A stretch of 64,000 nt of DNA from Pseudomonadota bacterium (GTDB lineage Bacteria; Pseudomonadota; Alphaproteobacteria; Acetobacterales; Acetobacteraceae), in the NCBI GenBank assembly GCA_021851785.1, contig JAJZBV010000008.1, positions 1 to 64,000 on the forward strand, written 5' to 3'. The notes under the pieces are model-generated. The model was not told where the DNA came from. It was given only the letters and a program-made list of their open reading frames with translations, and searched no databases. A program made the translations under genes and the position numbers. Positions 1-64,000 of the stretch are shown here, piece after piece; positions within the stretch are counted from its first letter, which is position 1; the number at the start of each line of letters is the position of its first letter.

Positions 1-53
1 TCATGCACCACTTCGATGACGAGATGGGGCCGCGGTGGCAACAGCATGTTCAT
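1..53 (-). CDS. 5' end of an unidentified protein, cut by the window edge
   Basis: Only the first 17 codons are visible, beginning MNMLLPPRPHLVIEVVH. An AGGA motif lies about 8 bases upstream of the ATG, which supports the start. The gene runs leftwards out of the window and is divergent from the glutathione transferase at 1179. The 57-bp repeat copy at 71-127 lies directly upstream, in its leader. The product cannot be recognised from so short a piece, and the reading could be spurious. Confidence 0.35.
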   Translation of the reverse strand, partial: MNMLLPPRPHLVIEVVH

Positions 54-70
54 GGCAGCGATCCTAACCG

Positions 71-127
71 AACCCGCGCCGCGAGGCGAGACTTTCCGCA
101 CGGAGGACACGCCGAGGCTTTACCCGC
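71..127. repeat. 57-bp direct repeat, left copy
   Basis: This stretch is identical, base for base, to 1095-1151. The two copies lie in the same orientation 1,024 bp apart and flank the AT-rich HEPN island. The flanking bases differ on both sides. Outside the repeats the sequence is GC-rich and each copy sits in the leader of an outward-facing gene, so removing the island plus one copy would restore a simple divergent intergenic region. It looks like the footprint of an insertion or recombination event. Confidence 0.9.
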
Positions 128-150
128 AGAGGGGCACCAAGGGGCAATAT

Positions 151-621
151 TTAATTTCGATTACTTAACATTATCCATATGCAGAAGGCGCGCCTATCCG
201 ACGTATTGGTTTTGCGGTAGTTTTCTATTGCTTGCTCAGAAAGTTCTATGTCTGCGGTAACCAATGATTTGACATTTCTCTTGAAAGGGTCATAGTCGGC
301 ATCATGGCGCTTAGATTGCATTTGTATTAAATGATTAGTAAAGTCCTGTATTTCCTTAGGGAATTTACCCATAATTCCCCTATTTTGGCATCTATTTTTT
401 ATATCTCCATGATTTAAAGATCTGTAAACTTGTCTCCATGCCTCATTGCTTCTATTTTTCTTGTTAGAGCCGGCGATCGTATTTGCACATTCTGCGGCGA
501 TAAAATGAAAAAGAGCATAGTATGTCGTGCTAGTTGCCCTGCGTAAGCAAGCCTCGTTCGGCCTGCGTCGCTGGGCTTGTGTCAGAGTTTTTGCAACGCA
601 AAATAGGTCACGCGGCTTCAA
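151..621 (-). CDS. HEPN-like helical protein (putative toxin or RNase-type partner)
   Basis: A 156-residue protein with signatures I associate with HEPN-type helical proteins: RRATSTTYYALFH at 27-39 and a late helix with KRHDADYDP at 104-112. Several HEPN families are ribonucleases acting in toxin-antitoxin or abortive-infection systems. No clean Rx4-6H catalytic motif can be confirmed (candidates are R63/R67 with H71, and R105-H106), so nuclease activity is inference. The only in-frame start is TTG at 621, overlapping the end of the upstream gene by 14 bases, as expected for translational coupling. Base composition and codon use are far more AT-rich than the rest of the window, indicating acquisition from elsewhere. 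Confidence 0.6.
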   Translation of the reverse strand: MKPRDLFCVAKTLTQAQRRRPNEACLRRATSTTYYALFHFIAAECANTIAGSNKKNRSNEAWRQVYRSLNHGDIKNRCQNRGIMGKFPKEIQDFTNHLIQMQSKRHDADYDPFKRNVKSLVTADIELSEQAIENYRKTNTSDRRAFCIWIMLSNRN

Positions 622-910
622 GGCCTAGCTCATTTGCGTCTTTTTGGGAAACAAAATTTACTATAGGAAAGCCCTCCACCAAAATATTGTCTTTATTAGC
701 GTTTAATTCCTCGCGAATACGCCGAATTAAACCAAGCATTCTGCTCCTATCTGGTGTATTTTCTGATTGAATCACAACAAAAACTGTAATGATAGGATCA
801 TCGTAACCATCCCGCTCCTGTTTGACTTGAACCTTGACAGCGCATGGAGCCAATTCTTTCCGCACTGTTCCAGCGATGATTTCTTCTATTTCCCGTTTGG
901 TTGGCGCCAT
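608..910 (-). CDS. small partner of the HEPN-like protein, unknown family
   Basis: A 100-residue protein. ATG at 910 is preferred over GTG at 916 because AGGAGAG lies about 8 bases upstream of the ATG and only 2 from the GTG. The predicted pattern is helix (TKREIEEIIAGTVRKEL), strand (DPIITVFVVIQS), helix (RMLGLIRRIREEL), strand (FPIVNFVSQ), an alpha/beta layout. It is tempting to compare it with the minimal nucleotidyltransferases that accompany HEPN proteins, but the GSxxxG and DxD motifs of active enzymes are absent. The overlap with the downstream gene and shared AT-rich composition argue for a two-gene module, possibly toxin-antitoxin. I do not recognise the family. Confidence 0.6.
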   Translation of the reverse strand: MAPTKREIEEIIAGTVRKELAPCAVKVQVKQERDGYDDPIITVFVVIQSENTPDRSRMLGLIRRIREELNANKDNILVEGFPIVNFVSQKDANELGLEAA

Positions 911-982
911 TTTCACCGCTCTCCTGCATTCATCTTTTCGGATTTTTATTATATTTCGTGTATGAATATGCGACTCGTGGTC

Positions 983-1009
983 ATTGTACTAAAAGGAGAT
1001 TTTTGTCAA
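983..1009 (-). promoter_or_regulatory. candidate sigma70-type promoter of the HEPN module
   Basis: Read on the minus strand, a perfect TTGACA (1004-1009) is followed by TACAAT (983-988) with a 15-bp spacer, about 70 bp upstream of the first gene of the pair. The spacer is shorter than the optimal 17 bp. Such an enteric-looking promoter is unusual for this GC-rich genome and fits foreign DNA. Confidence 0.4.
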
Positions 1010-1094
1010 GTAGTTGTATAATGCGCCGCATTCAGTTTGGCAAGGATTTATCTGATCAAACGGAGTAAGTGGTCACGCGGAACGCTACTTCCGC

Positions 1095-1151
1095 AACCCG
1101 CGCCGCGAGGCGAGACTTTCCGCACGGAGGACACGCCGAGGCTTTACCCGC
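1095..1151. repeat. 57-bp direct repeat, right copy
   Basis: Identical to 71-127 in the same orientation. It ends 27 bp before the start of the glutathione transferase gene at 1179, so it lies in that gene's leader. Together the copies delimit 967 bp of mostly AT-rich DNA. Confidence 0.9.
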
Positions 1152-1178
1152 GCGGGGCGATGCGGCACGCTTGCGCCC

Positions 1179-1883
1179 ATGAGCATCATCCTGCACGACC
1201 TCGCCGGTGCCGATCCGGCGCTTCGCTTCAGCCCCTATTGCTGGCGAACCCGCTTCGCCCTGGCGCATAAGGGGCTCGCGGTCGAGACGCGGCCGTGGCG
1301 GTTTCACGAGACCGGGCGCCTCGCCGCGCTGGGCGCGGAAAAAGTGCCGGTGATCGAGGATGGCGGCCGCGCGGTCAGCGATTCCTGGGCGATCGCCACG
1401 TATCTCGAGGAGGCCCATCCCGACCGGCCGAGCCTGTTCGGCGGCGCCGGCGGGCGCGCCCATGCGCGCTTCCTCAATGCCTGGGCCGATAGCGTCCTCC
1501 ATGTCGGGATCGCGCCGATGGTCGCCGCCGATATCTGGGCGGCGCTCGATCCGCGCGACCAGCCCTATTTCCGCCAGAGCCGCGAGGCGCGCCTCGGCGG
1601 CACGCTGGAAGACCTCGCCGCCGGGCGCGAGGCGCTCCTCCCGGCCTTTCGCCACAGCCTGACGCCGCTTCGCCTGGTGCTCCGCGCTCAGCCCTGGCTC
1701 GGCGGGGCGGAGCCGAGCTATGCCGATTACATCGTCGCCGGCAGCCTGCAATGGCCGCGCGTGATCAGCCATTTTCCGCTTCTCACCGAGGACGATCCGC
1801 TGCGCGCCTGGTTCGACCGGGTGCTGGACCTGTTCGCGGGGCTCGGCGGCAAGGCGGCGCGCGTCGGTCCCGGCGGCCCGTGA
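1179..1883 (+). CDS. glutathione S-transferase family protein
   Basis: A 234-residue cytosolic protein with the N-terminal thioredoxin-like GST fold: LRFSPYCWRTRFALAHKGL near residues 15-33 supplies the glutathione-activating Ser/Cys region, KVPVIEDGG near 54-62 carries the cis-proline, and SDSWAIATYLEE near 67-78 binds the gamma-glutamyl moiety. The C-terminal half is helical. GSTs of this kind conjugate glutathione to electrophiles or, in the LigE/LigF branch, cleave beta-aryl ethers; the substrate cannot be told. The start follows the right 57-bp repeat closely, has no strong Shine-Dalgarno, and may have had its promoter displaced by the insertion. A membrane protein gene follows 16 bp downstream. 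Confidence 0.8.
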   Translation: MSIILHDLAGADPALRFSPYCWRTRFALAHKGLAVETRPWRFHETGRLAALGAEKVPVIEDGGRAVSDSWAIATYLEEAHPDRPSLFGGAGGRAHARFLNAWADSVLHVGIAPMVAADIWAALDPRDQPYFRQSREARLGGTLEDLAAGREALLPAFRHSLTPLRLVLRAQPWLGGAEPSYADYIVAGSLQWPRVISHFPLLTEDDPLRAWFDRVLDLFAGLGGKAARVGPGGP

Positions 1884-1899
1884 CGAGGAGGATGAGGCG

Positions 1900-2415
1900 A
1901 TGCCAGCGGCGGTGAAACGTGCCCTTCTCGGCTTCATCGCCGCCGCCATCGCGGTGCTGACGTTCGAGCAGGCGATGTGGGAGGCGCTGCACCTCCTTGC
2001 CATGCCCGCGATGGCGCTGCCGGCGCCCTATCCGATGGATCCGGTTATTCCGTTCGGCTTGCCGCGGGTCGCGAATGACTGCCTGCTGAGCGGGATCGCC
2101 GGCGCCGTGTTCGGGCTCGCGGCGCCCTGGCTGCGCGGGCCGCTCTGGCTTTGGGGCCTCGGCCTCGGCGTGATCGTCGCCGGCGCGGGCCTGATCGTGG
2201 TGTCCGGGGTCAAGCATTTCCTGCCCGGGGCACGCTGGATCCCGTTCAGATATTATACCGAGATCATGACCATCGTGCTCACCTATGGCCTGCCGATGGC
2301 CGGCGGCATCGCCTCGCCGCTGACCTGGCTCCGTTCGCTTCTGGTCGATGGCGCCTGGGGTATTGGCCTGGGCCTGATTCTCTCCCGTCTCGGCCCGCGT
2401 CCGTCGCGGCATTGA
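1900..2415 (+). CDS. hypothetical integral membrane protein
   Basis: A 171-residue protein with about four hydrophobic stretches: residues 8-26, roughly 60-78, 82-104 and 125-163, separated by short polar loops. It lacks recognisable catalytic motifs. AGGAGG-type sequence (gaggaggatgagg) precedes the ATG by a few bases. The gene follows the glutathione transferase with a 16-bp gap and is probably co-transcribed with it. It converges on the cytochrome c gene, whose stop lies 16 bp beyond. I do not recognise the family and assign no function beyond membrane location. Confidence 0.65.
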   Translation: MPAAVKRALLGFIAAAIAVLTFEQAMWEALHLLAMPAMALPAPYPMDPVIPFGLPRVANDCLLSGIAGAVFGLAAPWLRGPLWLWGLGLGVIVAGAGLIVVSGVKHFLPGARWIPFRYYTEIMTIVLTYGLPMAGGIASPLTWLRSLLVDGAWGIGLGLILSRLGPRPSRH

Positions 2416-2431
2416 GGGGCGGGGGCGCGCG

Positions 2432-2749
2432 TTATGGCGCCGCCGGCAGGGATTTGATGTAGCGCGCCAGCGCCTCCACCTGCTCGGTCGAAAGCGTGTT
2501 CGCGAAGCCCGGCATCTCGCCCGGCGCGCCGTCCTCGATCCGCGCGCGAACCTGTTCCTCGGTCATCGCCGTGCCGGCGAGCCGCGGCGCCTTGTCGGCG
2601 GCAAGCCCGAACGCGCCATGGCACCAGCCGCAATGGCGGGCGAAGAGTTTTTTCGCGTTGATCGGCGGCGGCGCGCCCGCAGGCTCACCGGCGGCGGCGG
2701 CGAGGCTGGCGCAGCAAAGGGCCATGAGCAGGGCAGCAAACCTTAGCAT
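2432..2749 (-). CDS. periplasmic class I cytochrome c
   Basis: The 105-residue product starts MLRFAALLMALCCASLAAAA, a signal peptide, followed by a single c-type heme motif CGWCH and a distal methionine candidate in GEMPGFANTLS. The C-terminal segment LSTEQVEALARYIKSL is the usual last helix of small cytochromes c. ATG at 2749 is chosen because GAGGGAC lies just upstream and the signal peptide starts there. It is divergent from a PQQ dehydrogenase lacking a heme domain, so it is a natural candidate electron acceptor for that enzyme, passing electrons on to a terminal oxidase. That pairing is inferred from position. Confidence 0.85.
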   Translation of the reverse strand: MLRFAALLMALCCASLAAAAGEPAGAPPPINAKKLFARHCGWCHGAFGLAADKAPRLAGTAMTEEQVRARIEDGAPGEMPGFANTLSTEQVEALARYIKSLPAAP

Positions 2750-2934
2750 CTGTCCCTCTGAATATCTTCCTCTGGGCGGTGGCCGCGCCACTAGTTCCGG
2801 GGCTCGCGTTGTGTCAAGAAATCTCTCAATATGCTGGGATAAAGATGTCCAGACCGTCCGATCGCCGGGAACCGATCCCGCGCCGGCCGGCCCTCGCTCT
2901 CCTCATGACGATCATCCGCAAAAAAACAGGCGCC

Positions 2935-4746
2935 ATGCGAACTCCTCTGACCCTGACGGCCAATCCCACGATGATCTGGCATGGTTTTGGGCGCGCTTTC
3001 CGACGCGCCCTGGCGCTGGCCCTGATTTTCGGCCTCGGTGCCGTCTGCGCCATGGCGCAGACGGCGCCCGCCCCCGCGCCGCGCCCGGTGAGCGCCGATC
3101 TGCTGCGCCATCCCGATCCCGCCGATTGGCTGATGTGGCGCCGCACCTATGACGGTTTCGGCTTCAGCCCGCTCAAGGAGATCACCCCGGACAACGTCAA
3201 GGATCTGCGCGTCGCCTGGACCTGGTCGCTCGCCAGCGGGCCGACCGAGACCACGCCGCTGGTCCATGACGGAATTCTCTATGTCTGGAACTACGGCGAC
3301 AAGGTGCAGGCGCTCAACGCCGCGACCGGTGATCTGCTCTGGGAATACCGCCGCGACCTTCCCGACGCGCTCGCCGACGCCCGCGGCAACGACCTCACCA
3401 AGCGCAACATGGCGCTGTTTGAGGATCAGCTCATCATCGCGACCTCCGATGTCCATCTCGTGGCCCTCGATGCCCGCACCGGCAAAGTCGTCTGGGACCA
3501 CGAGGTCGCGGATTGGCGGCAGGGCTGGCGCTATACCGGCGGCCCGATGGTCGCGAACGGCGTCGTGCTCCAGGGCATGACCGGCTGCGGCAACGGCCAG
3601 CCCGGCGGCTGCTTCATCACCGGCCACGACGCGAAGACCGGGGCCGAGAAATGGCGGGTCTGGTCGGTCGCCCACCCCGGCGATCCGAACGCGGAGAGCT
3701 GGAACGGCGTTGCGCTCGAAAACCGCTTCGGGCTTTCGGTCTGGGCCGCCGCCTCCTTCGATCCGGACCGCGGCCTCGCCTATTTCGGCATCGCCGAACC
3801 CTATCCCTGGATCGCCGAGATGCGCGGCACCCTGCCCGCGAAATCCGCCCCGGGGATCACCGATTCGGCGCTTTACTCGGACTCGACGCTCGCGATCGAC
3901 GTCGCCACCGGCAAGGTGAAATGGTATTACCAGCACCTCCCCAACGACACCTGGGACATGGATGACGCCTTCGAGCAGGTTCTGGTCGATCTCCCGATCA
4001 ATGGCGTGATGCGCAACATGGTGGTCACCACCGGCAAGCTCGGCATGATCGAGGCGGTCGATCGCGGATCGGGGGCCTGGCTCTGGGCCAAGGAGACGGT
4101 GCCGCAGAACATCATCGACGCGATCGACCCCAAGACCGGCGCCAAGACGATCAACGCCGCCGCGATCCCGCATATCGGCCAGACGACGATGAACTGCCCC
4201 TCCGATCCCGGCGCCCGCGGCTGGCCGGCGACGGCGTATGATCCGGCGCGGCAGACGCTCTATCTCCCGCTCAACGAATTCTGCGCCTATACGACGCCGC
4301 TCCCGCTCAAGCCCGGCGAAACCTATCGGGGCGGCGGCGGGCGGGCGACCTTCGCGCGCAATCTGATCCCCGGGAGCGACGGCAATATCGGCCGGATCGA
4401 CGCGGTGAAGCTCGCCGACCGCTCGACCGCCTGGTCGTTCCGCTTTCGCGCCCCGGCCACCAGCGCGGTGCTGCCGACGGCGGGAGGTGTGGTGTTCGCC
4501 GGCGCCTGGGATCGCGTCTTCCGTGCCCTCGATAGCGCCTCGGGCAAAGTGCTGTGGCAGGTCCGCACCAATAACGCGGTCAACAGTTTCCCGATCAGCT
4601 ACGCCGTGGGCGGCCGGCAATATGTCGCGGTCGCGGTCGGCAACGGCTCCGGCCAGGGGCAGGAGCTATCGACGCTGGTGCCGAACATGCCGCTCCCGGA
4701 GGAGGGTGCCGTGCTCTGGGTTTTCGCGTTACCGGAAGCGCATTAA
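2935..4746 (+). CDS. PQQ-dependent (quinoprotein) alcohol dehydrogenase-type enzyme
   Basis: A 603-residue periplasmic enzyme with an eight-bladed propeller built on repeated W-motifs (AATGDLLWEY, ARTGKVVWDHE, VATGKVKWYYQ, SASGKVLWQV). NDTWDMDD matches the region holding the catalytic aspartate of this family. Cysteines in GMTGCGN and PGGCFI replace the adjacent Cys-Cys pair of methanol dehydrogenases. There is no C-terminal heme domain, so it is a type I quinoprotein needing a separate cytochrome; one is divergently encoded. ATG at 2935 gives a signal peptide ending in VCAMAQ; ATG at 2905 or 2971 are alternatives. The substrate (alcohol, aldehyde or sugar) is not evident. pqqC is at 60712. 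Confidence 0.9.
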   Translation: MRTPLTLTANPTMIWHGFGRAFRRALALALIFGLGAVCAMAQTAPAPAPRPVSADLLRHPDPADWLMWRRTYDGFGFSPLKEITPDNVKDLRVAWTWSLASGPTETTPLVHDGILYVWNYGDKVQALNAATGDLLWEYRRDLPDALADARGNDLTKRNMALFEDQLIIATSDVHLVALDARTGKVVWDHEVADWRQGWRYTGGPMVANGVVLQGMTGCGNGQPGGCFITGHDAKTGAEKWRVWSVAHPGDPNAESWNGVALENRFGLSVWAAASFDPDRGLAYFGIAEPYPWIAEMRGTLPAKSAPGITDSALYSDSTLAIDVATGKVKWYYQHLPNDTWDMDDAFEQVLVDLPINGVMRNMVVTTGKLGMIEAVDRGSGAWLWAKETVPQNIIDAIDPKTGAKTINAAAIPHIGQTTMNCPSDPGARGWPATAYDPARQTLYLPLNEFCAYTTPLPLKPGETYRGGGGRATFARNLIPGSDGNIGRIDAVKLADRSTAWSFRFRAPATSAVLPTAGGVVFAGAWDRVFRALDSASGKVLWQVRTNNAVNSFPISYAVGGRQYVAVAVGNGSGQGQELSTLVPNMPLPEEGAVLWVFALPEAH

Positions 4747-4750
4747 TTTT

Positions 4751-4850
4751 AGAGTGGGATGACATCGCCTTCGCTCGGCCATCCCCCTCTCAATCTTCGT
4801 TTGATCGCGTGATTCAGACCTACGGCGATTCCGCCTTCGGTCATCACGCG
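4751..4850 (+). repeat. two-hairpin 3'-end element, copy 1
   Basis: It begins four bases after the PQQ dehydrogenase stop. Hairpin A pairs AGAG and GGGATG (4751-4761) with CATCCC and CTCT (4780-4790) and is followed by T-rich sequence. Hairpin B is nested: CGCGTGAT (4806-4813) with ATCACGCG (4843-4850), GACC (4817-4820) with GGTC (4839-4842), and GGCG (4824-4827) with CGCC (4832-4835). A diverged copy lies inverted at 35903-36003 after flgH. It probably acts as a terminator and may be a dispersed repeat family. Confidence 0.75.
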
Positions 4851-4873
4851 CTAGCACCCGCGGCGTGGTGCGG

Positions 4874-5713
4874 TCAGGCCTCCGCCGCTTGCAACGCCAG
4901 GGTGCGGGCGCGGGGCAGATCCAGGGTGACGCGGGTGCCGATCTCGGGTTTCGATTCGATGGCGAGGCGGCCGCCATGGGCCTCGATCAAGCTCCGCGCC
5001 AGGGTCAGGCCGAGGCCGAGGCCGCGGCTGTCGGCAACCCGGCTCGGCGGTTCCGCCAGCCCCGCCGGCTCGGCATGCACCAGCCCCGCCCCTTCGTCGG
5101 TGATGATCAGCGCCAGCCCGTCCGGATGCGGCTCGGCGCTGATCTCGATCCAGTCGCCATGGCCGGAGCCGCGCGCGGCGTGGCTCAGCGTGCGCAGCAG
5201 CACCTGGCGGAAGGCCCGCCGGTCGGCGCGGAGGGTGATCCCCGCCAGCTCCGGCGCGATCCGCCATCGCCGCCGGCTCGGCCCGAGCGTCGCGACCACC
5301 GTCGCCACCGTCTCCTCGATCAGCGGGCCGAGCGCCAGCGCCTCGTCATGGAGGACGGGCTGGTGCCGCGCGGGATGGAGATGCTCGTCGAGATCATCGG
5401 CGAGGCTGAGCAGTGTCCGGCTCAGCGTCTCGATCGCCGCCGGGGCCCCGTGCCGCGCCGCCGAATCGGCGTGGTCCGCCGCCAGCACCTGGGCCTGGCC
5501 ATGGAGGCGAAGCGTGGTCTGGCGCAGTTCGTGCAGCGAAAGGGCGACGAGCCGGGTCAGCGCGGCGCAACGCGCCTCGGCATGATCCGCCGCCTGCCGC
5601 GCCGCCCAGCGCGCCTGCCGCGCGCGCCGGAGCGGGCGCAGCAGCGCCATCCCGGCGGCAAAGCCGCCGAGCAGGAACGAGGCCAGCGAAAAGACAAGAG
5701 TAGTCTCGCTCAT
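4874..5713 (-). CDS. orphan membrane-anchored sensor histidine kinase
   Basis: A 279-residue protein. One N-terminal hydrophobic segment (about 5-25) is followed by a dimerisation helix with the H-box LSLHELRQ, placing the phosphorylated histidine at H61, then an HATPase_c domain with the G1 box DEGAGL (206-211) and G2 box GLGLGL (231-236). There is no recognisable sensory domain. At the N-box the usual asparagine is replaced: RQVLLRTLSHAA has His178 where Asn normally helps bind Mg-ATP, so activity may be weakened. No response regulator is adjacent, and the signal and partner are unknown. It is transcribed towards the PQQ dehydrogenase, with a hairpin element between them. Confidence 0.8.
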   Translation of the reverse strand: MSETTLVFSLASFLLGGFAAGMALLRPLRRARQARWAARQAADHAEARCAALTRLVALSLHELRQTTLRLHGQAQVLAADHADSAARHGAPAAIETLSRTLLSLADDLDEHLHPARHQPVLHDEALALGPLIEETVATVVATLGPSRRRWRIAPELAGITLRADRRAFRQVLLRTLSHAARGSGHGDWIEISAEPHPDGLALIITDEGAGLVHAEPAGLAEPPSRVADSRGLGLGLTLARSLIEAHGGRLAIESKPEIGTRVTLDLPRARTLALQAAEA

Positions 5714-5739
5714 GGCCCGAGACTAACCCCGAAAAGCAA

Positions 5740-5765
5740 AAGCCTGGTTAACGCCATCCAGGCTT
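5740..5765 (-). terminator. Rho-independent terminator after rpmB
   Basis: AAGCCTGG (5740-5747) pairs perfectly with CCAGGCTT (5758-5765). On the minus strand the stem is followed by a T-rich run (TTGCTTTTC). It lies about 70 bp beyond the rpmB stop codon and upstream of the kinase gene. Confidence 0.7.
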
Positions 5766-5833
5766 CACGCCACCGGTGGCGCGCGCCGGGAACGCGTTCA
5801 GGGCCGGAAGTCGGGGCCGGAGGCGGAGACCCT

Positions 5834-6136
5834 TCAGGCGGCGGCTTCGGCGCGGCGGGCCTGGGCGCGGAGAACGCGGCGCTTCAGAACTCTCGCCTCC
5901 GGCGGCAGCTTGCGCGCCGGGGTTGCGATCAGGAACGCATCGATGCCGCCATTATGCTCGATGGTGCGGAGCGCCCGCGTCGCCACGCGGAGCGTCACCG
6001 GCACGCCGAGTTCGTCCGAAAGCAGCGAGGTTTCCTGCAGATTGGGCAGGAACCGGCGGCGGGTCTTGTTGTTGGCGTGGCTGACGTTATTGCCGGTCAG
6101 CACGCTTTTCCCGGTGATCTGGCAGCGGCGGGACAT
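5834..6136 (-). CDS. rpmB: 50S ribosomal protein L28
   Basis: A 100-residue basic protein beginning [10 protein letters not shown], the classic L28 opening, with the family pattern [16 protein letters not shown] and [21 protein letters not shown]. It is a structural component of the large ribosomal subunit. ATG at 6136 is chosen because it gives this conserved N-terminus; an in-frame ATG lies 12 bases upstream. It is a stand-alone gene with its own terminator (5740-5765), as is common in alphaproteobacteria, and lies downstream of a composite hairpin repeat. Confidence 0.97.
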
Positions 6137-6268
6137 CGCGAAATCCATTTCCTGAAGCCGATGACGCAAAAACGAAACCCCGGCATGGCCTTCGCCACGC
6201 CCGGGCGATCGTCTTATCCCCAAACCCGCCGCCGCCGTCAAGCGGCAGGCGGAGAGCGGGGGAAGATC

Positions 6269-6384
6269 GTTCTTTTTTGAAAAAAAGAACCAAAAAACTT
6301 TATCCGTTTTCTCGGGCGGGCAGTGCCACAGGCACTGCCCAAGGGGGAAAGTCTTTTTTGCTTCTTTTTCTTCAGAAAAAGAAG
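6269..6384. repeat. composite three-hairpin element, copy 1
   Basis: Three perfect inverted repeats in a row. H1 pairs GTTCTTTTTT with its complement (6269-6290). H2 pairs GGGCAGTGCC with GGCACTGCCC (6318-6340). H3 pairs CTTCTTTTTCT with its complement (6361-6384). H1 and H3 carry T-runs able to terminate transcription in both directions. It lies just downstream of smpB. Related copies are at 24101, 29745, 32479 and 53413. Confidence 0.8.
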
Positions 6385-6405
6385 AATCTATTCTTATAAT
6401 TTTCT

Positions 6406-6894
6406 CTAACCGCGCGTGCGCATGATCCGTGCTTTGTCGCGCTGCCAGTCGCGGGCGGCGATGGCGGCGCGCTTGTCGGCTTTCTTGCGGCCCTCGCCGA
6501 GGCCGAGCAGCAGCTTCGCCCGGCCGCGTTCGTTGAAATGGATCTGCAAGGGCACCAGCGTCACCCCCTCGCGCGAGACCGCGCCGGCGAGTTCGCGGAT
6601 TTCCTTGCGCTTGAGCAAAAGCTTGCGCGGCGCGCGCGGCTCGAAGCGTGACAGCACCCCGCCCTGATATTCCGGGATATAGGCGTTGAAGAGGTAGATC
6701 TCGCCCTCCCGCTCGCCCGCCCAGGCCTCGGTGAGGGTCGCGCGGCCGAGGCGGAGCGATTTCACTTCCGCCCCCTTGAGCACCATGCCGGCCTCGACGG
6801 TGCGGCCGATCGCGTAGTCGAACCGCGCCTTGCGGTTTTGCGCGGCAACGCCGGTGGTGATCATGCGTGGGGCCTTCTCGCCCTTGCCCGCCAT
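6406..6894 (-). CDS. smpB: SsrA-binding protein SmpB
   Basis: A 162-residue basic protein that binds tmRNA and delivers it to stalled ribosomes in trans-translation. Family signatures are [39 protein letters not shown] in the N-terminal half (given here as family context; the key pieces are FDY, GxVLxGxEVKSLR) and a lysine-rich C-terminal tail with [13 protein letters not shown] and [12 protein letters not shown]. Length is normal for the family. It lies 22 bp downstream of dapA on the same strand, an arrangement seen in many alphaproteobacteria, and the two are probably co-transcribed. The composite hairpin repeat follows its stop codon. Confidence 0.97.
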
Positions 6895-6916
6895 CGGGTC
6901 GGCCCCGTCGCGTCGA

Positions 6917-7795
6917 TCAGGCGAGGAGGCCGAGCCCGGCCATCGCGGCGCGCACCCGGCTGGCCGTGGCCTCGCTGATCGGCGCCAGCGGCAGGCGGCA
7001 ATGGGCGGCCGAGAAGCCGAGCAGGGAGGCGGCGAATTTCACCGGCCCCGGGCTGGTTTCGACGAATAGCGCGTCATGCAGCGGCAGAAGCCGGTCCTGG
7101 ATCGCCATCGCCGCATCGATCCGCCCCTCCGCCCAGGCGCGCTGCATGGTCGCGCAAAGCCTGGGCGCGACATTGCCGGTGACGGAAATACAGCCCTGCC
7201 CGCCGGCGGCGAGGAAGGCGAGGGCGGTGTGGTCCTCGCCGGAAAGCTGGCAGAATTCCGCCCCGCAAGCGGCGCGGGTGTGGAGCGGGCGGGCGAGATT
7301 GGCGGTCGCGTCCTTGACGCCGACGATATTCGGATGTTTCGCCAGCCTGGCCATGGTCTCGACACTCATATCGACGACGCTGCGCGGCGGAATATTGTAG
7401 ATCAGGAGCGGGATATCGACGGCGTCGGCGATCGCCTTGAAATGCAGATAGAGCCCTTCCTGGGTCGGCTTGTTGTAATAGGGCGTGACCACCAGGACGC
7501 CGTCGGCGCCGGCCGCTTTCGCGTGCCGCGCGAGATCGGTCGCCTCCTCGGTGCTGTTCGAGCCGGCGCCGGCGATCACCGGCACCCGCCCCTTGGCGAC
7601 GGCGAGCACGATCTCGACCACCCGCTTGTGCTCGGTGTGGCTGAGGGTCGGGGATTCGCCGGTGGTGCCGACCGGGACCAGCCCGTCCGTCCCTTCGGCG
7701 ATCTGCCATTCGACGAAGCGCGCCAACGCCGCCTCATCCACCGCGCCATCGGCGCGCATCGGGGTGATCAGCGCGACCAGCGAGCCCTTGAACAT
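6917..7795 (-). CDS. dapA: 4-hydroxy-tetrahydrodipicolinate synthase
   Basis: A 292-residue TIM-barrel enzyme that condenses pyruvate with aspartate semialdehyde, the first committed step to diaminopimelate and lysine. The Schiff-base lysine is K161 in IVGVKDA. The catalytic triad is visible as T45 in PVGTTGES, Y106 in TPYYNKP and Y133 in LIYNIPPR, with the substrate-binding arginine R138 in the same segment. Length and motif order are those of the canonical enzyme. It is followed by smpB on the same strand and is divergent from slt, whose start is 94 bp away. Confidence 0.97.
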
Positions 7796-7888
7796 GACGA
7801 CCTCCCTCGCGACCGGCGGCGAAATTCGGCTGTTATCTACGACCGGCGAGGGATACGCCGCAAGGCCGTGCCGCGCTATAGGGGGACG

Positions 7889-9880
7889 ATGAGACGCCGC
7901 TCGCCCCTTTCGCTGCTGCTGCTTTGGCTGCTGCTGATCGCCCCGCCGCTCCGCGCCGAGAGCCCGGCAAGCGCGCCGGCAAACGACGTCATGGCCGCGA
8001 TCCGCGGGGATGACTGGCCGCGCGCCGCGGCGCTGGCCGGGCAGATCGCGGACCCGATCGCGGGGAAGCTCGTCACCTATTACCGCCTGCTCGCCCCGGG
8101 CGCCCCGGGCGCCGATGAAATCGCCGATTTCATCGCCGTCAACCCGGATTGGCCGCAGCAGGATCTGCTCGCCCGGCGGCGGGACGAGGCTTTGGTCGCG
8201 CTCGCCGACGACCGTGCGGCGGCGGCGTTTTGCGTGCGCGCCCCGCCGGTTCTGCCGATGGCCTGGTTCCGCTGCGCGATCGCGGCGGCGGCGAGCGGCG
8301 ATGAGGCGGCGGCTTTACGCGCCGCGACCCTCGCCTGGAGCGCCGGGATCGACGATCCGGTGGCGACGGCGACGCTGTTGCGGCGCTGGCCGCTTGCGCT
8401 CACCCCGGCGGCGACCTGGCAGCGTTTCACCCGCCTGCTCGCGCATAGTGCCGAGGCCGCCGGCGGCACATTTCCCGAACTCACGCCGGCGCAGCAAGCG
8501 GCGGCGCGGGCGGTGCTCGCGCTGCGGGCCGATCAGCCGGACGCCGCAGACCGGCTCGCCGCCCTCCCGGAGGCGACGCGGGCGTGGCCGCTGGTGTTTC
8601 TCGAGACGGCGCGCTGGCTCCGGCGCGCCGGGCGCAACACCGAGGCGCTGGCGCTCTGGCAGCGGTCTGGCGTGGCGGCGGCGGGCGCGGCCGGTGATCT
8701 TGGCGCGGCGTTCTGGGGCGAGCGCGACAAGCTCGCCCGCCAGGCACTCGCGAGCGGCGACGCGAACACCGCCTATGCCGTGGTCGATGGCGTGTTCCAG
8801 GATGACACCGCTGGCGCGGCTTTGCTGTCGCCGGCGGCGCGCGCCGATGCGATTTTCCTCGCCGGCTTCATCGCGCTCGAAAGCCTCCACCAGCCGGCCC
8901 GTGCCGAGTCGCATTTCCGCGCCCTCGCCGCGCTGTCGCCGGCGGTGATCACCCAAGCCCGCGCCCATTACTGGCTGGCGCGGGCGGCGGCGGCGCGGGG
9001 CGATGGCGCCGGCGCGCGGGCCGAATACGCGCGCGCGGCGCATTGGCCGGTGACGTTCTACGGCCAGCGCGCGGCCATCGCCCTGGGCTGGCCGCCGGCG
9101 CGGCTGAGCGCCCGGATTCTGGCCCTCCGCGATCCCGCCTGGAGCCCAGCCGAGGGGCGGGATTTCGCCCGCCGCGATCTCACCCGCGCCGCCGCGCTGC
9201 TGGTGGCCTGGGGGGCGGCGACCCGGGCGCGGCCGTTTCTCGCCGATCTCGCGGGGCTTGCGCCCGAGCCGCGCTATCGCGCGTTCGTCGCCCATCTCGG
9301 CCTCTCCTTCGGCCTGCCCGATGCGGCGGTCGCGATCGCGCGGCGCGCCGGGCGCGATGGCGAGATGCTGCCCGATTCCGGCTGGCCGCTTGCCGCGAGC
9401 GTGCCGCCGCAGCCGGTGGCGGCGGCGACGGTGCTCGGCCTGATCCGCCAGGAAAGCAGTTTCGATGCCGCCGCCGTGAGCCCGTCCGGCGCCCTCGGGC
9501 TGATGCAGCTTCTGCCCGGCACCGCGCGGCAGGTCGCCCGCAAGCTTGGTCTTGCGCTCGCGACCGCCGATCTCACCCGCGATGCCGGCCTCAATATCCG
9601 TCTCGGCGCCGCCTATCTCGCCGAGCTGCTGACGCGCTTCGATGGCGCTTTGCCGCTGGCGCTCGCCGCCTATAATGCCGGGCCGGGCAACGTCGCCAAC
9701 TGGCTTTCCGTCAATGGCGACCCGCGCGCCGCGGCCGGCGGCGGGAGCATCGACATGCTCGACTGGATCGAGCGCATTCCGTTCGGCGAGACCCGCAATT
9801 ACGTCGAGCGGGTGAGCGAGAATATCGCCGTCTACCGCGCCAAGCGGCGCGAGCCGCTCGTGGATCCGCTGGCGCCGTGA
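7889..9880 (+). CDS. slt: soluble lytic murein transglycosylase (Slt70-like)
   Basis: A 663-residue periplasmic enzyme that cleaves peptidoglycan to 1,6-anhydromuropeptides. ATG at 7889 gives a signal peptide ([17 protein letters not shown], ending PPLRAES) and follows GGGGGA. A long alpha-helical superhelix rich in Ala (about residues 40-480) precedes the C-terminal SLT domain (from about 515), with LIRQESSFD holding the catalytic glutamate, then [14 protein letters not shown] and [13 protein letters not shown]. Its stop overlaps the GTG start of pgpA (GTGA), so slt, pgpA and the cinA-type gene form a tightly packed operon. Confidence 0.93.
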
Positions 9881-10332
9881 CGGCGGTGATCGCCCGCGCG
9901 ATCGCGAGCGGCTTCGGCGCCGGGTTTTTCCCGCGCGCCGCGGGAACCTTCGCCAGCCTGCTGGCGGCGCTGTTCGGCGCCGTGCTGCTCTCGCTTGGGC
10001 CTTGGGCGCTGATCGCGGCGGTGGTTCTGGCGGCGATCAGCGGCGTTTGGGCGATCGCCGCCGCCGGGGTCGGGGCGGATGATCCGGGCTGGGTGGTGAT
10101 CGATGAAATCGCCGGGCAATTTCTCGCGCTGCTGCCGCTCGGGGAACCCCGGCCGTGGCCGATCATGCTCGGATTTGCGCTGTTCCGGCTGTTCGATATC
10201 TGGAAACCCGGGCCGATCGGCTGGCTCGACCGCCGCCATGACGCGCTCGGCGTGATGGGCGATGATCTCGTCGCCGGCGCCTTAGCGGCGGTAGTGCTCT
10301 GGCTCGTGCTCGCGTGGGGAGGATGGCGATGA
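9877..10332 (+). CDS. pgpA: phosphatidylglycerophosphatase A
   Basis: A 151-residue inner-membrane phosphatase that dephosphorylates phosphatidylglycerophosphate to phosphatidylglycerol. Family hallmarks are FFPRAAGTFASL near the N-terminus, DPGWVVIDEIAGQF with its metal-binding acidic residues (about 68-81), FRLFDIWKPGPIGWLDR (about 103-119) and GVMGDDLVAG. Three or four hydrophobic helices are apparent. It starts with GTG, overlapping the slt stop by four bases, and its own TGA overlaps the ATG of the next gene, so translation is likely coupled. Confidence 0.93.
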   Translation: MTAVIARAIASGFGAGFFPRAAGTFASLLAALFGAVLLSLGPWALIAAVVLAAISGVWAIAAAGVGADDPGWVVIDEIAGQFLALLPLGEPRPWPIMLGFALFRLFDIWKPGPIGWLDRRHDALGVMGDDLVAGALAAVVLWLVLAWGGWR

Positions 10333-10817
10333 TCCCGGATCCGGACGACTATCGCGCGGCGGAGGGGCTGGTCGCTCTGCTCCGCGCGCGCGGGCTCCGT
10401 GTCGCGACCGCGGAGAGCTGCACCGGCGGCCTGGTCGCCGCCCTGATCACCGCCGTCGCCGGCGCGAGCGACGTGTTCGAGCGCGGGTTCGTGACCTATG
10501 CGAACGCGGCGAAAACGGAATTGCTCGGCGTGCCGGCGGCGCTGATCGCGGCCGAGGGCGCGGTCAGCGCGGCGGTCGCGCGGGCGATGGCGGCGGGGGC
10601 GATGGCGCGGGCCGCGGCCGAAATCGCGCTCGCCATCACCGGCATCGCCGGGCCGGGCGGGGGGAGTGCTGAAAAACCGGTGGGGCTGGTCTGGTTCGGC
10701 CTCGCGCGGGCGGGCGAGGCGCGGGCGGTGTCACGAAAATTCCTCGGCAGCCGCAACGAGATCCGGGCGGCCGCGACGAGGGAAGCGATCATTCTGCTTC
10801 AGGATTTCGTCAACTGA
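10329..10817 (+). CDS. nicotinamide-nucleotide amidase, CinA C-terminal domain type
   Basis: A 162-residue stand-alone version of the CinA C-terminal domain (PncC), which deamidates nicotinamide mononucleotide in NAD recycling. Signatures are TAESCTGGLVAALIT near residues 28-42, GFVTYANAAKTELLGV and ALAITGIAGPGGGS. ATG at 10329 is chosen over in-frame ATG 10323 and GTG 10314 because GGGGAGG lies 6 bases upstream and the ATG overlaps the pgpA stop as ATGA. The pgpA-pncC pairing is common in alphaproteobacteria. A hairpin follows in the gap before the convergent neighbour. Confidence 0.93.
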   Translation: MIPDPDDYRAAEGLVALLRARGLRVATAESCTGGLVAALITAVAGASDVFERGFVTYANAAKTELLGVPAALIAAEGAVSAAVARAMAAGAMARAAAEIALAITGIAGPGGGSAEKPVGLVWFGLARAGEARAVSRKFLGSRNEIRAAATREAIILLQDFVN

Positions 10818-10857
10818 ACGCGAGCGCTACGCTCGATGCGGAAAACCGAGTGAAAAA

Positions 10858-10880
10858 CCGGGGGAAAATTTCCCCCCGGC
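10858..10880 (-). terminator. GC hairpin between convergent genes
   Basis: A near-perfect inverted repeat CCGGGGGAAA / TTTCCCCCCGG. On the minus strand it is followed by TTTTTCAC, so it most likely terminates the small secreted-protein gene and may serve both neighbours. Confidence 0.55.
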
Positions 10881-10919
10881 CTTTCGCTGTGGCGTTTCGC
10901 CAATGGCCTCGCGGCGCGA

Positions 10920-11153
10920 TCAGTTCTGCGTCGCGCCACCCGCCGCCGGAGCCGGCGCCGGTGCGGCGTTCGCCGCCGGAGCCGCCTTCTTGGTCGCCTT
11001 CTTGTGCGCGGACTTCTTCATCTTGTGATGATGCTCGTTCTGGGCCTTCTGGTCGGTCTGAGGCTGAGTGCCCTGGGCCTTCTGGTCACTTTGCGCGAAG
11101 GCCGGTCCCGCGAGGAGCAGAACGGCAGCCAACGCAACCACGAAACGCTTCAT
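10920..11153 (-). CDS. small exported Lys/Ala/His-rich protein
   Basis: A 77-residue protein with a clean signal peptide (MKRFVVALAAVLLLAGPAFAQ) and a low-complexity mature part: QSDQKAQ and TDQKAQ repeats, then EHHHKMKKSAHKKATKKA and a Pro/Ala tail. It is highly basic once exported. AAGGAG lies 7 bases upstream of the ATG. Similar small Lys/Ala-rich exported proteins are common in acid-tolerant Acetobacteraceae, but no function is established that I can name. It is monocistronic, with a hairpin downstream. Confidence 0.7.
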   Translation of the reverse strand: MKRFVVALAAVLLLAGPAFAQSDQKAQGTQPQTDQKAQNEHHHKMKKSAHKKATKKAAPAANAAPAPAPAAGGATQN

Positions 11154-11252
11154 GCTTATTCTCCTTGGTGTCGCTCGCGACGAATCTATGTTGCCCGGCA
11201 CCATGCGCCGGCCCGCAATCGCTAATCATTCCGCCCGCCCGCGGTCAAGCCC

Positions 11253-12323
11253 TTAGCCGGCCTCAACTGCCATGCGAAATGATTCGATCGCGAACTCGAC
11301 GTCCGCGAGCGTGACGTCGAGATGCACACCCGCCCGCCCGCGCCCGCGCCCGAAGACGCTGATCAGGACGCCACGCGCGCGGAGCCGCGCGGCCAGGGTC
11401 TCGATCGGAAGCCCGGTGGTGAGTTCGAAGAACACCAGGTTGGTCTCCGGCGATTCGACATCGAGGCCGGCGATGGCGGCGAGACCGGCGGCGAGACGGG
11501 CGGCGTTGGCGTGGTCCTCGGCGAGCCGCGCGACGTGGTGATCGAGCGCGTAAAGACAGCCGGCGGCGGCGATGCCGCCCTGACGGAAGGCGCCGCCGAG
11601 GCGCTGCTTCCAGCGCCAGGCGGCATCGATGAAAGCGGCGTCGCCGGCGAGCACGGCGCCGATCGGCGCGCCCAATCCTTTGGTGAAATCGAGCCAGACG
11701 CTATCGAAGGGCGCCGCCATGGCGGCCGCCGAAACACCGCTCGCGACCACCGCGTTGAGGAGCCGCGCCCCGTCCATATGGGTTTTCAGGCCGCGGTGAT
11801 GGGCGAGATCGGCGACCACCGCGAGCGCGGCTTGCGGCCAGACGCTGCCGCCGCCGAAATTCGCCGTCTGCTCGACGGCAACCAGGGTCTGCGGCGCGGC
11901 ATAGCGGTACCCGCGCGGGGTCAGCGCCGCCTCCAGGGTCGCGGCGTCGAACATCCCGCGCGCGCCGGCAAGGCCGAGCACCCGCGCCCCGGCCAGCGCC
12001 CACGGCGCGCCGCCCTCGCTGGTCGCGATATGGGACATCGCATGGGCGAGAATCTCATCGCCGGGGCGGCAATGGGTGAGAATGGCGATCTCGTTGCACA
12101 TCGTGCCCGACGGCAGGAACATCGCCGCCTCCTTGCCGAGGAGGTCTGCCATGCGGGCGCAGAGGGCGTTGATCGTCGGATCCTCGCCGCGCTGCTCGTC
12201 GCCGACCTCGGCGGCCATCATCGCCGCCCGCATCGCCGGGCTCGGGCGCGACTGGGTGTCCGAGAACAGGTTCACCCTGACCGGCGGCAAAGCGGGGTCG
12301 GGCAAGGGGGGCGCGAGGGGCAT
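11253..12323 (-). CDS. low-specificity L-threonine aldolase family protein
   Basis: A 356-residue PLP enzyme that cleaves threonine or allo-threonine to glycine and acetaldehyde. NLFSDTQSRPSPAM near residue 18 and GDEQRGEDPT at 41-50 are family signatures; HMDGARL (182-188) holds the PLP-interacting aspartate and arginine; LDFTKGLGAPIG (211-222) holds the PLP lysine at K215. ATG at 12323 overlaps the stop of the upstream RatA/Coq10-like gene by one base, so the two are probably translationally coupled even though no shared pathway is obvious. Beta-elimination of related substrates is also possible. Confidence 0.9.
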   Translation of the reverse strand: MPLAPPLPDPALPPVRVNLFSDTQSRPSPAMRAAMMAAEVGDEQRGEDPTINALCARMADLLGKEAAMFLPSGTMCNEIAILTHCRPGDEILAHAMSHIATSEGGAPWALAGARVLGLAGARGMFDAATLEAALTPRGYRYAAPQTLVAVEQTANFGGGSVWPQAALAVVADLAHHRGLKTHMDGARLLNAVVASGVSAAAMAAPFDSVWLDFTKGLGAPIGAVLAGDAAFIDAAWRWKQRLGGAFRQGGIAAAGCLYALDHHVARLAEDHANAARLAAGLAAIAGLDVESPETNLVFFELTTGLPIETLAARLRARGVLISVFGRGRGRAGVHLDVTLADVEFAIESFRMAVEAG

Positions 12324-12802
12324 CAGGTTTTCGCCGCCGTGACCAGGGGGGAGGCGGGGGTTTGCCGCTCGGGCGGGCCATAGACCTCGCCGGCGCGCCT
12401 GAGGAAGGCGTTCACCATGCGCCGCACCGCCTCGTTGAACACGACGCCGATCGCGGCTTGCAGTAGCCGCGAGCGGAATTCGAAATCGACGAAGAAATCG
12501 ACATGCGTCCCCCTGGGGTCGGGCGCGAAGCGCCATTGGTTGTTGAGATAGCGGAAGGGGCCGTTTTCATAGCGCACCCGGATGAGAAGCGGCCGCTCGA
12601 GGGCGACGCGGCTGGTGAAACTTTCGCGAAACGGGCCGAAGCCGATGGTGAGGTCGGCGACCACCTCGCGTTCGCTCTGGGCGCGCACCCGGGCGCCGAG
12701 GCACCAGGGCAGGAACTCGGGATATTTGCCGATATCGGCGACGAGATCGAAAATCTGCTCCGGCCGATAGCCGACCACCCGGCGCTCGGCATGGGTCGGC
12801 AT
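12323..12802 (-). CDS. RatA / Coq10-like START-domain protein
   Basis: A 159-residue single-domain protein of the polyketide-cyclase/START family. RVVGYRPEQIFDLVADIGKYPEFLPWC at residues 8-34 is the typical opening, and FRYLNNQWRF plus VDFFVDFEFRS are typical strands of the lipid-binding grip. The family includes mitochondrial Coq10, which binds ubiquinone and supports respiration, and bacterial RatA. It sits directly downstream of lipA, an arrangement widespread in alphaproteobacteria, with a gap of only four bases. A role in quinone function is the likelier reading in this aerobic context. Confidence 0.88.
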   Translation of the reverse strand: MPTHAERRVVGYRPEQIFDLVADIGKYPEFLPWCLGARVRAQSEREVVADLTIGFGPFRESFTSRVALERPLLIRVRYENGPFRYLNNQWRFAPDPRGTHVDFFVDFEFRSRLLQAAIGVVFNEAVRRMVNAFLRRAGEVYGPPERQTPASPLVTAAKT

Positions 12803-12806
12803 CGCG

Positions 12807-13814
12807 CTAGCCCCCGGGGCCTTCAGCGAGGCCTTCAGCGAGGCCTTCGGCGAGGCTTTCGGCGCGCGCGGCGCGGAGGGCGGCGAAATCGGCGTCGGCG
12901 TGATAGGAACTCCGGGTCAGCGGCGAGGCGGCGACCATGGCGAACCCCCGGGCGCGGGCGAGCGCCGCGTATTCGGCGAATTCCTCGGGGGGCACGAAAC
13001 GATCGACGGCGGCGTGCTTGACGGTCGGCTGGAGATACTGGCCGAGGGTCAGGAAATCGACCCCGGCGATGCGCAGATCATCCATCACCTGCATCACCTC
13101 GGCGCGGCTTTCGCCGAGGCCGAGCATCAGGCCGGATTTGGTGAAAATCTCTGGATCATGGGTTTTTACCCGGTCGAGCAGGCGGAGCGACTGGTAATAG
13201 CGCGCGCCGGGGCGGATCGCGGGATAGAGTCTCGGCACGGTTTCGAGATTGTGGTTGAAGACATCCGGGCGCGCCGCTGCGACCAGGCGCCACGCCGCGC
13301 CCTTGCGCAGGAAATCGGGGGTCAGCACCTCGATCGTGGTGTCCGGCGCGCGGGCGCGAACGGCGCCGATCACGGCGGCGAAATGCGCCGCGCCGCCATC
13401 GGCGAGATCGTCGCGATCGACCGAGGTGATGACGACATGGCGGAGCCCGAGCCGCACGATCGCGTCCGCGACCCGCGCCGGCTCATCGCCATCGAGCGGC
13501 CCCGGCTGGCCGGTGCGGACATTGCAAAAGCCGCAGGCGCGGGTGCAGGTATCGCCCATGATCATCATGGTGGCGTGGCGGACCGACCAGCATTCGCCGA
13601 TATTCGGGCAGGCGGCCTCCTCGCACACCGTGTGCAGGCGGTTTTCGGCCAGCAACGCGCGGGTTTGGTGATAGACCGGATGGGTCGGCGCCTTGACCCG
13701 GATCCAGGCGGGTTTGCGCGCGATCGGGTTGTCCGGCCGGTTGGCTTTCTCGGGGTGGCGCGGGCCGGGCGCGGCAACCGCGCCACCCCGCCGATGATCG
13801 ATCAGAACGCGCAT
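12807..13814 (-). CDS. lipA: lipoyl synthase
   Basis: A 335-residue radical-SAM enzyme that inserts two sulfurs into protein-bound octanoate to make lipoyl groups for pyruvate and 2-oxoglutarate dehydrogenases. The auxiliary cluster cysteines are C64, C69 and C75 in [12 protein letters not shown]; the SAM cluster is C90, C94 and C97 in CTRACGFC. The conserved C-terminal serine lies in [12 protein letters not shown] 13814 is chosen because it gives the usual N-terminus. The extreme C-terminus is extended by a 12-bp tandem repeat encoding LAEG units, which is not a family feature. Confidence 0.96.
12819..12866. repeat. 12-bp tandem repeat in the lipA 3' end
   Basis: Four consecutive 12-bp units of the form gccttcagcgag occur; the first two are identical and the last two vary by one to a few bases. 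Translated on the minus strand they give repeated (S)LAEG at the end of LipA. In-frame unit length means copy-number change would lengthen the tail without disrupting the enzyme. Confidence 0.85.
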
Positions 13815-14087
13815 GGCTCTCGCTTGTGCTCTTCCCCCCGGCGTGCCGAGGGGGTCCGCCCGAGAAATAATCGCTTGCCGCGGTCTTCGCAACGCGGTCG
13901 CGGCCAGGGGTGGCGGCTCATGCGGCATATAATGTTAGAAAAACACGCCAGGGTCGTATAAAACCGACCGGCCAAACCGACGTTCGCACGAAAGCCAGCG
14001 TTGTCCGAGCACGAGAATCCGGCAGGCGCGGGAATTTGGCGGGCACGGGAGTTCGGCGGGCGTGAAAACCGAGGAAGGAGGATTAGG

Positions 14088-15266
14088 ATGGCCGATTCCG
14101 CGTCTCCCATCGCCGAAACGTCCCCGGCCACCGAGCCGCAGCACGTGCCGCGCGAGGCGCTGCGCCGCGCCCTCTCCTCCTACCTGGTGCTGGCACCCGG
14201 CCGCGCGCTCGCCGATTTCCTGATCGATTACGGCCTTTATCTGTCCGCCATCGCCGGGGTTCTGTTCGTGCCGTGGCTCGCGGTGAAAATTCTTCTCAGC
14301 ATTTTCGCCGGCGTCAAGATCGCCAATCTCGGCACCCTCGCCCATGACGCGGCGCATGGCAATCTCTTCCGCCGCCCGTGGCAGAACCGCCTGGCCGGCG
14401 TCTTGGGCTTTCTCCCCGGGCTCTATAATTACCAGCTCTGGGTTTACGACCACCATTACGTCCACCACCCGTTCAACAATGGCCGCCACCGGGATTCGTG
14501 GACCCCGCTCTCGAAGGCGGAATATGATGCGCTGCCGCGCTTGCGCCGCTGGCGCGAGCATCTTTATCGCATGCCGTTCGGGCTAGGCTTCGCGCCGTAC
14601 TACATCATCGAGCGCTGGTGGGTGGTGCGGTTCTTCCCCCGCGCCGCGCTGCTCCCGGCCCGCTTCCTGGCCCCGGCATGGCGGTATTTCGCGATCCTCG
14701 CGGTCTATCTCGCCGGATTTCTCACCCTGCTCGCCTGCGCGCCATTCTATTCCTCGACCGGCGCGGTAACGGCCCTCATCCTTGGCTTCGTGGTGCCGTT
14801 CTATGTCTGGCAGACGCTGTTTTCCTTCACCGTCTTCGTCCACCACACCCATCCCGATATTCCCTGGTTCGACGGCGCCGTGGACCGCAAGGAAACCGTG
14901 CCGATGGAGCAGATTTCGCTCCATCTCGCGTTCCCGCGCTGGTTCGCGGTGTTCATCCATCACATTTGCGAGCATCCGGCGCATCACGTGATGCCGCGCA
15001 TCCCCTACCATCAGCTTTATGCGGCCCAGCAACGGCTCAACGGCATTTCGCCCGGGCTCGCGGTCTATCAGCGCTTCTCCTTCGCCTGGCTCAACGATAC
15101 GCTCAGGCGCTGCAAGCTCTATGATTACGAGCGCAATGGCTGGGTCGGCTATGACGGCCGGCCGACCGCCGCCTCGCCGGTTGGCCCGGCGCTGCGGGCG
15201 GCGATGGCGCAGAGCCAGGGCACGATGTATATCCCGCCGCGGGATGCGGTTCTGGCGGCCGAGTAG
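14088..15266 (+). CDS. membrane fatty acid desaturase
   Basis: A 392-residue integral-membrane di-iron enzyme. The three histidine boxes are present: HDAAH at 86-90, HHYVHH at 122-127, and HHICEHPAHH at 291-300, with a further VHHTHPDIPW at 251-260. Hydrophobic segments lie near 45-78, 102-120, 198-220 and 224-250. It introduces a double bond in an acyl chain or related lipid using oxygen and reduced electron carriers; positional specificity is not evident. GGAGG lies 8 bases upstream of ATG 14088. It is divergent from lipA across 273 bp that hold both promoters and an imperfect short tandem repeat (about 14029-14061). Confidence 0.9.
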   Translation: MADSASPIAETSPATEPQHVPREALRRALSSYLVLAPGRALADFLIDYGLYLSAIAGVLFVPWLAVKILLSIFAGVKIANLGTLAHDAAHGNLFRRPWQNRLAGVLGFLPGLYNYQLWVYDHHYVHHPFNNGRHRDSWTPLSKAEYDALPRLRRWREHLYRMPFGLGFAPYYIIERWWVVRFFPRAALLPARFLAPAWRYFAILAVYLAGFLTLLACAPFYSSTGAVTALILGFVVPFYVWQTLFSFTVFVHHTHPDIPWFDGAVDRKETVPMEQISLHLAFPRWFAVFIHHICEHPAHHVMPRIPYHQLYAAQQRLNGISPGLAVYQRFSFAWLNDTLRRCKLYDYERNGWVGYDGRPTAASPVGPALRAAMAQSQGTMYIPPRDAVLAAE

Positions 15267-15401
15267 CCTTGCCGGCGAGAGAGGAGTGATCTCCCGAAGC
15301 ACAACCCGCGGATGAAATTCCTGACGCCACGTCCTCCCCGTGACAAGACGTGACTAACACTTTAAAGAGCCATAAGAATCTTGTCCGGGGGGAAGATATC
15401 C

Positions 15402-17006
15402 ATGTTCAACCAGCTATTGACGCCGGTCGCGGGAAGCTTGCCGCTTTCCTTCGTGATCGCAGCACTGCCGATCGCCGTCGTGCTCGCCTTGCTCGGCATC
15501 GCGCGGTGGCCGGCCTGGCAATCCTCGCTCGCCGGGTTGATCGTCGGCCTCGCGATCGCGATCGGGGTCTGGCAATTGCCGGCCGGGCTCGCTCTCGATG
15601 CGGTCGCCAACGGGGTCGTGTTCGCGCTCTGGCCGGTGATGTGGATCGTCTTCACCGCGCTCCTGCTCTACAACCTCGCGGTTGCCGCCGGGCGCTTCGA
15701 TGCGTTTCGCGACTGGGTTCTGGTGCATCTTCCCAATGACCGCCGGGTGGTTCTGGTGGTGGTCGCGTTCTGTTTCGGCGCCCTGCTCGAAGGCATCGCC
15801 GGGTTCGGAACCCCGGTCGCGATCACGAGTTCGCTCCTCATCATGGTTGGCTTCCGGCCGCTCGAGGCGTTGACCTATACGCTGATTTTCAATACCGCCC
15901 CGGTCGCCTTTGGGGCGCTCGGCGTCCCCATCACCGTGCTCGGCGCGGTGACGCATCTGCCGGCGGTTCCGCTCGGGCAGATGGTCGGGCGGCAATTGCC
16001 GGTTTTTGCCTTCATCCTGCCGTTCTACGTCATGGCGCTCTATGGCGGGCGGCGCTCGCTCGCCGCTCTCTGGCCGATGCTCCTGGTCGCCGGGGCGAGC
16101 TTCGCGCTCACCCAGTTCGTGGTCTCGAACTATGTCAACTACGCCCTGACCGACGTGCTTTCCTCCCTGGTCTCGCTCATCGTCACCGTCGCCTTCCTCA
16201 AGATCTGGCGCCCGGCGCATGATCCGGATTACGCCATCGCGAGCGCCATCCGCGACGGCGCCCGCCATGAGACGCTGAGCCCGTGGGCGGGTTGGATGCC
16301 CTGGATCCTGGTCTCGGTCGTGGTCATCGCCTGGACGATCTTGAAGGTGTTCCTGATCGGGGATTGGAAAATCGCCTGGCCGGGCCTCGACAAGGCGGTG
16401 TTCATCACCCTCTACAAGGTGCCCTATGGCGCGATCTGGGATTTCCAACCGCTCGGCACCGGCACCGCCATTCTGCTCGCGGCGGTGATCGCTTCGGCGC
16501 TGATGGGGATCGGGCCCGGCGGCTTCGTCAAGGCGATCGGCGATACCTGGCGCCAGACCCGGATCGCCATTCTCACCGTCGCCCTCATCGTCGGGCTCGC
16601 CTTCCTGATGAATTATTCCGGCATGACCTACACGCTCGGCCTCGGCGTCGCCTCCCTCGGCCTCCTGTTCCCGCTGGTCTCGCCCTTCCTCGGCTGGGTC
16701 GCGGTCTTTCTTTCGGGCAGCGACACCTCGGGGAATGCCCTGTTCGGCAATCTCCAGGTGGTGGCGGCGAACCAGCTTCAACTCAATCCGGTGCTGATCG
16801 CCGCGACCAACTCCTCGGGCGGTGTCATGGGCAAGATGATCTCGCCGCAGAACATCGCGACCGGGGTTTCGACCACCGAACTCAAGGGCCAGGAAGGGAT
16901 GGTTTTCGCCCGCACCTTCATCCACAGCATCTTTTTCACTTTGCTGCTCGGCCTTCTGGTGCTGGTGCAGCAATATTTGATCCCCGGGATCATTCCGCAT
17001 CCCTGA
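15402..17006 (+). CDS. lldP: L-lactate permease, first tandem copy
   Basis: A 534-residue transporter of the LctP/LldP family, with roughly a dozen hydrophobic helices. Family motifs are EGIAGFGTPVAITSSLLI, NYSGMTYTLG, LGWVAVFLSGSDTSGNALFG and ATNSSGGVMGKMISPQNIA. It imports L-lactate (and often D-lactate or glycolate) with protons. ATG 15402 is chosen because GGGGGGAAG sits 6 bases upstream and it aligns with the start of the second copy. A strong terminator follows. The partner oxidation operon lutABC is at 57089-60070. It differs from copy two by scattered substitutions, with long blocks of identity. Confidence 0.95.
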   Translation: MFNQLLTPVAGSLPLSFVIAALPIAVVLALLGIARWPAWQSSLAGLIVGLAIAIGVWQLPAGLALDAVANGVVFALWPVMWIVFTALLLYNLAVAAGRFDAFRDWVLVHLPNDRRVVLVVVAFCFGALLEGIAGFGTPVAITSSLLIMVGFRPLEALTYTLIFNTAPVAFGALGVPITVLGAVTHLPAVPLGQMVGRQLPVFAFILPFYVMALYGGRRSLAALWPMLLVAGASFALTQFVVSNYVNYALTDVLSSLVSLIVTVAFLKIWRPAHDPDYAIASAIRDGARHETLSPWAGWMPWILVSVVVIAWTILKVFLIGDWKIAWPGLDKAVFITLYKVPYGAIWDFQPLGTGTAILLAAVIASALMGIGPGGFVKAIGDTWRQTRIAILTVALIVGLAFLMNYSGMTYTLGLGVASLGLLFPLVSPFLGWVAVFLSGSDTSGNALFGNLQVVAANQLQLNPVLIAATNSSGGVMGKMISPQNIATGVSTTELKGQEGMVFARTFIHSIFFTLLLGLLVLVQQYLIPGIIPHP

Positions 17007-17020
17007 GACGCGGCGGGCAT

Positions 17021-17069
17021 GGCGGCGTCTCAGGGCATGACGTATGTCCCGCGAGACGCCGCCGTTTTT
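17021..17069 (+). terminator. Rho-independent terminator between the two permease genes
   Basis: GGCGGCGTCTC (17021-17031) pairs perfectly with GAGACGCCGCC (17053-17063), followed immediately by GTTTTTGG. It lies 15 bp after the first permease stop, so the second copy probably has its own promoter. Confidence 0.85.
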
Positions 17070-17211
17070 GGCCGAAGAGGGGGCTGACCAGGCCGGAAAC
17101 GCCACGAAAGATCATTGCCGGGGGCGAAATTTCCGGGGCCGCAATGTCCATGACAAGACGAGGATGACGCCCTAAAAAGTCAGAAAATCTTGCCTGGGGG
17201 GGATGACGGTC

Positions 17212-18798
17212 ATGTTCAGCCAGCCCTTGACGCCGGTGGCGGGAAATCTGCCGCTTTCCTTCGTGATCGCCGCCCTCCCGATCGCCGTCGTGCTCGCCTT
17301 GCTCGGCCTCGCGCGGTGGCCGGCCTGGCAATCCTCGCTCGCCGGGTTGATCGTCGGCCTCGCGATCGCGATCGGCGTCTGGCAATTTCCGGCCGGACTC
17401 GCCTTCGCTGCCGTCACCAGCGGCATCGCTTTCGCCCTCTTGCCGATCATCTGGATCGTCTTCAACGCGCTTTTGCTTTATCATATTTCGGTCGCCGCCG
17501 GGCGCATCGATGCGTTTCGCGACTGGATCCTCGTCCATCTCCCCAATGACCGCCGCAGCGTCCTGGTGGTGGTGGCGTTCTGTTTCGGCGCCCTGCTCGA
17601 GGGCATCGCCGGCGGAGGAACGCCGGTCGCGATCACGAGTTCGCTCCTCATCATGGTCGGCTTCCGGCCGCTCGAGGCGTTGACCTATGCGCTGATTTTC
17701 AACACCACCCCGGTCGCCTTCGGCGGCTTCGGCGTTCCCATCACCGTGCTCGGCGCGGTGACCAACCTGCCCACCCTCGCGCTCGGGCAGGAGGTCGGAC
17801 GGCAATTGCCGGTCTTTTCCTTCATCCTGCCATTCTATGTGATCGCGCTCGATGGCGGGCGGCGCTCGCTCGCCGCGACCTGGCCGATGCTCCTGGTCGC
17901 CGGCGGCAGTTTCGCGCTCACCCAGTTCGTGGTCTCGAACTACGTCAACTACGCCCTGACCGACGTGCTTTCCTCCCTGGTCTCGCTCATCGTCACCGTC
18001 GCCTTCCTCAAGATCTGGCGCCCGGCGCATGATCCGGATTACGCCATCGCGAGCGCCATCCGCGATTCCGCCCGCCACGAGACGCTGAGCCCGTGGTCGG
18101 CGTGGCTGCCCTGGGTTCTGGTCTCGGTCGTGGTCATCGCCTGGACGATCTTGAAGGTGTTCCTGATCGGGGATTGGAAAATCGCCTGGCCGGGCCTCGA
18201 CAAGGCGGTGTTCATCACCCTCTATAAAACGCCCTATGCCGCGATCTGGGATTTCCAACCGCTCGGCACCGGCACCGCCATCCTGGTCTCGGCCATTATC
18301 GCGGCAGGGCTGATGGGGATCGGGCCAGGCGGCTTCGTCAAGGCGATCGGCGCTACCTGGCGCCAGATCCGGATCGCGATGCTGACCGTGATCCTCATCG
18401 TCGGCCTCGCCTATCTGATGAATTATTCCGGCATGACCTACACGCTCGGCCTCGGCGTCGCCTCCCTCGGCCTCCTGTTCCCGCTGGTCTCGCCCTTCCT
18501 CGGCTGGGTCGCGGTCTTTCTTTCGGGCAGCGACACCTCGGGGAATGCCCTGTTCGGCAATCTCCAGGTGGTGGCGGCGAACCAGCTTCAACTCAATCCG
18601 GTGCTGATCGCCGCGACCAATTCCTCGGGCGGCGTCATGGGCAAGATGATCTCGCCGCAGAATATCGCGATCGGCGTCTCGACCACCGAATTCAAGGGGC
18701 GGGAGGGCGTGGTTTTGGCCCGCACCTTCCTCCACAGTGTCGTTTTCACCCTGCTGGTCGGTATTTTGTTGCTGGTGCAGCAATATATCATTCCGTGA
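17212..18798 (+). CDS. lldP: L-lactate permease, second tandem copy
   Basis: A 528-residue LctP/LldP transporter closely matching the gene upstream in every motif, except that EGIAGGGTPVA replaces EGIAGFGTPVA and the C-terminus is shorter. ATG 17212 aligns with the start of copy one and follows a G7 run at a suitable distance; ATG 17203 is an alternative. Even the leader is shared: TGACAAGACG and an ATCTTG-CCGGGGGG-like stretch precede both starts. It is a tandem duplication that included the 5' region. The two may differ in expression or in substrate range. Confidence 0.95.
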   Translation: MFSQPLTPVAGNLPLSFVIAALPIAVVLALLGLARWPAWQSSLAGLIVGLAIAIGVWQFPAGLAFAAVTSGIAFALLPIIWIVFNALLLYHISVAAGRIDAFRDWILVHLPNDRRSVLVVVAFCFGALLEGIAGGGTPVAITSSLLIMVGFRPLEALTYALIFNTTPVAFGGFGVPITVLGAVTNLPTLALGQEVGRQLPVFSFILPFYVIALDGGRRSLAATWPMLLVAGGSFALTQFVVSNYVNYALTDVLSSLVSLIVTVAFLKIWRPAHDPDYAIASAIRDSARHETLSPWSAWLPWVLVSVVVIAWTILKVFLIGDWKIAWPGLDKAVFITLYKTPYAAIWDFQPLGTGTAILVSAIIAAGLMGIGPGGFVKAIGATWRQIRIAMLTVILIVGLAYLMNYSGMTYTLGLGVASLGLLFPLVSPFLGWVAVFLSGSDTSGNALFGNLQVVAANQLQLNPVLIAATNSSGGVMGKMISPQNIAIGVSTTEFKGREGVVLARTFLHSVVFTLLVGILLLVQQYIIP

Positions 18799-18961
18799 GT
18801 CGTGCCGATCTCACCGGAAAATGATTTTTTCGCGGGGATTGGGGGTGGCGAATCTTCTCCCCGCTCCCAAGTTGTAACCAAGCGTTACGTGGCTGGGCGG
18901 GAAGCCCATCCGGCTCCCGCCATCCCCAGTCCTGAAGGCCGGATCTCAAGGGAGATGTGTG

Positions 18962-19393
18962 ATGATGCGTAAATTGCTGGTGTCCTCGATCGCGATCCTG
19001 GCGCTCGGCGCCGGCCCCGTGCTCGCGGCGCATGGCGGCGGGCATGGCGGGCATCATGGCGGCTCGGCGGCCGCCTCATCGGGGAGTGCCGCCGCCGGGG
19101 TCGGCGCCACCGGCAGCGCCAGCGCGGCGGCGAGCGGCGGCTCGCGCGGCACCATGAGCGCGGCCAACGTCAACGGCATGCATGGCGGCAGCCTGCAGCC
19201 CGGCGCCGGCTTCGCCGATACGCAAATCCCCTGGGGCTCGACCGATACTTCCGTCCAGGGCGGGCCTGGCCTCGGCGGCATGGGCGGCAGCACCATGCAG
19301 GTCAGCGATTACGGCAAGAAGAGCTGGCCTTGCTACCCGGCCGGGCAATGGGCCGGCAGCGCCGATTTCCACGCCCCGGCCGGATGCAAATAA
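18962..19393 (+). CDS. secreted Gly/Ser/Ala-rich protein with WPCYPAGQW motif
   Basis: A 143-residue exported protein: signal peptide ending in PVLAAHGG, then a low-complexity Gly/His/Ser/Ala stretch (about 24-75), then a compact conserved C-terminal part with IPWGSTDTSVQGG, GGSTMQVSDYGKKSWPCYPAGQWAGS and a final HAPAGC. Two cysteines, in WPCYP and at the C-terminus, may form a disulfide. GGAG lies 7 bases before ATG 18962. The next gene encodes a paralogue of the C-terminal part and overlaps this one by 10 bases. I do not recognise the family; a periplasmic or surface location is the only safe inference. Confidence 0.75.
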   Translation: MMRKLLVSSIAILALGAGPVLAAHGGGHGGHHGGSAAASSGSAAAGVGATGSASAAASGGSRGTMSAANVNGMHGGSLQPGAGFADTQIPWGSTDTSVQGGPGLGGMGGSTMQVSDYGKKSWPCYPAGQWAGSADFHAPAGCK

Positions 19394-19707
19394 TCAGATC
19401 CTGGTTCCTGCCGGCGCTGGCGCTCGCGGTGATCGCGGGGATCGCGGGGCCGGCGCGGGCGCAGTTCGGCGGCGGGCTCGCGCCGGGGCAGCACGGCGAC
19501 ACCGATCTTCCGTTCGGCTCGACCGATACCACCGACCAGGGCTGGGCCGGCTATGGCGGGCCCGGCGGCAGCACGACGAAAGTGAGCCCCTATGGCCAGA
19601 AGAACTGGCCGTGCTATCCCGCCGGGCAATGGGCTGGGAGCAAGGATCTTCATCCCCCGAAGGGTTGCCCGCGGCCGGACGGCGGCGCGAGTCCGGCGGC
19701 GAGGTAA
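19384..19707 (+). CDS. secreted paralogue with WPCYPAGQW motif
   Basis: A 107-residue exported protein starting MQIIRSWFLPALALAVIAG, cleaved near PARAQF. The mature part reads LPFGSTDTTDQG, GGSTTKVSPYGQKNWPCYPAGQWAGSKDLH and KGCP, matching the upstream protein almost position for position while lacking its long Gly/Ser linker. Both cysteines are kept. It overlaps the upstream gene by 10 bases, implying coupled expression and a tandem duplication followed by divergence. The function is unknown. Confidence 0.75.
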   Translation: MQIIRSWFLPALALAVIAGIAGPARAQFGGGLAPGQHGDTDLPFGSTDTTDQGWAGYGGPGGSTTKVSPYGQKNWPCYPAGQWAGSKDLHPPKGCPRPDGGASPAAR

Positions 19708-19768
19708 CATGATTTTTGCTTGACGGGCGGCGGGCAATGCGCGACGCGAGGCGCAAGGAGAAGTGGAT

Positions 19769-20134
19769 ATGGTCAAAATCGGCTCGCTCGCGATCGGTCT
19801 CTTGGTAGCGGGCAGCGCGCTGGCTTTCGCGCGCTCGGGCTCGCCGGGCATGAGCGGCTATGCCCATGGCGGCAGTATGGGGGGCGTCTCCCCCTTCACC
19901 GCGATGACCGGCCTCCCCGCCTATACCGGCGTCGGCGGGACGGGGATGATCGGCTCCCATGCGGCGCAATATGGCTCGCATGTCGGTGGCAATGTCGCTG
20001 GCGGCGGGGCCGGCAGTCTCGGCTATGCCGGCGCCTCGATGAAGGGGACCGCGACCGGCGGCGCGAGCCGCCTGCATGCGAGCCCGTTCCTCGGCGCGGG
20101 TTCGGGCGGCATGGGCGGCGCGAGCGGCATGTAG
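19769..20134 (+). CDS. secreted Gly/Ser-rich protein
   Basis: A 121-residue exported protein. The signal peptide is KIGSLAIGLLVAGSALAFA; the mature part is almost wholly Gly, Ser, Ala, Met and His in loose repeats (GYAHGGSMGG, GSHAAQYGSHVGG, GAGSGGMGGASGM), with no cysteine. AAGGAG is 8 bases from ATG 19769 and only 2 from the in-frame GTG at 19763, so the ATG is preferred. It is the third small exported protein in a row on this strand and shares composition, though not the WPCYP motif, with the two before it. The function is unknown. Confidence 0.65.
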   Translation: MVKIGSLAIGLLVAGSALAFARSGSPGMSGYAHGGSMGGVSPFTAMTGLPAYTGVGGTGMIGSHAAQYGSHVGGNVAGGGAGSLGYAGASMKGTATGGASRLHASPFLGAGSGGMGGASGM

Positions 20135-20139
20135 CCGGC

Positions 20140-20424
20140 TCAACCCGGATTGGCGTGCTCTTCCGGCGTCCGCAAGGTCAGCGCCAAGGCGTGGAGTCCG
20201 TTTGAAAATTCCGCCGCCAGCGCCGCATGCACGGCGCGAGAGCGGGCAATGCGGGATTGGCCGCGAAACCCGCCCGTGACCATCAGGATATGGTAATGCG
20301 TCTCGCCCTCGGGCCGTGCCCCGGCATGGCCGACGTGGCGGGCGCTGTCATCGCTGACGGCCAGAATCTCCGGCGCGAATGCGGCGCGGAGATGGGCTTC
20401 GATACGGTCGGCGCGGGTTTGCAT
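20140..20424 (-). CDS. BolA family protein
   Basis: A 94-residue single-domain protein. RIEAHLRAAFAPEILAVSDDSARHVGHAG at 8-36, THYHILMVTGGFRGQSRIARSRAVHAAL and the final GLHALALTLRTPEE give the complete BolA fold, with a conserved His in the H-x-G segment. BolA proteins pair with monothiol glutaredoxins in iron-sulfur handling and also bind DNA. ATG 20424 is used; ATG 20433 is an equally in-frame alternative. It is divergent from the J-domain gene, reproducing the bolA / J-domain / cobS / cobT block found in many alphaproteobacteria. Confidence 0.9.
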   Translation of the reverse strand: MQTRADRIEAHLRAAFAPEILAVSDDSARHVGHAGARPEGETHYHILMVTGGFRGQSRIARSRAVHAALAAEFSNGLHALALTLRTPEEHANPG

Positions 20425-20499
20425 GGCCCCCATATCGGCCTTGCCGGCGCGGTTGCCAAGCGGTGGTTGCCAAGCGCCGCCAGCATGGCACATTAGGAG

Positions 20500-21111
20500 A
20501 TGATGACGAGACGCGTTTCCCGAGCCCGGGCCTACGCGCCCGACCCGGCCGCGCCGGGCCGGAGTTGCGACATCGCCGGCTGCCCGGCGGCGGGCGAATA
20601 CCGGGCCCCGAAATCCCGCCGCAGCTTGCGCGATTACTGGTGGTTCTGCCTCGAACACGTGCGCGCCTACAATCTCTCCTGGGATTACTACAAGGGCATG
20701 TCGCCGGGGCAGATCGAGGCGGAATTGCGCGCCGATCTCTCCTGGCAGCGCCCGACCTGGTCGCTCGGCCAAGGCGCCCAAGGGGGGACGGCGAGCGCGC
20801 GCGGGAATGAGCGCCGCGCCGAGGAGGTTCTGCGCGATCCGCTCGGGGCGTTCGGCGCCCGCCTGCGCGAGGCGCAAGGGCGTGAGGCGGCAGCACCGGC
20901 GGAACTGCGTGGCCCGCTCGCCCTCTTCGATCTCGGCTGGCCGACCACCCTCAAGGATGTGAAGCAGCGCTACAAACAGCTCGCCAAACGCCACCACCCC
21001 GACGCCAATGGCGGCGATCCCGCCGCCGCCGAGCAGTTCAAGCGCATCAGCCACGCCTATGCGACGCTGCGCGGCCACCTCGCCGCCGGCGCGCTCGCGG
21101 CGGCGGAATAG
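20500..21111 (+). CDS. J-domain (DnaJ-like) protein
   Basis: A 203-residue protein whose J-domain is at the C-terminus: [32 protein letters not shown] with the HPD motif at about 165-167, followed by [12 protein letters not shown]. The N-terminal half contains [12 protein letters not shown] and [13 protein letters not shown], a Cys/His arrangement that could bind zinc. It should stimulate an Hsp70 ATPase for a specific client; the conserved position just before cobS and cobT suggests, without proof, a role in chelatase or related protein assembly. Confidence 0.88.
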
Positions 21112-21176
21112 GGATTGCCTTGCGCGCCCGCGAAGGCAGAGTCATTTTTCATGAAACCGACAGGATCCCGAGGCCG

Positions 21177-22196
21177 ATGAACAAGGTTGCCGCTCTCGCC
21201 GAAGCCCGCAGCACGACGCCGACCTCGGCGATCGACATGCCCGACCAACGGGTCGCCGCCGGTGATCTCTTCGGGGTCGATATCGACATGGAGGTGCCGG
21301 CCTTCTCGGTCCGCACCGAGCATGTCCCGGATATCGACGATACCTATCGGTTCGACCGGGAGACCACGCTCGCCATCCTCGCCGGGTTCGCCTTCAATCG
21401 CCGGGTGATGATCCAAGGCTACCACGGCACCGGCAAATCGACCCATATCGAGCAGGTCGCGGCACGGCTCAATTGGCCGTGCATCCGCATCAATCTCGAC
21501 AGCCACATCAGCCGCATCGATCTCATCGGCAAGGATGCGATCGTGCTCAAGGACGGCAAGCAGGTGACCGAGTTCCGCGAAGGCATCCTGCCCTGGGCGC
21601 TGCAGCACCCCTGCGCTTTGGTATTCGACGAATACGACGCCGGCCGCCCGGACGTGATGTTCGTGATCCAGCGCGTGCTCGAGGTCGAGGGCAAGCTCAC
21701 CCTCCTCGACCAGAGCCGGGTGATCCGCCCGCACCGCGCCTTTCGCCTGTTTTCGACCTCGAACACCGTCGGCCTCGGCGACACCACTGGGCTCTATCAC
21801 GGCACCCAGCAGATCAATCAGGGCCAGATGGATCGCTGGAACATCGTCGCGACCCTCAATTACCTGCCGCATGCCCAGGAAACCGCGATCGTGATGGCGA
21901 AGCTCGACATCAACCCCGAGGACCGGGCGGCGAAAGCGCGGATCGAGAGCATGGTGGCACTCGCCGATCTCACCCGCGCCGGCTTCATCAACGGCGATAT
22001 CTCGACCGTGATGTCGCCGCGCACGGTGCTGACCTGGGCCGAGAATACCGAGATTTTCGGCGATGTCGGTTTCGCCTTCCGTCTCACCTTCCTCAATAAA
22101 TGCGATGAGGCCGAGCGCGGCACGGTCGCCGAGTATTATCAGCGCTGTTTCAACGCCGAACTGCCGACCGGCGTCGCGCCGCGGCGGGGGATTTGA
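21177..22196 (+). CDS. cobS: cobaltochelatase AAA+ subunit CobS
   Basis: A 339-residue AAA+ ATPase. The Walker A is GYHGTGKST (81-89); the Walker B region is [10 protein letters not shown]. It powers cobalt insertion into hydrogenobyrinic acid a,c-diamide together with CobT and CobN in the aerobic cobalamin pathway. ATG 21177 is chosen because the downstream sequence matches the family's typical N-terminus; an upstream in-frame ATG at 21120 would add 19 residues. No other cobalamin gene (cobN included) is in the window, and in some bacteria CobS/CobT-like pairs persist without the pathway, so the assignment is by family. Confidence 0.92.
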
Positions 22197-22205
22197 GCCG
22201 CGGCG

Positions 22206-24071
22206 ATGACCGCGTCATCCGATAACAGCCGCGGCGAAGCCTTCAAGCGCGCGACCGCGGGGGCCCTGCGCGCCATCGCCGCGGCGCCGGACGTCGATGT
22301 CGCCTATCAGCCCGGCGCCGCCGGACTGATCGGGAAAAAGGCGCGCCTGCCGCTGCCGACGCGCGCCCTGCCGGCGGCGGAAATCGCCAAGCTGCGCGGC
22401 GCCGCCGACAGTCTCGCGGTCAAGCTCCGCCATCACGACGCCGCCCTCCATAGCGCGCGCAGCCCGGCGAGCCGCGAGGCGCGCGAGGTGTTCGACGCCC
22501 TGGAACAGGCGCGGGTCGAGGTGATCGGCGCCCGCCACATGGCTGGCGTCGCCGCCAATCTCGAGGCGCGGCTGGTCGAAAGCGTCGCCGCCGACGGCCA
22601 GGCCCTCAGCCGGCGCGAGCAATTGCCGCTGGCCAACGCCCTCGCCCTGCTGGCGCGCGAACGCATGTCGGGCCATGCCGCGCCCGCGACGCTGCGCGCG
22701 GTGCTCGGGCAATGGCGCGCGGCGCTGGGCGCCGAGGCGCAGGCCGGGTTCGACGATCTCGCCGGCGCGAAGGACGATCAGACCGCCTTTGCCGGCATCG
22801 CCCGCAAATTGCTCGCGACCCTCGCTATCGCCGAGGCCGAGGCGGAAGCGACCGAGAGCGAGGACGGCGGCGAGGGCGCGGATGCCTCCGATGGCCCCGA
22901 GGACAACGCGCCGCAAGCCGCCGGCGACGCCGAGAGCGAGGCCGAGCAGCTCGCCGGGGCGAGCGACGAGACGGCGGATGCCGAGGCGGGCGAGGAGGAA
23001 ACCGGCGACGCCGATGAAAAAGACGGCGCCGCCGACGGCGATGAGCGCCCCGGCGGCATGCGCCCACCGCCGAGCGCGCCATCGGGCCGCCATGAGCCGG
23101 GCTATCGCGCCTATACCCGCGCCTTCGATGAGGAAATCGCCGCCGAGGCGCTCTGTGACGCCGAGGAATTGTCGCGGCTGCGCCAGCAGCTCGACCAGCA
23201 GCTCCAGCATCTGCAAGGCGTGGTCAGCAAGCTCGCCAATCGCCTGCAACGCCGCCTGCTCGCGCAGCAGACGCGGGCGTGGGAGTTCGATCTCGAGGAG
23301 GGCATGCTCGATGTCGGCCGCCTCGCCCGCGTCGTCGTCAATCCGCTGCAATCGCTCTCCTACAAGCGCGAGCGCGAGACCGAGTTCCGCGACACCGTGG
23401 TGACGCTTTTGGTCGACAATTCCGGCTCGATGCGCGGCCGGCCGATCACGGTTGCCGCGATGTGCGGCGATATCCTCGCCCGCACGCTGGAGCGTTGCGC
23501 GGTCAAGGTCGAGATCCTCGGCTTCACGACGCGCGCCTGGAAAGGCGGGCAAAGCCGCGAGCGCTGGATCGCGGACGGCAAGCCGCGCGATCCCGGCCGG
23601 CTCAACGATCTCCGCCACATCATCTACAAGGCCGCCGACGCGCCATGGCGGCGGGCGCGCAAGAATCTTGGCCTGATGCTGCGGGAAGGCCTGCTCAAGG
23701 AGAATATCGACGGCGAGGCGCTGCTCTGGGCCTATCGCCGCCTCGTCGTCCGGCCCGAGCACCGGCGCATCCTGATGGTGATCAGCGATGGCGCGCCGGT
23801 CGATGACAGCACGCTCTCGGTCAATCCCGGCAATTATCTCGAACGCCATCTGCGCGAGGTGATCCGCGAGATCGAGCGCGCCGGGGCGGTGGAATTGACC
23901 GCGATCGGCATCGGCCACGATGTCACCCGCTATTACCGCCGCGCGGTGACGCTGGTCGATGCCGAGGAGCTGGGCGGGACGATGATGAAGAACCTCGCCG
24001 AGCTGTTCGACGAGGACGAGGCCGCCGCCTGGGCGCGCGCCAGCATCGAGCGGGCGCCGCTGATCGCCTGA
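22206..24071 (+). CDS. cobT: cobaltochelatase subunit CobT
   Basis: A 621-residue partner of CobS. The N-terminal half is helical; the middle (about 215-285) is a strongly acidic Glu/Asp/Ala stretch typical of CobT and BchD; the C-terminal half is a von Willebrand A domain with a MIDAS motif DNSGSMRG near residue 404 and SDGAPVDD later. It starts 9 bp after cobS and is surely co-transcribed. A truncated copy of the composite hairpin element lies downstream, between cobT and the convergent glycosyltransferase gene. Confidence 0.93.
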
Positions 24072-24100
24072 GGTGTTGGCGGGAAGGTAGGGAAGAAAGC

Positions 24101-24122
24101 GTTCTTTTTTGAAAAAAAGAAC
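24101..24122. repeat. composite element, copy 2 (first hairpin only)
   Basis: The H1 hairpin of the family is present (GTTCTTTTTT with its complement, followed by CCAAAAAAC). H2 and H3 are missing. It sits 30 bp after cobT and 18 bp before the end of the convergent gene, so it can act as a bidirectional terminator. Confidence 0.7.
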
Positions 24123-24139
24123 CAAAAAACGTCTCACTG

Positions 24140-25867
24140 TTAGGTCGTGGCTGGGTCTGGCGGCGGCAGGTCGGCGAAGGCCGGGATCCGCGCGATCAGC
24201 GCCGCGTGGAGTGCCGCCCGCCGCGCCCAAAGGTCATGATACCAGGCGATGCGCGGCGGAATTTGATCGGCGAGCATGCGGCGCGCGGCGATCAGCGCGC
24301 GCGCTTCCTCGGCGAGGCCGCGCGTCCAGACCGGGGTCTCGATCATGCGGGAGAGCAGCGTCCGCAATTCGTCAGGGTTACGGAAAATCGCGCCGTTCCG
24401 GCCAGCGTCGATGACCTCGCCATACACCGTCGCGCTCGCCAGCGCGGCGACCCTGCGGGCTGCCGCCTCGATGAATTTGAGATCGGATTTGCAGCGATTG
24501 AAGGGTGTATCACCGAGCGGCATGAACGAAATCTCGGCCTCGGCGAGGCGCGCGAGATAATCGGGGTAGTCGAGCATCGGATGGAACACCTTGTGCGGCG
24601 TCGCCAAGGCGTCGAAAAACCCGCGGTCATGGACGACGACGAAGCGGAGCCGCTCCCCGGCAGCCGCCGCGACCGCGTTCAGCGCCGGCATGAATTCCGG
24701 CCAGTCGGCCTCGCGGTTGATGCCGCCGAAAAATAGCGCAAGGCGCGTGGGATCGGCGAAATTCCGCGGCGGTGGAAGCTGGCTTACGGCATTGGGGAAA
24801 GCCGCGACCTCGGGATTGGCGCGGCCCAGCACCTCGGCCAGCCGCGGCGTCGTCGTCTGCACCGCATGCACGGCGCGGAAATTATGCATCTCTGGGTGTT
24901 GCAGGATAGGAATGAAATCGGGGTGGTCGTCGAATTCGCACACCACCAGGAATCCCGCCGCGATCACCGCGCGCAGCGTCGCGAGCCCGGTCTCGCCGAG
25001 GAGCGCCGGGCGGTGGAGGATCAGGATCCGCGGAACCCCCGGCGCTGGCCGCGGCAAATCACGGAGATTGGTGAGCCGCGCCTGCACGCCGGGTGCGGCG
25101 GCCAGCGCCTGCATCGGCTCGACGACGCGGACATGGCTCACGCCTCCGACCGGGGCCAGCATGGTGGCGAAAATCTGCAGCCGCGCCGGCGGCGTGCGCG
25201 TTGCCCGCCAGACATGCTGGAGCGGCAGGGCGCGGCGCGCATACGCCTCGCGATCGACGCCAAGGGCATCGAGCGCCGGGGCGATGGCGGCGATGAAGCG
25301 CTGGCCGCGCTCGCCCTCGAACACCCGCCCGACGCTGTCGAGCGGCACATAGCCGGCCTCGGCGAGGGCCTGGCGGCCGCTTTCCTGGGAGAACCAGCGC
25401 AGATGCGTCTGATCAAAGAGGCCGCTCTCCTCGTAGCGCCAGCCGCCTTGCAGGAGGCGCGCGGCGAAACTCCAATGCTCGACATTGGGCAGCGAGGCGA
25501 GCAGCACACCGGTCGGTGAAAGGAGGGAGGCGTTGCGGCGAAGCAGCGCCCAGGGGTCGCGCAAATGCTCCAGCACATCGCCATAGATCAGGCAATCGAC
25601 GGCGCCGGTGAAACGATCGGGGAGGGCCACCGTCTCGACATCGCCGGTGATCACGCCATCGAGCCGGCCGGCCGCCACCGCCGCCGCCCGCGGATCGCCC
25701 TCGATGCCGAAAACCCGGGCGCGGGGATTGCGCTGCTTGAACGCGAGGCCGAGTGCCCCGGTGCCGCAGCCGATATCGAGCACCAACCCGGCCCAGAGCG
25801 GGATGCGCTCCAGAAGCTCCGCGTTATAGCCGTCGGCGTAGGGATAGGGCGCGACGGGCGCCGACAT
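24140..25867 (-). CDS. methyltransferase-glycosyltransferase fusion protein
   Basis: A 575-residue protein of two parts. Residues 1 to about 220 are a class I SAM-dependent methyltransferase: VLDIGCGTGALG at 29-40, GIEGDPRAA, and LIYGDVLEHLRDPW as the post-II region. From about 235 the sequence resembles GT-B-type glycosyltransferases (FATMLAPVGGVSHVRVVEPMQAL, LILHRPALLGE, LFFGGINREADWPEFMPALN and EAEISFMPLGDTPFNRCKSDLKFIEAAA). It likely modifies a cell-surface sugar. Its start codon touches the ugd stop (two genes abut without gap), tying it to UDP-glucuronate supply. Substrates are not evident. Confidence 0.8.
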   Translation of the reverse strand: MSAPVAPYPYADGYNAELLERIPLWAGLVLDIGCGTGALGLAFKQRNPRARVFGIEGDPRAAAVAAGRLDGVITGDVETVALPDRFTGAVDCLIYGDVLEHLRDPWALLRRNASLLSPTGVLLASLPNVEHWSFAARLLQGGWRYEESGLFDQTHLRWFSQESGRQALAEAGYVPLDSVGRVFEGERGQRFIAAIAPALDALGVDREAYARRALPLQHVWRATRTPPARLQIFATMLAPVGGVSHVRVVEPMQALAAAPGVQARLTNLRDLPRPAPGVPRILILHRPALLGETGLATLRAVIAAGFLVVCEFDDHPDFIPILQHPEMHNFRAVHAVQTTTPRLAEVLGRANPEVAAFPNAVSQLPPPRNFADPTRLALFFGGINREADWPEFMPALNAVAAAAGERLRFVVVHDRGFFDALATPHKVFHPMLDYPDYLARLAEAEISFMPLGDTPFNRCKSDLKFIEAAARRVAALASATVYGEVIDAGRNGAIFRNPDELRTLLSRMIETPVWTRGLAEEARALIAARRMLADQIPPRIAWYHDLWARRAALHAALIARIPAFADLPPPDPATT

Positions 25868-27181
25868 TCAACCGCCCGGCCGGCCGATGCCGTGATAGGC
25901 AAAGCCCGCCGCGCGCAGCGTCGCGGGGTCGAAAATATTGCGCAGATCGATCACCGCCCGCCCGCGCATGGTCTCGGCGAGGCGCGCCGGGTCGAGGGCG
26001 CGGAACTCGTTCCATTCGGTCGCCACCACCAGCGCCTCCGCCGCCTCCAAGGCGGCGAGCGCGTTCGGGCAATAGGTCACGCCGTCCGGCAGCATCATTC
26101 GCGCCTGCGCCATCCCCTGCGGATCATAGACCCGGACATGGGCGCCATCGCCGACCAGGCGCGAGACGATCGGGATCGCCGGGGAATCGCGCATGTCATC
26201 GGTTTCGGGCTTGAAGGTGAGGCCGAGGACGGCGATGGTCTTGCCGCGCACCGTGCCGCCGCAGGCGGCGATGACGCGCCCGGCCATCCCCGCCTTGCGC
26301 GCCTCGTTCACCGCGACCACGGTCTCGATCAGCCGGCTCGGCGCGCCGGCGTCCTGGGCGATGCGGACCAAAGCGAGCGTGTCCTTGGGAAAGCAGGAGC
26401 CGCCGAAGCCGGGGCCGGGGTGGAGGAATTTCCGCCCGATGCGGCCATCGAGCCCGATCCCGCGCGCGACGTCATGGACATCGGCGCCGGCCTTCTCGGC
26501 GAGATCGGCCATTTCGTTGATGAACGCGACCTTCATCGCGAGAAAGGCATTGGCGGCGTATTTGGTGAGTTCGGCGGACTCCAGATTGGTGAAGACGATC
26601 GGCGTCTCGATCAGGTAGAGCGGGCGATAGAGTTGGCGCAGCACCTCGCGCGCCCCCTCCTCCTCGACGCCGATCACCACCCGGTCGGGGCGCATGAAAT
26701 CGGCGATCGCGCTGCCTTCGCGGAGAAATTCCGGGTTGGAGGCGACGGCGCAGGGAAGATCGGGGCGGACATCGCGGAGGATCGCCGCGATGCGCCGGCC
26801 GGTGCCGACCGGCACCGTCGATTTGGTGACGATCACCGCCGGACGGGTCAAGGCGCGGGCCACCTGCTCGGCGGCGGCATAGACATAGGTGAGATCGGCA
26901 TGGCCATCGCCGCGCCGGCTCGGCGTGCCGACGGCGATGAACACCGCCTCGGCGCCGGCGAGGGCGGCGGCGAGATCATCGGTGAAGGAGAGCCGCCCGG
27001 CGGCGACGTTGCCGGCGACGAGCGCGTCGAGCCCGGGCTCATAGATCGGCATGCGCCCGGCATGCAAGGCCGCGAGCCGCCCGGGATCGGCCTCGACCAC
27101 GGAGACCTCGACACCGAATTCAGCGAAACACGCCGCCGAGACCAGCCCGACATAACCGCCGCCAATCATCGCGATGCGCAT
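25868..27181 (-). CDS. ugd: UDP-glucose 6-dehydrogenase
   Basis: A 437-residue NAD-dependent enzyme that oxidises UDP-glucose to UDP-glucuronate for exopolysaccharide or lipid sugar synthesis. The Rossmann motif GGGYVG is at 7-12; TKSTVPVGTG lies near 119-128; ELTKYAANAFLAMKVAF holds the conserved lysine K207; the catalytic cysteine is C263 in GFGGSCFPKDT. ATG 27181 is chosen because GAGGGGAAG lies about 9 bases upstream; a GTG nine bases earlier is too close to it. It abuts the methyltransferase-glycosyltransferase gene downstream. Confidence 0.95.
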   Translation of the reverse strand: MRIAMIGGGYVGLVSAACFAEFGVEVSVVEADPGRLAALHAGRMPIYEPGLDALVAGNVAAGRLSFTDDLAAALAGAEAVFIAVGTPSRRGDGHADLTYVYAAAEQVARALTRPAVIVTKSTVPVGTGRRIAAILRDVRPDLPCAVASNPEFLREGSAIADFMRPDRVVIGVEEEGAREVLRQLYRPLYLIETPIVFTNLESAELTKYAANAFLAMKVAFINEMADLAEKAGADVHDVARGIGLDGRIGRKFLHPGPGFGGSCFPKDTLALVRIAQDAGAPSRLIETVVAVNEARKAGMAGRVIAACGGTVRGKTIAVLGLTFKPETDDMRDSPAIPIVSRLVGDGAHVRVYDPQGMAQARMMLPDGVTYCPNALAALEAAEALVVATEWNEFRALDPARLAETMRGRAVIDLRNIFDPATLRAAGFAYHGIGRPGG

Positions 27182-27262
27182 GCGCAGCACTTCCCCTCAC
27201 GCGAAACCCGTCCGACACGGCGCCGAACCTAGCCGGGCCATGGTGAATTTAGCGTATAATCC

Positions 27263-27610
27263 TCACGCTTTCGACTGCGCGAGGATGTTTTTCTCGAGCG
27301 CCTCGGCGGCGGTGTTCCATTGCGTGATCTCGTCGGTATTTTCCGGCGGATTGGTCTCATGCAGCGAGAAGCCGGTGGGGTCGTATTCGACCAGGATCGA
27401 GATATCGCCCTTATGGGCGAGCATATGGCCGGGATCATCCTCGGTGATGGTCCAGCCGAGACCGGTCGCGGCGCGGCGGATCTGCGCCTGGCGCGCCTCG
27501 ATGGTGCCGGTGGTGGTGGCGAAGGGCTCGGCCATCACCTCATAGGGGGTGGTCACCGAGCAGCCGGCGGCGACCAAAAGGCCGAGCAAAACCAGACAGC
27601 GTGGCGGCAT
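27263..27610 (-). CDS. hypothetical lipoprotein
   Basis: A 115-residue protein with a lipoprotein signal: LVLLGLLVAAGC places the acylated cysteine at residue 17. The mature part (TTTGTIEARQAQIRRAATGLGWTITEDDPGHMLAHKGDISILVEYD) has a beta-rich look, and the C-terminus is helical. No known domain is recognised. Its ATG overlaps the stop of the upstream glycosyltransferase by one base, so it is likely coupled to it and located in the periplasm-facing membrane. Confidence 0.75.
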   Translation of the reverse strand: MPPRCLVLLGLLVAAGCSVTTPYEVMAEPFATTTGTIEARQAQIRRAATGLGWTITEDDPGHMLAHKGDISILVEYDPTGFSLHETNPPENTDEITQWNTAAEALEKNILAQSKA

Positions 27611-28362
27611 CAGAGATGCTCCTCGGGCAGGGTGAGCGCCCGCCATAGCGACCACGGCGAAAGCCCGCGGGCAAGCAGCCGGGCGGCGACCACCAGGACA
27701 ATCTTCGTAACATCCGCCACCGGGCGGAAATGGCTGGCCCGCTGGCTCGCTCCTCCATAAAGCGCCGGCACGTCGACGGCAATGGTGCGATAGCCGGCCC
27801 GCGCCGCCTCGATCAGCAGCGCCGCCTCGAAGGCGAAGCCGCGCGGGCGGCGCCTGCGCGCCGGCAAAGCGCGCAGCAAGGTCGCGGGATAGACACGAAA
27901 ACCGCACTGGCTGTCAGCGATCGGGTGGCCCGCGGCCCAGGAGATCCAGAAATCGGCGACGCGATTGGCGACCCGCCGGCTGCGCGGCGCGGGCAATCGG
28001 CTGGCCCGGCGGGAGCCGATCACGATGCGGTGTGGCGCGCGCCGTGCCGCGGCGAGCAGGCGCGGCAGATCCTCCGGCCGGTGCTGGCCGTCGCCATCGA
28101 GGGTCGCGATGAACGCGGCGCCGGCGGCCAAGGCGGCGGCGAAGCCGGTCTCCAGCGCCGCCCCTTTGCCGCGCCGCGCCGGATGGCGGAGCACCAGCGC
28201 CCCGGCCGCCGCGGCGCGCGCGCCGGTCGCATCCGCCGAGCCGTCATCGACGACGATCACCCGCGCGGCGAAAGGCAGGCAGCCGGCAACGATCGTGGCG
28301 ATGCTTCCCGCCTCCTCGCGGGCCGGGATCACCACCACCACCTTTGCCGTACCTTTTGCCAT
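27610..28362 (-). CDS. family 2 glycosyltransferase (dolichyl/undecaprenyl-phosphate sugar transferase type)
   Basis: A 250-residue GT-A fold enzyme. VVVVIPAREEAGSI (near 7-20) opens the nucleotide-sugar site, VIVVDDGSADAT follows, RGKGAALETG and FIATLDGDGQHRPED provide the DxD metal motif, and DSQCGFRVYPATLLRAL is the acceptor-side motif. Without C-terminal membrane helices it resembles the soluble dolichol-phosphate-mannose-synthase group. ATG 28362 is preferred; an upstream ATG at 28446 would run into the divergent gene's leader. It probably works with the neighbouring ugd and fusion glycosyltransferase on surface glycans. Confidence 0.85.
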   Translation of the reverse strand: MAKGTAKVVVVIPAREEAGSIATIVAGCLPFAARVIVVDDGSADATGARAAAAGALVLRHPARRGKGAALETGFAAALAAGAAFIATLDGDGQHRPEDLPRLLAAARRAPHRIVIGSRRASRLPAPRSRRVANRVADFWISWAAGHPIADSQCGFRVYPATLLRALPARRRRPRGFAFEAALLIEAARAGYRTIAVDVPALYGGASQRASHFRPVADVTKIVLVVAARLLARGLSPWSLWRALTLPEEHL

Positions 28363-28448
28363 GTTCGGAGAGAGCGATATCGCAGCCGGGCCCGATCGCG
28401 CTATAGAGAGCGCCTCTTTGGTGGCAATTCTGCAAGGGGAAACCATCC

Positions 28449-29756
28449 GTGTCCGTTCCTTGCGACATTCTGGTGATCGGCGGCGGTCCGGCCGGCGCCA
28501 CCGCCGCGGCGCTGCTCGCCGAGGCCGGCCATGACGTCGTCATGCTCGAAAAAGCGGCGCATCCGCGCTTTCATATCGGCGAATCCCTGCTCCCCGCCAA
28601 TCTCCCCTTGCTGGAGCGGCTGGGCGTCGCGGCGCAAGTGGCGGCGATCGGGGTCAAAAAACCGGGCGCCGAATTCGTCTCCGACGCCCATCATCGCGCC
28701 GTCGCCTACCCGTTCGCGTCCGGCGACAGCGCGGCGCGGCCCGATTACAGCTATCAGGTGCCGCGCGCCGCCTTCGACGCCATCCTGTTCGCGAACGCGC
28801 TTCGCCGCGGCGCGCGCGGGATCCAGAACACGCGGGTGATCGCCGCCCGTCTCACCCAAGGCGCGCCGGCCGAGATCACCGCCATCGGCGCCGGCGGCGA
28901 AACCCTTCACTTCGCTCCCCGCTTCGTCCTCGACGCCTCCGGGCGCGATACCTTCCTCGCCACCCGCGCGCGTCTCAAGACCGCCCACAAGCACAACAAC
29001 ACCGCCGCGATCTTCGGTCATTTCCGCAACGTCGCCTGCCATCGCGACGGGCGTCACGGGTATATCAGCATCCATCTCGCCGAAAACGGCTGGTTCTGGT
29101 TCATCCCGCTCCCCGACGGCGTGACCAGCGTCGGCTTCGTCGGCAATCAGGCGGCGTTCCGCCGCCGCGGCGCCGATATCGAGGAGTTTTTTCGCGCCCG
29201 CATCGCGGCCAGCCCGAGCGTCGCCCAGCGCATGGCGCCGGCGGTGGCGCTGGGCGCGGTCACCGCGACCGGCAATTATTCCTATCGCGCCCGCGCGGCC
29301 GGCGGCGACGGATATTTCCTGATCGGCGATGCCTTCGCCTTCATCGATCCGATTTTTTCGAGCGGCGTCATGCTGGCGATGCGCGGCGCCGAACTCGGCG
29401 CCGGGGTCGCGAGCGCCTGGCTCGCCGACCGGCGCGCCGGGCTGCGTCTCGCGCGGCAGGCGGAGGCGCGGATGCGCCGCTCCCTCGACGGCCTCGACTG
29501 GCTGATCCGGCGGATCAACACCCCGGCTCTCCGCGACATGTTCATGGCGCCGCAGGATCGTTTCGGCATGCGCGCCGGCCTGGTGTCGCTGCTCGCCGGC
29601 GATCTCGACGCGCCGCGGCTTCACCTTCCGGTGCTCGCCTTCAAGGCCTCGTTCCACCTGCTCAACGCCATGCGCCGCCTCGGCTACCAGCTCCAGCCCG
29701 ACGGCTCGCTGCTCCGCGCCGGCGGCGGAGAAGGCGAAAGAGCCGTTCTTTTTTGA
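28449..29756 (+). CDS. FAD-dependent halogenase-like monooxygenase
   Basis: A 435-residue flavoprotein. GGGPAGA at 11-17 binds FAD; GESLLP at 44-49, GWFWFIP at 214-220 (the WxWxIP motif of flavin-dependent halogenases) and GDAFAFIDPIFSSGV follow in family order. A lysine pair (GVKKPGAEF, 68-76) lies where halogenases keep the chlorinating lysine. A halogenase or related hydroxylase/reductase function is possible; the substrate is unknown and no biosynthetic cluster surrounds it. The start is GTG with GGGG nine bases upstream. Its last codons and TGA lie inside the composite hairpin element, so the C-terminal VLF is repeat-encoded. Confidence 0.8.
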   Translation: MSVPCDILVIGGGPAGATAAALLAEAGHDVVMLEKAAHPRFHIGESLLPANLPLLERLGVAAQVAAIGVKKPGAEFVSDAHHRAVAYPFASGDSAARPDYSYQVPRAAFDAILFANALRRGARGIQNTRVIAARLTQGAPAEITAIGAGGETLHFAPRFVLDASGRDTFLATRARLKTAHKHNNTAAIFGHFRNVACHRDGRHGYISIHLAENGWFWFIPLPDGVTSVGFVGNQAAFRRRGADIEEFFRARIAASPSVAQRMAPAVALGAVTATGNYSYRARAAGGDGYFLIGDAFAFIDPIFSSGVMLAMRGAELGAGVASAWLADRRAGLRLARQAEARMRRSLDGLDWLIRRINTPALRDMFMAPQDRFGMRAGLVSLLAGDLDAPRLHLPVLAFKASFHLLNAMRRLGYQLQPDGSLLRAGGGEGERAVLF

Positions 29757-29853
29757 AAAAACTTTTACCCGTTGGGCAGTGCCTACGGCACCGCCCGCTC
29801 CGAGAAAACAGGAAGCAAAGTCTTTTTGCTTCTTTTTCGGAAGTCAAAAGAAG
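29745..29853. repeat. composite three-hairpin element, copy 3
   Basis: H1 is shortened (GTTCTTTTTT then GAAAAAAC), H2 pairs GGGCAGTGCC with GGCACCGCCC (29774-29796), and H3 pairs CTTCTTTTT with AAAAGAAG (29829-29853). It overlaps the 3' end of the halogenase-like gene and separates it from the convergent binding-protein gene. Confidence 0.75.
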
Positions 29854-29863
29854 AGCTTTTTAC

Positions 29864-30868
29864 TCAAAGCCCGCGCGCGATCAGTCCGGGAAGGCTCCCG
29901 CGATCGATCTCGATCACCCGGTCGGCGCGGATCAGGTGATGCGCGAGGTCGATATCGGCGAGGCCGAGGCCCGGAATCTCGACCCCGGTGTGGAGGCCGT
30001 GCCCGGTGAAAATCATGCCGCAAACCGCGGCGATGGCGGTGCCGGCCGCGATCGGGTTCCAGCAGAAGGCGCGCCGGATCGCGCCCGCCAAAATCAGGTC
30101 GCGGGCTTGCGAGGGCAGCGCCATGCCGACGACCGCGACCCGCGCCGCGAGCCCGCGCGCGGCGACGATTTTCCCGGCGCCGACCGCGCCGTTCTCGCCG
30201 AACGCGAGAATCCCGCCGAGATCGGGGAATGCCTCGATCACGTCCTCGGTGATGCGGCTGGCGGCGGCGATCTCGAGACCGTCGGGAAAGCGCGGCGCGG
30301 CCAGCGCCATCGCCGGGAAATGGGCTTTCTGATGGGCGATGGCGGCGTCCGCCCAGAGCCGGTGCGACGGCATCCCAAGGGTTCCGACATAGACGGCATA
30401 TTTCCCCTGCCCACCCATTTCGCGCGCCAGCGCCTGCATTTGCAGCGCGCCGAAGGCGGCGGGATCGACCGGTTCGACATCCCAGCTGCGCGCCGCGATC
30501 GCGCCGCCTTGCAGGGTGAGGACGAGGATCCCGGCGTCACGCGCCGCCTGGGCGAGCGGGGCGAGCCGCGTGGTCTCGAGCGGCATCAGGGCGATGGCAT
30601 CGACGGCGCCGCCCTTGCCATCGATGAGCCCTTGCATCAGCGCGGCTTGGCGCGCCGGGTCGGGGCGGTCGGGGCCGATCAGGCTGGTATTGACGAAAAA
30701 CCCCTGGCCACCCTGGCGCAGGCCTTTCGCCATCAGATCGGCCCACGGGGTTCCGATGATGTCGGCGATCATCACCAGGGTTTTCTGGTGCATCTGCGCC
30801 CGCGCCGGGCGGAGTGCCGCGCCAAGCCCGGCAAGACCGATCAGCCCGAGCGCTGCGCGGCGATGCAT
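29864..30868 (-). CDS. periplasmic sugar-type substrate-binding protein, orphan
   Basis: A 334-residue protein with a twin-arginine-like or Sec signal (MHRRAALGLIGLAGLG, ending PARAQ) and the two-lobed type 1 periplasmic-binding fold: KTLVMIADIIGTPWADLMAKGLRQG opening, IDGKGGAVDAIALMP, VLTLQGG, and GILAFGENGAVGAGKIVAARG late. It resembles ribose/autoinducer-2 binding proteins. No ABC permease or ATPase gene adjoins it, so it may serve a distant transporter or act as a receptor. The ligand is unknown. It is divergent from copC. Confidence 0.82.
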   Translation of the reverse strand: MHRRAALGLIGLAGLGAALRPARAQMHQKTLVMIADIIGTPWADLMAKGLRQGGQGFFVNTSLIGPDRPDPARQAALMQGLIDGKGGAVDAIALMPLETTRLAPLAQAARDAGILVLTLQGGAIAARSWDVEPVDPAAFGALQMQALAREMGGQGKYAVYVGTLGMPSHRLWADAAIAHQKAHFPAMALAAPRFPDGLEIAAASRITEDVIEAFPDLGGILAFGENGAVGAGKIVAARGLAARVAVVGMALPSQARDLILAGAIRRAFCWNPIAAGTAIAAVCGMIFTGHGLHTGVEIPGLGLADIDLAHHLIRADRVIEIDRGSLPGLIARGL

Positions 30869-31098
30869 GCTGTTTCCCCGATGTCCCAGAGCGTCGCGAT
30901 GATCGGCGAAACGGGAGGATCGCGCAAGCGGATGGCGGGATGGAGCGGTATGGACGGGAAGCCACGTCCCGGCTAGCGTTTTTTGCCCTAGATGCGCGGA
31001 AAACCCGCGAGACCAGTTGCCGGCCGATGGTTTGCGAGCTTGGGGCGGCGCTTCGGCCCGTGCCGGGGGTCTCGGCTCGTTTCAGGAAAAATGCCGTC

Positions 31099-31506
31099 AT
31101 GATGAAATTTCGTTTCCGGCGCGCGGCGCCGTTTGCCGCCGTGTCCCTGCTCTGGCTTCTCCCTCCCCTGGTTTCGCTCGGAATGCCGGCCGCCGCCTTC
31201 GCCCATGCCTATCTCCGGGCGAGCGAACCGACGAACGAGGCGGCGCTGAAGACGGCGCCCAAGGAGGTCGCGATCGAGTTCACCGAAGCGGTCGCGCCGC
31301 GCCTTTCCGGGATCGCCGTCGAGGACGGCGCCGGCGCGCGCGTCGATCGCGGCGATCTCCATCCCGAGGGCCAGGAGGGCACGCGGCTCGGTATCGGTCT
31401 CCCGCCGCTCAAGCCCGGCGTTTACACCGTCCATTGGCACGCGGTCGCCGCCGATGACGGGCACAAGACGGCGGGGAGTTTCCGTTTCACCGTCCTCGCC
31501 CCCTGA
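31099..31506 (+). CDS. copC: copper resistance protein CopC
   Basis: A 135-residue periplasmic copper-binding protein. After a signal peptide ending AAAFA the mature protein begins HAYLRASEPTNEA, so the N-terminal histidine H36 can form the copper brace; the C-terminal HWHAVAADDGHKTAGSFRF supplies the conserved aspartate-histidine ligands. The domain is a seven-stranded beta-sandwich. It hands copper to CopD or other acceptors. ATG 31099 is followed by a good signal peptide, with AGGA 11 bases upstream. copD starts 10 bp after its stop. Confidence 0.92.
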   Translation: MMKFRFRRAAPFAAVSLLWLLPPLVSLGMPAAAFAHAYLRASEPTNEAALKTAPKEVAIEFTEAVAPRLSGIAVEDGAGARVDRGDLHPEGQEGTRLGIGLPPLKPGVYTVHWHAVAADDGHKTAGSFRFTVLAP

Positions 31507-31516
31507 GGCTGGGGCG

Positions 31517-32461
31517 ATGAATGGCGCCGAGGTCGCGGCGGCGGTCGCGCGGTTCGCGCAAATCCTGGGCATGATTTCGGCCTTCGGGGCGCTCGGTTTT
31601 CGCCTGCTGGTTTTGCCGGGCGTTGGGCGAGACGAAGCCCTTGTCGCCGAGATGGCGGCCAGGCTCGGGCTTCTTGCGCAAGCGAGCCTCGCGTTCGCGC
31701 TCCTCGGCGGGCTGGCGCGGCTCGGCTGGCAAGCGGCGGTGGTTGGCGATGCCGGCGGGGGCGAGGCCGGCTCGGTTTCGGCGCTGGTCGCGGCGGCGGC
31801 GGACATGGTCGCGCTGACCCGGTTTGGTCAGTTCCTCGCCCTGCAATGGCTGGCGCTCGCCCTCGCGCTGGTGCTGTCGCCGGGGCGCGGGCGGCCCGCC
31901 GCTTGCGCCGCTCTCGCCGGGCTCACCCTCGCGCTGGTGCTGGCGGCGGGAAGCGGGCACGGCGCGGCGATGCCGGGATGGCGGGGCGATGTTCTGTGGA
32001 TGGTGGCCAGCCTTCATGTTCTTGCCGCCGGGGTCTGGCTCGGCGGCCTCGCGCCGCTCTCGCTGCTGCTCCGCCGCCTTCCCGCGCCCGCCGCGGCGGC
32101 GGCGGTCGCGCGGTTTTCCGCGCTCGCGACGATCGCCGTTGCCGTGCTCGCGCTCTCGGCGCTGGCCCAGGGAGCGGCGCTGATCGGCGGCCTCGCCGCT
32201 CTCGCCGCGAGCCCCTATGGACGGCTCATCCTGGTGAAGACGCTGCTGTTCTTGACCCTGCTCGGGTTTGGCGCGCGCAACCGGCTGTTGCTGCTCCCGG
32301 CCCTCGCCGGCGCCAATGGGCCGATCGCCTTGCGCGCTCTGCGGCGCGGCCTGGGCTGGGCAATGGCGCTCGCGCTGGCGGTGCTGCTCGCCGCGAGCTT
32401 TCTCGGGAGCCTCGCGCCCGGGCAAGATTTTCGTGGAGGCGATACGCTGGCCGCCTCATAA
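31517..32461 (+). CDS. copD: copper resistance membrane protein CopD
   Basis: A 314-residue integral-membrane protein with about eight hydrophobic segments. The pattern RFAQILGMISAFGALGFRLL, SLHVLAAGVWLGGLAPLSLLL and GRLILVKTLLFLTLLGFGARNR is typical of the CopD domain, with the conserved His and Lys in the second and third. It is thought to move copper across the inner membrane in concert with CopC. GGGG precedes the ATG by a few bases. The composite hairpin element follows and separates it from the convergent amidotransferase gene. Confidence 0.9.
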   Translation: MNGAEVAAAVARFAQILGMISAFGALGFRLLVLPGVGRDEALVAEMAARLGLLAQASLAFALLGGLARLGWQAAVVGDAGGGEAGSVSALVAAAADMVALTRFGQFLALQWLALALALVLSPGRGRPAACAALAGLTLALVLAAGSGHGAAMPGWRGDVLWMVASLHVLAAGVWLGGLAPLSLLLRRLPAPAAAAAVARFSALATIAVAVLALSALAQGAALIGGLAALAASPYGRLILVKTLLFLTLLGFGARNRLLLLPALAGANGPIALRALRRGLGWAMALALAVLLAASFLGSLAPGQDFRGGDTLAAS

Positions 32462-32478
32462 GGGGGAAAAGTTTTTTG

Positions 32479-32525
32479 GTTCTTTTTTCAAAAAGAACAG
32501 GACTTCTTTTTTGTAAAAAAAGAAG
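32479..32525. repeat. composite element, copy 4 (two hairpins)
   Basis: Two perfect hairpins: GTTCTTTTTT with AAAAAGAAC (32479-32498) and CTTCTTTTTT with AAAAAAGAAG (32503-32525). The GGCAGTGCC hairpin is absent. It lies exactly between convergent copD and the amidotransferase gene. Confidence 0.75.
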
Positions 32526-32536
32526 CAAAAAAACTT

Positions 32537-33277
32537 TTATCCTGGAAAGGTTGGGCGCGGTCGTTCGCGGCAGGCGGCGGCGAAGGCGGCGAAGAGACGG
32601 TGGCTCGCCGCGTTTTCCCCGGCGCGCCATTCCGGGTGCCATTGCACGCCGATCGCGAAGCCTTTCGCGTCCGCGGCGCGGACGCCCTCGATGGTGCCGT
32701 CGGGGGCGGTGGCCTCGATCACGAGGGCGGGCGCCGGCCGGTCGATCGCCTGTTCGTGGACGGAGTTCACCATGATTTCGGCGGCGCCGATGATCTCGGC
32801 GAGCCGGCCGGAGAGCCGCACCTGATGGCGGGCGGCGTAGCGCGCCTCGCGATCGCTCTCATGGCCGAGATGGGTGAGGCGCCCGGGGACGGCGCTGAGC
32901 TTCTGGATCAGCGTGCCGCCGAGGGCGACGTTCAGCTCCTGAATGCCGCGGCAGATGGCGAGCAGCGGCAGGCCGGCGGCGAGCGCTTCGCGGGTGAGGG
33001 CAAGGGTGGTCGCGTCGCGGGCCGGGTCATGGGCGCCGGGGGTCAGATCCTCGGCGGCGCCGTAGCGCCAGGGCTCGACATTGCTCGGGCTGCCGTCGAG
33101 CAGCAGGCCGTCGAGCCGGGGAAGCAGCGCCAGCGCCGCCTCGCCGATCGGCGGGATCAGCACCGGGACGCAGCCGGCGGCGTCCAACAGCGCCGCGCCA
33201 TAACGCGCCGGGGCGCTGTGATGCACCTGCCCCTTGCTCGCGATCGCGCAGGCGGGAATACCGACGACGACGGCCAT
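32537..33277 (-). CDS. class I glutamine amidotransferase (peptidase C26, gamma-glutamyl hydrolase type)
   Basis: A 246-residue cytosolic hydrolase of the PuuD-like family. The catalytic triad is C109 in LAICRGIQELNVALGG, and H214 and E216 in GVQWHPEW. VNSVHEQAID is the family's substrate-side motif. PuuD cleaves gamma-glutamyl-GABA in putrescine breakdown; other members act on gamma-glutamyl conjugates, and no other puu gene is nearby, so the substrate is open. It is monocistronic and converges on copD across the composite hairpin element. Confidence 0.88.
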   Translation of the reverse strand: MAVVVGIPACAIASKGQVHHSAPARYGAALLDAAGCVPVLIPPIGEAALALLPRLDGLLLDGSPSNVEPWRYGAAEDLTPGAHDPARDATTLALTREALAAGLPLLAICRGIQELNVALGGTLIQKLSAVPGRLTHLGHESDREARYAARHQVRLSGRLAEIIGAAEIMVNSVHEQAIDRPAPALVIEATAPDGTIEGVRAADAKGFAIGVQWHPEWRAGENAASHRLFAAFAAACRERPRPTFPG

Positions 33278-33553
33278 GTCGCTTTCCTTTTCCTTGTGGG
33301 GATTTCATAGACCGGATCACGCGGCGCGCAAATACGGCAGGGGCTGGCGCGGGGCCGCAATAATTTTAAGAATTTTCTCATGATACTATAATTTGGGACC
33401 GATTGCGCTGCCATGGATATTGCCAGTTATTTTTCCCACACGCTGAAATAGCTTTTGCTTCCTGGTTTGCAATCGCTCTAACCATCTCGACTGCCCCGCA
33501 AGGCTCCGGCCGATCCGCGGTGGGCGCAGCGGGAGAGGATTGGGAAGCCGCCG
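33278..33553 (+). promoter_or_regulatory. AT-rich intergenic region upstream of the Hint gene
   Basis: A patch around 33356-33480 is markedly AT-rich for this genome. It holds TATAAT at 33387-33392, but no convincing -35 hexamer at 17 bp. A Shine-Dalgarno-like GGGAAG precedes ATG 33554 by six bases. Both the amidotransferase (leftward) and the Hint gene (rightward) must be promoted here. No small gene could be supported. Confidence 0.35.
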
Positions 33554-35805
33554 ATGACCACGACAACGCTCAGTACGTTCACCGCGAGCCAGCAAACGAT
33601 TGCGAACGGCAACACGCTCGATATCCTCAAAACCGGCACCGTCGATGTCGCATCCGGCATTGCCGTTTATGGAAAATACAAAGGCGGCCCCGGCGACAGC
33701 GTCATCAATGCCGGGCTGATCGAGAACTCGTCGAACAGCGGACACGGCGTCTCGTTTTTCGACGGCGGAACGGTCGAGAATTCGGGGACGATTTCGGCGG
33801 TTTACGGCGTTTTGATCACCAACTTGACGCCAGCCGACGGTGGCGGCGCCTCGGTCACCAATAGCAGCGCCGGGACGATTTCCTCCGCCCCGCCCGCCGG
33901 GACGACTAATGCCTTCACCGTCAAGGATTTCGCCGTCTCCCTCCAGAACACGGATGCCAGCAATTATCTTCTCAATGCCGGTCATATCACCGCCTCCGGC
34001 AATGTTTCGACCGCCATCATCATCGACAATACCCTGACCGGCACCAACACCATCGACAACCAGGCCGGCGGGGTCATCAAGGGCGGGCAAGGTTCGGGGG
34101 GCGGCTTTATCGGTCGTGGCGTTTATATCCAGAACGGCAGCGCGACGATCACCAATGCCGGGACCATTTCCGGTTTTAACGGCATCGCGGTCAACAGCGC
34201 CGATACCGCTGGCATCACCCTCACCAATGCCGGCACCATCGAAAACCCTCATCCCATCTATGCGGCGGTCGCCTTCGGCGGCGGCGATGCCTCGCTGATC
34301 CTCGATCCGGGGGCGACATTCGTCGGCTATGTCAGCGCGAGCGCGACGACGACGAACAGCATCACCCTCGCCTCGGCGGCCAGCGCCGGGACGATCAGCG
34401 GCAGTATCGGCGGGAGCGGGGCGCAGTATCAGAATTTCCAGACCATCACCGAGGCGAGCGGGGCGGATTGGACCTTGTCCGGGACCGTCGCCGGCGGCGA
34501 AAATCTCGTGCTCGGCAATGCCGGCACAATCGGGCTCGGCGATGCGACGGGGTTTGCCGCAACCATCGATCATCTCGTCGCCGGCGATACCATCGTCCTC
34601 ACCAATGATGCCTATAACAGTGCCGATCAACTGACCTTGGGTTCGGGCAATGTGCTGACCGTCAGCGCTGCCGGCACGCCGCTCGCGACCCTGCAGCTCG
34701 CCCCGACCGCGAGCTATAGCCAGAGCGATTTCAGCCTGGTCAATGTCGGCGGCAACGAGGCGATCAGCAACACCATCCCCTGTTTCGCGCGTGGGACACA
34801 CGCATTCGCACCGCGCGCGGGGAAATCGCGGTCGAGGATTTGCGCCCCGGCGATCGTGTCGCGGTGCTCGGCGGCGGGTTCCGGCCGATCGTCTGGATCG
34901 GGCGGCGCGGGATCGATATCTCCCGCCATCCCCGCCCGGAAACCGTGTCGCCGGTCCGCATCCTCGCCGGCGCCTTCGCGGACGGCGTGCCCGCGCGTGA
35001 TCTCGTGGTCTCGCCCGGGCATGGTTTCTACCTCGAAGGGGTTCTGATCCCGGCCGAGCATTTGCTGAACGGCATCAGCATCCGCCGCGACACCGTCCCG
35101 GCGGTCGAGTATTTCCATGTCGAGCTTGATGAACACGCCGTCCTGTTCTCGGAAAACTGCCCGAGCGAGAGCTATCTCGACACCGGCAACCGGCGCGATT
35201 TCGAGGGCGCGGGGATGGTGCTGCATCCCGATTTCTCGACGCGGCCGGCGAAAGACTGGCGGGCGACCTGTGTGCCTTTGGTCTGGGACGGGCGGCCTTG
35301 GCTCGCGGCGCGGCAGCGCCTCCGCGCGCGCCTCATCGCCCTCGGCGCCAGCGAGACCGAGGCCCCCGATCTTCATCTCCGGCTCGGCGGGCGCCGGATC
35401 GAGGCGATGGCGAGCGAACGCGAGGGCGGGTTCACGATTTTTGCCTTCCCCGTCCCCGACGCGGCGGCGCCGAGGCTGGTCTCGCGCATCGCCATCCCCG
35501 GCGAGATCCTGCCCGATTGCGCCGATCACCGCCCGCTCGGTGTCGCCGTCCACCGTCTTCTCTGGCGCGGACGCGGCCGGGCGGCCGAAATCCCGCTCGC
35601 GACCCTCGGCGCCGGCTGGCACGCCCTCGAAGCCGGTGAGAGCGGCCATTGGCGCTGGAGCGCCGGCGAGAGCGAAATTCCGCTCGCCTGGGCGCGGCCG
35701 CGCCATCTCGCCGGCGCCGGGCGGCTTTTGGTGACGATCGGGACGGGCGGCTTGCGCTATCTCGCGGCGCCGGCGCGTCTCGGCCAGGCGCTCGCCGCCG
35801 CCTGA
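33554..35805 (+). pseudogene. beta-repeat passenger plus Hint domain, frameshifted
   Basis: Frame one from ATG 33554 encodes about 409 residues of beta-solenoid-like repeats ([45 protein letters not shown]), then C410 in CFARGT, the start of a Hint (hedgehog/intein-type) domain. Just after, at the run ACACAC (34796-34801), the frame is lost. The Hint sequence continues in another frame with [42 protein letters not shown] and on to 35805. Removing one AC unit restores [10 protein letters not shown]. The intact product would be about 750 residues, likely surface-exposed. It could be a pseudogene, a phase-variable gene or a sequencing error. Confidence 0.85.
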
Positions 35806-35902
35806 TCCGCCCGCCGGCCCTCCCGAAGCCCCGGGGGTGGGTTTTCCCCCAGGGGGGTTTTTCCCGGGACGCCGTTTTGGCGCCGAGCCGTTTTGGCCCC
35901 AG

Positions 35903-36003
35903 AGCGTGATGACCGAAGGTGGACTCACCCGCAGGTCTCACTCACGCGATAAAACAAAGAGCGAGAGCAGGGCGCCTTCGTCTATCAGAAGGCATCCTGC
36001 TCT
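35903..36003 (-). repeat. two-hairpin 3'-end element, copy 2
   Basis: Read on the minus strand it directly follows, and slightly overlaps, the flgH stop. Hairpin A pairs AGAGCAGG and GCCTTC with GAAGGC and CCTGCTCT (36003-35964), followed by TTTGTTTTATC, a good Rho-independent terminator. Hairpin B pairs GCGTGA with TCACGC, GACC with GGTC, and GGTG with CACC (35903-35948). Compared with copy 1 (4751-4850) the inner stem changed from GGCG:CGCC to GGTG:CACC, a compensatory change. Orientation relative to the upstream gene is the same. Confidence 0.8.
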
Positions 36004-36736
36004 AGAACGGCAGCAGCACGTCCAGCATCTGCTGGCCCCAGCGCGGCTCGTTGACCTCGGTGAGCTGGCCACGTCCGGCATAGGTGATCCGCGCCTCGGC
36101 GATGCGGTCATGCGGCACGGTGTTGTCGCTCGCGATGTCCTCCGGGCGGATCACCCCCGTCACCTTCACCTGGCGCAATTCGGCGTTCACCAGCATCTCC
36201 TGGCGCGCGACGACGACGAGATTGCCGTTCGGCAAGACCTGCGTCACCACCGCGGCGAGGCGGACGGTGACGGTCTCGTTGCGCTGGATCTGGCCGATGG
36301 TGAAAAGATTGGTGCCGCTGGTGGTATTGACGAGATTGGCGGGGGTGGAGCCCTTGAGGAACGAGGGCATCAGCGCGCCGAGGCCGAAGAAGCCGGGCAT
36401 GCCCATCGTCTCGCTGTCGGTGCGCTGCTCCATGGTGTTGTCGTTGGCCGTCGCGGCGTCGTTCACGTTGACGACGATGGTGACCAGATCGCCGACCTTG
36501 GCGGCGCGCTCATCCTTGAAGAAGGCACGCGAGCCGGGGCGCCAGAGGCTGTTTTCGACCGGCGGCGGCGGCTGCGGCGCCGGCGTCGGCATGGTCATCG
36601 GGCGCCAGTCGGGGGCGAGGGTCGGATCGGTGGAGGCGGAAACCGGCGGCGGCTTGCCGACCTCGGCGAGATTGGCGAGCACGCCGCAGCCGGGCAGCAG
36701 CGCGGCCAGGGCGACGGCGAACAGGTGGCGGCTCAC
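36002..36736 (-). CDS. flgH: flagellar L-ring protein FlgH
   Basis: A 244-residue outer-membrane lipoprotein forming the L ring around the flagellar rod. Lipobox LLPGC puts the acylated cysteine at 17. Family motifs are SLWRPGSRAFFKDERAAKVGDLVTIVV (part of it at 63-88), LVVVARQEMLVNAELRQVKVTGVIRPEDI, and the terminal GRGQLTEVNEPRWGQQMLDVLLPF region. It starts at GTG 36736, overlapping the flgA stop by four bases. It is the last gene of the leftward flgF-flgG-flgA-flgH operon, followed by a terminator hairpin. Confidence 0.95.
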   Translation of the reverse strand: MSRHLFAVALAALLPGCGVLANLAEVGKPPPVSASTDPTLAPDWRPMTMPTPAPQPPPPVENSLWRPGSRAFFKDERAAKVGDLVTIVVNVNDAATANDNTMEQRTDSETMGMPGFFGLGALMPSFLKGSTPANLVNTTSGTNLFTIGQIQRNETVTVRLAAVVTQVLPNGNLVVVARQEMLVNAELRQVKVTGVIRPEDIASDNTVPHDRIAEARITYAGRGQLTEVNEPRWGQQMLDVLLPF

Positions 36737-37761
36737 GGCTGACCTCCGAGCGGCAGCGAAACCATGCCCGCACCCATCATGCCGCCGGACAGGCCATTGG
36801 TGTTCGGCGGCACCTCCGGCACCGAGCCCGGCAGCACGCGGGCCATCTGCGGCCCGGTCACCTCGGCATCGACGACGGCGTGCGAGAGCGGATTGACCAC
36901 CCGCACCACGGCGCCGAGCATGCCGTCCTGCAGCGCCTGGCCCTGCACCACCATCGAGATCCCGGGCTGATCGAGCGTCACCCGCACCGGCAGGCCGCGC
37001 TGGACCAGCGGCGGGCGGGCGAGATCGGCGCGCGGGATCGGCCGCCCGGCGATCGCGGCGTGGCGCAGCATCATTCCTTCCGCCTCGCCGGGATCGCGCA
37101 CCGTATCGCCCGGGATCTGGTCGCGGCGCATATGCTCGATGCGGAGATCGCCGGTTTGAATCCGGCTGCCGGCGGCGATCGGGAGCGCCGCCACCGGCAC
37201 ATCGACCATCGGCCAGGCATGACCGGAAACATCGATATGCCGCGTTGTCATGCCCGGCGCGGCGAAGCCGAGCATCGCGGTGAAATGGCTGCTCGCGGCG
37301 TCGAAATCGATCCGCTCGACGGTGGGGTGGAGCGCGCCGTCGGCGGCGACCGGCGGCGTCGCGACGCTGTTCAGCGCGATCGCGCAATCCGGTCCCGCCC
37401 CGGCCTCGGTCAAGGCGCCGCGCAGCGCGTCGATGATCTCGGTCCGCGCGAGCGAACGCGCCGGCCGCTCCAGCACCACCTGATCGTCATTCGAGGCCGG
37501 CTGCCAGGCGACCCCGAACTGGTGGGCGATGGCGGCGAGCTGGCGCGCCGGCACGGTGATCCGCCCGCCCGGCTGCGGCGCCGGGCCGAGCACGCGCTCG
37601 GCATTCGGCCCGGCATCGTCGAACAGATCCGAAAGCCGCACCACCGGCCCGGAGAGCACGACGAGGTCGCGCAAACTCGCCGCCTCGGCCGCCGGCGCGG
37701 CGAGAAACGTCACGAGCAGCAGGAGTGCTAGGCGCGGGGAGGGGGGGGAACGGGTGCGCAT
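36733..37761 (-). CDS. flgA: flagella basal body P-ring chaperone FlgA
   Basis: A 342-residue periplasmic chaperone for P-ring (FlgI) assembly. Signal peptide LALLLLVTFLAAPAAEA. The C-terminal SAF-like region carries VPVAALPIAAGSRIQTGDLRIEHM and the usual FlgA closing motifs GLPVRVTLDQPGISMVVQGQALQDG and GAVVRVVNPLS. At 342 residues it is longer than the roughly 220-residue enteric FlgA, with an extended N-terminal domain, as in many alphaproteobacteria. It lies between flgG and flgH; flgI itself is not in the window. Confidence 0.92.
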   Translation of the reverse strand: MRTRSPPSPRLALLLLVTFLAAPAAEAASLRDLVVLSGPVVRLSDLFDDAGPNAERVLGPAPQPGGRITVPARQLAAIAHQFGVAWQPASNDDQVVLERPARSLARTEIIDALRGALTEAGAGPDCAIALNSVATPPVAADGALHPTVERIDFDAASSHFTAMLGFAAPGMTTRHIDVSGHAWPMVDVPVAALPIAAGSRIQTGDLRIEHMRRDQIPGDTVRDPGEAEGMMLRHAAIAGRPIPRADLARPPLVQRGLPVRVTLDQPGISMVVQGQALQDGMLGAVVRVVNPLSHAVVDAEVTGPQMARVLPGSVPEVPPNTNGLSGGMMGAGMVSLPLGGQP

Positions 37762-37769
37762 GGCCGGCC

Positions 37770-38558
37770 TCAGCGCAGATTGGTGAGGGTGGAGAGCATC
37801 TGATCGGAGGTGGTGATGACCCGGCTGTTCATCTCGTAAGCGCGCTGGGCGGTGATCAGATTGGTGATCTCGGTCACCACGTTGACGTTCGACACCTCGA
37901 GAAACCCTTGCTGCACGGAGGCATAGCCGGGCTGGCCCGGCATGCCGGGAATGGGGACGCCGGAGGCCGCGCTCTGCTCGAACAGGTTGCTGCCCATCGC
38001 TTCCAGCCCCTCCTCATTGGGAAAGATGACGAGCTGGAGCTGGCCGACGGTCTGCGGCTGGGTCTGGTTGGGCAGCAAGACCTGCACCTGGCCGGCATTG
38101 CTGATGTTGACGCTGACGGCATTGCTCGGAATGGTGATGCCGGGGAGCACGACATAGCCATCGGTGGTGACGAGCTGGCCGGTCGGCGAGAGGCTGAAGG
38201 TGCCATCGCGGGTATAGGCGATCTGGCCGGTCGGGAGCTGGATCTGGAAATAGCCCGCCCCCTGCAGCGCGAGATCGAAGGTGTTGTTGGTCTGCTGGAG
38301 ATTGCCCTGCTCGTTGATCCGCCCGATCGCCGAGTTCTGCACGCCGAGCCCGACCTGGATGCCGGCGGGAAGGATGGTGCCGGTCTCGGAGGTGTAGGAG
38401 CCGACACGGCTCAGATCCTGATAGATCAGATCCTGGAACTGGGCCCGCTGACGCTTGTAGGCGGTCGTCGTCATGTTGGCGATGTTGTTGGAAATCACCT
38501 CGACGTTGAGTTCCTGGGCCTGCATGCCGGTGGCGGCGATATCGAGCGAACGCATCAT
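37770..38558 (-). CDS. flgG: flagellar distal rod protein FlgG
   Basis: A 262-residue rod component. The N-terminal MRSLDIAATGMQAQELNVEVISNNIANM and the C-terminal SNVNVVTEITNLITAQRAYEMNSRVI with TSDQMLSTLTNLR are the paired coiled-coil ends diagnostic of axial rod proteins. Central motifs include GYFQIQLPTGQIAYTRDGTF. Length is standard. The start may be ATG 38558 or the next codon ATG. It follows flgF by 52 bp and precedes flgA by 8 bp in the same operon. Confidence 0.97.
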   Translation of the reverse strand: MMRSLDIAATGMQAQELNVEVISNNIANMTTTAYKRQRAQFQDLIYQDLSRVGSYTSETGTILPAGIQVGLGVQNSAIGRINEQGNLQQTNNTFDLALQGAGYFQIQLPTGQIAYTRDGTFSLSPTGQLVTTDGYVVLPGITIPSNAVSVNISNAGQVQVLLPNQTQPQTVGQLQLVIFPNEEGLEAMGSNLFEQSAASGVPIPGMPGQPGYASVQQGFLEVSNVNVVTEITNLITAQRAYEMNSRVITTSDQMLSTLTNLR

Positions 38559-38610
38559 GGCGGGGGGGTCTCCGTGACGTCAGACGGGCGGCTTCGGGAC
38601 GGCGGGGGGA

Positions 38611-39348
38611 TCAGGCCGGGGTCATGATCTTGGTGATCGCGTTCATCTGCCGGTTGTCCTCTTCCTGGATGAACTGGGTCGCGAATTCGAAATTGCGGGA
38701 CTGCTCCATCATCGAGGTCAGCTCCACCACCGGCTTCACGTTGCTCTGCTCGACCATGCCCTGGATGATGACCGGGGCGGCGACCGGGGCGGTCGGGCCG
38801 GTGGCGCGCAGCCGCTGGCCGCCCTCGGTCTGCATCGCCGTCGGGTCACTGGGCGCGACCAGGCCGATCTGACCGATCTGGCCGTTGGCGCCGCTGATGG
38901 TGCCGTCCCGCGCGATGGTGACGGGGGCGTCGGAGGAGGCGACCTGGAGCGCCTGGCCGCTGGTGTCGAGGAGGGTGTTGCCGTTGGCATCGATGATGTT
39001 GCCGCTGGCATCGAGGCTGAAATGCCCGGCCCGCGTCAGCCGCGGCCCGTTCGTGGTGGCGACGGTGAAATAGCCGTCGCCCTTGATCGCGAGATCGAGC
39101 GGGTTGCCGGTGCGGCTCAGCGCCCCTTCATTGGTGTCGCGATAGATCGCCTTGTCCTCGGTATAGGCGATGGTCTGGCCGCCGCGCGGGGCATCGGTAT
39201 GGAGCTGGCGGCTCATCCAGCCGCCGAACAGCATGCGCTCGGCGCGGTAGCCGGTGGTCGCGGTGTTGGCGATGTTGTTGGCGGTGATGTCGATCAGCCG
39301 CTGCTGGGCGACGACGCGCGAGAGGGCGATGGTGGAAGGATTTTGCAT
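38611..39348 (-). CDS. flgF: flagellar proximal rod protein FlgF
   Basis: A 245-residue rod protein. IALSRVVAQQRLIDITANNIANTATTGYRAER at the N-terminus and SNVKPVVELTSMMEQSRNFEFATQFIQ at the C-terminus give the axial-protein signature; GDGYFTVATTNGPRLTRAGHF is central. ATG 39348 gives the usual MQNPS start; ATG 39357, with AGGAG only three bases upstream, is the alternative. It is the first gene of the leftward rod/ring operon, divergent from fliL across 292 bp. Confidence 0.95.
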   Translation of the reverse strand: MQNPSTIALSRVVAQQRLIDITANNIANTATTGYRAERMLFGGWMSRQLHTDAPRGGQTIAYTEDKAIYRDTNEGALSRTGNPLDLAIKGDGYFTVATTNGPRLTRAGHFSLDASGNIIDANGNTLLDTSGQALQVASSDAPVTIARDGTISGANGQIGQIGLVAPSDPTAMQTEGGQRLRATGPTAPVAAPVIIQGMVEQSNVKPVVELTSMMEQSRNFEFATQFIQEEDNRQMNAITKIMTPA

Positions 39349-39640
39349 AACTGGCATCCGCTCCTGGTCTTCGGGTGAGGCCGCGCTGGCCTCGCCCTCG
39401 GTGACAGCAAGCCCCATGCCAACCGTCGCCCAGCCGGCGATGGCGGAATTCCGCCGCCGCGTCGGCCGCTGCCGCCGCGACCCCCCGCCCTCTCCCGGCA
39501 TGGCTTGCCGCCTCGGCCGCCGCTGGCGCCGCGCGCGCCCGGCAGAACTTGCCGGCGGGGCCGATTTGGCAAGGCTTCGTTAATCGCTTCGCGGCAAGAT
39601 GGCGCCGGAGACGAGATCGGGCGAAAGGTGCAGGCGGGCG
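39349..39640. promoter_or_regulatory. divergent intergenic region flgF / fliL
   Basis: 292 bp separate the two flagellar operons and must hold both promoters. A GTTAATC-like half site near 39578 could be part of a CtrA-type box, but no full TTAA-N7-TTAA is present, and no sigma54 site with the correct GG-N10-GC spacing was found. No regulator can be assigned. Confidence 0.4.
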
Positions 39641-40147
39641 ATGAGTTCGGCGGTGGCGACCAACGAGGCGGCGGAAGAGACCAAGGCCGGCGGCGGCGGA
39701 CGGCGCAAGCTGATCCTGCTCGCGGTGCCGGCTTTGCTCGCCGTGATCGGCGTTGGCCTCTGGTTCAGCGGCATCCTGCCGCGCCTCCTCGGCGCCCACC
39801 ATGAGGCGCCGGCGGCGGGCGCGAAGGCGGTCGAGGTGCTCAACCCGGTCTATACCGATGTGCCGGAAATCATCACCAATCTCGACACCGGCGGGCGGCG
39901 CCAGAGCTATGTCAAGCTCAAGGCGCGGCTCGAACTCGCGAAAAGCGGCGATCAGGCCATCGTCACCGCGGCGATGCCGCGCATCCTCGATATTTTCCAG
40001 ACCTATCTGCGCGAGATGCACCCCGATGAGCTGCGCGGCTCGTCCGGCACTTATCGCCTGCGCGAGGAGATGATCGCGCGCGCCAATCTCGCGGCACAGC
40101 CGGCGCGCATCGTCGATATCCTGTTCGAGGAGCTTCTGGTGCAATGA
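39641..40147 (+). CDS. fliL: flagellar basal body-associated protein FliL
   Basis: A 168-residue single-pass inner-membrane protein that surrounds the stator and supports torque. A short cytoplasmic tail and the transmembrane helix KLILLAVPALLAVIGVGLWFSG are followed by a periplasmic stomatin-like domain with VYTDVPEIITNLDTGGRRQSYVKLKARLEL and LREEMIARANLAAQPARIVDILFEELLVQ. ATG 39641 is used because it gives the compact N-terminus. Its stop overlaps the fliM start (ATGA), the usual fliL-fliM pairing. Confidence 0.93.
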   Translation: MSSAVATNEAAEETKAGGGGRRKLILLAVPALLAVIGVGLWFSGILPRLLGAHHEAPAAGAKAVEVLNPVYTDVPEIITNLDTGGRRQSYVKLKARLELAKSGDQAIVTAAMPRILDIFQTYLREMHPDELRGSSGTYRLREEMIARANLAAQPARIVDILFEELLVQ

Positions 40148-41199
40148 GCGGCAACGCCGACCCTTCGGATGATGATCTCGCCGCCGCCTGGGGCGCCGCG
40201 GCGGAAGGCAGCGTGGACGCGGCGCGCGTCCTCAACCAGGCCGAGATCGATAGCCTGCTCGGCTTCGATGACGGCAGCGGCCATGGCGGCGACGCGCGTT
40301 CCGGGATCCAGCGGATCATCAGCTCGGGCCTGGTCTCCTATGAACGCCTGCCGATGCTGGAGATCGTCTTCGATCGGCTCGTGCGCATCATGTCGACCTC
40401 GCTCCGCAATTTCACCAGCGACAATGTCGAGGTCAGTATCGACAACATTCTCTCGCTCCGCTTCGGCGATTATCTCAACTCCATTCCGCTGCCGGCGATG
40501 CTCGCGGTGTTCAAGGCGGAGGAGTGGGACAATTACGGCCTGATGGTGATCGATTCGGCGATGATCTATTCCATCGTCGATGTCCTGCTCGGCGGCCGCC
40601 GCGGCACCGCGGCGATGCGCATCGAGGGGCGGCCCTATACCACCATCGAGCGCACCCTGGTCGAACGGCTGATCCATGTCGTGCTCGCCGACCTCTCGGC
40701 GAGTTTCGATCCGATCTGCCCGGTGACGTTCCGCTATGAGCGGCTGGAGGTCAATCCGCGCTTCGCGACCATCAGCCGGCTTTCCAACGCCGCCGTGTTG
40801 GCGCGGCTGCGCATCGACATGGAGGATCGTGGCGGCCGGATGGAGCTGCTGCTGCCCTACGCGACGCTGGAGCCGGTGCGCGAATTGCTGCTCCAGCAAT
40901 TCATGGGCGAGAAATTCGGCCGTGATTCGATCTGGGAGACCCATCTCGCGGAGGAGTTGTGGAACACCGAGGTCGAACTCGAGGCGCTGCTCGACGAGCA
41001 GGTGATGCAGCTCTCGGACGTGCTGGCGCTGCGCCCGGGCAGCCAGCTTTTGCTGAACGTGCTGCCCGGCGCGCCGGTGCAGCTCCGCTGCGGCGGCCGC
41101 CCGCTCTATGAGGGGCGCATCGGGCGGCGCAAGAACCGCGTCGCCGTCCGGATCGAGCGCGACGTTCCTCACAATCCGGTCACTTCGCGTCAGGGCTGA
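40144..41199 (+). CDS. fliM: flagellar motor switch protein FliM
   Basis: A 351-residue C-ring protein that binds phosphorylated CheY and sets rotation direction. VLNQAEIDSLLGF near residues 29-41 is the N-terminal CheY-binding peptide; PMLEIVFDRLVRIMSTSLRNF, GLMVIDSAMIYSIVDVLLGG and ERTLVERLIHVVLADL are the CheC-like middle domain; LRPGSQLLLN and LYEGRIGRRKNRVAVRI are the FliN-like C-terminal domain. Normal length. It overlaps fliL by four bases; a DUF6468 gene follows. Confidence 0.96.
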   Translation: MSGNADPSDDDLAAAWGAAAEGSVDAARVLNQAEIDSLLGFDDGSGHGGDARSGIQRIISSGLVSYERLPMLEIVFDRLVRIMSTSLRNFTSDNVEVSIDNILSLRFGDYLNSIPLPAMLAVFKAEEWDNYGLMVIDSAMIYSIVDVLLGGRRGTAAMRIEGRPYTTIERTLVERLIHVVLADLSASFDPICPVTFRYERLEVNPRFATISRLSNAAVLARLRIDMEDRGGRMELLLPYATLEPVRELLLQQFMGEKFGRDSIWETHLAEELWNTEVELEALLDEQVMQLSDVLALRPGSQLLLNVLPGAPVQLRCGGRPLYEGRIGRRKNRVAVRIERDVPHNPVTSRQG

Positions 41200-41215
41200 A
41201 AGGCGGAGCACGGCG

Positions 41216-41695
41216 ATGAGCGGCATGGAATGGCTTCTCGAACTCGTTCTCATCGGACTCTTGGCAGTGACCCTGGTGCATGCGCTGCGGCTTGAGCGCG
41301 CGCTCGGCCTGCTCAAGCGCGACCGGGCGACGCTCGAGGAAATGATCGCCGGCTTCAACGCCAGCACGCGCGAGGCGGAAGGCGGCATCACCCGGCTGCG
41401 CGAGGCCGCCGACGGCGCCGGGCGCCAGATCACCCGCCATGTCCAGCTCGCCCAGGAACTCAAGGGCGATCTCGGCTATCTCGTCGAGCGCGGCGAGAAA
41501 CTCGCCGACCGGCTCGATCGCTCGCTGCGCGCCGGGCGCGCCGTGGCCGCCGAGGCCAGCCCCGCGCCGACCTATGCGCCGCGCCAGCCCGCGCTGGCCG
41601 CGGAGGCGGAGGCGGGCGCGGGCGCGGAGCCGGTGCCGCGTGGGCGGAGCCAGGCCGAGCGCGATCTGATGAAAGCGCTGAGGATGGCGCGATGA
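41216..41695 (+). CDS. DUF6468-type flagellar operon protein
   Basis: A 159-residue protein. An N-terminal membrane helix (WLLELVLIGLLAVTLVHALRL) leads into a long coiled coil (about 25-110: LERALGLLKRDRATLEEMIAGFN, LGYLVERGEKLADRLDRSL) and a basic C-terminus ending RDLMKALRMAR. Proteins with this layout sit between fliM and motE-like genes in Rhodospirillales flagellar operons; the role is not established. ATG 41216 follows AAGGCGGAG. Its stop overlaps the next start (ATGA). Confidence 0.75.
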   Translation: MSGMEWLLELVLIGLLAVTLVHALRLERALGLLKRDRATLEEMIAGFNASTREAEGGITRLREAADGAGRQITRHVQLAQELKGDLGYLVERGEKLADRLDRSLRAGRAVAAEASPAPTYAPRQPALAAEAEAGAGAEPVPRGRSQAERDLMKALRMAR

Positions 41696-42462
41696 TCTCG
41701 CGACAGGAGCCCCCCCCGAAGCGCGGCTTCGGTTTTCGCCCCCCCCGCCTGTTGCCGCTGACGATGGCGGTGATGCTGGCGCTGCTGGTGCTCAAAACCA
41801 CCGGCCTGGTGCGGGCGGCGTTCTTCACCCCGGTCGAGGAGCGGGCGCTGGCGGCGGTCGAGGGCAGCGTGGTGCCGATGGCCCATGCCGCGCCTTCCGC
41901 CGCCAACCCGGCGTCCTCCGCGGCATCCGCCAATGGCGCGGCCCCGAACGCCGACACGAATGATGCCAGGGCCGATGCCAAGCCGGGTCCGGTCGTCGAT
42001 CCGGACACGCCGGTCAATCTCGCGAAGCCCGAGGAGCCGCAAGTCAGCGCCGCCGAACGCCATCTGCTGCTCGATCTTCGCGAACGCAAGAAATCTCTCG
42101 ACCAGCGCGAGGCGGCGCTCGGCGCGCGCGAGGCGACGCTGGCCGCCGCCGAGCGGCGGATCTCGGCACGCGTCGACGAACTCAAGACCTTGCAGGACCG
42201 TCTCGTGACCCTCGATGCGGCGCGCAAGCAGCGCGAGGAATCGAGCTGGGCCGGTCTCGTGAAACTCTACGAAACCATGCGCCCGCGCGACGCGGCGGTG
42301 ATTTTCAATGATCTCGACATGAATGTTCTCTTGCCGGTGGTCGACCGGATGAAGGACGCCAAGGCGGCCGCCGTCCTCGCCGCGATGCAACCCGAAAAAG
42401 CACGCCAGATCACGACGCAACTGGCGGCGATGCGTACCCGCGAGACCGGCGGCGGCAACTGA
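41692..42462 (+). CDS. MotE-like flagellar motility protein
   Basis: A 256-residue protein with one N-terminal membrane helix (LTMAVMLALLVLKTTGL), an Ala/Pro-rich linker (about 60-105), a coiled coil (RERKKSLDQREAALGAREATLAAAERRIS) and a C-terminal MgtE-N-like helical domain (LVKLYETMRPRDAAVIFNDLDMNVLLPVVDRMKDAKAAAVLAAM). This matches MotE, described in Sinorhizobium as a periplasmic chaperone for the stator protein MotC. No motC is visible here, so the client may differ. It overlaps the DUF6468 gene and precedes cheY. Confidence 0.85.
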   Translation: MISRQEPPPKRGFGFRPPRLLPLTMAVMLALLVLKTTGLVRAAFFTPVEERALAAVEGSVVPMAHAAPSAANPASSAASANGAAPNADTNDARADAKPGPVVDPDTPVNLAKPEEPQVSAAERHLLLDLRERKKSLDQREAALGAREATLAAAERRISARVDELKTLQDRLVTLDAARKQREESSWAGLVKLYETMRPRDAAVIFNDLDMNVLLPVVDRMKDAKAAAVLAAMQPEKARQITTQLAAMRTRETGGGN

Positions 42463-42523
42463 CCGCGCCGGCGATGAGGATTTTTGCGCGGCAAAACACC
42501 GTGGTCTGACGAAAGGACGAAGA

Positions 42524-42910
42524 ATGGCGATCGACAAAGCGATGAACGTGCTGATCGTGGATGATTACAAAACCATGCTGCGTATCATCCGCAATCTTCT
42601 GAAGCAGATCGATTTCAATAATGTCGATGAGGCGACCGATGGGGCCGAGGCATTGTCCAAACTGCGTTCGGGCAATTTTGGCCTCGTGATCAGCGACTGG
42701 AACATGCAGCCGATGACCGGCCTGCAACTGCTCCAGGAAGTGCGCGCCGATGCCCGGCTCAAGGCGATGCCGTTCATCATGGTGACGGCCGAAAGCAAAG
42801 CGGAAAACGTCGTCGCCGCGCGCCAGGCCGGGGTCTCGAACTACATCGTCAAGCCCTTCAACGCCGAGACCTTGAAGGAAAAAATCGAAAAGGTGCTCGG
42901 GCATGCCTGA
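42524..42910 (+). CDS. cheY: chemotaxis response regulator CheY
   Basis: A 128-residue single receiver domain. VLIVDDYKTMLRIIRNLLKQI places the acidic pair at D13-D14 by count from the start; VISDWNMQPMTGL holds the phosphorylated aspartate (about D58); MVTAESKAENV has the switch Thr/Ser; YIVKPFNAETLKEKI has the conserved lysine. It relays kinase signals to FliM. The stop overlaps the cheZ start by eight bases, coupling the regulator to its phosphatase. Confidence 0.95.
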   Translation: MAIDKAMNVLIVDDYKTMLRIIRNLLKQIDFNNVDEATDGAEALSKLRSGNFGLVISDWNMQPMTGLQLLQEVRADARLKAMPFIMVTAESKAENVVAARQAGVSNYIVKPFNAETLKEKIEKVLGHA

Positions 42911-43553
42911 AACCGCCGCGGAGATTTCGGCCCTGACGCTGCGCCTCGAAGAATGCCGCCGCCGCTATCCCGCGAGCGATCCCGAGATGGTGGCGGACGT
43001 CGTCCGGGCGGTATTGACGACGATGCACGGCGACCTCACCGCGCCGGAAACCTCGCTGCTGCACGAGATCGAGGAACTCGGCCAGGTGATCGCCAACGCC
43101 AAGGCCGAGATCGAGGCGCTGCGGGTGGACGATATCGGTTCGAGCCACATTCCGTCTGCGACCGACGAACTCGACGCCATCGTCGCCCATACCGCGATGG
43201 CGACGGAAGCGATCCTGGAAACCTGCGAAACCCTCGACGGCATCGGCGAGCATCTCGATCCCGCCGATGCCGCCAAGCTCCAGGGCGCGACCACGCGCAT
43301 CTACGAAGCGTGCAGCTTCCAAGACATCACCGGCCAGCGCATCACCAAGGTGGTGCAGACGCTGAAGCAGATCGAAAACAAGGTGACACAGATCGTCACC
43401 GCGTTCGGCGTCGGCGAGGGCGCGCCAAGGGCCGCCGGCGAGGCCGGGATGGCGGCCGCGGAGGTCGAGACGGCGCTGCTCAACGGTCCGCAACTGCCGA
43501 GCCTCGCCATGGATCAGTCCGATATCGACCGGCTGCTCGCGAGTTTCGACTGA
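42903..43553 (+). CDS. cheZ: protein phosphatase CheZ
   Basis: A 216-residue helical protein that dephosphorylates CheY-P. The long-helix segment EACSFQDITGQRITKVVQTLKQIENKV holds the catalytic glutamine in FQDITGQRI, the CheZ signature, and the C-terminal peptide MDQSDIDRLLASFD is the tethered CheY-binding helix. Many alphaproteobacteria lack CheZ and use a second CheY as phosphate sink, but members with cheY-cheZ pairs exist. It overlaps cheY upstream, and its TGA overlaps the ATG of the next large gene by one base. Confidence 0.93.
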   Translation: MPETAAEISALTLRLEECRRRYPASDPEMVADVVRAVLTTMHGDLTAPETSLLHEIEELGQVIANAKAEIEALRVDDIGSSHIPSATDELDAIVAHTAMATEAILETCETLDGIGEHLDPADAAKLQGATTRIYEACSFQDITGQRITKVVQTLKQIENKVTQIVTAFGVGEGAPRAAGEAGMAAAEVETALLNGPQLPSLAMDQSDIDRLLASFD

Positions 43554-46500
43554 TGCGCGCGGCACTGTTCGCAACCATGCTTTGTGCGCTCGCGCCGGCG
43601 GCGTGGGCGGCGGATACCGCCGTCACCCCGGTTTCGGTGCCGGTGCGCATCGGCGAGCATGACGGGTTCGGGCGTGTCGTTTTCGATTTTCCCAAGCCGC
43701 CGGCCTGGCGGATGGAACGCCATGGCGACGAGGTGACGCTTTCTTTCGCCGCCGAGGATCAGGTGATCGCGCCCGGCGGCGCGGTGCCACGCAATGTCCG
43801 CGCGATTGCCGGCGGCGCCGGCCAGGCGGTGATCCGTGTCGTCCCCGGCGCCGAACTCCGGGTGACGCGGATCGGGAACCGTCTCGCGCTCGACGTTCTC
43901 TCCCCATCTCCCGCCCGCGCGTCTTCGCCGGCGCCACCCGCCACCCCTGCGCCGGCCGCTGCCGCGACACCGGCGCCGCCGCGTCTTGCGGCCATCAAAC
44001 GGCATCTGCCCAAGGCGATGCCGGCGCTGGTGCCGGCGGCGGCGGCGGTGCCCATGGCGGCTCCGCCGCCGTCCGTCGCGCCAGATACGGCCCCTGCCGC
44101 CGTGACCGCGACCGCCGATGTCGACGGCGTGCCGGCCGGCGCGGTCGCGCGCGTGGATGCCAGGGACGCCAATGCGGGCGCCAATGCGGACGCCAATGGG
44201 ACGAACACCGGCGCTGCGCCGCGGCGCAGCCTGCCGGACATCGTCGCGACGCTGCCCGGCGCCGTCGGCCCGATGGCGCTCGCCGCGATGCGGGTCGATC
44301 CGCCCGCCGAATGGGGCGGGGCCGCGATCCTGCTGCCATTCGCGCCGGGCACCGGGGCGGCGGCGTTCCGTCGCGGCGGCGAGGCGCTGGTGGTGTTCGA
44401 CGAGGTGCGCCCGGTCGATCTCGCCAGCTTGCGCGGCGATCCGTTCTTCGGCCACGCCGTGGTTCAGGAGCTTCCCGCCGGGACGCTGCTGCGCCTGCCG
44501 CTCGCGCCGGAGGCTTCGCTCGCGCTGCGCCCGAGCGGGCGCGGCTGGCTGGTCGTGGAAACGGTGAAGCCGCCCAGCCTGACACCGATCGACCCCGCGA
44601 CCGAGGCCGCCGGCCAGGAGGAACCGCAGCCGGCACCAAAGGGTGGGGGCAAAGCGGAGGCCCGGAAAGGGGGGGCGGGGGATCCCCGAGCGGCGCCGCC
44701 AAAACCGTCCGGCGCGATGGACGTCACGCTGGTTGCGCATAACGCCGCCCATGTCGTCATGCTCGACGATCCCGAGACCGGCGGCAATCTGCTCGTCGGA
44801 ACCCAGAGCCGCGCCGGCGAGGGCGTCGAGGTCTCGCGCCATGCGCCGGAATTCGCGCTTCTCGCGAGCTGGATGGGGGTCGCGGTGGAAGCCTTCTCCG
44901 ACCGCCCGGTGCTGCGGGTCACCAAGAACGGATTTCTGCTCAGCGCCGGGGGCGAGCTGCCCGGCCTCGCGGTATCGGCGATCATGCCCGGCGCGGCGGC
45001 GCTGGCCCGGGCGATGACCCTTACCCGCCATTTCGATTTTCCTGACCTGCCGGCGTCGGTTTTGCAGCGCCATCTGCAAGCGGCGATCGACGACGCGGCC
45101 GCCGTGCCGGCGCGCGCGCGCGGTGCTGCGCGGCGCGACGTCGCTGCGACGATGATCGCGCTCGGCCTCGGGCCGGAGGCGGAAGCCGTGCTCCGCCTCG
45201 CCACAATCGAAGACCCCATGGCGGCGAACGATCCCGATACGATCGGCCTCGCCGCGATCGCCGCCCTGCTCGCGGCGCGGCCCGCCGAGGCCGCGGGCAT
45301 CGATGATCCGCGCCTGCCGGCCAGCGATGAACTCACCCTCTGGCGCGCCGTGCGGCGGGCGATGCTGGATGCGCATAGCGAGGCGGCGGCAGCCGGCTTC
45401 GCCGCCGAAACCCGGCTGATCCTCGCCTATCCCGGCGGCTTGCACGCGCGGCTGCTGCCGCTCGCCGCCGAGACCATGGCGCAGGGCGGCCAGGTCGCCG
45501 CGGCGGCGGCACTGCTCGCCGAGCAGAAAAACGATCCGAGCCTCGATTTCGCCCGTGCCCTCGCCGCCGAAAAGCAAGGCGACGACAAGGCGGCGCTGGC
45601 GCTCTATGACCGGCTCGCCAACAGCCCGGACCGGCTGGTCCATGCCCGCGCGGCGCGGCGGGCGGTGGAGATGCGGCTCGCCAGCGGCGCGCTGACCCCG
45701 ACCCAGGCCGCCGAAGCCGAAGACCGGCTGCTCTATGCCTGGCGTGGCGACGGGCGCGAATTGGCGGCGCGGCTGCGGCTTGCGGCGCTCCGCCAGCAGG
45801 CCGGGCAATGGCGCCAGGAACTCGCCTTGCTGCGCGAGAGCGAAACCCTGTTTCCCGCCGACCGGCCGACTATCCATGCCCGCCTGCTCGACGCTTTCGC
45901 CGATCTTCTGCACAGCGATAGCGAGGCGACGCTGTCGCCGCTCGATCTCGTCGCCCTGGTGCAGGAAAATAGCGATCTCCTGCCCGAGGGACCGGCCGGC
46001 GAATCGCTGGTCGCGCATTTCGCCGACCAATTGACCGCGCTCGATCTGCCCGGCCAGGCGGCGCAGGTCTTCGAGAAACTCATCAAACACGCGACCAGCG
46101 CCGGCGCGCGGGCCAAATTCGGCGCGCGGCTCGCGGCCCTCCGCCTCGATGAGCATGATTATGCCGGCGCGCAGGCGGCGCTCGATGCCTCGAACGGCGA
46201 CGGGCTGTCGCCGGCGCTGCTCGCCGAGCGGGCGCTTCTCGCCGCCCGGGTCGCGGCGGGGCGCGGCAATCTGTCGCTCGCGATGTCGCTGCTCGCCGAC
46301 CAGAGCGGCGCCGACGCCAGCGAAACCCGCGCGAGTCTCCTGGAGGCGGCCCATGATTGGCCAGCGGCGGAAACCGCTCTCGCCGCCTACGTCGCCATGG
46401 TGGTGCCGGCGGATGGGCCGCTTTCGGACAATGGCAGCCGGGTCGTTCTGCGTCTCGCCAGCGCCGCGGCGGAGGCGAATGACGAGGCGAAGCTCGCCGA

Positions 46501-46681
46501 ACTCGCGCATACCTACGGCGATCGCTTCGCCGAGGGGCCGCTTGCGCAGATGTTCCGTGTGCTGACCGGCAAGCCGGTGCAGGGGGTCAGCGATCTGCCG
46601 CAGATCACCAAGGGAATCGCCGCCGCGCGCGCCCTTCCGGTGGCGCTACAGGCCCTCGGCGCGGGTCTGCCGGCGAATTGA
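43553..46681 (+). CDS. large exported protein with AMIN-like N-terminus and helical repeats
   Basis: A 1,042-residue exported protein. The signal peptide MRAALFATMLCALAPAAWAAD is followed by an AMIN-like beta domain (VPVRIGEHDGFGRVVFDFPKPPAW, about 26-120), a long Ala/Pro-rich linker (about 125-225), a second beta-rich segment (about 230-460), then Ala-rich helical pairs typical of tetratricopeptide-like repeats to the C-terminus. It starts within the cheZ stop, so it belongs to the motility operon. AMIN domains often target proteins to the envelope; a role around the motor is inference. I know of no characterised homologue. Confidence 0.75.
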   Translation: MRAALFATMLCALAPAAWAADTAVTPVSVPVRIGEHDGFGRVVFDFPKPPAWRMERHGDEVTLSFAAEDQVIAPGGAVPRNVRAIAGGAGQAVIRVVPGAELRVTRIGNRLALDVLSPSPARASSPAPPATPAPAAAATPAPPRLAAIKRHLPKAMPALVPAAAAVPMAAPPPSVAPDTAPAAVTATADVDGVPAGAVARVDARDANAGANADANGTNTGAAPRRSLPDIVATLPGAVGPMALAAMRVDPPAEWGGAAILLPFAPGTGAAAFRRGGEALVVFDEVRPVDLASLRGDPFFGHAVVQELPAGTLLRLPLAPEASLALRPSGRGWLVVETVKPPSLTPIDPATEAAGQEEPQPAPKGGGKAEARKGGAGDPRAAPPKPSGAMDVTLVAHNAAHVVMLDDPETGGNLLVGTQSRAGEGVEVSRHAPEFALLASWMGVAVEAFSDRPVLRVTKNGFLLSAGGELPGLAVSAIMPGAAALARAMTLTRHFDFPDLPASVLQRHLQAAIDDAAAVPARARGAARRDVAATMIALGLGPEAEAVLRLATIEDPMAANDPDTIGLAAIAALLAARPAEAAGIDDPRLPASDELTLWRAVRRAMLDAHSEAAAAGFAAETRLILAYPGGLHARLLPLAAETMAQGGQVAAAAALLAEQKNDPSLDFARALAAEKQGDDKAALALYDRLANSPDRLVHARAARRAVEMRLASGALTPTQAAEAEDRLLYAWRGDGRELAARLRLAALRQQAGQWRQELALLRESETLFPADRPTIHARLLDAFADLLHSDSEATLSPLDLVALVQENSDLLPEGPAGESLVAHFADQLTALDLPGQAAQVFEKLIKHATSAGARAKFGARLAALRLDEHDYAGAQAALDASNGDGLSPALLAERALLAARVAAGRGNLSLAMSLLADQSGADASETRASLLEAAHDWPAAETALAAYVAMVVPADGPLSDNGSRVVLRLASAAAEANDEAKLAELAHTYGDRFAEGPLAQMFRVLTGKPVQGVSDLPQITKGIAAARALPVALQALGAGLPAN

Positions 46682-46805
46682 GCCGCGCCGGCGGGAGCGC
46701 AATTTTGGCCTTGCGCTGAGGGCCCGCTTCGCTTATGCCCCGCCCTTCCTGGCCCAAGGGGGCAATCGCCCAACAGGCCGTCTGCTGGTAGGACAGGGGT
46801 ACGCG

Positions 46806-47273
46806 ATGAACGCACTCAGCCCGCTGGGGATGGTCTCGGAGAATCCGAGCAGCAACCAGGCTTTTTCTGGCCCCGATGCGGAGCCAACCGACGCGGCGGC
46901 GAAGGATTATTTCGTCGAGCGCGACGGACAGCGTTTCGCCGGCATGCATTTGCTGGTCGATCTCTGGGGGGCCGACAATCTCGGCGATCCGGCGCCGATC
47001 GATGCCGCCCTGCGCGAGGCCGCCCTGGCCGCGGGGGCGACTATCCTGCACAGCCATTTCCATCATTTCTCGCCCAATGGCGGGGTATCCGGCGTGGTCG
47101 TGCTGGCCGAGAGCCACATCTCCATCCACACTTGGCCGGAGCGGAATTTCGCCGCCGTCGATATCTTCATGTGCGGCGATTGCGATCCTTACCAGTCCAT
47201 CGCCGTGCTCCGCGCCGCCTTCACGCCTGACCGCGTCGATCTCGACGAGCGCCGGCGCGGCCTCGTGCGCTGA
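46806..47273 (+). CDS. speD: S-adenosylmethionine decarboxylase proenzyme
   Basis: A 155-residue bacterial-type (SpeH-like) enzyme that makes decarboxylated SAM for spermidine synthesis. Self-cleavage occurs between E102 and S103 in AESHISIHTWPE, giving the pyruvoyl group; H108 and C123 (in FMCGDCDPY) are the other processing residues. An N-terminal extension of about 40 residues precedes the conserved core (GMHLLVDLWGADNL). Its TGA overlaps the speE start (TGATG). No riboswitch-like structure was recognised in the 124-bp leader. Confidence 0.95.
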   Translation: MNALSPLGMVSENPSSNQAFSGPDAEPTDAAAKDYFVERDGQRFAGMHLLVDLWGADNLGDPAPIDAALREAALAAGATILHSHFHHFSPNGGVSGVVVLAESHISIHTWPERNFAAVDIFMCGDCDPYQSIAVLRAAFTPDRVDLDERRRGLVR

Positions 47274-48136
47274 TGCCGGGTGAGGTCTGGGCGAACGAAA
47301 CGCTGTACCCGAGCTGGGGGCAGCGTTTCATGGTGGTGCGCGAACTCGCCCGCGTGCAAAGCGCTTTCCAGGACATCATGATCTTCGAGAGCGCCGCGCA
47401 TGGGCGGGTCATGCTGCTCGACGGTGTCGTGCAGATCACCGAGGCCGATGAATTCGTCTATCAGGAAATGATCGCCCATGTGCCGCTTCTCGCGCATGGC
47501 GCGGCGGCGCGGGTGCTCATCATCGGCGCCGGCGATGGCGGCGTCTTGCGCCGGGTGCTCGCCCATCGCGGCACGCGACGCGCGGTGATGGTGGAGATCG
47601 ATGGCGAGGTGATCCGTCTGGCCCGCGAATTCATGCCCGCGATCGCCGGTGATGCCTGGGACGATCCGCGCGCCGAAATCATCGTCGGCGACGGCATCGA
47701 TTACGTCAAACGCGCGCCGGATGCCGCCTTCGATGTCATCATCGTCGATTCCACCGACCCGATCGGGGTGGGCGAGGTCTTGTTCACCGACGCGTTCTAT
47801 GCTCATTCCGCGCGGATCCTCTCGCCTCGCGGCCTCATCGTCAACCAGTGCGGCGTGCCCTTCATGCAGGCCGACGAGCTGCGCGAGACCAGCGCCCGGC
47901 GCGCCCGTTTCTTTCCCCATGTCGGCGCCTATGTCGCGGCGGTGCCGACCTATGTCGGCGGCTTCATGACCCTCGGCTTCGCCGCCAAGGTGCCGGGGCT
48001 GGATGCGGTCGCGCCGGGCGAAATCCGCGCCCGCGCCGAACGCGCCGGCATTCTCGGGACGACGCGCTATTGGACGCCGGAGATCCACGCCGGGGCTTTT
48101 TCCCTGCCGCCCTATATCGCCGCGGCCCTGGCGTAA
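47273..48136 (+). CDS. speE: spermidine synthase
   Basis: A 287-residue aminopropyltransferase that joins decarboxylated SAM and putrescine to spermidine, releasing methylthioadenosine. QDIMIFESAAHGRVMLLDGVVQITEADEFVYQEM is the N-terminal region (cut here to its markers QDI, LDGVVQ, DEF-YQEM), VLIIGAGDGGVLRR the SAM-type nucleotide site, and VIIVDSTDPIGVGEVLF the catalytic DSTDP region. It is coupled to speD. Its stop codon lies in a 14-bp tandem repeat. The released methylthioadenosine could feed the RuBisCO-like pathway suggested at 61486-63106. Confidence 0.95.
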   Translation: MPGEVWANETLYPSWGQRFMVVRELARVQSAFQDIMIFESAAHGRVMLLDGVVQITEADEFVYQEMIAHVPLLAHGAAARVLIIGAGDGGVLRRVLAHRGTRRAVMVEIDGEVIRLAREFMPAIAGDAWDDPRAEIIVGDGIDYVKRAPDAAFDVIIVDSTDPIGVGEVLFTDAFYAHSARILSPRGLIVNQCGVPFMQADELRETSARRARFFPHVGAYVAAVPTYVGGFMTLGFAAKVPGLDAVAPGEIRARAERAGILGTTRYWTPEIHAGAFSLPPYIAAALA

Positions 48137-48171
48137 CGGTTGCGGCGTAACGGTTGCGGCGTAACGGCGCG
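48131..48171. repeat. 14-bp tandem repeat at the speE 3' end
   Basis: The unit GCGTAACGGTTGCG occurs twice in perfect tandem (48131-48144, 48145-48158), followed by a partial third copy to 48171. The first unit supplies the speE stop codon TAA. It lies between convergent speE and the LysR gene. Confidence 0.85.
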
Positions 48172-48174
48172 GCC

Positions 48175-49053
48175 TCACGCCGCCGGGCGAAGCCCGAGCG
48201 TCGCCGCCAGGCTCTCGCGAATGAAGCCGACCAGCGGCGCGACCAGCGCGCTCCGTCCCTCGCTATCACCGAAAATCGCCATCTCGGCGGTGCCGAGCCG
48301 CGGCAGTCCGGGGATTTCGCGCAAGCCCGGCGGCAGCGAGGACCGGCCGAGCACGGTCACCGCAAACCCCGCTTGCGCCGCCGCGATGACCCCGAGCAGG
48401 CTCGCCGAGGTATAGACGATCTCATGCGCGAGATTGTTCTGGCCGAGCAAGGTGAGGGCGCGATCGCGAAACATGCAGCCGGCCGGGAGCATGGCGAGCG
48501 GCAGCGGCCGGGCGCGCGGGTCGGGGGGCGTGAAATCCTCGGCCCCGACCCAGGCGAGGGTTTCGGTCCAGATCGGCGTGCCGGCGGTTTCGCCCTCGCG
48601 CCGCTTGCCGATGGCGAGATCGAGCAGCCCCTTGTCGCAGGCGGCGCGCAGTTCCTGACTGCGCCCGACCTGCACCTCGAGCCGCACCTCGGGATAGGTG
48701 CGGGCGAAGCGCGAGAGGATCGGCGCGAGATGCTGCGGCACGAAATGATCGGCAACGCCGAGGCGCAAATGCCCGGCCATCGGCGGCGCGATCAGCCGCC
48801 GCACCGCCTCGTCGTTCAAGGCGAGCAGGCGGCGGGCATAGACCAGCAATAATTCGCCATCGCGGGTGAGCGCGATGCTGCGGCTGGTGCGGACGAAAAC
48901 GCGCTTGCCGACCACCTCCTCGAGCCGCTTGATCTTGAGGCTGATCGCCGATTGCGTGAGGCCGAGGGCGGTGCCGGCGGCGGTGAAGCTGCCTTCGCCG
49001 GCCACCGCGACGAAAGAGCGGAGCAGATCGAGATCGAGATCGGGATAGCGCAT
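48175..49053 (-). CDS. LysR-type transcriptional regulator
   Basis: A 292-residue regulator. The N-terminal winged helix-turn-helix is DLDLLRSFVAVAGEGSFTAAGTALGLTQSAISLKIKRLEEVVGKRVF (key part: SFTAAGTALGLTQSAIS near 22-38), followed by a linker helix and a substrate-binding domain starting at about 90 (HLRLGVADHFVPQHLAPIL). ATG 49053 gives the usual start. The effector and targets are not evident: LysR regulators often control a divergent gene, but the neighbour upstream is a DUF2076 gene on the same strand, just 10 bp away. Confidence 0.93.
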   Translation of the reverse strand: MRYPDLDLDLLRSFVAVAGEGSFTAAGTALGLTQSAISLKIKRLEEVVGKRVFVRTSRSIALTRDGELLLVYARRLLALNDEAVRRLIAPPMAGHLRLGVADHFVPQHLAPILSRFARTYPEVRLEVQVGRSQELRAACDKGLLDLAIGKRREGETAGTPIWTETLAWVGAEDFTPPDPRARPLPLAMLPAGCMFRDRALTLLGQNNLAHEIVYTSASLLGVIAAAQAGFAVTVLGRSSLPPGLREIPGLPRLGTAEMAIFGDSEGRSALVAPLVGFIRESLAATLGLRPAA

Positions 49054-49063
49054 GGCGCGCCGG

Positions 49064-49903
49064 TCAGATATCGTCGAAAGACGTATCGAAAGACGTATCG
49101 TCGGGGCTGGTATCGTCGGGCATGTCGGCGGCATCGCTCCAGCCGCCGGCGGCGTAGTTGCCGGCATCGCCTTGCGGGGCGTCGTTCTGGGCGGTGTCCC
49201 AGGCGGAGGAGGGCTCAGGCTGATTGGTGGCATTGTCCCACGGGTTGGGCGCCTCCGGCGCCGCGCCGGGCACGCCGGTCGGCCCGGCGGACCAGGGCGA
49301 GGCGGCCGGCTCCGTCATCCCGAAGCCGCCGGCCTCGGCATGGCGGGGCGATAAAAGATCCATCAGCGCATTGCCGACCACCATGCCGCCGGCAACGCCG
49401 GCCGCCGTGGTCAGCGCCGAGCCGAGAAAGCCGGAGCCCTGGCGTTGGAACATGCCCGGCTGATAATTCGGCGGATATTGCGGTGGCGGCGCGTAGGCCG
49501 GCTGCGGCCCGGGTTGCGGGCCCGGCTGCGGGCCCGGCGCGGCCGCTTGCGCGCCAGCCCCGAACAACCCGCCGAAAAACCCGCTCGACCGTGGCGCCCC
49601 TTGCGGCGATGCCGGCGGCGCCGCGGCAAGAAGCTGGCGCGCCTGATCGAGATCGGCCTGCATCTGGCGGATGCGGTTCTGCGCCTCGGCGAGCGCGTGT
49701 TCCTGGACGAAAGCGGTCTGGGTGATGCGATAGCGCGCCGCCGGGTAGCGCGCGAACAGATCGGCGATCAGCGCATCCGCTTCCGGGTCGATCGGCGGCA
49801 GCGCCGGCGCCGTCGCCGGAACCGAGCCCGCGAAGCCGCCATTCTCGGCGCCGGCGATGCGGGCGATGAAGCGGGCGATGATGTCGCGTTCCTCATTGGT
49901 CAT
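49064..49903 (-). CDS. DUF2076 domain protein
   Basis: A 279-residue cytosolic or envelope-associated protein of the DUF2076 family. The N-terminus TNEERDIIARFIARI and PEADALIADLFARYPAARYRITQTAFVQEHALAEAQNRI (about 39-77) are typical; then a Pro/Gly/Gln linker with three PGPQ repeats (about 122-135), a hydrophobic glycine-rich hairpin (FLGSALTTAAGVAGGMVVGNALMDLL) and an acidic C-terminal tail with repeated DDTS/FDTS. The function is not established. It ends 10 bp before the LysR start. Confidence 0.85.
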   Translation of the reverse strand: MTNEERDIIARFIARIAGAENGGFAGSVPATAPALPPIDPEADALIADLFARYPAARYRITQTAFVQEHALAEAQNRIRQMQADLDQARQLLAAAPPASPQGAPRSSGFFGGLFGAGAQAAAPGPQPGPQPGPQPAYAPPPQYPPNYQPGMFQRQGSGFLGSALTTAAGVAGGMVVGNALMDLLSPRHAEAGGFGMTEPAASPWSAGPTGVPGAAPEAPNPWDNATNQPEPSSAWDTAQNDAPQGDAGNYAAGGWSDAADMPDDTSPDDTSFDTSFDDI

Positions 49904-49963
49904 GGCTTTCTCCCACTTCTTCCTGATGGCGCAGTGGCCATGTGGCGGCGCGAGCCGGCGGCT

Positions 49964-50629
49964 TCAAGCCGGCGGCGCCTCGTATTTGGCGATGCGCCAG
50001 GCGGCGGGTTCGGCGGCGGCGGCTTCGTACCATTGGTCAACCAGCGGAAACCCGCGCACGGCGGCGGCATAGGCGCGGCTTTCCGGGGTGAGATCCGGCG
50101 CATAGCTCAGAAACCGCGCGACCACCGGCGCATACATCACATCCGCGATCGTGAAGTACTCACCGAACAGATACCGGCCGCCGGCACCGAACCGCGCCCG
50201 CGTCTCGCCCCAGATCGCCTCGATCCGGTCGATATCGGCGCGCGTCTCGGCGTTTTGGCCGAAGCCGGGCGAGGCGCGGCCGAGAACCATCGGCATCATC
50301 TGACGGAGCGCGCGGAAGCCGGCATGCATCTCGGCGCTGATCGCGCGGGCATGGGCGCGGGCGAGGCTGTCCCGGGGCCAGAGCGCGGGCTCGATCTCGG
50401 CGCAATATTCGGCGATCGCGAGCGAATCCCAGACCGCGTGACCGCGATGTTCGAGATAGGGGACGAGCCCGCTCGGCGAGGCGGCCTTGATCGCCGGCGT
50501 CGCCCCGGTGCCGGACACCGGGATCACCACCTCCTCGACGGCGAGCCCGGCCAAGCGCACCGCGAGCCAGCCGCGTAGCGACCACGAGGAATAGCGCCGC
50601 GCGCCGATGAAAATTCGTCCGTCAGGCAT
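49964..50629 (-). CDS. glutathione S-transferase family protein
   Basis: A 221-residue protein. RIFIGARRYSSWSLRGWLAVRLAGL near residues 5-29 is the GST N-terminal signature with the catalytic serine, SGLVPYLEHRGHAVWDSLAIAEYCAEI carries the cis-proline and the glutathione gamma-glutamyl site, and the C-terminal domain is helical with FTIADVMYAPVVARF. GGGAGG lies nine bases upstream of ATG 50629; an ATG nine bases earlier would leave no spacing. It belongs to the YfcF-like branch by its opening motif. The substrate is unknown. Confidence 0.88.
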   Translation of the reverse strand: MPDGRIFIGARRYSSWSLRGWLAVRLAGLAVEEVVIPVSGTGATPAIKAASPSGLVPYLEHRGHAVWDSLAIAEYCAEIEPALWPRDSLARAHARAISAEMHAGFRALRQMMPMVLGRASPGFGQNAETRADIDRIEAIWGETRARFGAGGRYLFGEYFTIADVMYAPVVARFLSYAPDLTPESRAYAAAVRGFPLVDQWYEAAAAEPAAWRIAKYEAPPA

Positions 50630-50695
50630 GGAACGCATCCTCCCAAGCATGAAGGCCAGGGCGCCGCCCCGGACCCGCATCCTCACCGCGCATCC

Positions 50696-53365
<2,670 letters not shown>

Positions 53366-53412
53366 GCTGCGGCCCTCCTCAAGGATGTTAGGCATACGAG
53401 AGCAAAAGAGTC

Positions 53413-53523
53413 CTCTTTTTCTGAAGAAAAAGAAGCAAAAAGACTTCTATCCGGTTTCCTCGGCGCGGCAGTGCCTGCGGCACTGCCCAACCGGGAGAAA
53501 AGTTCTTTTTTGCAAAAAAGAAC
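53413..53523. repeat. composite three-hairpin element, copy 5
   Basis: An inverted full-length copy: H3 (CTCTTTTTCT with its complement, 53413-53435), H2 (GGCAGTGCC with GGCACTGCC, 53467-53487) and H1 (GTTCTTTTTT with its complement, 53502-53523). It lies immediately downstream of glyS on the minus strand and upstream of ppdK. Confidence 0.8.
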
Positions 53524-53538
53524 ACGTTTTCTTTCCCT

Positions 53539-55605
53539 TCAGCCTTCGATGAGCGAGAAATCGGCGAAGCGGTTCATGGTATCGCGGATGCGTGAAAGAA
53601 GCCTCAACCGGTTGCGGCGCAAGGCGGGATCGGGGTCGTTGACGGTGACTTTATCGAAGAAGGCGTCCATGGGCGCGCGGAGAACGGCGAGATCGTGAAC
53701 GAATTGGGACAGATGATACTCTGATTGATAGCCCTCGGTGTTCACTCCGGACCTTTTTTCGAAATCGAGCAGAGTGCGAAAGAGAGTCGGCTCCTCATCG
53801 GTTTTGAAAAGAAATTCGTCGACCTTTCCGGTGTGCGGGCCGTCTTTTTTGTCCTCGATGCGGAGAATATTGGCGGCACGACGATAGGCTGCGAGCAGAT
53901 TGGCGCCGTTGTTGCTGGTGAGAAGCGCGGAGATGGTGTTGGCGCGGGCCAGCAGCCGGAAGATATTATCATCGGCGGAGATGGCGAAAACGGCGGCAAG
54001 AACGTCGTGCCGCTTGCCCTCGGCGCGCAGTTGAACCCGCAGCCTCTCGACGACGAATGCGATGATGTCATCAATGGGAACGGCCATACCGAGACCCTGT
54101 CCGGCCATTTCCAGGGCTTCACGAAGGGAGAAAAACTCTAGATGAAATCTCGGAATGATCCGGACGATGCCCAGGGCGGCGCGGCGAAGCGCGTAGGGAT
54201 CGCCGGAGCCGGTCGGTTTTTCGCCAATCGCGAAGAAGCCGGCAAGCTGATCAACTCTATCCGCCAAGGCAACGGCAATTGAGACACTTTGCTCGGGCAA
54301 GTCATCAGAAGCGTCTCTGGGCAGATAATGATCGCGGATCGCCTCGGCGATCTCGGGTGCCTCGCCGTCATGAAGCGCGTAGTAATAGCCCATGACGCCT
54401 TGCAATTCAGGAAATTCGCCGACCATACCGGTGGTGAGATCGGCTTTGGCGAGCAGCCCGGCGCGGGCGGCCAAATCCGCATTGGCACGGACCAGAGGCG
54501 CGATATATCTCGCCAGCCGCTCCAGCCGCTGCGCACGGTCATATTGCGTGCCGAGCTTGGCGTGGAAGGTCACCGTTTTCAGCGCTTCCACCCGGCTTGC
54601 CAGCCGCACACGGCGGTCGAGATCATAAAAATGCCGGGCATCGGAGAGACGCGCGCGCAGCACCCGCTCATTGCCGGCGATGATCGCGGCACCGCCATCC
54701 TCCGCCGTGATATTGGCGATGAAGGCGAAATGCGGCGCCGGCGTCCCGTCGGGGCGGCGGGTGGAAAAATAGCGCTGGTTGACGCGCATCGAGACCTGCC
54801 GCACCTCGGCCGGCAACTCCATGAACGCGTCATCGATGCGTCCGAGGAGGGCAACCGGCCATTCGACGAGGCCGGTCACCTCATCGAGCAGCCCGTCATC
54901 GGGGGCGATCCGCAAGCCGCGTGAGGCGGCGAGCGCTTCGAGATCGTCCCGGATTTTCTCCCGCCGCTCGGTGGGGTCGGCAATGACGAAATGTTGGCGT
55001 AATTGTGCCTGCCAATCCTCGGCATTGCGCACGGCAAAAGCCCCCGGCGCGAGGAACCGGTGGCCCTCGGTCTCGTTCCCCGAGGCGAGGCCATGCCCGT
55101 CATCCTCGCCCTGGCGCAAATCGAACCGCGCCACCTCGCCATCGAGCAGACAGACGATGCGGCGCAACGGCCGCACCCAGGCAAAGCGGCTTTTGCCATC
55201 TCCCCAGCGCATCGATTTCGGCCAGGGGAAACGCCAGAGGAGGCCGGGCATCACCCCGGCGATCACTTCGGCGGCGGATTGGCCGGGGATGGTCCGGCGC
55301 AGAACCCAGTAATCGCCCTCGGCCACGAGTTCCTCGCGCGCCGCGCCGTGTTTGCGGAGAAACCCGGCGAGCGCCGCCTCCGGCGCGCCCGCGCGCGGCC
55401 CGCGCTCGGCGATCTCGCGCGCCGCGACCTCGCCCCGAACCTCGACCGAAAGCGCGATCCGCCGCGGCCCCCAAAACAGTTTGGGGATGCCGGGCTTCAG
55501 CGGCGCCAACCCCTCGGCGACGAGGCGCGCGAGGGTTTCGGCGCCCCGCGCCTGCATCCGCGCCGGAATCTCCTCGGAAAACAGTTCGAGAAAAAATTCC
55601 GGCAT
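53539..55605 (-). CDS. glyS: glycine--tRNA ligase beta subunit
   Basis: A 688-residue beta subunit of the alpha2-beta2 glycyl-tRNA synthetase. It begins [18 protein letters not shown], the family opening, contains FAWVRPLRRIVCLLDGEV and VNQRYFSTRRPDGTPAPHFAFIANI, and ends with the anticodon-binding region (FFDKVTVNDPDPALRRNRLRLLSRI). ATG 55605 overlaps the glyQ stop by one base. The 3' part (about 53,540-54,560) is visibly less GC-rich than the 5' part. A composite hairpin element follows the stop codon. Confidence 0.96.
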   Translation of the reverse strand: MPEFFLELFSEEIPARMQARGAETLARLVAEGLAPLKPGIPKLFWGPRRIALSVEVRGEVAAREIAERGPRAGAPEAALAGFLRKHGAAREELVAEGDYWVLRRTIPGQSAAEVIAGVMPGLLWRFPWPKSMRWGDGKSRFAWVRPLRRIVCLLDGEVARFDLRQGEDDGHGLASGNETEGHRFLAPGAFAVRNAEDWQAQLRQHFVIADPTERREKIRDDLEALAASRGLRIAPDDGLLDEVTGLVEWPVALLGRIDDAFMELPAEVRQVSMRVNQRYFSTRRPDGTPAPHFAFIANITAEDGGAAIIAGNERVLRARLSDARHFYDLDRRVRLASRVEALKTVTFHAKLGTQYDRAQRLERLARYIAPLVRANADLAARAGLLAKADLTTGMVGEFPELQGVMGYYYALHDGEAPEIAEAIRDHYLPRDASDDLPEQSVSIAVALADRVDQLAGFFAIGEKPTGSGDPYALRRAALGIVRIIPRFHLEFFSLREALEMAGQGLGMAVPIDDIIAFVVERLRVQLRAEGKRHDVLAAVFAISADDNIFRLLARANTISALLTSNNGANLLAAYRRAANILRIEDKKDGPHTGKVDEFLFKTDEEPTLFRTLLDFEKRSGVNTEGYQSEYHLSQFVHDLAVLRAPMDAFFDKVTVNDPDPALRRNRLRLLSRIRDTMNRFADFSLIEG

Positions 55606-56471
55606 TATCCGCCCTCGCCCGCGAGCCACGCCTCGGCGCAGCGTTTGGCGAGCGCCCGCACCCGCCCGATATAGGCGGCGCGCTCGGCGACGCTGATCAC
55701 GCCGCGGGCATCGAGCAGATTGAACAAATGGCTCGCCTTGATGCACTGGTCATAGGCCGGCTGAGCGACGCCGGCATCGGCGAGCCGCGCGCATTCTCCT
55801 TCCGCGTCGGCGAAATGGCGCGCCAGCATCGCGGTATCGGCCAACTCGAAATTATGCCGCGAGTAATCGCGCTCGGCGCGCAGGAACACGTCGCCATAGG
55901 TCACGCCGGCGCCGTTGAAATCGAGAGCGAAGACGTTTTCCACCCCCTGGACATACATCGCGAGGCGCTCCAGCCCATAGGTCAGCTCGGCGCTCGGGAG
56001 GGCGCAGGCGATGCCGCCGACCTGCTGGAAATAGGTGAACTGCGTCACCTCCATGCCGTCGCACCAGACCTCCCAGCCGAGGCCCCAGGCGCCGAGCGTC
56101 GGGCTCTCCCAATCGTCCTCGACGAAGCGGATGTCATGCCGCGCGGGATCGATCCCGAGCGCGCGATAGCTGTCCAGCAACAGCGCCTGCGGATCCGGCG
56201 GGCTCGGCTTGAGCAGCACCTGATATTGATAATAATGCTGCAAGCGATTCGGATTCTCGCCATAGCGCCCATCGCTCGGCCGCCGTGATGGCTGCACATA
56301 GGCCGCCCGCCAGGGTTTTTCGCCGAGTGCGCGCAGCGTCGTCGCCGGGTGGAAGGTGCCGGCGCCGACCTCCATGTCGTAGGGCTGCAAAATGAGACAG
56401 CCCTGCCGCGACCAGTAGTCATGCAGGCGGAGGATCAGCTCCTGAAAGCTCGGCGCGGACATGGGCTCCAT
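55605..56471 (-). CDS. glyQ: glycine--tRNA ligase alpha subunit
   Basis: A 288-residue catalytic class II aminoacyl-tRNA synthetase subunit. [25 protein letters not shown] at the start, [48 protein letters not shown] and [19 protein letters not shown] are conserved family blocks (only short parts quoted as markers). It charges tRNA-Gly with GlyS, whose ATG overlaps this stop. The start is ATG 56471 or ATG 56462; no strong Shine-Dalgarno decides between them. Confidence 0.96.
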
Positions 56472-56594
56472 TGACGAAACGGGGGCGGGGCGTCAGATGG
56501 CGCGCACCATAGGGGCGAACCCCAAACCCGGCAAGGAGACCCGGCAAGGCGAGCGCCCGTGACGATCCCGAACGAACCGCCCGAAAGGACGACG

Positions 56595-57032
56595 ATGAAC
56601 CCGACGACCACGGCCGAGCAACTGATCCGCGATTACTACGCCGCCTTCAACCGCGACGACATGGCGGGTTTCCTCGCCCTGCTCGCGGACGACGTGATCC
56701 ACGATATCAGCCAGGGCGAGCGCGAGATCGGGCGGGAGCGGTTCGCCCGCTTCCTCGACCACATGAACCGCTGCTATCACGAACGGGTCGCCGATCTCGT
56801 GGTCATGACCGAGCCCGGCGGGCGACGGGCGGCGACGGAATACACCATCCATGGCACCTATCTCGCGACCGACCCCGGCGTTCCCCGCGGCACCGCGCCG
56901 GCGAGCGGGCAAAGCTACGTCCTCCCGGCCGGCGCTTTTTTCGAGATCCATGACGGCAAGATCGCGCGCGTCAGCGTTCACTATAACCTCGGTGATTGGA
57001 TCGCGCAGGTGAATGAAGGGACGGCGCCGTGA
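56595..57032 (+). CDS. SnoaL-like (NTF2-fold) protein
   Basis: A 145-residue cone-shaped NTF2-fold protein. AEQLIRDYYAAFNRDDMAGFLALLADDVIHDISQGER near residues 7-43 is the classic opening of ketosteroid-isomerase-like families; the strands EYTIHGTYLATD and FFEIHDGKIARVSVHYN follow. Members act as isomerases, cyclases or hydrolases on small organics, or simply bind them; the reaction is not evident. AAGGA lies 5 bases before ATG 56595. It lies 56 bp upstream of lutA on the same strand but shows no clear link with lactate use. Confidence 0.78.
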   Translation: MNPTTTAEQLIRDYYAAFNRDDMAGFLALLADDVIHDISQGEREIGRERFARFLDHMNRCYHERVADLVVMTEPGGRRAATEYTIHGTYLATDPGVPRGTAPASGQSYVLPAGAFFEIHDGKIARVSVHYNLGDWIAQVNEGTAP

Positions 57033-57088
57033 TCGCGGGACGACGCGGCCTCTTTCGCCGGCGCCGGTCTCTCGGCTAGAGTGGTTTT

Positions 57089-57853
57089 ATGTTGCAAGCC
57101 AGTCCGCGCGTCGCGCTGTTCGTCACCTGCCTCGTCGATCTGCATCGGCCGACGGTGGGCTTCGCCGCCATCCGCCTCCTTGAACAGGCAGGCTGCCAGG
57201 TCGAGGTGCCGCGGGCGCAGACCTGCTGCGGCCAGCCGGCCTATAATTCCGGCGACCGCGAGACCGCACGCGACCTCGCTCGCTCCATTCTGGAGGCGTT
57301 CGGCGGCTATGATTACGTCGTCGTCCCCTCGGGCTCCTGCGGCGGCATGCTGCGCCATCATCTGCCGACCCTGTTCGAGGACGACCCCAATCTCCGCGCC
57401 CGCGCCGAAGCCCTGGCCGAGCGCACCCATGAGCTGGTGAGTTTTCTTACCGATGTCATGGGGTTGGAGCGCGTCGCCGGCGCCGCCTCGGGCACCGTCA
57501 CCTATCATGATAGTTGTAGCGGTCTGCGCGAACTCGGGATCAAGGCGCAGCCGCGGCGGCTGCTCACCGGCCTCGGCCTCACCATCAAGGAGATGGCGGA
57601 GCCGGAGGTGTGCTGCGGCTTCGGCGGCACGTTCTGCGTCAAATACCCTGAAATCTCCACCCGCATGGTCGCCGACAAGGCGGCCGACATCGCCCAGAGC
57701 GGCGCCGAGACGCTGCTCGCCGGCGATCTCGGCTGCCTCCTCAACATGGCCGGGCGGCTGAAGCGGGAAGGCAGCGCCGTCAAGGCGCGCCACGTCGCCG
57801 AGGTGCTCGCCGGCATGACCGGCGCGGTGCCGCCGATCGGCGAGGCCGGCTGA
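57089..57853 (+). CDS. lutA: lactate utilization protein LutA (LldE)
   Basis: A 254-residue subunit of the LutABC L-lactate dehydrogenase complex, with two CCG domains that bind iron-sulfur or heterodisulfide-reductase-type clusters: TCCGQPAYNSG (C46-C47) with GSCGGM, and EVCCGFGGTFCVKYPEIS (C175-C176). It passes electrons from lactate oxidation towards the respiratory chain. The gene is first of three in tight order (31 bp to lutB; lutC overlaps lutB). The two lactate permeases at 15402-18798 would supply substrate. No regulator gene adjoins. Confidence 0.93.
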   Translation: MLQASPRVALFVTCLVDLHRPTVGFAAIRLLEQAGCQVEVPRAQTCCGQPAYNSGDRETARDLARSILEAFGGYDYVVVPSGSCGGMLRHHLPTLFEDDPNLRARAEALAERTHELVSFLTDVMGLERVAGAASGTVTYHDSCSGLRELGIKAQPRRLLTGLGLTIKEMAEPEVCCGFGGTFCVKYPEISTRMVADKAADIAQSGAETLLAGDLGCLLNMAGRLKREGSAVKARHVAEVLAGMTGAVPPIGEAG

Positions 57854-57884
57854 GAAATCCGGCGGAAAAACAGGGAAACGCGGC

Positions 57885-59318
57885 ATGCTCTCCACCTCGC
57901 CCGCCTTCAAGGAAAACGCGCATAAAGCGATCGCCGATGTCGGCCTGCAGAAAGCGTTGACCAGGACCAAGCCGCATTTCCAGGGCCGGCGCGCGAAAGC
58001 GGTCGAGGCTTTGCCGGAATTCGAGCGTCTCCGCGAGATCGGGCGCGACATCAAGAACCACACCCTCGCCAACCTCGATTTCTACCTCGAGACCTGGGCC
58101 GGCAATGTCGAGCGCGCCGGCGGCCAGGTGCATTGGTGCGCGACCGCCGATGACGCCCGCGCCGCCGTTCTCGGCATTTGCGAGCGCGTCGGCGCGAAGA
58201 CGGTGACCAAGGGCAAGTCGATGATTTCCGAGGAACTCGGGATCAACGAGCATCTCGAACAGCACGGCATCACCCCGGTCGAGACCGATCTCGGCGAATA
58301 CATCCTCCAGCTTCGCCGCGAACCGCCGAGCCATATCATCGCCCCGGCCTTCCACCTCAACCGCGAGGATTGGGAGGAGAGCTTCCGCCGCGCCCACACC
58401 GATCTCCCCGCCGACCGCGTGTTTCGTGAACGCCGCGACATCCTGACCGAGGCGCGCGCGAAGCTCCGCGCCCGCTTCCTCGCCGCCGATGTCGGCATCA
58501 CCGGGGCCAATTTCCTGATCGCCGAGACCGGCTCCTCGGTCATCGTCACCAATGAGGGCAATGGCGATCTGACCCAGACCCTGCCGCGCGTGCATATCGT
58601 CCTCGCCAGCATCGAAAAGATGGTGCCGACGCTGGAGGACGCGACCAACATGCTGCGTCTCCTCGCGCGCTCGGCGACCGGGCAGGATTTTTCCGTCTAT
58701 ACCACGTTCTCGACCGGGGTGCGCCGCGAGGGCGACCTCGACGGGCCGGAGGAATACCACGTCATCCTGCTCGATAATGGCCGCAGCGCCATGCTCGGCA
58801 CCGAGTTCCAGGACATGCTGCGCTGCATCCGCTGCGCCGCCTGCATGAACCACTGCCCGGTTTATGGCGTCGTCGGCGGCCACGCCTATGGCTGGGTGTA
58901 CCCCGGGCCGATGGGCGCGGTGCTCACGCCGACCCTGATCGGCATCGATCAGGCCGGGAATCTCCCCAACGCCTCGACCTTCTGCGGCAAATGCGAAAGC
59001 GTCTGCCCGGTGAAGATTCCCTTGCCGAAAATGATGCGCCATTGGCGCGAGCGCGAGTTCGAGCGCCATCTGACGCCGGGCGCCGTCCGCACCAATCTCG
59101 CGCTTTGGGGGTTTGTCGCCCGCCGTCCGGGGCTCTATCGGCTGGCAACCCGGATCGGCGCCGGCGTGCTCGGCTGGCTCGGGCGCCGGCGCGGACGACT
59201 TTCCCGCTTTCCCTTCGCCGGCGGCTGGACGGCCGGGCGCGATCTGCCGACGCCGGAGGGCGAGACCTTTTTTGCCCGTTATGCAAGCGAGCAGCGTGGC
59301 AAGAGAGGCCGCGCATGA
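57885..59318 (+). CDS. lutB: lactate utilization iron-sulfur protein LutB (LldF)
   Basis: A 477-residue iron-sulfur protein. The N-terminal half is the LUD domain (GKSMISEELGINEHL, ITGANFLIAETGSSVIVTNEGNGDLT as markers). Two 4Fe-4S motifs follow: C314, C317, C320 and C324 in CIRCAACMNHCPV, and C367, C370 and C373 in CGKCESVCPV. The C-terminus is basic. It relays electrons between LutA and LutC. Its TGA overlaps the lutC ATG as ATGA. Confidence 0.95.
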   Translation: MLSTSPAFKENAHKAIADVGLQKALTRTKPHFQGRRAKAVEALPEFERLREIGRDIKNHTLANLDFYLETWAGNVERAGGQVHWCATADDARAAVLGICERVGAKTVTKGKSMISEELGINEHLEQHGITPVETDLGEYILQLRREPPSHIIAPAFHLNREDWEESFRRAHTDLPADRVFRERRDILTEARAKLRARFLAADVGITGANFLIAETGSSVIVTNEGNGDLTQTLPRVHIVLASIEKMVPTLEDATNMLRLLARSATGQDFSVYTTFSTGVRREGDLDGPEEYHVILLDNGRSAMLGTEFQDMLRCIRCAACMNHCPVYGVVGGHAYGWVYPGPMGAVLTPTLIGIDQAGNLPNASTFCGKCESVCPVKIPLPKMMRHWREREFERHLTPGAVRTNLALWGFVARRPGLYRLATRIGAGVLGWLGRRRGRLSRFPFAGGWTAGRDLPTPEGETFFARYASEQRGKRGRA

Positions 59319-60070
59319 GCGCCGAGGCAAGCCCCCCCGGGCGCCCCCCCGGGCGCGTCGCCATTCTCGGCGCCATCCGCCGCCATCTCCGCCGTGGCGC
59401 CCTGCCCGAGGATCAGGCGGCGATGCTGCGGGCGCGTCTTGCCGCCCATCCCCGCCATCTCATCCCCGCCCGCTCGCGTCTGTCGCGCGCCGGGCAGGTC
59501 GCCCTCTTCATCGCCAATGTCGAGAAGGAATTCGGCAGCGTCGCCCGCCTTGCGGATGCGCGCGCGGTGCCCGGCGCCATCGCCGATTATCTCGCGCAGC
59601 AGAATCTTCCCTCCGAGATCGTCATGGCGCCGCATCCCGAATTGCGGGAGATCCCGTGGGCGGAGCGGCCGCTGCTCAAGCTCCGCGCCGGGCGCGCCGA
59701 GGCGAGCGACCTGGTCAGCCTGCAACAGGGTTTCGCCGCCATCGCCGAGACCGGCACGCTGATGCTGCCGGCCGCGCCCGAGCGGCCGACGACGGTCAAT
59801 CTCCTCGCCGATACCGCGCTGGTCCTGCTCCGCGCGAGCCGCATCGTCGGCGCCTATGAGGAGGCGTGGGATCTGCTCCGCGCCGAGCGGCGCGATCCGC
59901 TGACCGGCGGGTTCATGCCGCGCAATGTCATGCTGGTGACCGGGCCGTCGCGCTCGGCGGATATCGAGCAGACGCTGGAACTCGGCGCGCATGGGCCGCG
60001 CCGGCTGCATATCCTCCTGCTCGACGACGACGAGGCGGCGCGCGCCACGCCGGAAAGCGTCCCAAAGTGA
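59315..60070 (+). CDS. lutC: lactate utilization protein LutC (LldG)
   Basis: A 251-residue LUD-domain protein completing the LutABC complex. FIANVEKEFGSV, QQGFAAIAETGTLMLPAA (the ETGT glycine-rich loop), TALVLLRASRIVGAYEEAWDLL, and VTGPSRSADIEQTLELGAHGPRRLHILLL are family signatures. The N-terminus is Pro/Gly-rich (SAEASPPGRPPGR). It starts inside the lutB stop. The next gene (Smr domain) begins two bases after its stop and is probably co-transcribed, though unrelated in function. Confidence 0.93.
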   Translation: MSAEASPPGRPPGRVAILGAIRRHLRRGALPEDQAAMLRARLAAHPRHLIPARSRLSRAGQVALFIANVEKEFGSVARLADARAVPGAIADYLAQQNLPSEIVMAPHPELREIPWAERPLLKLRAGRAEASDLVSLQQGFAAIAETGTLMLPAAPERPTTVNLLADTALVLLRASRIVGAYEEAWDLLRAERRDPLTGGFMPRNVMLVTGPSRSADIEQTLELGAHGPRRLHILLLDDDEAARATPESVPK

Positions 60071-60071
60071 C

Positions 60072-60611
60072 ATGCCGCGCGATGGATCGCGTCGAAGCGC
60101 GCCGAGCGAGGCCGATCTCACCCTCTGGGCGGCTTTTGTCCGCGACATAAAACCGCTTCCCGGCCGCGCCCGGCCGGTTTTGGTGGAGATCCCGCAAACC
60201 CCGCCGCCGGCGCCGAGCCCGGCCCCAGACCTTCCCGCCGCTCCGCTCCCGCGCCGCGCTCCCGCGCCGCGAGCGCCGCTGGTGATCGGCGTCGCGCCGG
60301 CCGGGCTCGATGGCGCGACCTGGGAGCGGCTGCGCTCGGGGCGGCTGCGGCCGGCACGGGTCGTTGATCTCCATGGTCTCACGCTGGCTGAGGCGCACCG
60401 CGCCTTGCTCGCCGCTGTCGCGGCGGCGCGAGCGGAACGGTTGCGGTGCATCGAAATCATCACCGGACGCGGCAGCGGCGAGGCGGGCGGCGCGATCCGG
60501 CGCGAATTGCCGCATTGGCTGAACCTCCCGGCGCTTCGCCCGCTGCTGCTCGCCGCCGCCCATCCGCACCGCGCCAATCCCGGCGCGACCCGTCTCCTCT
60601 TCCGCAAATAG
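60072..60611 (+). CDS. Smr/MutS2-type domain protein
   Basis: A 179-residue protein. After an N-terminal Pro/Ala-rich stretch (about 35-75), the C-terminal Smr domain has VVDLHGLTLAEAHRALLAAV with the DLHG motif and CIEIITGRGSGEAGGAIRRELPHWL with the TGRG motif. Smr domains nick nucleic acid or cleave RNA on stalled ribosomes. Small alphaproteobacterial Smr proteins of this size are common; the specific substrate is not known. It follows lutC closely and precedes the FNR-type box and pqqC. Confidence 0.88.
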   Translation: MPRDGSRRSAPSEADLTLWAAFVRDIKPLPGRARPVLVEIPQTPPPAPSPAPDLPAAPLPRRAPAPRAPLVIGVAPAGLDGATWERLRSGRLRPARVVDLHGLTLAEAHRALLAAVAAARAERLRCIEIITGRGSGEAGGAIRRELPHWLNLPALRPLLLAAAHPHRANPGATRLLFRK

Positions 60612-60638
60612 GCCGGAGCCGCCGTTCGCGGCGCGGTT

Positions 60639-60652
60639 TGATCCAGATCAAG
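60639..60652 (+). promoter_or_regulatory. FNR/FixK-type box upstream of pqqC
   Basis: TTGATCCAGATCAA matches the FNR/Anr/FixK consensus TTGAT-N4-ATCAA at all ten fixed positions. It lies 60 bp upstream of the pqqC ATG, where an activator of this family would bind. No fnr/fixK gene is in the window, so the regulator is inferred. The same site could be read by a Crp-type relative. Confidence 0.7.
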
Positions 60653-60711
60653 GCCGGCCTCTCCCGCCTCCCGGAAGATGCGCCGGAGACGACCAGGAGA
60701 AAGAAACCACA

Positions 60712-61446
60712 ATGACCGCGATGATGAGCCCTGCTGATCTGGAGCGCGCGCTCCGTAAGATCGGCGAGGAACGCTATCACAATCTCCACCCGTTCCACAA
60801 AATGCTGCATGGCGGGCGGATGAATTTCGGCCAGGTGCAGGCCTGGGCGCTGAACCGCTACGTCTATCAGGCGGCGATTCCGAGGAAGGACTCGGCGCTG
60901 ATGGCGAGGCTCGAGGATCGCGCGTTGCGGCGCGAATGGATCCATCGCATTCATGACCATGACGGCATTGATGCCGATAGCGGCGGCATCGAGCGCTGGC
61001 TCAGGCTCACCGACGGGCTGAAGCTCGGCCGCGCCTATGTCATCTCGCAGGAAGGCGCGCTGCCGGCGACCAAATTCGCGGTCGAAGCCTATGTCCGCTT
61101 CGTCTATGAACGCCCGACGCTGGACGCCATCGCGTCCTCGCTGACCGAACTCTTCGCGCCGGCGATCCATGCCGAGCGCATCGCCGGCATGCTGGAACAC
61201 TATGATTTCATCAGCGACGATCTCGTCGCCTATTTCAGGAAGCGCCTGGATCAGGCGCCGCGCGATTGCCGCTTCGCCCTCGCCTATGTCCAGGAACATG
61301 CGCGCACGCCCGAGCAACAGGCGGCGGTTCTGGCGGCGCTGCGTTTCAAGACCGATGTCTTGTGGGCGCAGCTCGATGCGCTCTATTTCGCCTATGTCGA
61401 GCCGGGTTTCATTCCGCCCGGCGCGTTCCGCCCGGACGTTGGGTGA
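60712..61446 (+). CDS. pqqC: pyrroloquinoline-quinone synthase PqqC
   Basis: A 244-residue helical oxidase that performs the last step of PQQ biosynthesis, an oxygen-dependent ring closure and eight-electron oxidation. Markers are YHNLHPFHKMLHGGRM at the N-terminus, LNRYVYQAAIPRKDSALMARL, EWIHRIHDHDG with conserved histidines, and FALAYVQEHARTPEQQ. It stands alone here; pqqA, B, D and E are not in the window. A GGAG lies upstream of the ATG at a somewhat long distance. It supplies PQQ for the dehydrogenase at 2935. An FNR-type box is 60 bp upstream. Confidence 0.93.
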   Translation: MTAMMSPADLERALRKIGEERYHNLHPFHKMLHGGRMNFGQVQAWALNRYVYQAAIPRKDSALMARLEDRALRREWIHRIHDHDGIDADSGGIERWLRLTDGLKLGRAYVISQEGALPATKFAVEAYVRFVYERPTLDAIASSLTELFAPAIHAERIAGMLEHYDFISDDLVAYFRKRLDQAPRDCRFALAYVQEHARTPEQQAAVLAALRFKTDVLWAQLDALYFAYVEPGFIPPGAFRPDVG

Positions 61447-61485
61447 TCGAGCGGTTGACCCGCTTCGCGGTTCAACTCGCTCGGA

Positions 61486-61989
61486 TCAACCGCAATCGCC
61501 GTCCCCGCGACCATCGAGAAACGCGGCGATCCCTGGGTTGCGGCGGAGTGTTGCGAGGTCGGCGGCGCTCGGGAGAAGCGGCTTGTCGCGCACCGCGTTC
61601 ACCAGGCAGAGGAAGCCGAGCGGCGCATCGGGGGCGGCGCGGAACTGGTGCCAGGTCCAGCCCGGGATCGACACCAGATCGAAGGGACGGACCTCCGCGA
61701 CCGCGTCCCCGACCAGCGCCCGGCCGCGCCCGCTGAGGATCATCACCGCATGCGCGTGCTCATGCCGCTCCAGCGTCGAATACCCGCCCGGCGCGACCTC
61801 GAAATAGCGCCATTCGGCGGCGAGTTCGGGGGTGTGGAACAGCACTTGCCGCGTCACCGCGCGAAACGGCGTCGTCTCGTCCTCCTTGTAGGCGAGGAGC
61901 GGCACCGCCGACCAGCGGAGGCCACCGCGAGCGAGCGGGTCGGCGCCGGTTGCGGCGGCGCGAAACGCCGGCGGGGGGCGATCAGACAT
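61486..61989 (-). CDS. cupin domain protein
   Basis: A 167-residue single cupin. The first motif is HEHAHAVMILSGRGRALVGD (His and Glu-type metal ligands around 76-95), the second PFDLVSIPGWTWHQFRA. It overlaps the RuBisCO-like gene by eight bases. In Rhodospirillum rubrum a manganese cupin encoded near a RuBisCO-like protein releases methanethiol from 1-methylthioxylulose 5-phosphate to give deoxyxylulose 5-phosphate. The same pairing here suggests, but does not prove, that role; cupins serve many functions. Confidence 0.8.
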   Translation of the reverse strand: MSDRPPPAFRAAATGADPLARGGLRWSAVPLLAYKEDETTPFRAVTRQVLFHTPELAAEWRYFEVAPGGYSTLERHEHAHAVMILSGRGRALVGDAVAEVRPFDLVSIPGWTWHQFRAAPDAPLGFLCLVNAVRDKPLLPSAADLATLRRNPGIAAFLDGRGDGDCG

Positions 61990-63106
61990 CGGAACTCTCC
62001 GCGACTTGGCGCACGAAGGCGCTGGTTTCCGTGACCATAGACGCGCCGGCAGCGAGCAGCGCGCCGCCGATCAGCAGCATGGTGTCGCGGCCATAAAACG
62101 CCAGCATCTCGGGAACCCGCGCCGGAATCATGCCACCCGCCGGCACCGGCAGCGCCGGCGCGAGGCCGGCCCAGGGCGCCCGCGCCGTCTCGGCGATGGC
62201 GCGGCAGGTCTCCGGCGTATAGCCGAACCGCCCGCCATGATGGGGATAGATCACGGCGTCGGCCCCGAACAAGCGGAACAGCTTGCCATAGAGCAGCGCC
62301 GGCGCGATGCGCCCCGCCCCGGCCAGGGCGGGGTGGGCGAGAAACGCGAGATCGGGATTTTCCCGCACGATCGTCTGAAAGGCCGGCAAACCGACCACCA
62401 GGGGCGCGATCAGGACGGTGTCGACCCCGGCGCCACGCGCCGCGTCGATCTGGCGGCGGAGGTCATCGAGCGAGCCCGAGAGATTGGGCGCATAGCAGGT
62501 CGGATGGCCGGTTTTCGCCCGCGCCTCGCGGGTCGCCCCGGCGCAGGCCCGCACCCGTTCGGCGAACGGGGCATAGGGCTGATCGGCGATGCCGTGATCA
62601 TCCTTGATCATGTCGATGCCGCCAAGCGCGAGGCGCCCGGCGAGCGCGGCCAGCGCCGCCGGCCCCAGACCCTGCGGCTTCAGCGCGGCACAGGTCAACG
62701 CCCGCGCTGAAGCCCCGAGGCGCCGGCGCAGCCCGGCGATCCCGTGACGCGGCCCCCCGAAGGCATTGGCGAAACCGGCCGGCAAAGCGATATCCCAGAG
62801 CACGACGTCATCGTGGATCGAGGAATTGCCGAACAGCATGTTCAGCATCTGCCCGGCCTCGCCGCCGCGCCGGCCGAGCATCGTCGCCGCCGCCAGCGCA
62901 ATGCCGACCTCGAACACGCCGCCGCCGCGCTCCGCGATCGTTGCGACCTGCCCGACGATGCCCTCCAAAACCTGCCGCTCGTTGATCGCCGCGAGCGGCA
63001 TTTCGACGCTCTGCTCGACAGCGAGGGCGGCGGCACGTTCCTTGATCGTCGCCGCCTCGCCTCGCACCCGGTAGGTCACCAGGACGCGCTGGTCCATCGC
63101 TGTCAT
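61982..63106 (-). CDS. RuBisCO-like protein (form IV)
   Basis: A 374-residue protein of the RuBisCO superfamily. ALKPQGLG holds the catalytic-base lysine K143; GGIDMIKDDHG (162-172) holds the carbamylation lysine K168 and metal aspartates D169-D170, but the metal glutamate of true RuBisCO is replaced by H171, so carboxylase activity is not expected. Phosphate-binding loops are visible as YPHHGGRFGY and PVPAGGMIPARVPEM. Family members enolise or isomerise sugar-phosphate analogues. The coupled cupin gene points to methylthioribulose-1-phosphate isomerisation; an apionate-type role is the main alternative. Start ATG 63106 follows GGAGG closely; ATG 63097 is possible. Confidence 0.85.
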   Translation of the reverse strand: MTAMDQRVLVTYRVRGEAATIKERAAALAVEQSVEMPLAAINERQVLEGIVGQVATIAERGGGVFEVGIALAAATMLGRRGGEAGQMLNMLFGNSSIHDDVVLWDIALPAGFANAFGGPRHGIAGLRRRLGASARALTCAALKPQGLGPAALAALAGRLALGGIDMIKDDHGIADQPYAPFAERVRACAGATREARAKTGHPTCYAPNLSGSLDDLRRQIDAARGAGVDTVLIAPLVVGLPAFQTIVRENPDLAFLAHPALAGAGRIAPALLYGKLFRLFGADAVIYPHHGGRFGYTPETCRAIAETARAPWAGLAPALPVPAGGMIPARVPEMLAFYGRDTMLLIGGALLAAGASMVTETSAFVRQVAESSDV

Positions 63107-63162
63107 GTCCTCCGCTTGCCGCCGCCGTTCTGACCCGGCGGCGGCGCGGACGCAAGCCGCGC

Positions 63163-64000
63163 TCAGACGACGATATGCGAGAGGAAATCGATCTGCCAGT
63201 GCATCTCCTCGGCGGTGAGCGGAAAGCCGCCGCCCGGCTTGGGCGACAGCAGGCTGGTCGGCGGGAGATCGCAGAGCAGGGTTTGCAGCAGCACCGCGAC
63301 CTGCATCGAGAACCCGGATTTCCACACCAGGCTGACCAGGCCCTTGGCGTGGCGGAGACGCCGGGCACGCTCGATCAGGGAGGCCGGCACCTCGGCGGCG
63401 ACGGCGAGAATGGCGATGCAGCGGAAAATATCGCCGTTCCGCACGTAGGCGAGGAGGAGCGACTCATCGAGCCGGGTTTCGGCGTTCCGCGCCCGCGCCC
63501 AGGCGAGCGCGGCTTCGAGATCGGGCGGGACTTCCGCGGCGCCGGGCTTCTCGGGGGCGCCGATCCGCGCGGCAAGGCGCTGGCGAAGGAGGGTGATCGC
63601 CTCGACCGGCAGATCGGCGCGGCGGGTCAATTCGCCGAGCAGGTCGGTCGCGACGATTTCAGCCAGCGCGCGGGCCGCTTTCGCGGTCAGCGCCGGGCGG
63701 CGGACCAGCGGCGCGTGCCAGCGCGGCTTGCCCTCGGCGCGGGCGATGAGCGCGTCGAGCGTCGCCTCGCGGATTTGCGCCCGGGGGTTTTCGAGCAGGA
63801 TCTGGATCGCCTGATTGTCGCTGCTGGCGGCGATCGCCTCGGCGACCGCGGCCGGGACGAAAGCGCGGCGGGCGATGGTGCTGGCGGTGCCGCCATGCGG
63901 CGGATCGGCGAGCAGCGCCAGCAGATCCTCGCTCTCGAGCAGCGGCGAGAAGCGCAGGATCGGCACGCTGACGACGCTGGTCGCGTCGCGCGCGAGGCGG
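63163..64000 (-). CDS. DUF2336 protein, N-terminus cut by the window edge
   Basis: At least 279 residues; the frame stays open to the last base, and the sequence LARDATSVVSVPILRFSPLLESEDLLALL, spanning the nominal GTG at 63966, fits the interior of DUF2336 proteins (key part: VPILRFSPLL), so the true start lies outside. The visible part is all helical, with HEAT-like pairs near the start (ILLENPRAQIREATLDALIARA) and the typical C-terminal tail. DUF2336 proteins are common in alphaproteobacteria and some influence development or motility; no function is assigned here. Confidence 0.8.
   Translation of the reverse strand, partial: RLARDATSVVSVPILRFSPLLESEDLLALLADPPHGGTASTIARRAFVPAAVAEAIAASSDNQAIQILLENPRAQIREATLDALIARAEGKPRWHAPLVRRPALTAKAARALAEIVATDLLGELTRRADLPVEAITLLRQRLAARIGAPEKPGAAEVPPDLEAALAWARARNAETRLDESLLLAYVRNGDIFRCIAILAVAAEVPASLIERARRLRHAKGLVSLVWKSGFSMQVAVLLQTLLCDLPPTSLLSPKPGGGFPLTAEEMHWQIDFLSHIVV

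Follow-up and report, generated by a model that had tools for sequence, protein, structure and literature searches.

What is the element of about 100 bp that occurs twice in the 64,000-nucleotide stretch of DNA analysed here (the window), once after a PQQ dehydrogenase gene and once after flgH? The first-pass annotation had described the two copies as having a common order and orientation, and had proposed a functional RNA or a mobile REP-like unit, not just two chance terminators. Sequence and alignment agree with the description: read from the upstream gene, both copies run from a Q hairpin through a T-rich linker to a P hairpin (Table 1), and they are copies of one element of about 105 bp. 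Copy 1 lies between the PQQ dehydrogenase gene (PF01011, + strand) and a convergent histidine-kinase-type gene (PF02518), and copy 2 between flgH (PF02107, - strand) and a Hint-domain gene convergent with it. The inner stem of hairpin B had been correctly read as GGCG:CGCC in one copy and GGTG:CACC in the other; hairpin A is indeed paired in both, but its sequences, said to be entirely different, align from the TAGAG start. Folded on the + strand, each copy was more stable than all of its 200 shuffles (z -4.3 for copy 1 and -5.0 for copy 2), whereas copy 2 folded in the flgH direction was less striking (z -3.0, with 1 of 200 shuffles equally good). A covariance-model scan of the window returned the two full copies, together with two other matches at chance level (E 0.26 and 1).

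Table 1. Coordinates of the two element copies and their parts in the window
Feature	Position	Strand	Basis
Copy 1, two-hairpin element (TA...TA plus one base)	4750..4854	+	alignment, model match, empty site in G003 and G001
Copy 1, hairpin Q (hairpin A of the first-pass annotation), left terminus TA-GAG	4750..4791	+	fold, covariation
Copy 1, T-rich linker, consensus CTTTGTTTGATC	4792..4806	+	alignment
Copy 1, hairpin P (hairpin B of the first-pass annotation)	4807..4849	+	fold, covariation
Copy 1, GANTC site 1 (GATTC)	4811..4815	.	sequence
Copy 1, GANTC site 2 (GATTC), within the P loop, starting at base 23 as counted from the right-hand TA (4853-4852)	4827..4831	.	sequence, arithmetic
Copy 2, two-hairpin element, right-hand TA decayed to TG	35899..36004	-	alignment, model match, empty site in G003 and G001
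Copy 2, hairpin Q; flgH stop codon supplied by its terminal TAG (36004-36002)	35963..36004	-	fold, gene call
Copy 2, hairpin P, approximate limits	35904..35947	-	fold, alignment
Copy 2, GANTC (GACTC on the + strand), in the P loop, base 23 from the TG end	35922..35926	.	sequence, arithmetic

The element is not confined to these two sites. At E<=1, blast with copy 1 hit the genome 16 times, and eight of these hits, among them copy 1 itself, were nearly full-length; a covariance model built from ten copies (R1) gave 21 matches at E<1e-4, some of them truncated, so that further copies, whose absence from a genome-wide search had been named beforehand as the refuting outcome, do exist. Across 60 genomes at E<=0.01 a match was found in at least 21, namely the genome under study, 2 of 5 congeners, 17 of 30 genomes from other genera of the same family and 1 of 24 from other families; the distribution is thus patchy even inside the genus, and the lone match in another family (G052, E 0.00996) is probably due to chance. 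Copy numbers reach at least 64 in G020, at least 66 in G023 and at least 66 in G029, and G012 and G025 are likewise copy-rich, with at least 45 and at least 32. A broader model (R2), for which ten candidates were scored per genome, matched at E<=1e-4 in at least 39 of a sample of 385 genomes of the class, and the four other same-family genomes listed in that scan gave no match among the ten candidates scored for each. A pattern scan of named genomes returned at least 115 stretches, from Mesorhizobium, Caulobacter, Bosea, Asaia, Rhodopila, Sphingobium, Brucella and others, which, judging by their titles and genera, are alphaproteobacterial, except for one contig labelled Nitrosovibrio and one labelled only "Bacterium". 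In six genomes reached through these stretches and scanned with R2 at E<=0.01 there were 27 and 4 matches (Caulobacter), 47 (Rhizobium), 136 (Bosea), 37 (Sphingobium) and 108 (Rhodopila), and a model match was also present on a Brucella haematophila contig; relatives of the element are widespread in Alphaproteobacteria. On plasmids, blast with copy 1 gave no match, a sister subfamily gave one partial match (Rhodovastum), and a class relative gave eight records, four of them from Bradyrhizobium. The 102-copy set used below was listed by hand and leaves out truncated copies (L010, L011, L048, L067, L070, L073, L074 and L139 1501-1585), duplicate loci, and any additional match that was weak or overlapping; it counts both L059 (G015) and L097 (G023), which are identical in element and flanks. 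The named set derives from 80 of the at least 115 stretches, which were fetched, and holds 87 of 92 model matches.

That structure is conserved over sequence, as had been claimed, is borne out by strong covariation. RNAalifold run on alignment A4 dropped the outer P stem, and a structure of 30 pairs was therefore named by hand, partly from the same sequences, for which reason it was set against shuffled alignments and slid structures. Over 35 aligned representatives, 88.0% of cells were paired (71.6 when shuffled), and 25 of the 30 pairs had changes on both sides (17.1 when shuffled), a count that takes in copies related by descent and is inflated by them. The covariation score was 0.462 against 0.187, with 0 of 500 shuffles as high and slid structures at 0.06-0.12. 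Compensatory change is therefore general across the representatives and extends well beyond the few pairs noted at first; the Q arm is the most variable part of the element.

It could be that what is conserved here is a structured RNA, kept for the transcript as a 3'-UTR element, a 3'-derived small RNA, or a bidirectional terminator or mRNA stabiliser. Such a role would suit the stable folds of both window copies, the double changes in 25 of 30 pairs and the position of both copies between convergent genes, as well as an apparent enrichment in convergent gaps (37 of 89 element gaps against 15 of 71 others, p 0.007, as counted with a home-made gene caller, the other gaps being obtained by subtraction and two-copy loci being counted twice). 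However, selection on one strand of a transcript is expected to keep G-U wobbles and to lose A-C wobbles, and among the 35 representatives the two are balanced between strands (G-U 38, A-C 43, p 0.66). In addition, there was no Rfam match in the window at gathering scores, no terminator call within copy 1 or copy 2, and no preferred orientation in gaps between tandem genes (22 against 18), and the orthologous sites in congeners are without the element. The functional-RNA branch of the original proposal thus found no support, and a structure maintained for its transcript appears unlikely. A secondary role in termination would be compatible with a mobile element. Because G-U and A-C wobbles are equally frequent, the element looks, from its substitution pattern, to be conserved as palindromic DNA rather than as a one-strand RNA.

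The termini and the occupancy of orthologous sites suggest what kind of DNA this may be. The element reads Y-TA-GAGC...GCTC-TA-R, with complementary ends; of 102 copies, 97 have Y (C or T) immediately in front of the left TA and 97 have R (G or A) immediately behind the right TA, while the T and A themselves are present in 91 and 86 copies at the left end and in 88 and 86 at the right, and the flanks of empty sites have diverged. Some neighbouring copies have an end TAG in common (L084 and L100). In congeners G003 and G001 the copy 1 site is empty, with both flanking genes adjacent and 25 and 13 bases between the matches, and the copy 2 site is empty as well, with both flanks present and two bases separating the matches; each window copy is therefore polymorphic for insertion between orthologous sites. 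G003 has TTAG at the copy 1 site, where the flanks are too diverged to give the exact pre-insertion target, and in G002, G004 and G005 flgH is followed by other sequence and no element. Covariation, dispersed copies and insertion polymorphism together uphold the view that these are not just two chance terminators. The stop codon of flgH is TGA in five congeners and here is the element's own TAG. Six of the 102 copies overlap a called gene by more than 40 bp, with seven at locus edges left unjudged by the home-made caller. Furthermore, a coding-scored frame ends in the element's terminal stop triplet in 45 of the 201 flanks of the 102-copy set, against 42 such frame ends over all 59 positions just outside the element, although part of this excess is expected, as a stop triplet is available at nearly every element end but not at most of the positions outside. 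Separately, the window holds a double GCCGTTTTGGC motif downstream of flgH (35870-35897), slightly altered but kept in G003, G001 and G005, which do not have the element there; this is possibly the native terminator or a binding site.

Together with the IS630 ends described below, these features, judged from sequence comparison, make it highly probable that the element is a two-armed, CIR-like and non-autonomous MITE belonging to the IS630 family (IS630-Tc1-mariner group), with a putative IS630 transposase as its mobiliser, and both window copies are very probably short mobile DNA moved by a common bacterial transposase. At 105 bp the element is too short to contain a transposase gene of its own. 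Of 9 genomes searched for the IS630 DDE domain (PF13358), 7 have it, the genome under study in a single fragment at the edge of a contig; at E<=1e-20 it occurs in 35 of 60 family genomes. We retrieved 49 PF13358 loci, and 17 of them possess a TA-bounded pair of complementary ends, against 1 of 49 when shuffled. At one end or both, ten of these 17 read TA-GAGC; nine of the ten measure 1,046-1,058 bp and one 1,146 bp. A clear example is L144, which holds an ORF with an IS630-type HTH and a DDE_3 ORF in two frames. The same IS630 ends occur in the same-family genome G027 and on a Kozakia baliensis plasmid, and other plasmid-borne IS630 elements also have TA-GAGC ends. In G023, the Q ends of 21 of 23 copies match the 5' end of that genome's own IS630 element (L148) at 17 or more of 20 bases. 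Outside G023 only 1 of 79 copies does so, namely L059, which is identical, flanks included, to a copy in G023; when 200 random 20-mers beginning TAGAGC were compared with element ends, 17 matching bases were reached once and 15 or more in 11. Against this, for eight other IS ends the closest element end has no more than 13-16 of 20 bases in common, and the copy-rich genomes G012 and G025 gave no PF13358 match at E<=0.001. In the genome under study no intact IS630 transposase was found, only the contig-edge fragment, so that the partner there is either missing or unassembled. The match to an IS630 end is clear-cut for G023 and looser elsewhere.

Other transposases could in principle account for a dispersed, palindromic element. 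BIMEs and REPINs are two-hairpin palindromic intergenic repeats, and by its likeness to them the element might be a REP unit spread via its hairpins by a Y1 transposase (RAYT, IS200/IS605-like). However, a search for PF01797 gave no match in the genome under study and was positive in 5 of 14 control genomes, and the complementary ends, the TA context and the termini are held in common with IS630 elements, all of which makes such an origin very improbable. The mobile part of the earlier proposal therefore stands, since the element is dispersed and insertion-polymorphic, while a strict REP identity does not, given the lack of a Y1/RAYT match and the IS630-type TA-GAGC inverted-repeat ends. It might also be supposed that the element is a MITE mobilised by a different DDE family whose target is YTAR/CTAG or TNA, for example IS5, and the Y-TA-R context suits a YTAR target equally well. 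Nevertheless, the matching TA-GAGC ends sit on elements with PF13358 (IS630), the family whose ends were searched, and the 21 of 23 G023 copies match an IS630 end, so that we consider another DDE family a poor candidate. For an IS630-type MITE, the proposed mechanism would be that IS630 transposase supplied in trans attaches to the element ends, excises the element and reinserts it at YTAR, duplicating TA. The arms would remain paired because they matter as DNA, and copies would persist where harm is small, often at gene ends; a terminal TAG usable as the stop codon of a gene may offer a simple reason for this tolerance.

A further regularity concerns GANTC, the CcrM methylation site. At least one GANTC is present in 95 of the 102 family copies, and in the window copies it lies in the terminal loop of one arm; copy 2 has lost the outer P-arm site. 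Positions were counted from the T of the terminal TA as 1, with the start of GANTC scored, and elements were required to have TA at both ends (61 of 102 family, 24 of 29 class and 53 of 87 named elements), near-duplicates then being removed within each set to leave 30, 24 and 48, among which an element may still be common to two sets (L075 and L292 read alike). GANTC begins at position 23 of one end in 15 of 30, 20 of 24 and 21 of 48 of these (56 of 102 in total), against shuffle expectations of 0.15, 0.2 and 0.4, and in none of these 102 deduplicated small elements does it do so at both ends. By the same arithmetic both window copies have the site at 23 of the P end. Among 26 alphaproteobacterial IS630 elements the site at 23 is found at the transposase-side end in 21 (7 of 10, 11 of 13 and 3 of 3 by set) and at the other end in none (p 7e-10, which is only a guide, the elements being related by descent). 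The first ten of these 26 were picked from the 17 end-paired loci for having at least one GAGC end. From 16 plasmid loci, L368 (5' end not found), L373 (a gammaproteobacterium) and L366 (the same IS as L228) were set aside, leaving 13; among these the register of L364 was corrected manually to the TA adjoining GAGC, which changed the script value from 28 to 23. A further six loci were reduced to three by omitting L375 and L379, whose ends were not found, and the gammaproteobacterial L374. The two gammaproteobacterial elements have no site at 23 of the 5' end, and L374 has one at its 3' end. Three Azotobacter loci were included, and the ends could be read in two. By eye, position 23 of the 3' (non-promoter) ends of IS630 elements often reads GGNTC or GCNTC, which resembles GANTC but has no methylatable adenine.

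It is on balance probable that the GANTC at 23 is merely a recognition motif of the transposase, kept for binding and with no role for methylation. The base at N is A in 41 of the 56 small elements with the site, and some lineages are without it: only 27 of the 48 deduplicated named elements have any GANTC, 20 of 25 Mesorhizobium rows have none, Rhodopila has GANTC elsewhere but 0 of 6 at position 23, and two Caulobacter genomes have it there in 3 of 9. On the other hand, at each of the two P-arm sites N varies more than any other of the five bases (19/102 against 34/408, p 0.006, and 27/101 against 28/403, p 2e-7, the copies not being independent), as a methylation site would allow, and the site occurs on the transposase side only (21 of 26 against 0 of 26). 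CcrM methylation is tied to the cell cycle, and a GANTC in one end could let it time transposase expression or transposition. A tentative proposal, for which the chances seem to us somewhat below even, is that in alphaproteobacterial IS630 elements and their two-hairpin MITEs methylation of the site at 23 gates transposase expression or end recognition, so that movement would occur mainly just after passage of the replication fork. If so, this would be an alphaproteobacterial counterpart of the Dam control of IS10 and would explain the methylation sites in CIR repeats. The genome under study encodes a CcrM-type methylase (PF01555 and PF18755). At the very end of the methylase gene (L177:1429-2589, equal to G000:C45:124015-125175) lies a GANTC-bearing copy of the element (G000:C45:123914-124018), whose terminal TAG is the stop codon of that gene. 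In G029 copies such as L104, L107, L113, L114, L117, L119 and L120, a P-arm site that reads GAGTC is often accompanied by GAGTC at the second site, though the two are unpaired, which hints at conversion between the sites.

A two-armed IS630-type MITE is a known kind of element, and several described repeats resemble the one studied here. The closest are the CIR repeats of Caulobacter (Chen and Shapiro, 2003, as described in the accessible text of Delihas, 2008, PMC2229807), which are about 110 bp long, CcrM-associated and of unclear mobility, and which are also mentioned in the accessible part of a 2024 review of MITEs (PMC10969869). By that published description, CIR and the present element agree in a length of about 105-110 bp, in two long inverted-repeat arms with a linker, in TA termini and a mostly intergenic location, in a GANTC at the terminal loop of one arm, and in occurrence in Alphaproteobacteria, including Caulobacter and Brucella (PMC2229807, accessible text). 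However, the table in that source enters "-" for terminal inverted repeats of CIR, whereas the present element has complementary GAGC ends as in IS630, and GANTC, a CIR trait, is lacking from some relatives of the present element. The RUP element of Streptococcus pneumoniae, proposed to move by IS630-Spn1, is similarly a 107-bp MITE at TA targets with IS630-like ends, but it belongs to another phylum and no functional DNA motif is reported for it in the same accessible text (PMC2229807). ISRm10-1 and ISRm2011-2, IS630-family elements by the names in their plasmid records, have TA-GAGC ends and a GANTC at 23 on the transposase side; unlike the present element they measure 1,046 and 1,057 bp between called ends and carry a DDE transposase gene. 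RIME1 consists of two large palindromes and is of about the same length as the present element. RIME1, the Sm-repeats and the ABC motifs, all named for Rhizobium in the accessible part of PMC2573895, resemble it further as intergenic, rhizobial repeats, a likeness drawn from their description. For IS10, IS50 and IS903, Dam methylation acts as a replication-linked switch of transposase expression (PMC9296519, accessible text); these are other families under another methylase, and the parallel drawn here is hypothetical.

Delihas (2008), in its accessible text, notes that more information is needed on how CIR elements move (PMC2229807). Two-armed alphaproteobacterial repeats have long been known without a mobiliser, and the IS630 ends would provide a concrete transposase candidate, while a GANTC at a fixed position would make the presence of CcrM sites in such repeats directly testable. 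The accessible text of two papers on CcrM (PMC3973325 and PMC5172544) makes no mention of such elements, and among the papers listed by a literature search, which most subscription papers lay outside, there was nothing closer on the IS630 link or the position-23 GANTC; as far as that search reaches, both may be unpublished.

The window contains other repeats besides the element described above. A dispersed repeat at 6248-6392, 24080-24151, 29724-29798, 32450-32542 and 53404-53523 consists of inverted-repeat T/A-rich units around GTTCTTTTTTGAAAAAAAGAAC, some of which adjoin a GGCAGTGCC palindrome, and a stretch similar to it precedes L067 in congener G004. A 57-bp direct repeat (71-127 and 1095-1151) is 100% identical over copies 1,024 bp apart. 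A longer direct repeat, with 85% identity over 300 bp (15387-15686 and 17197-17496), falls in two successive long ORFs, which are probably tandem paralogues.
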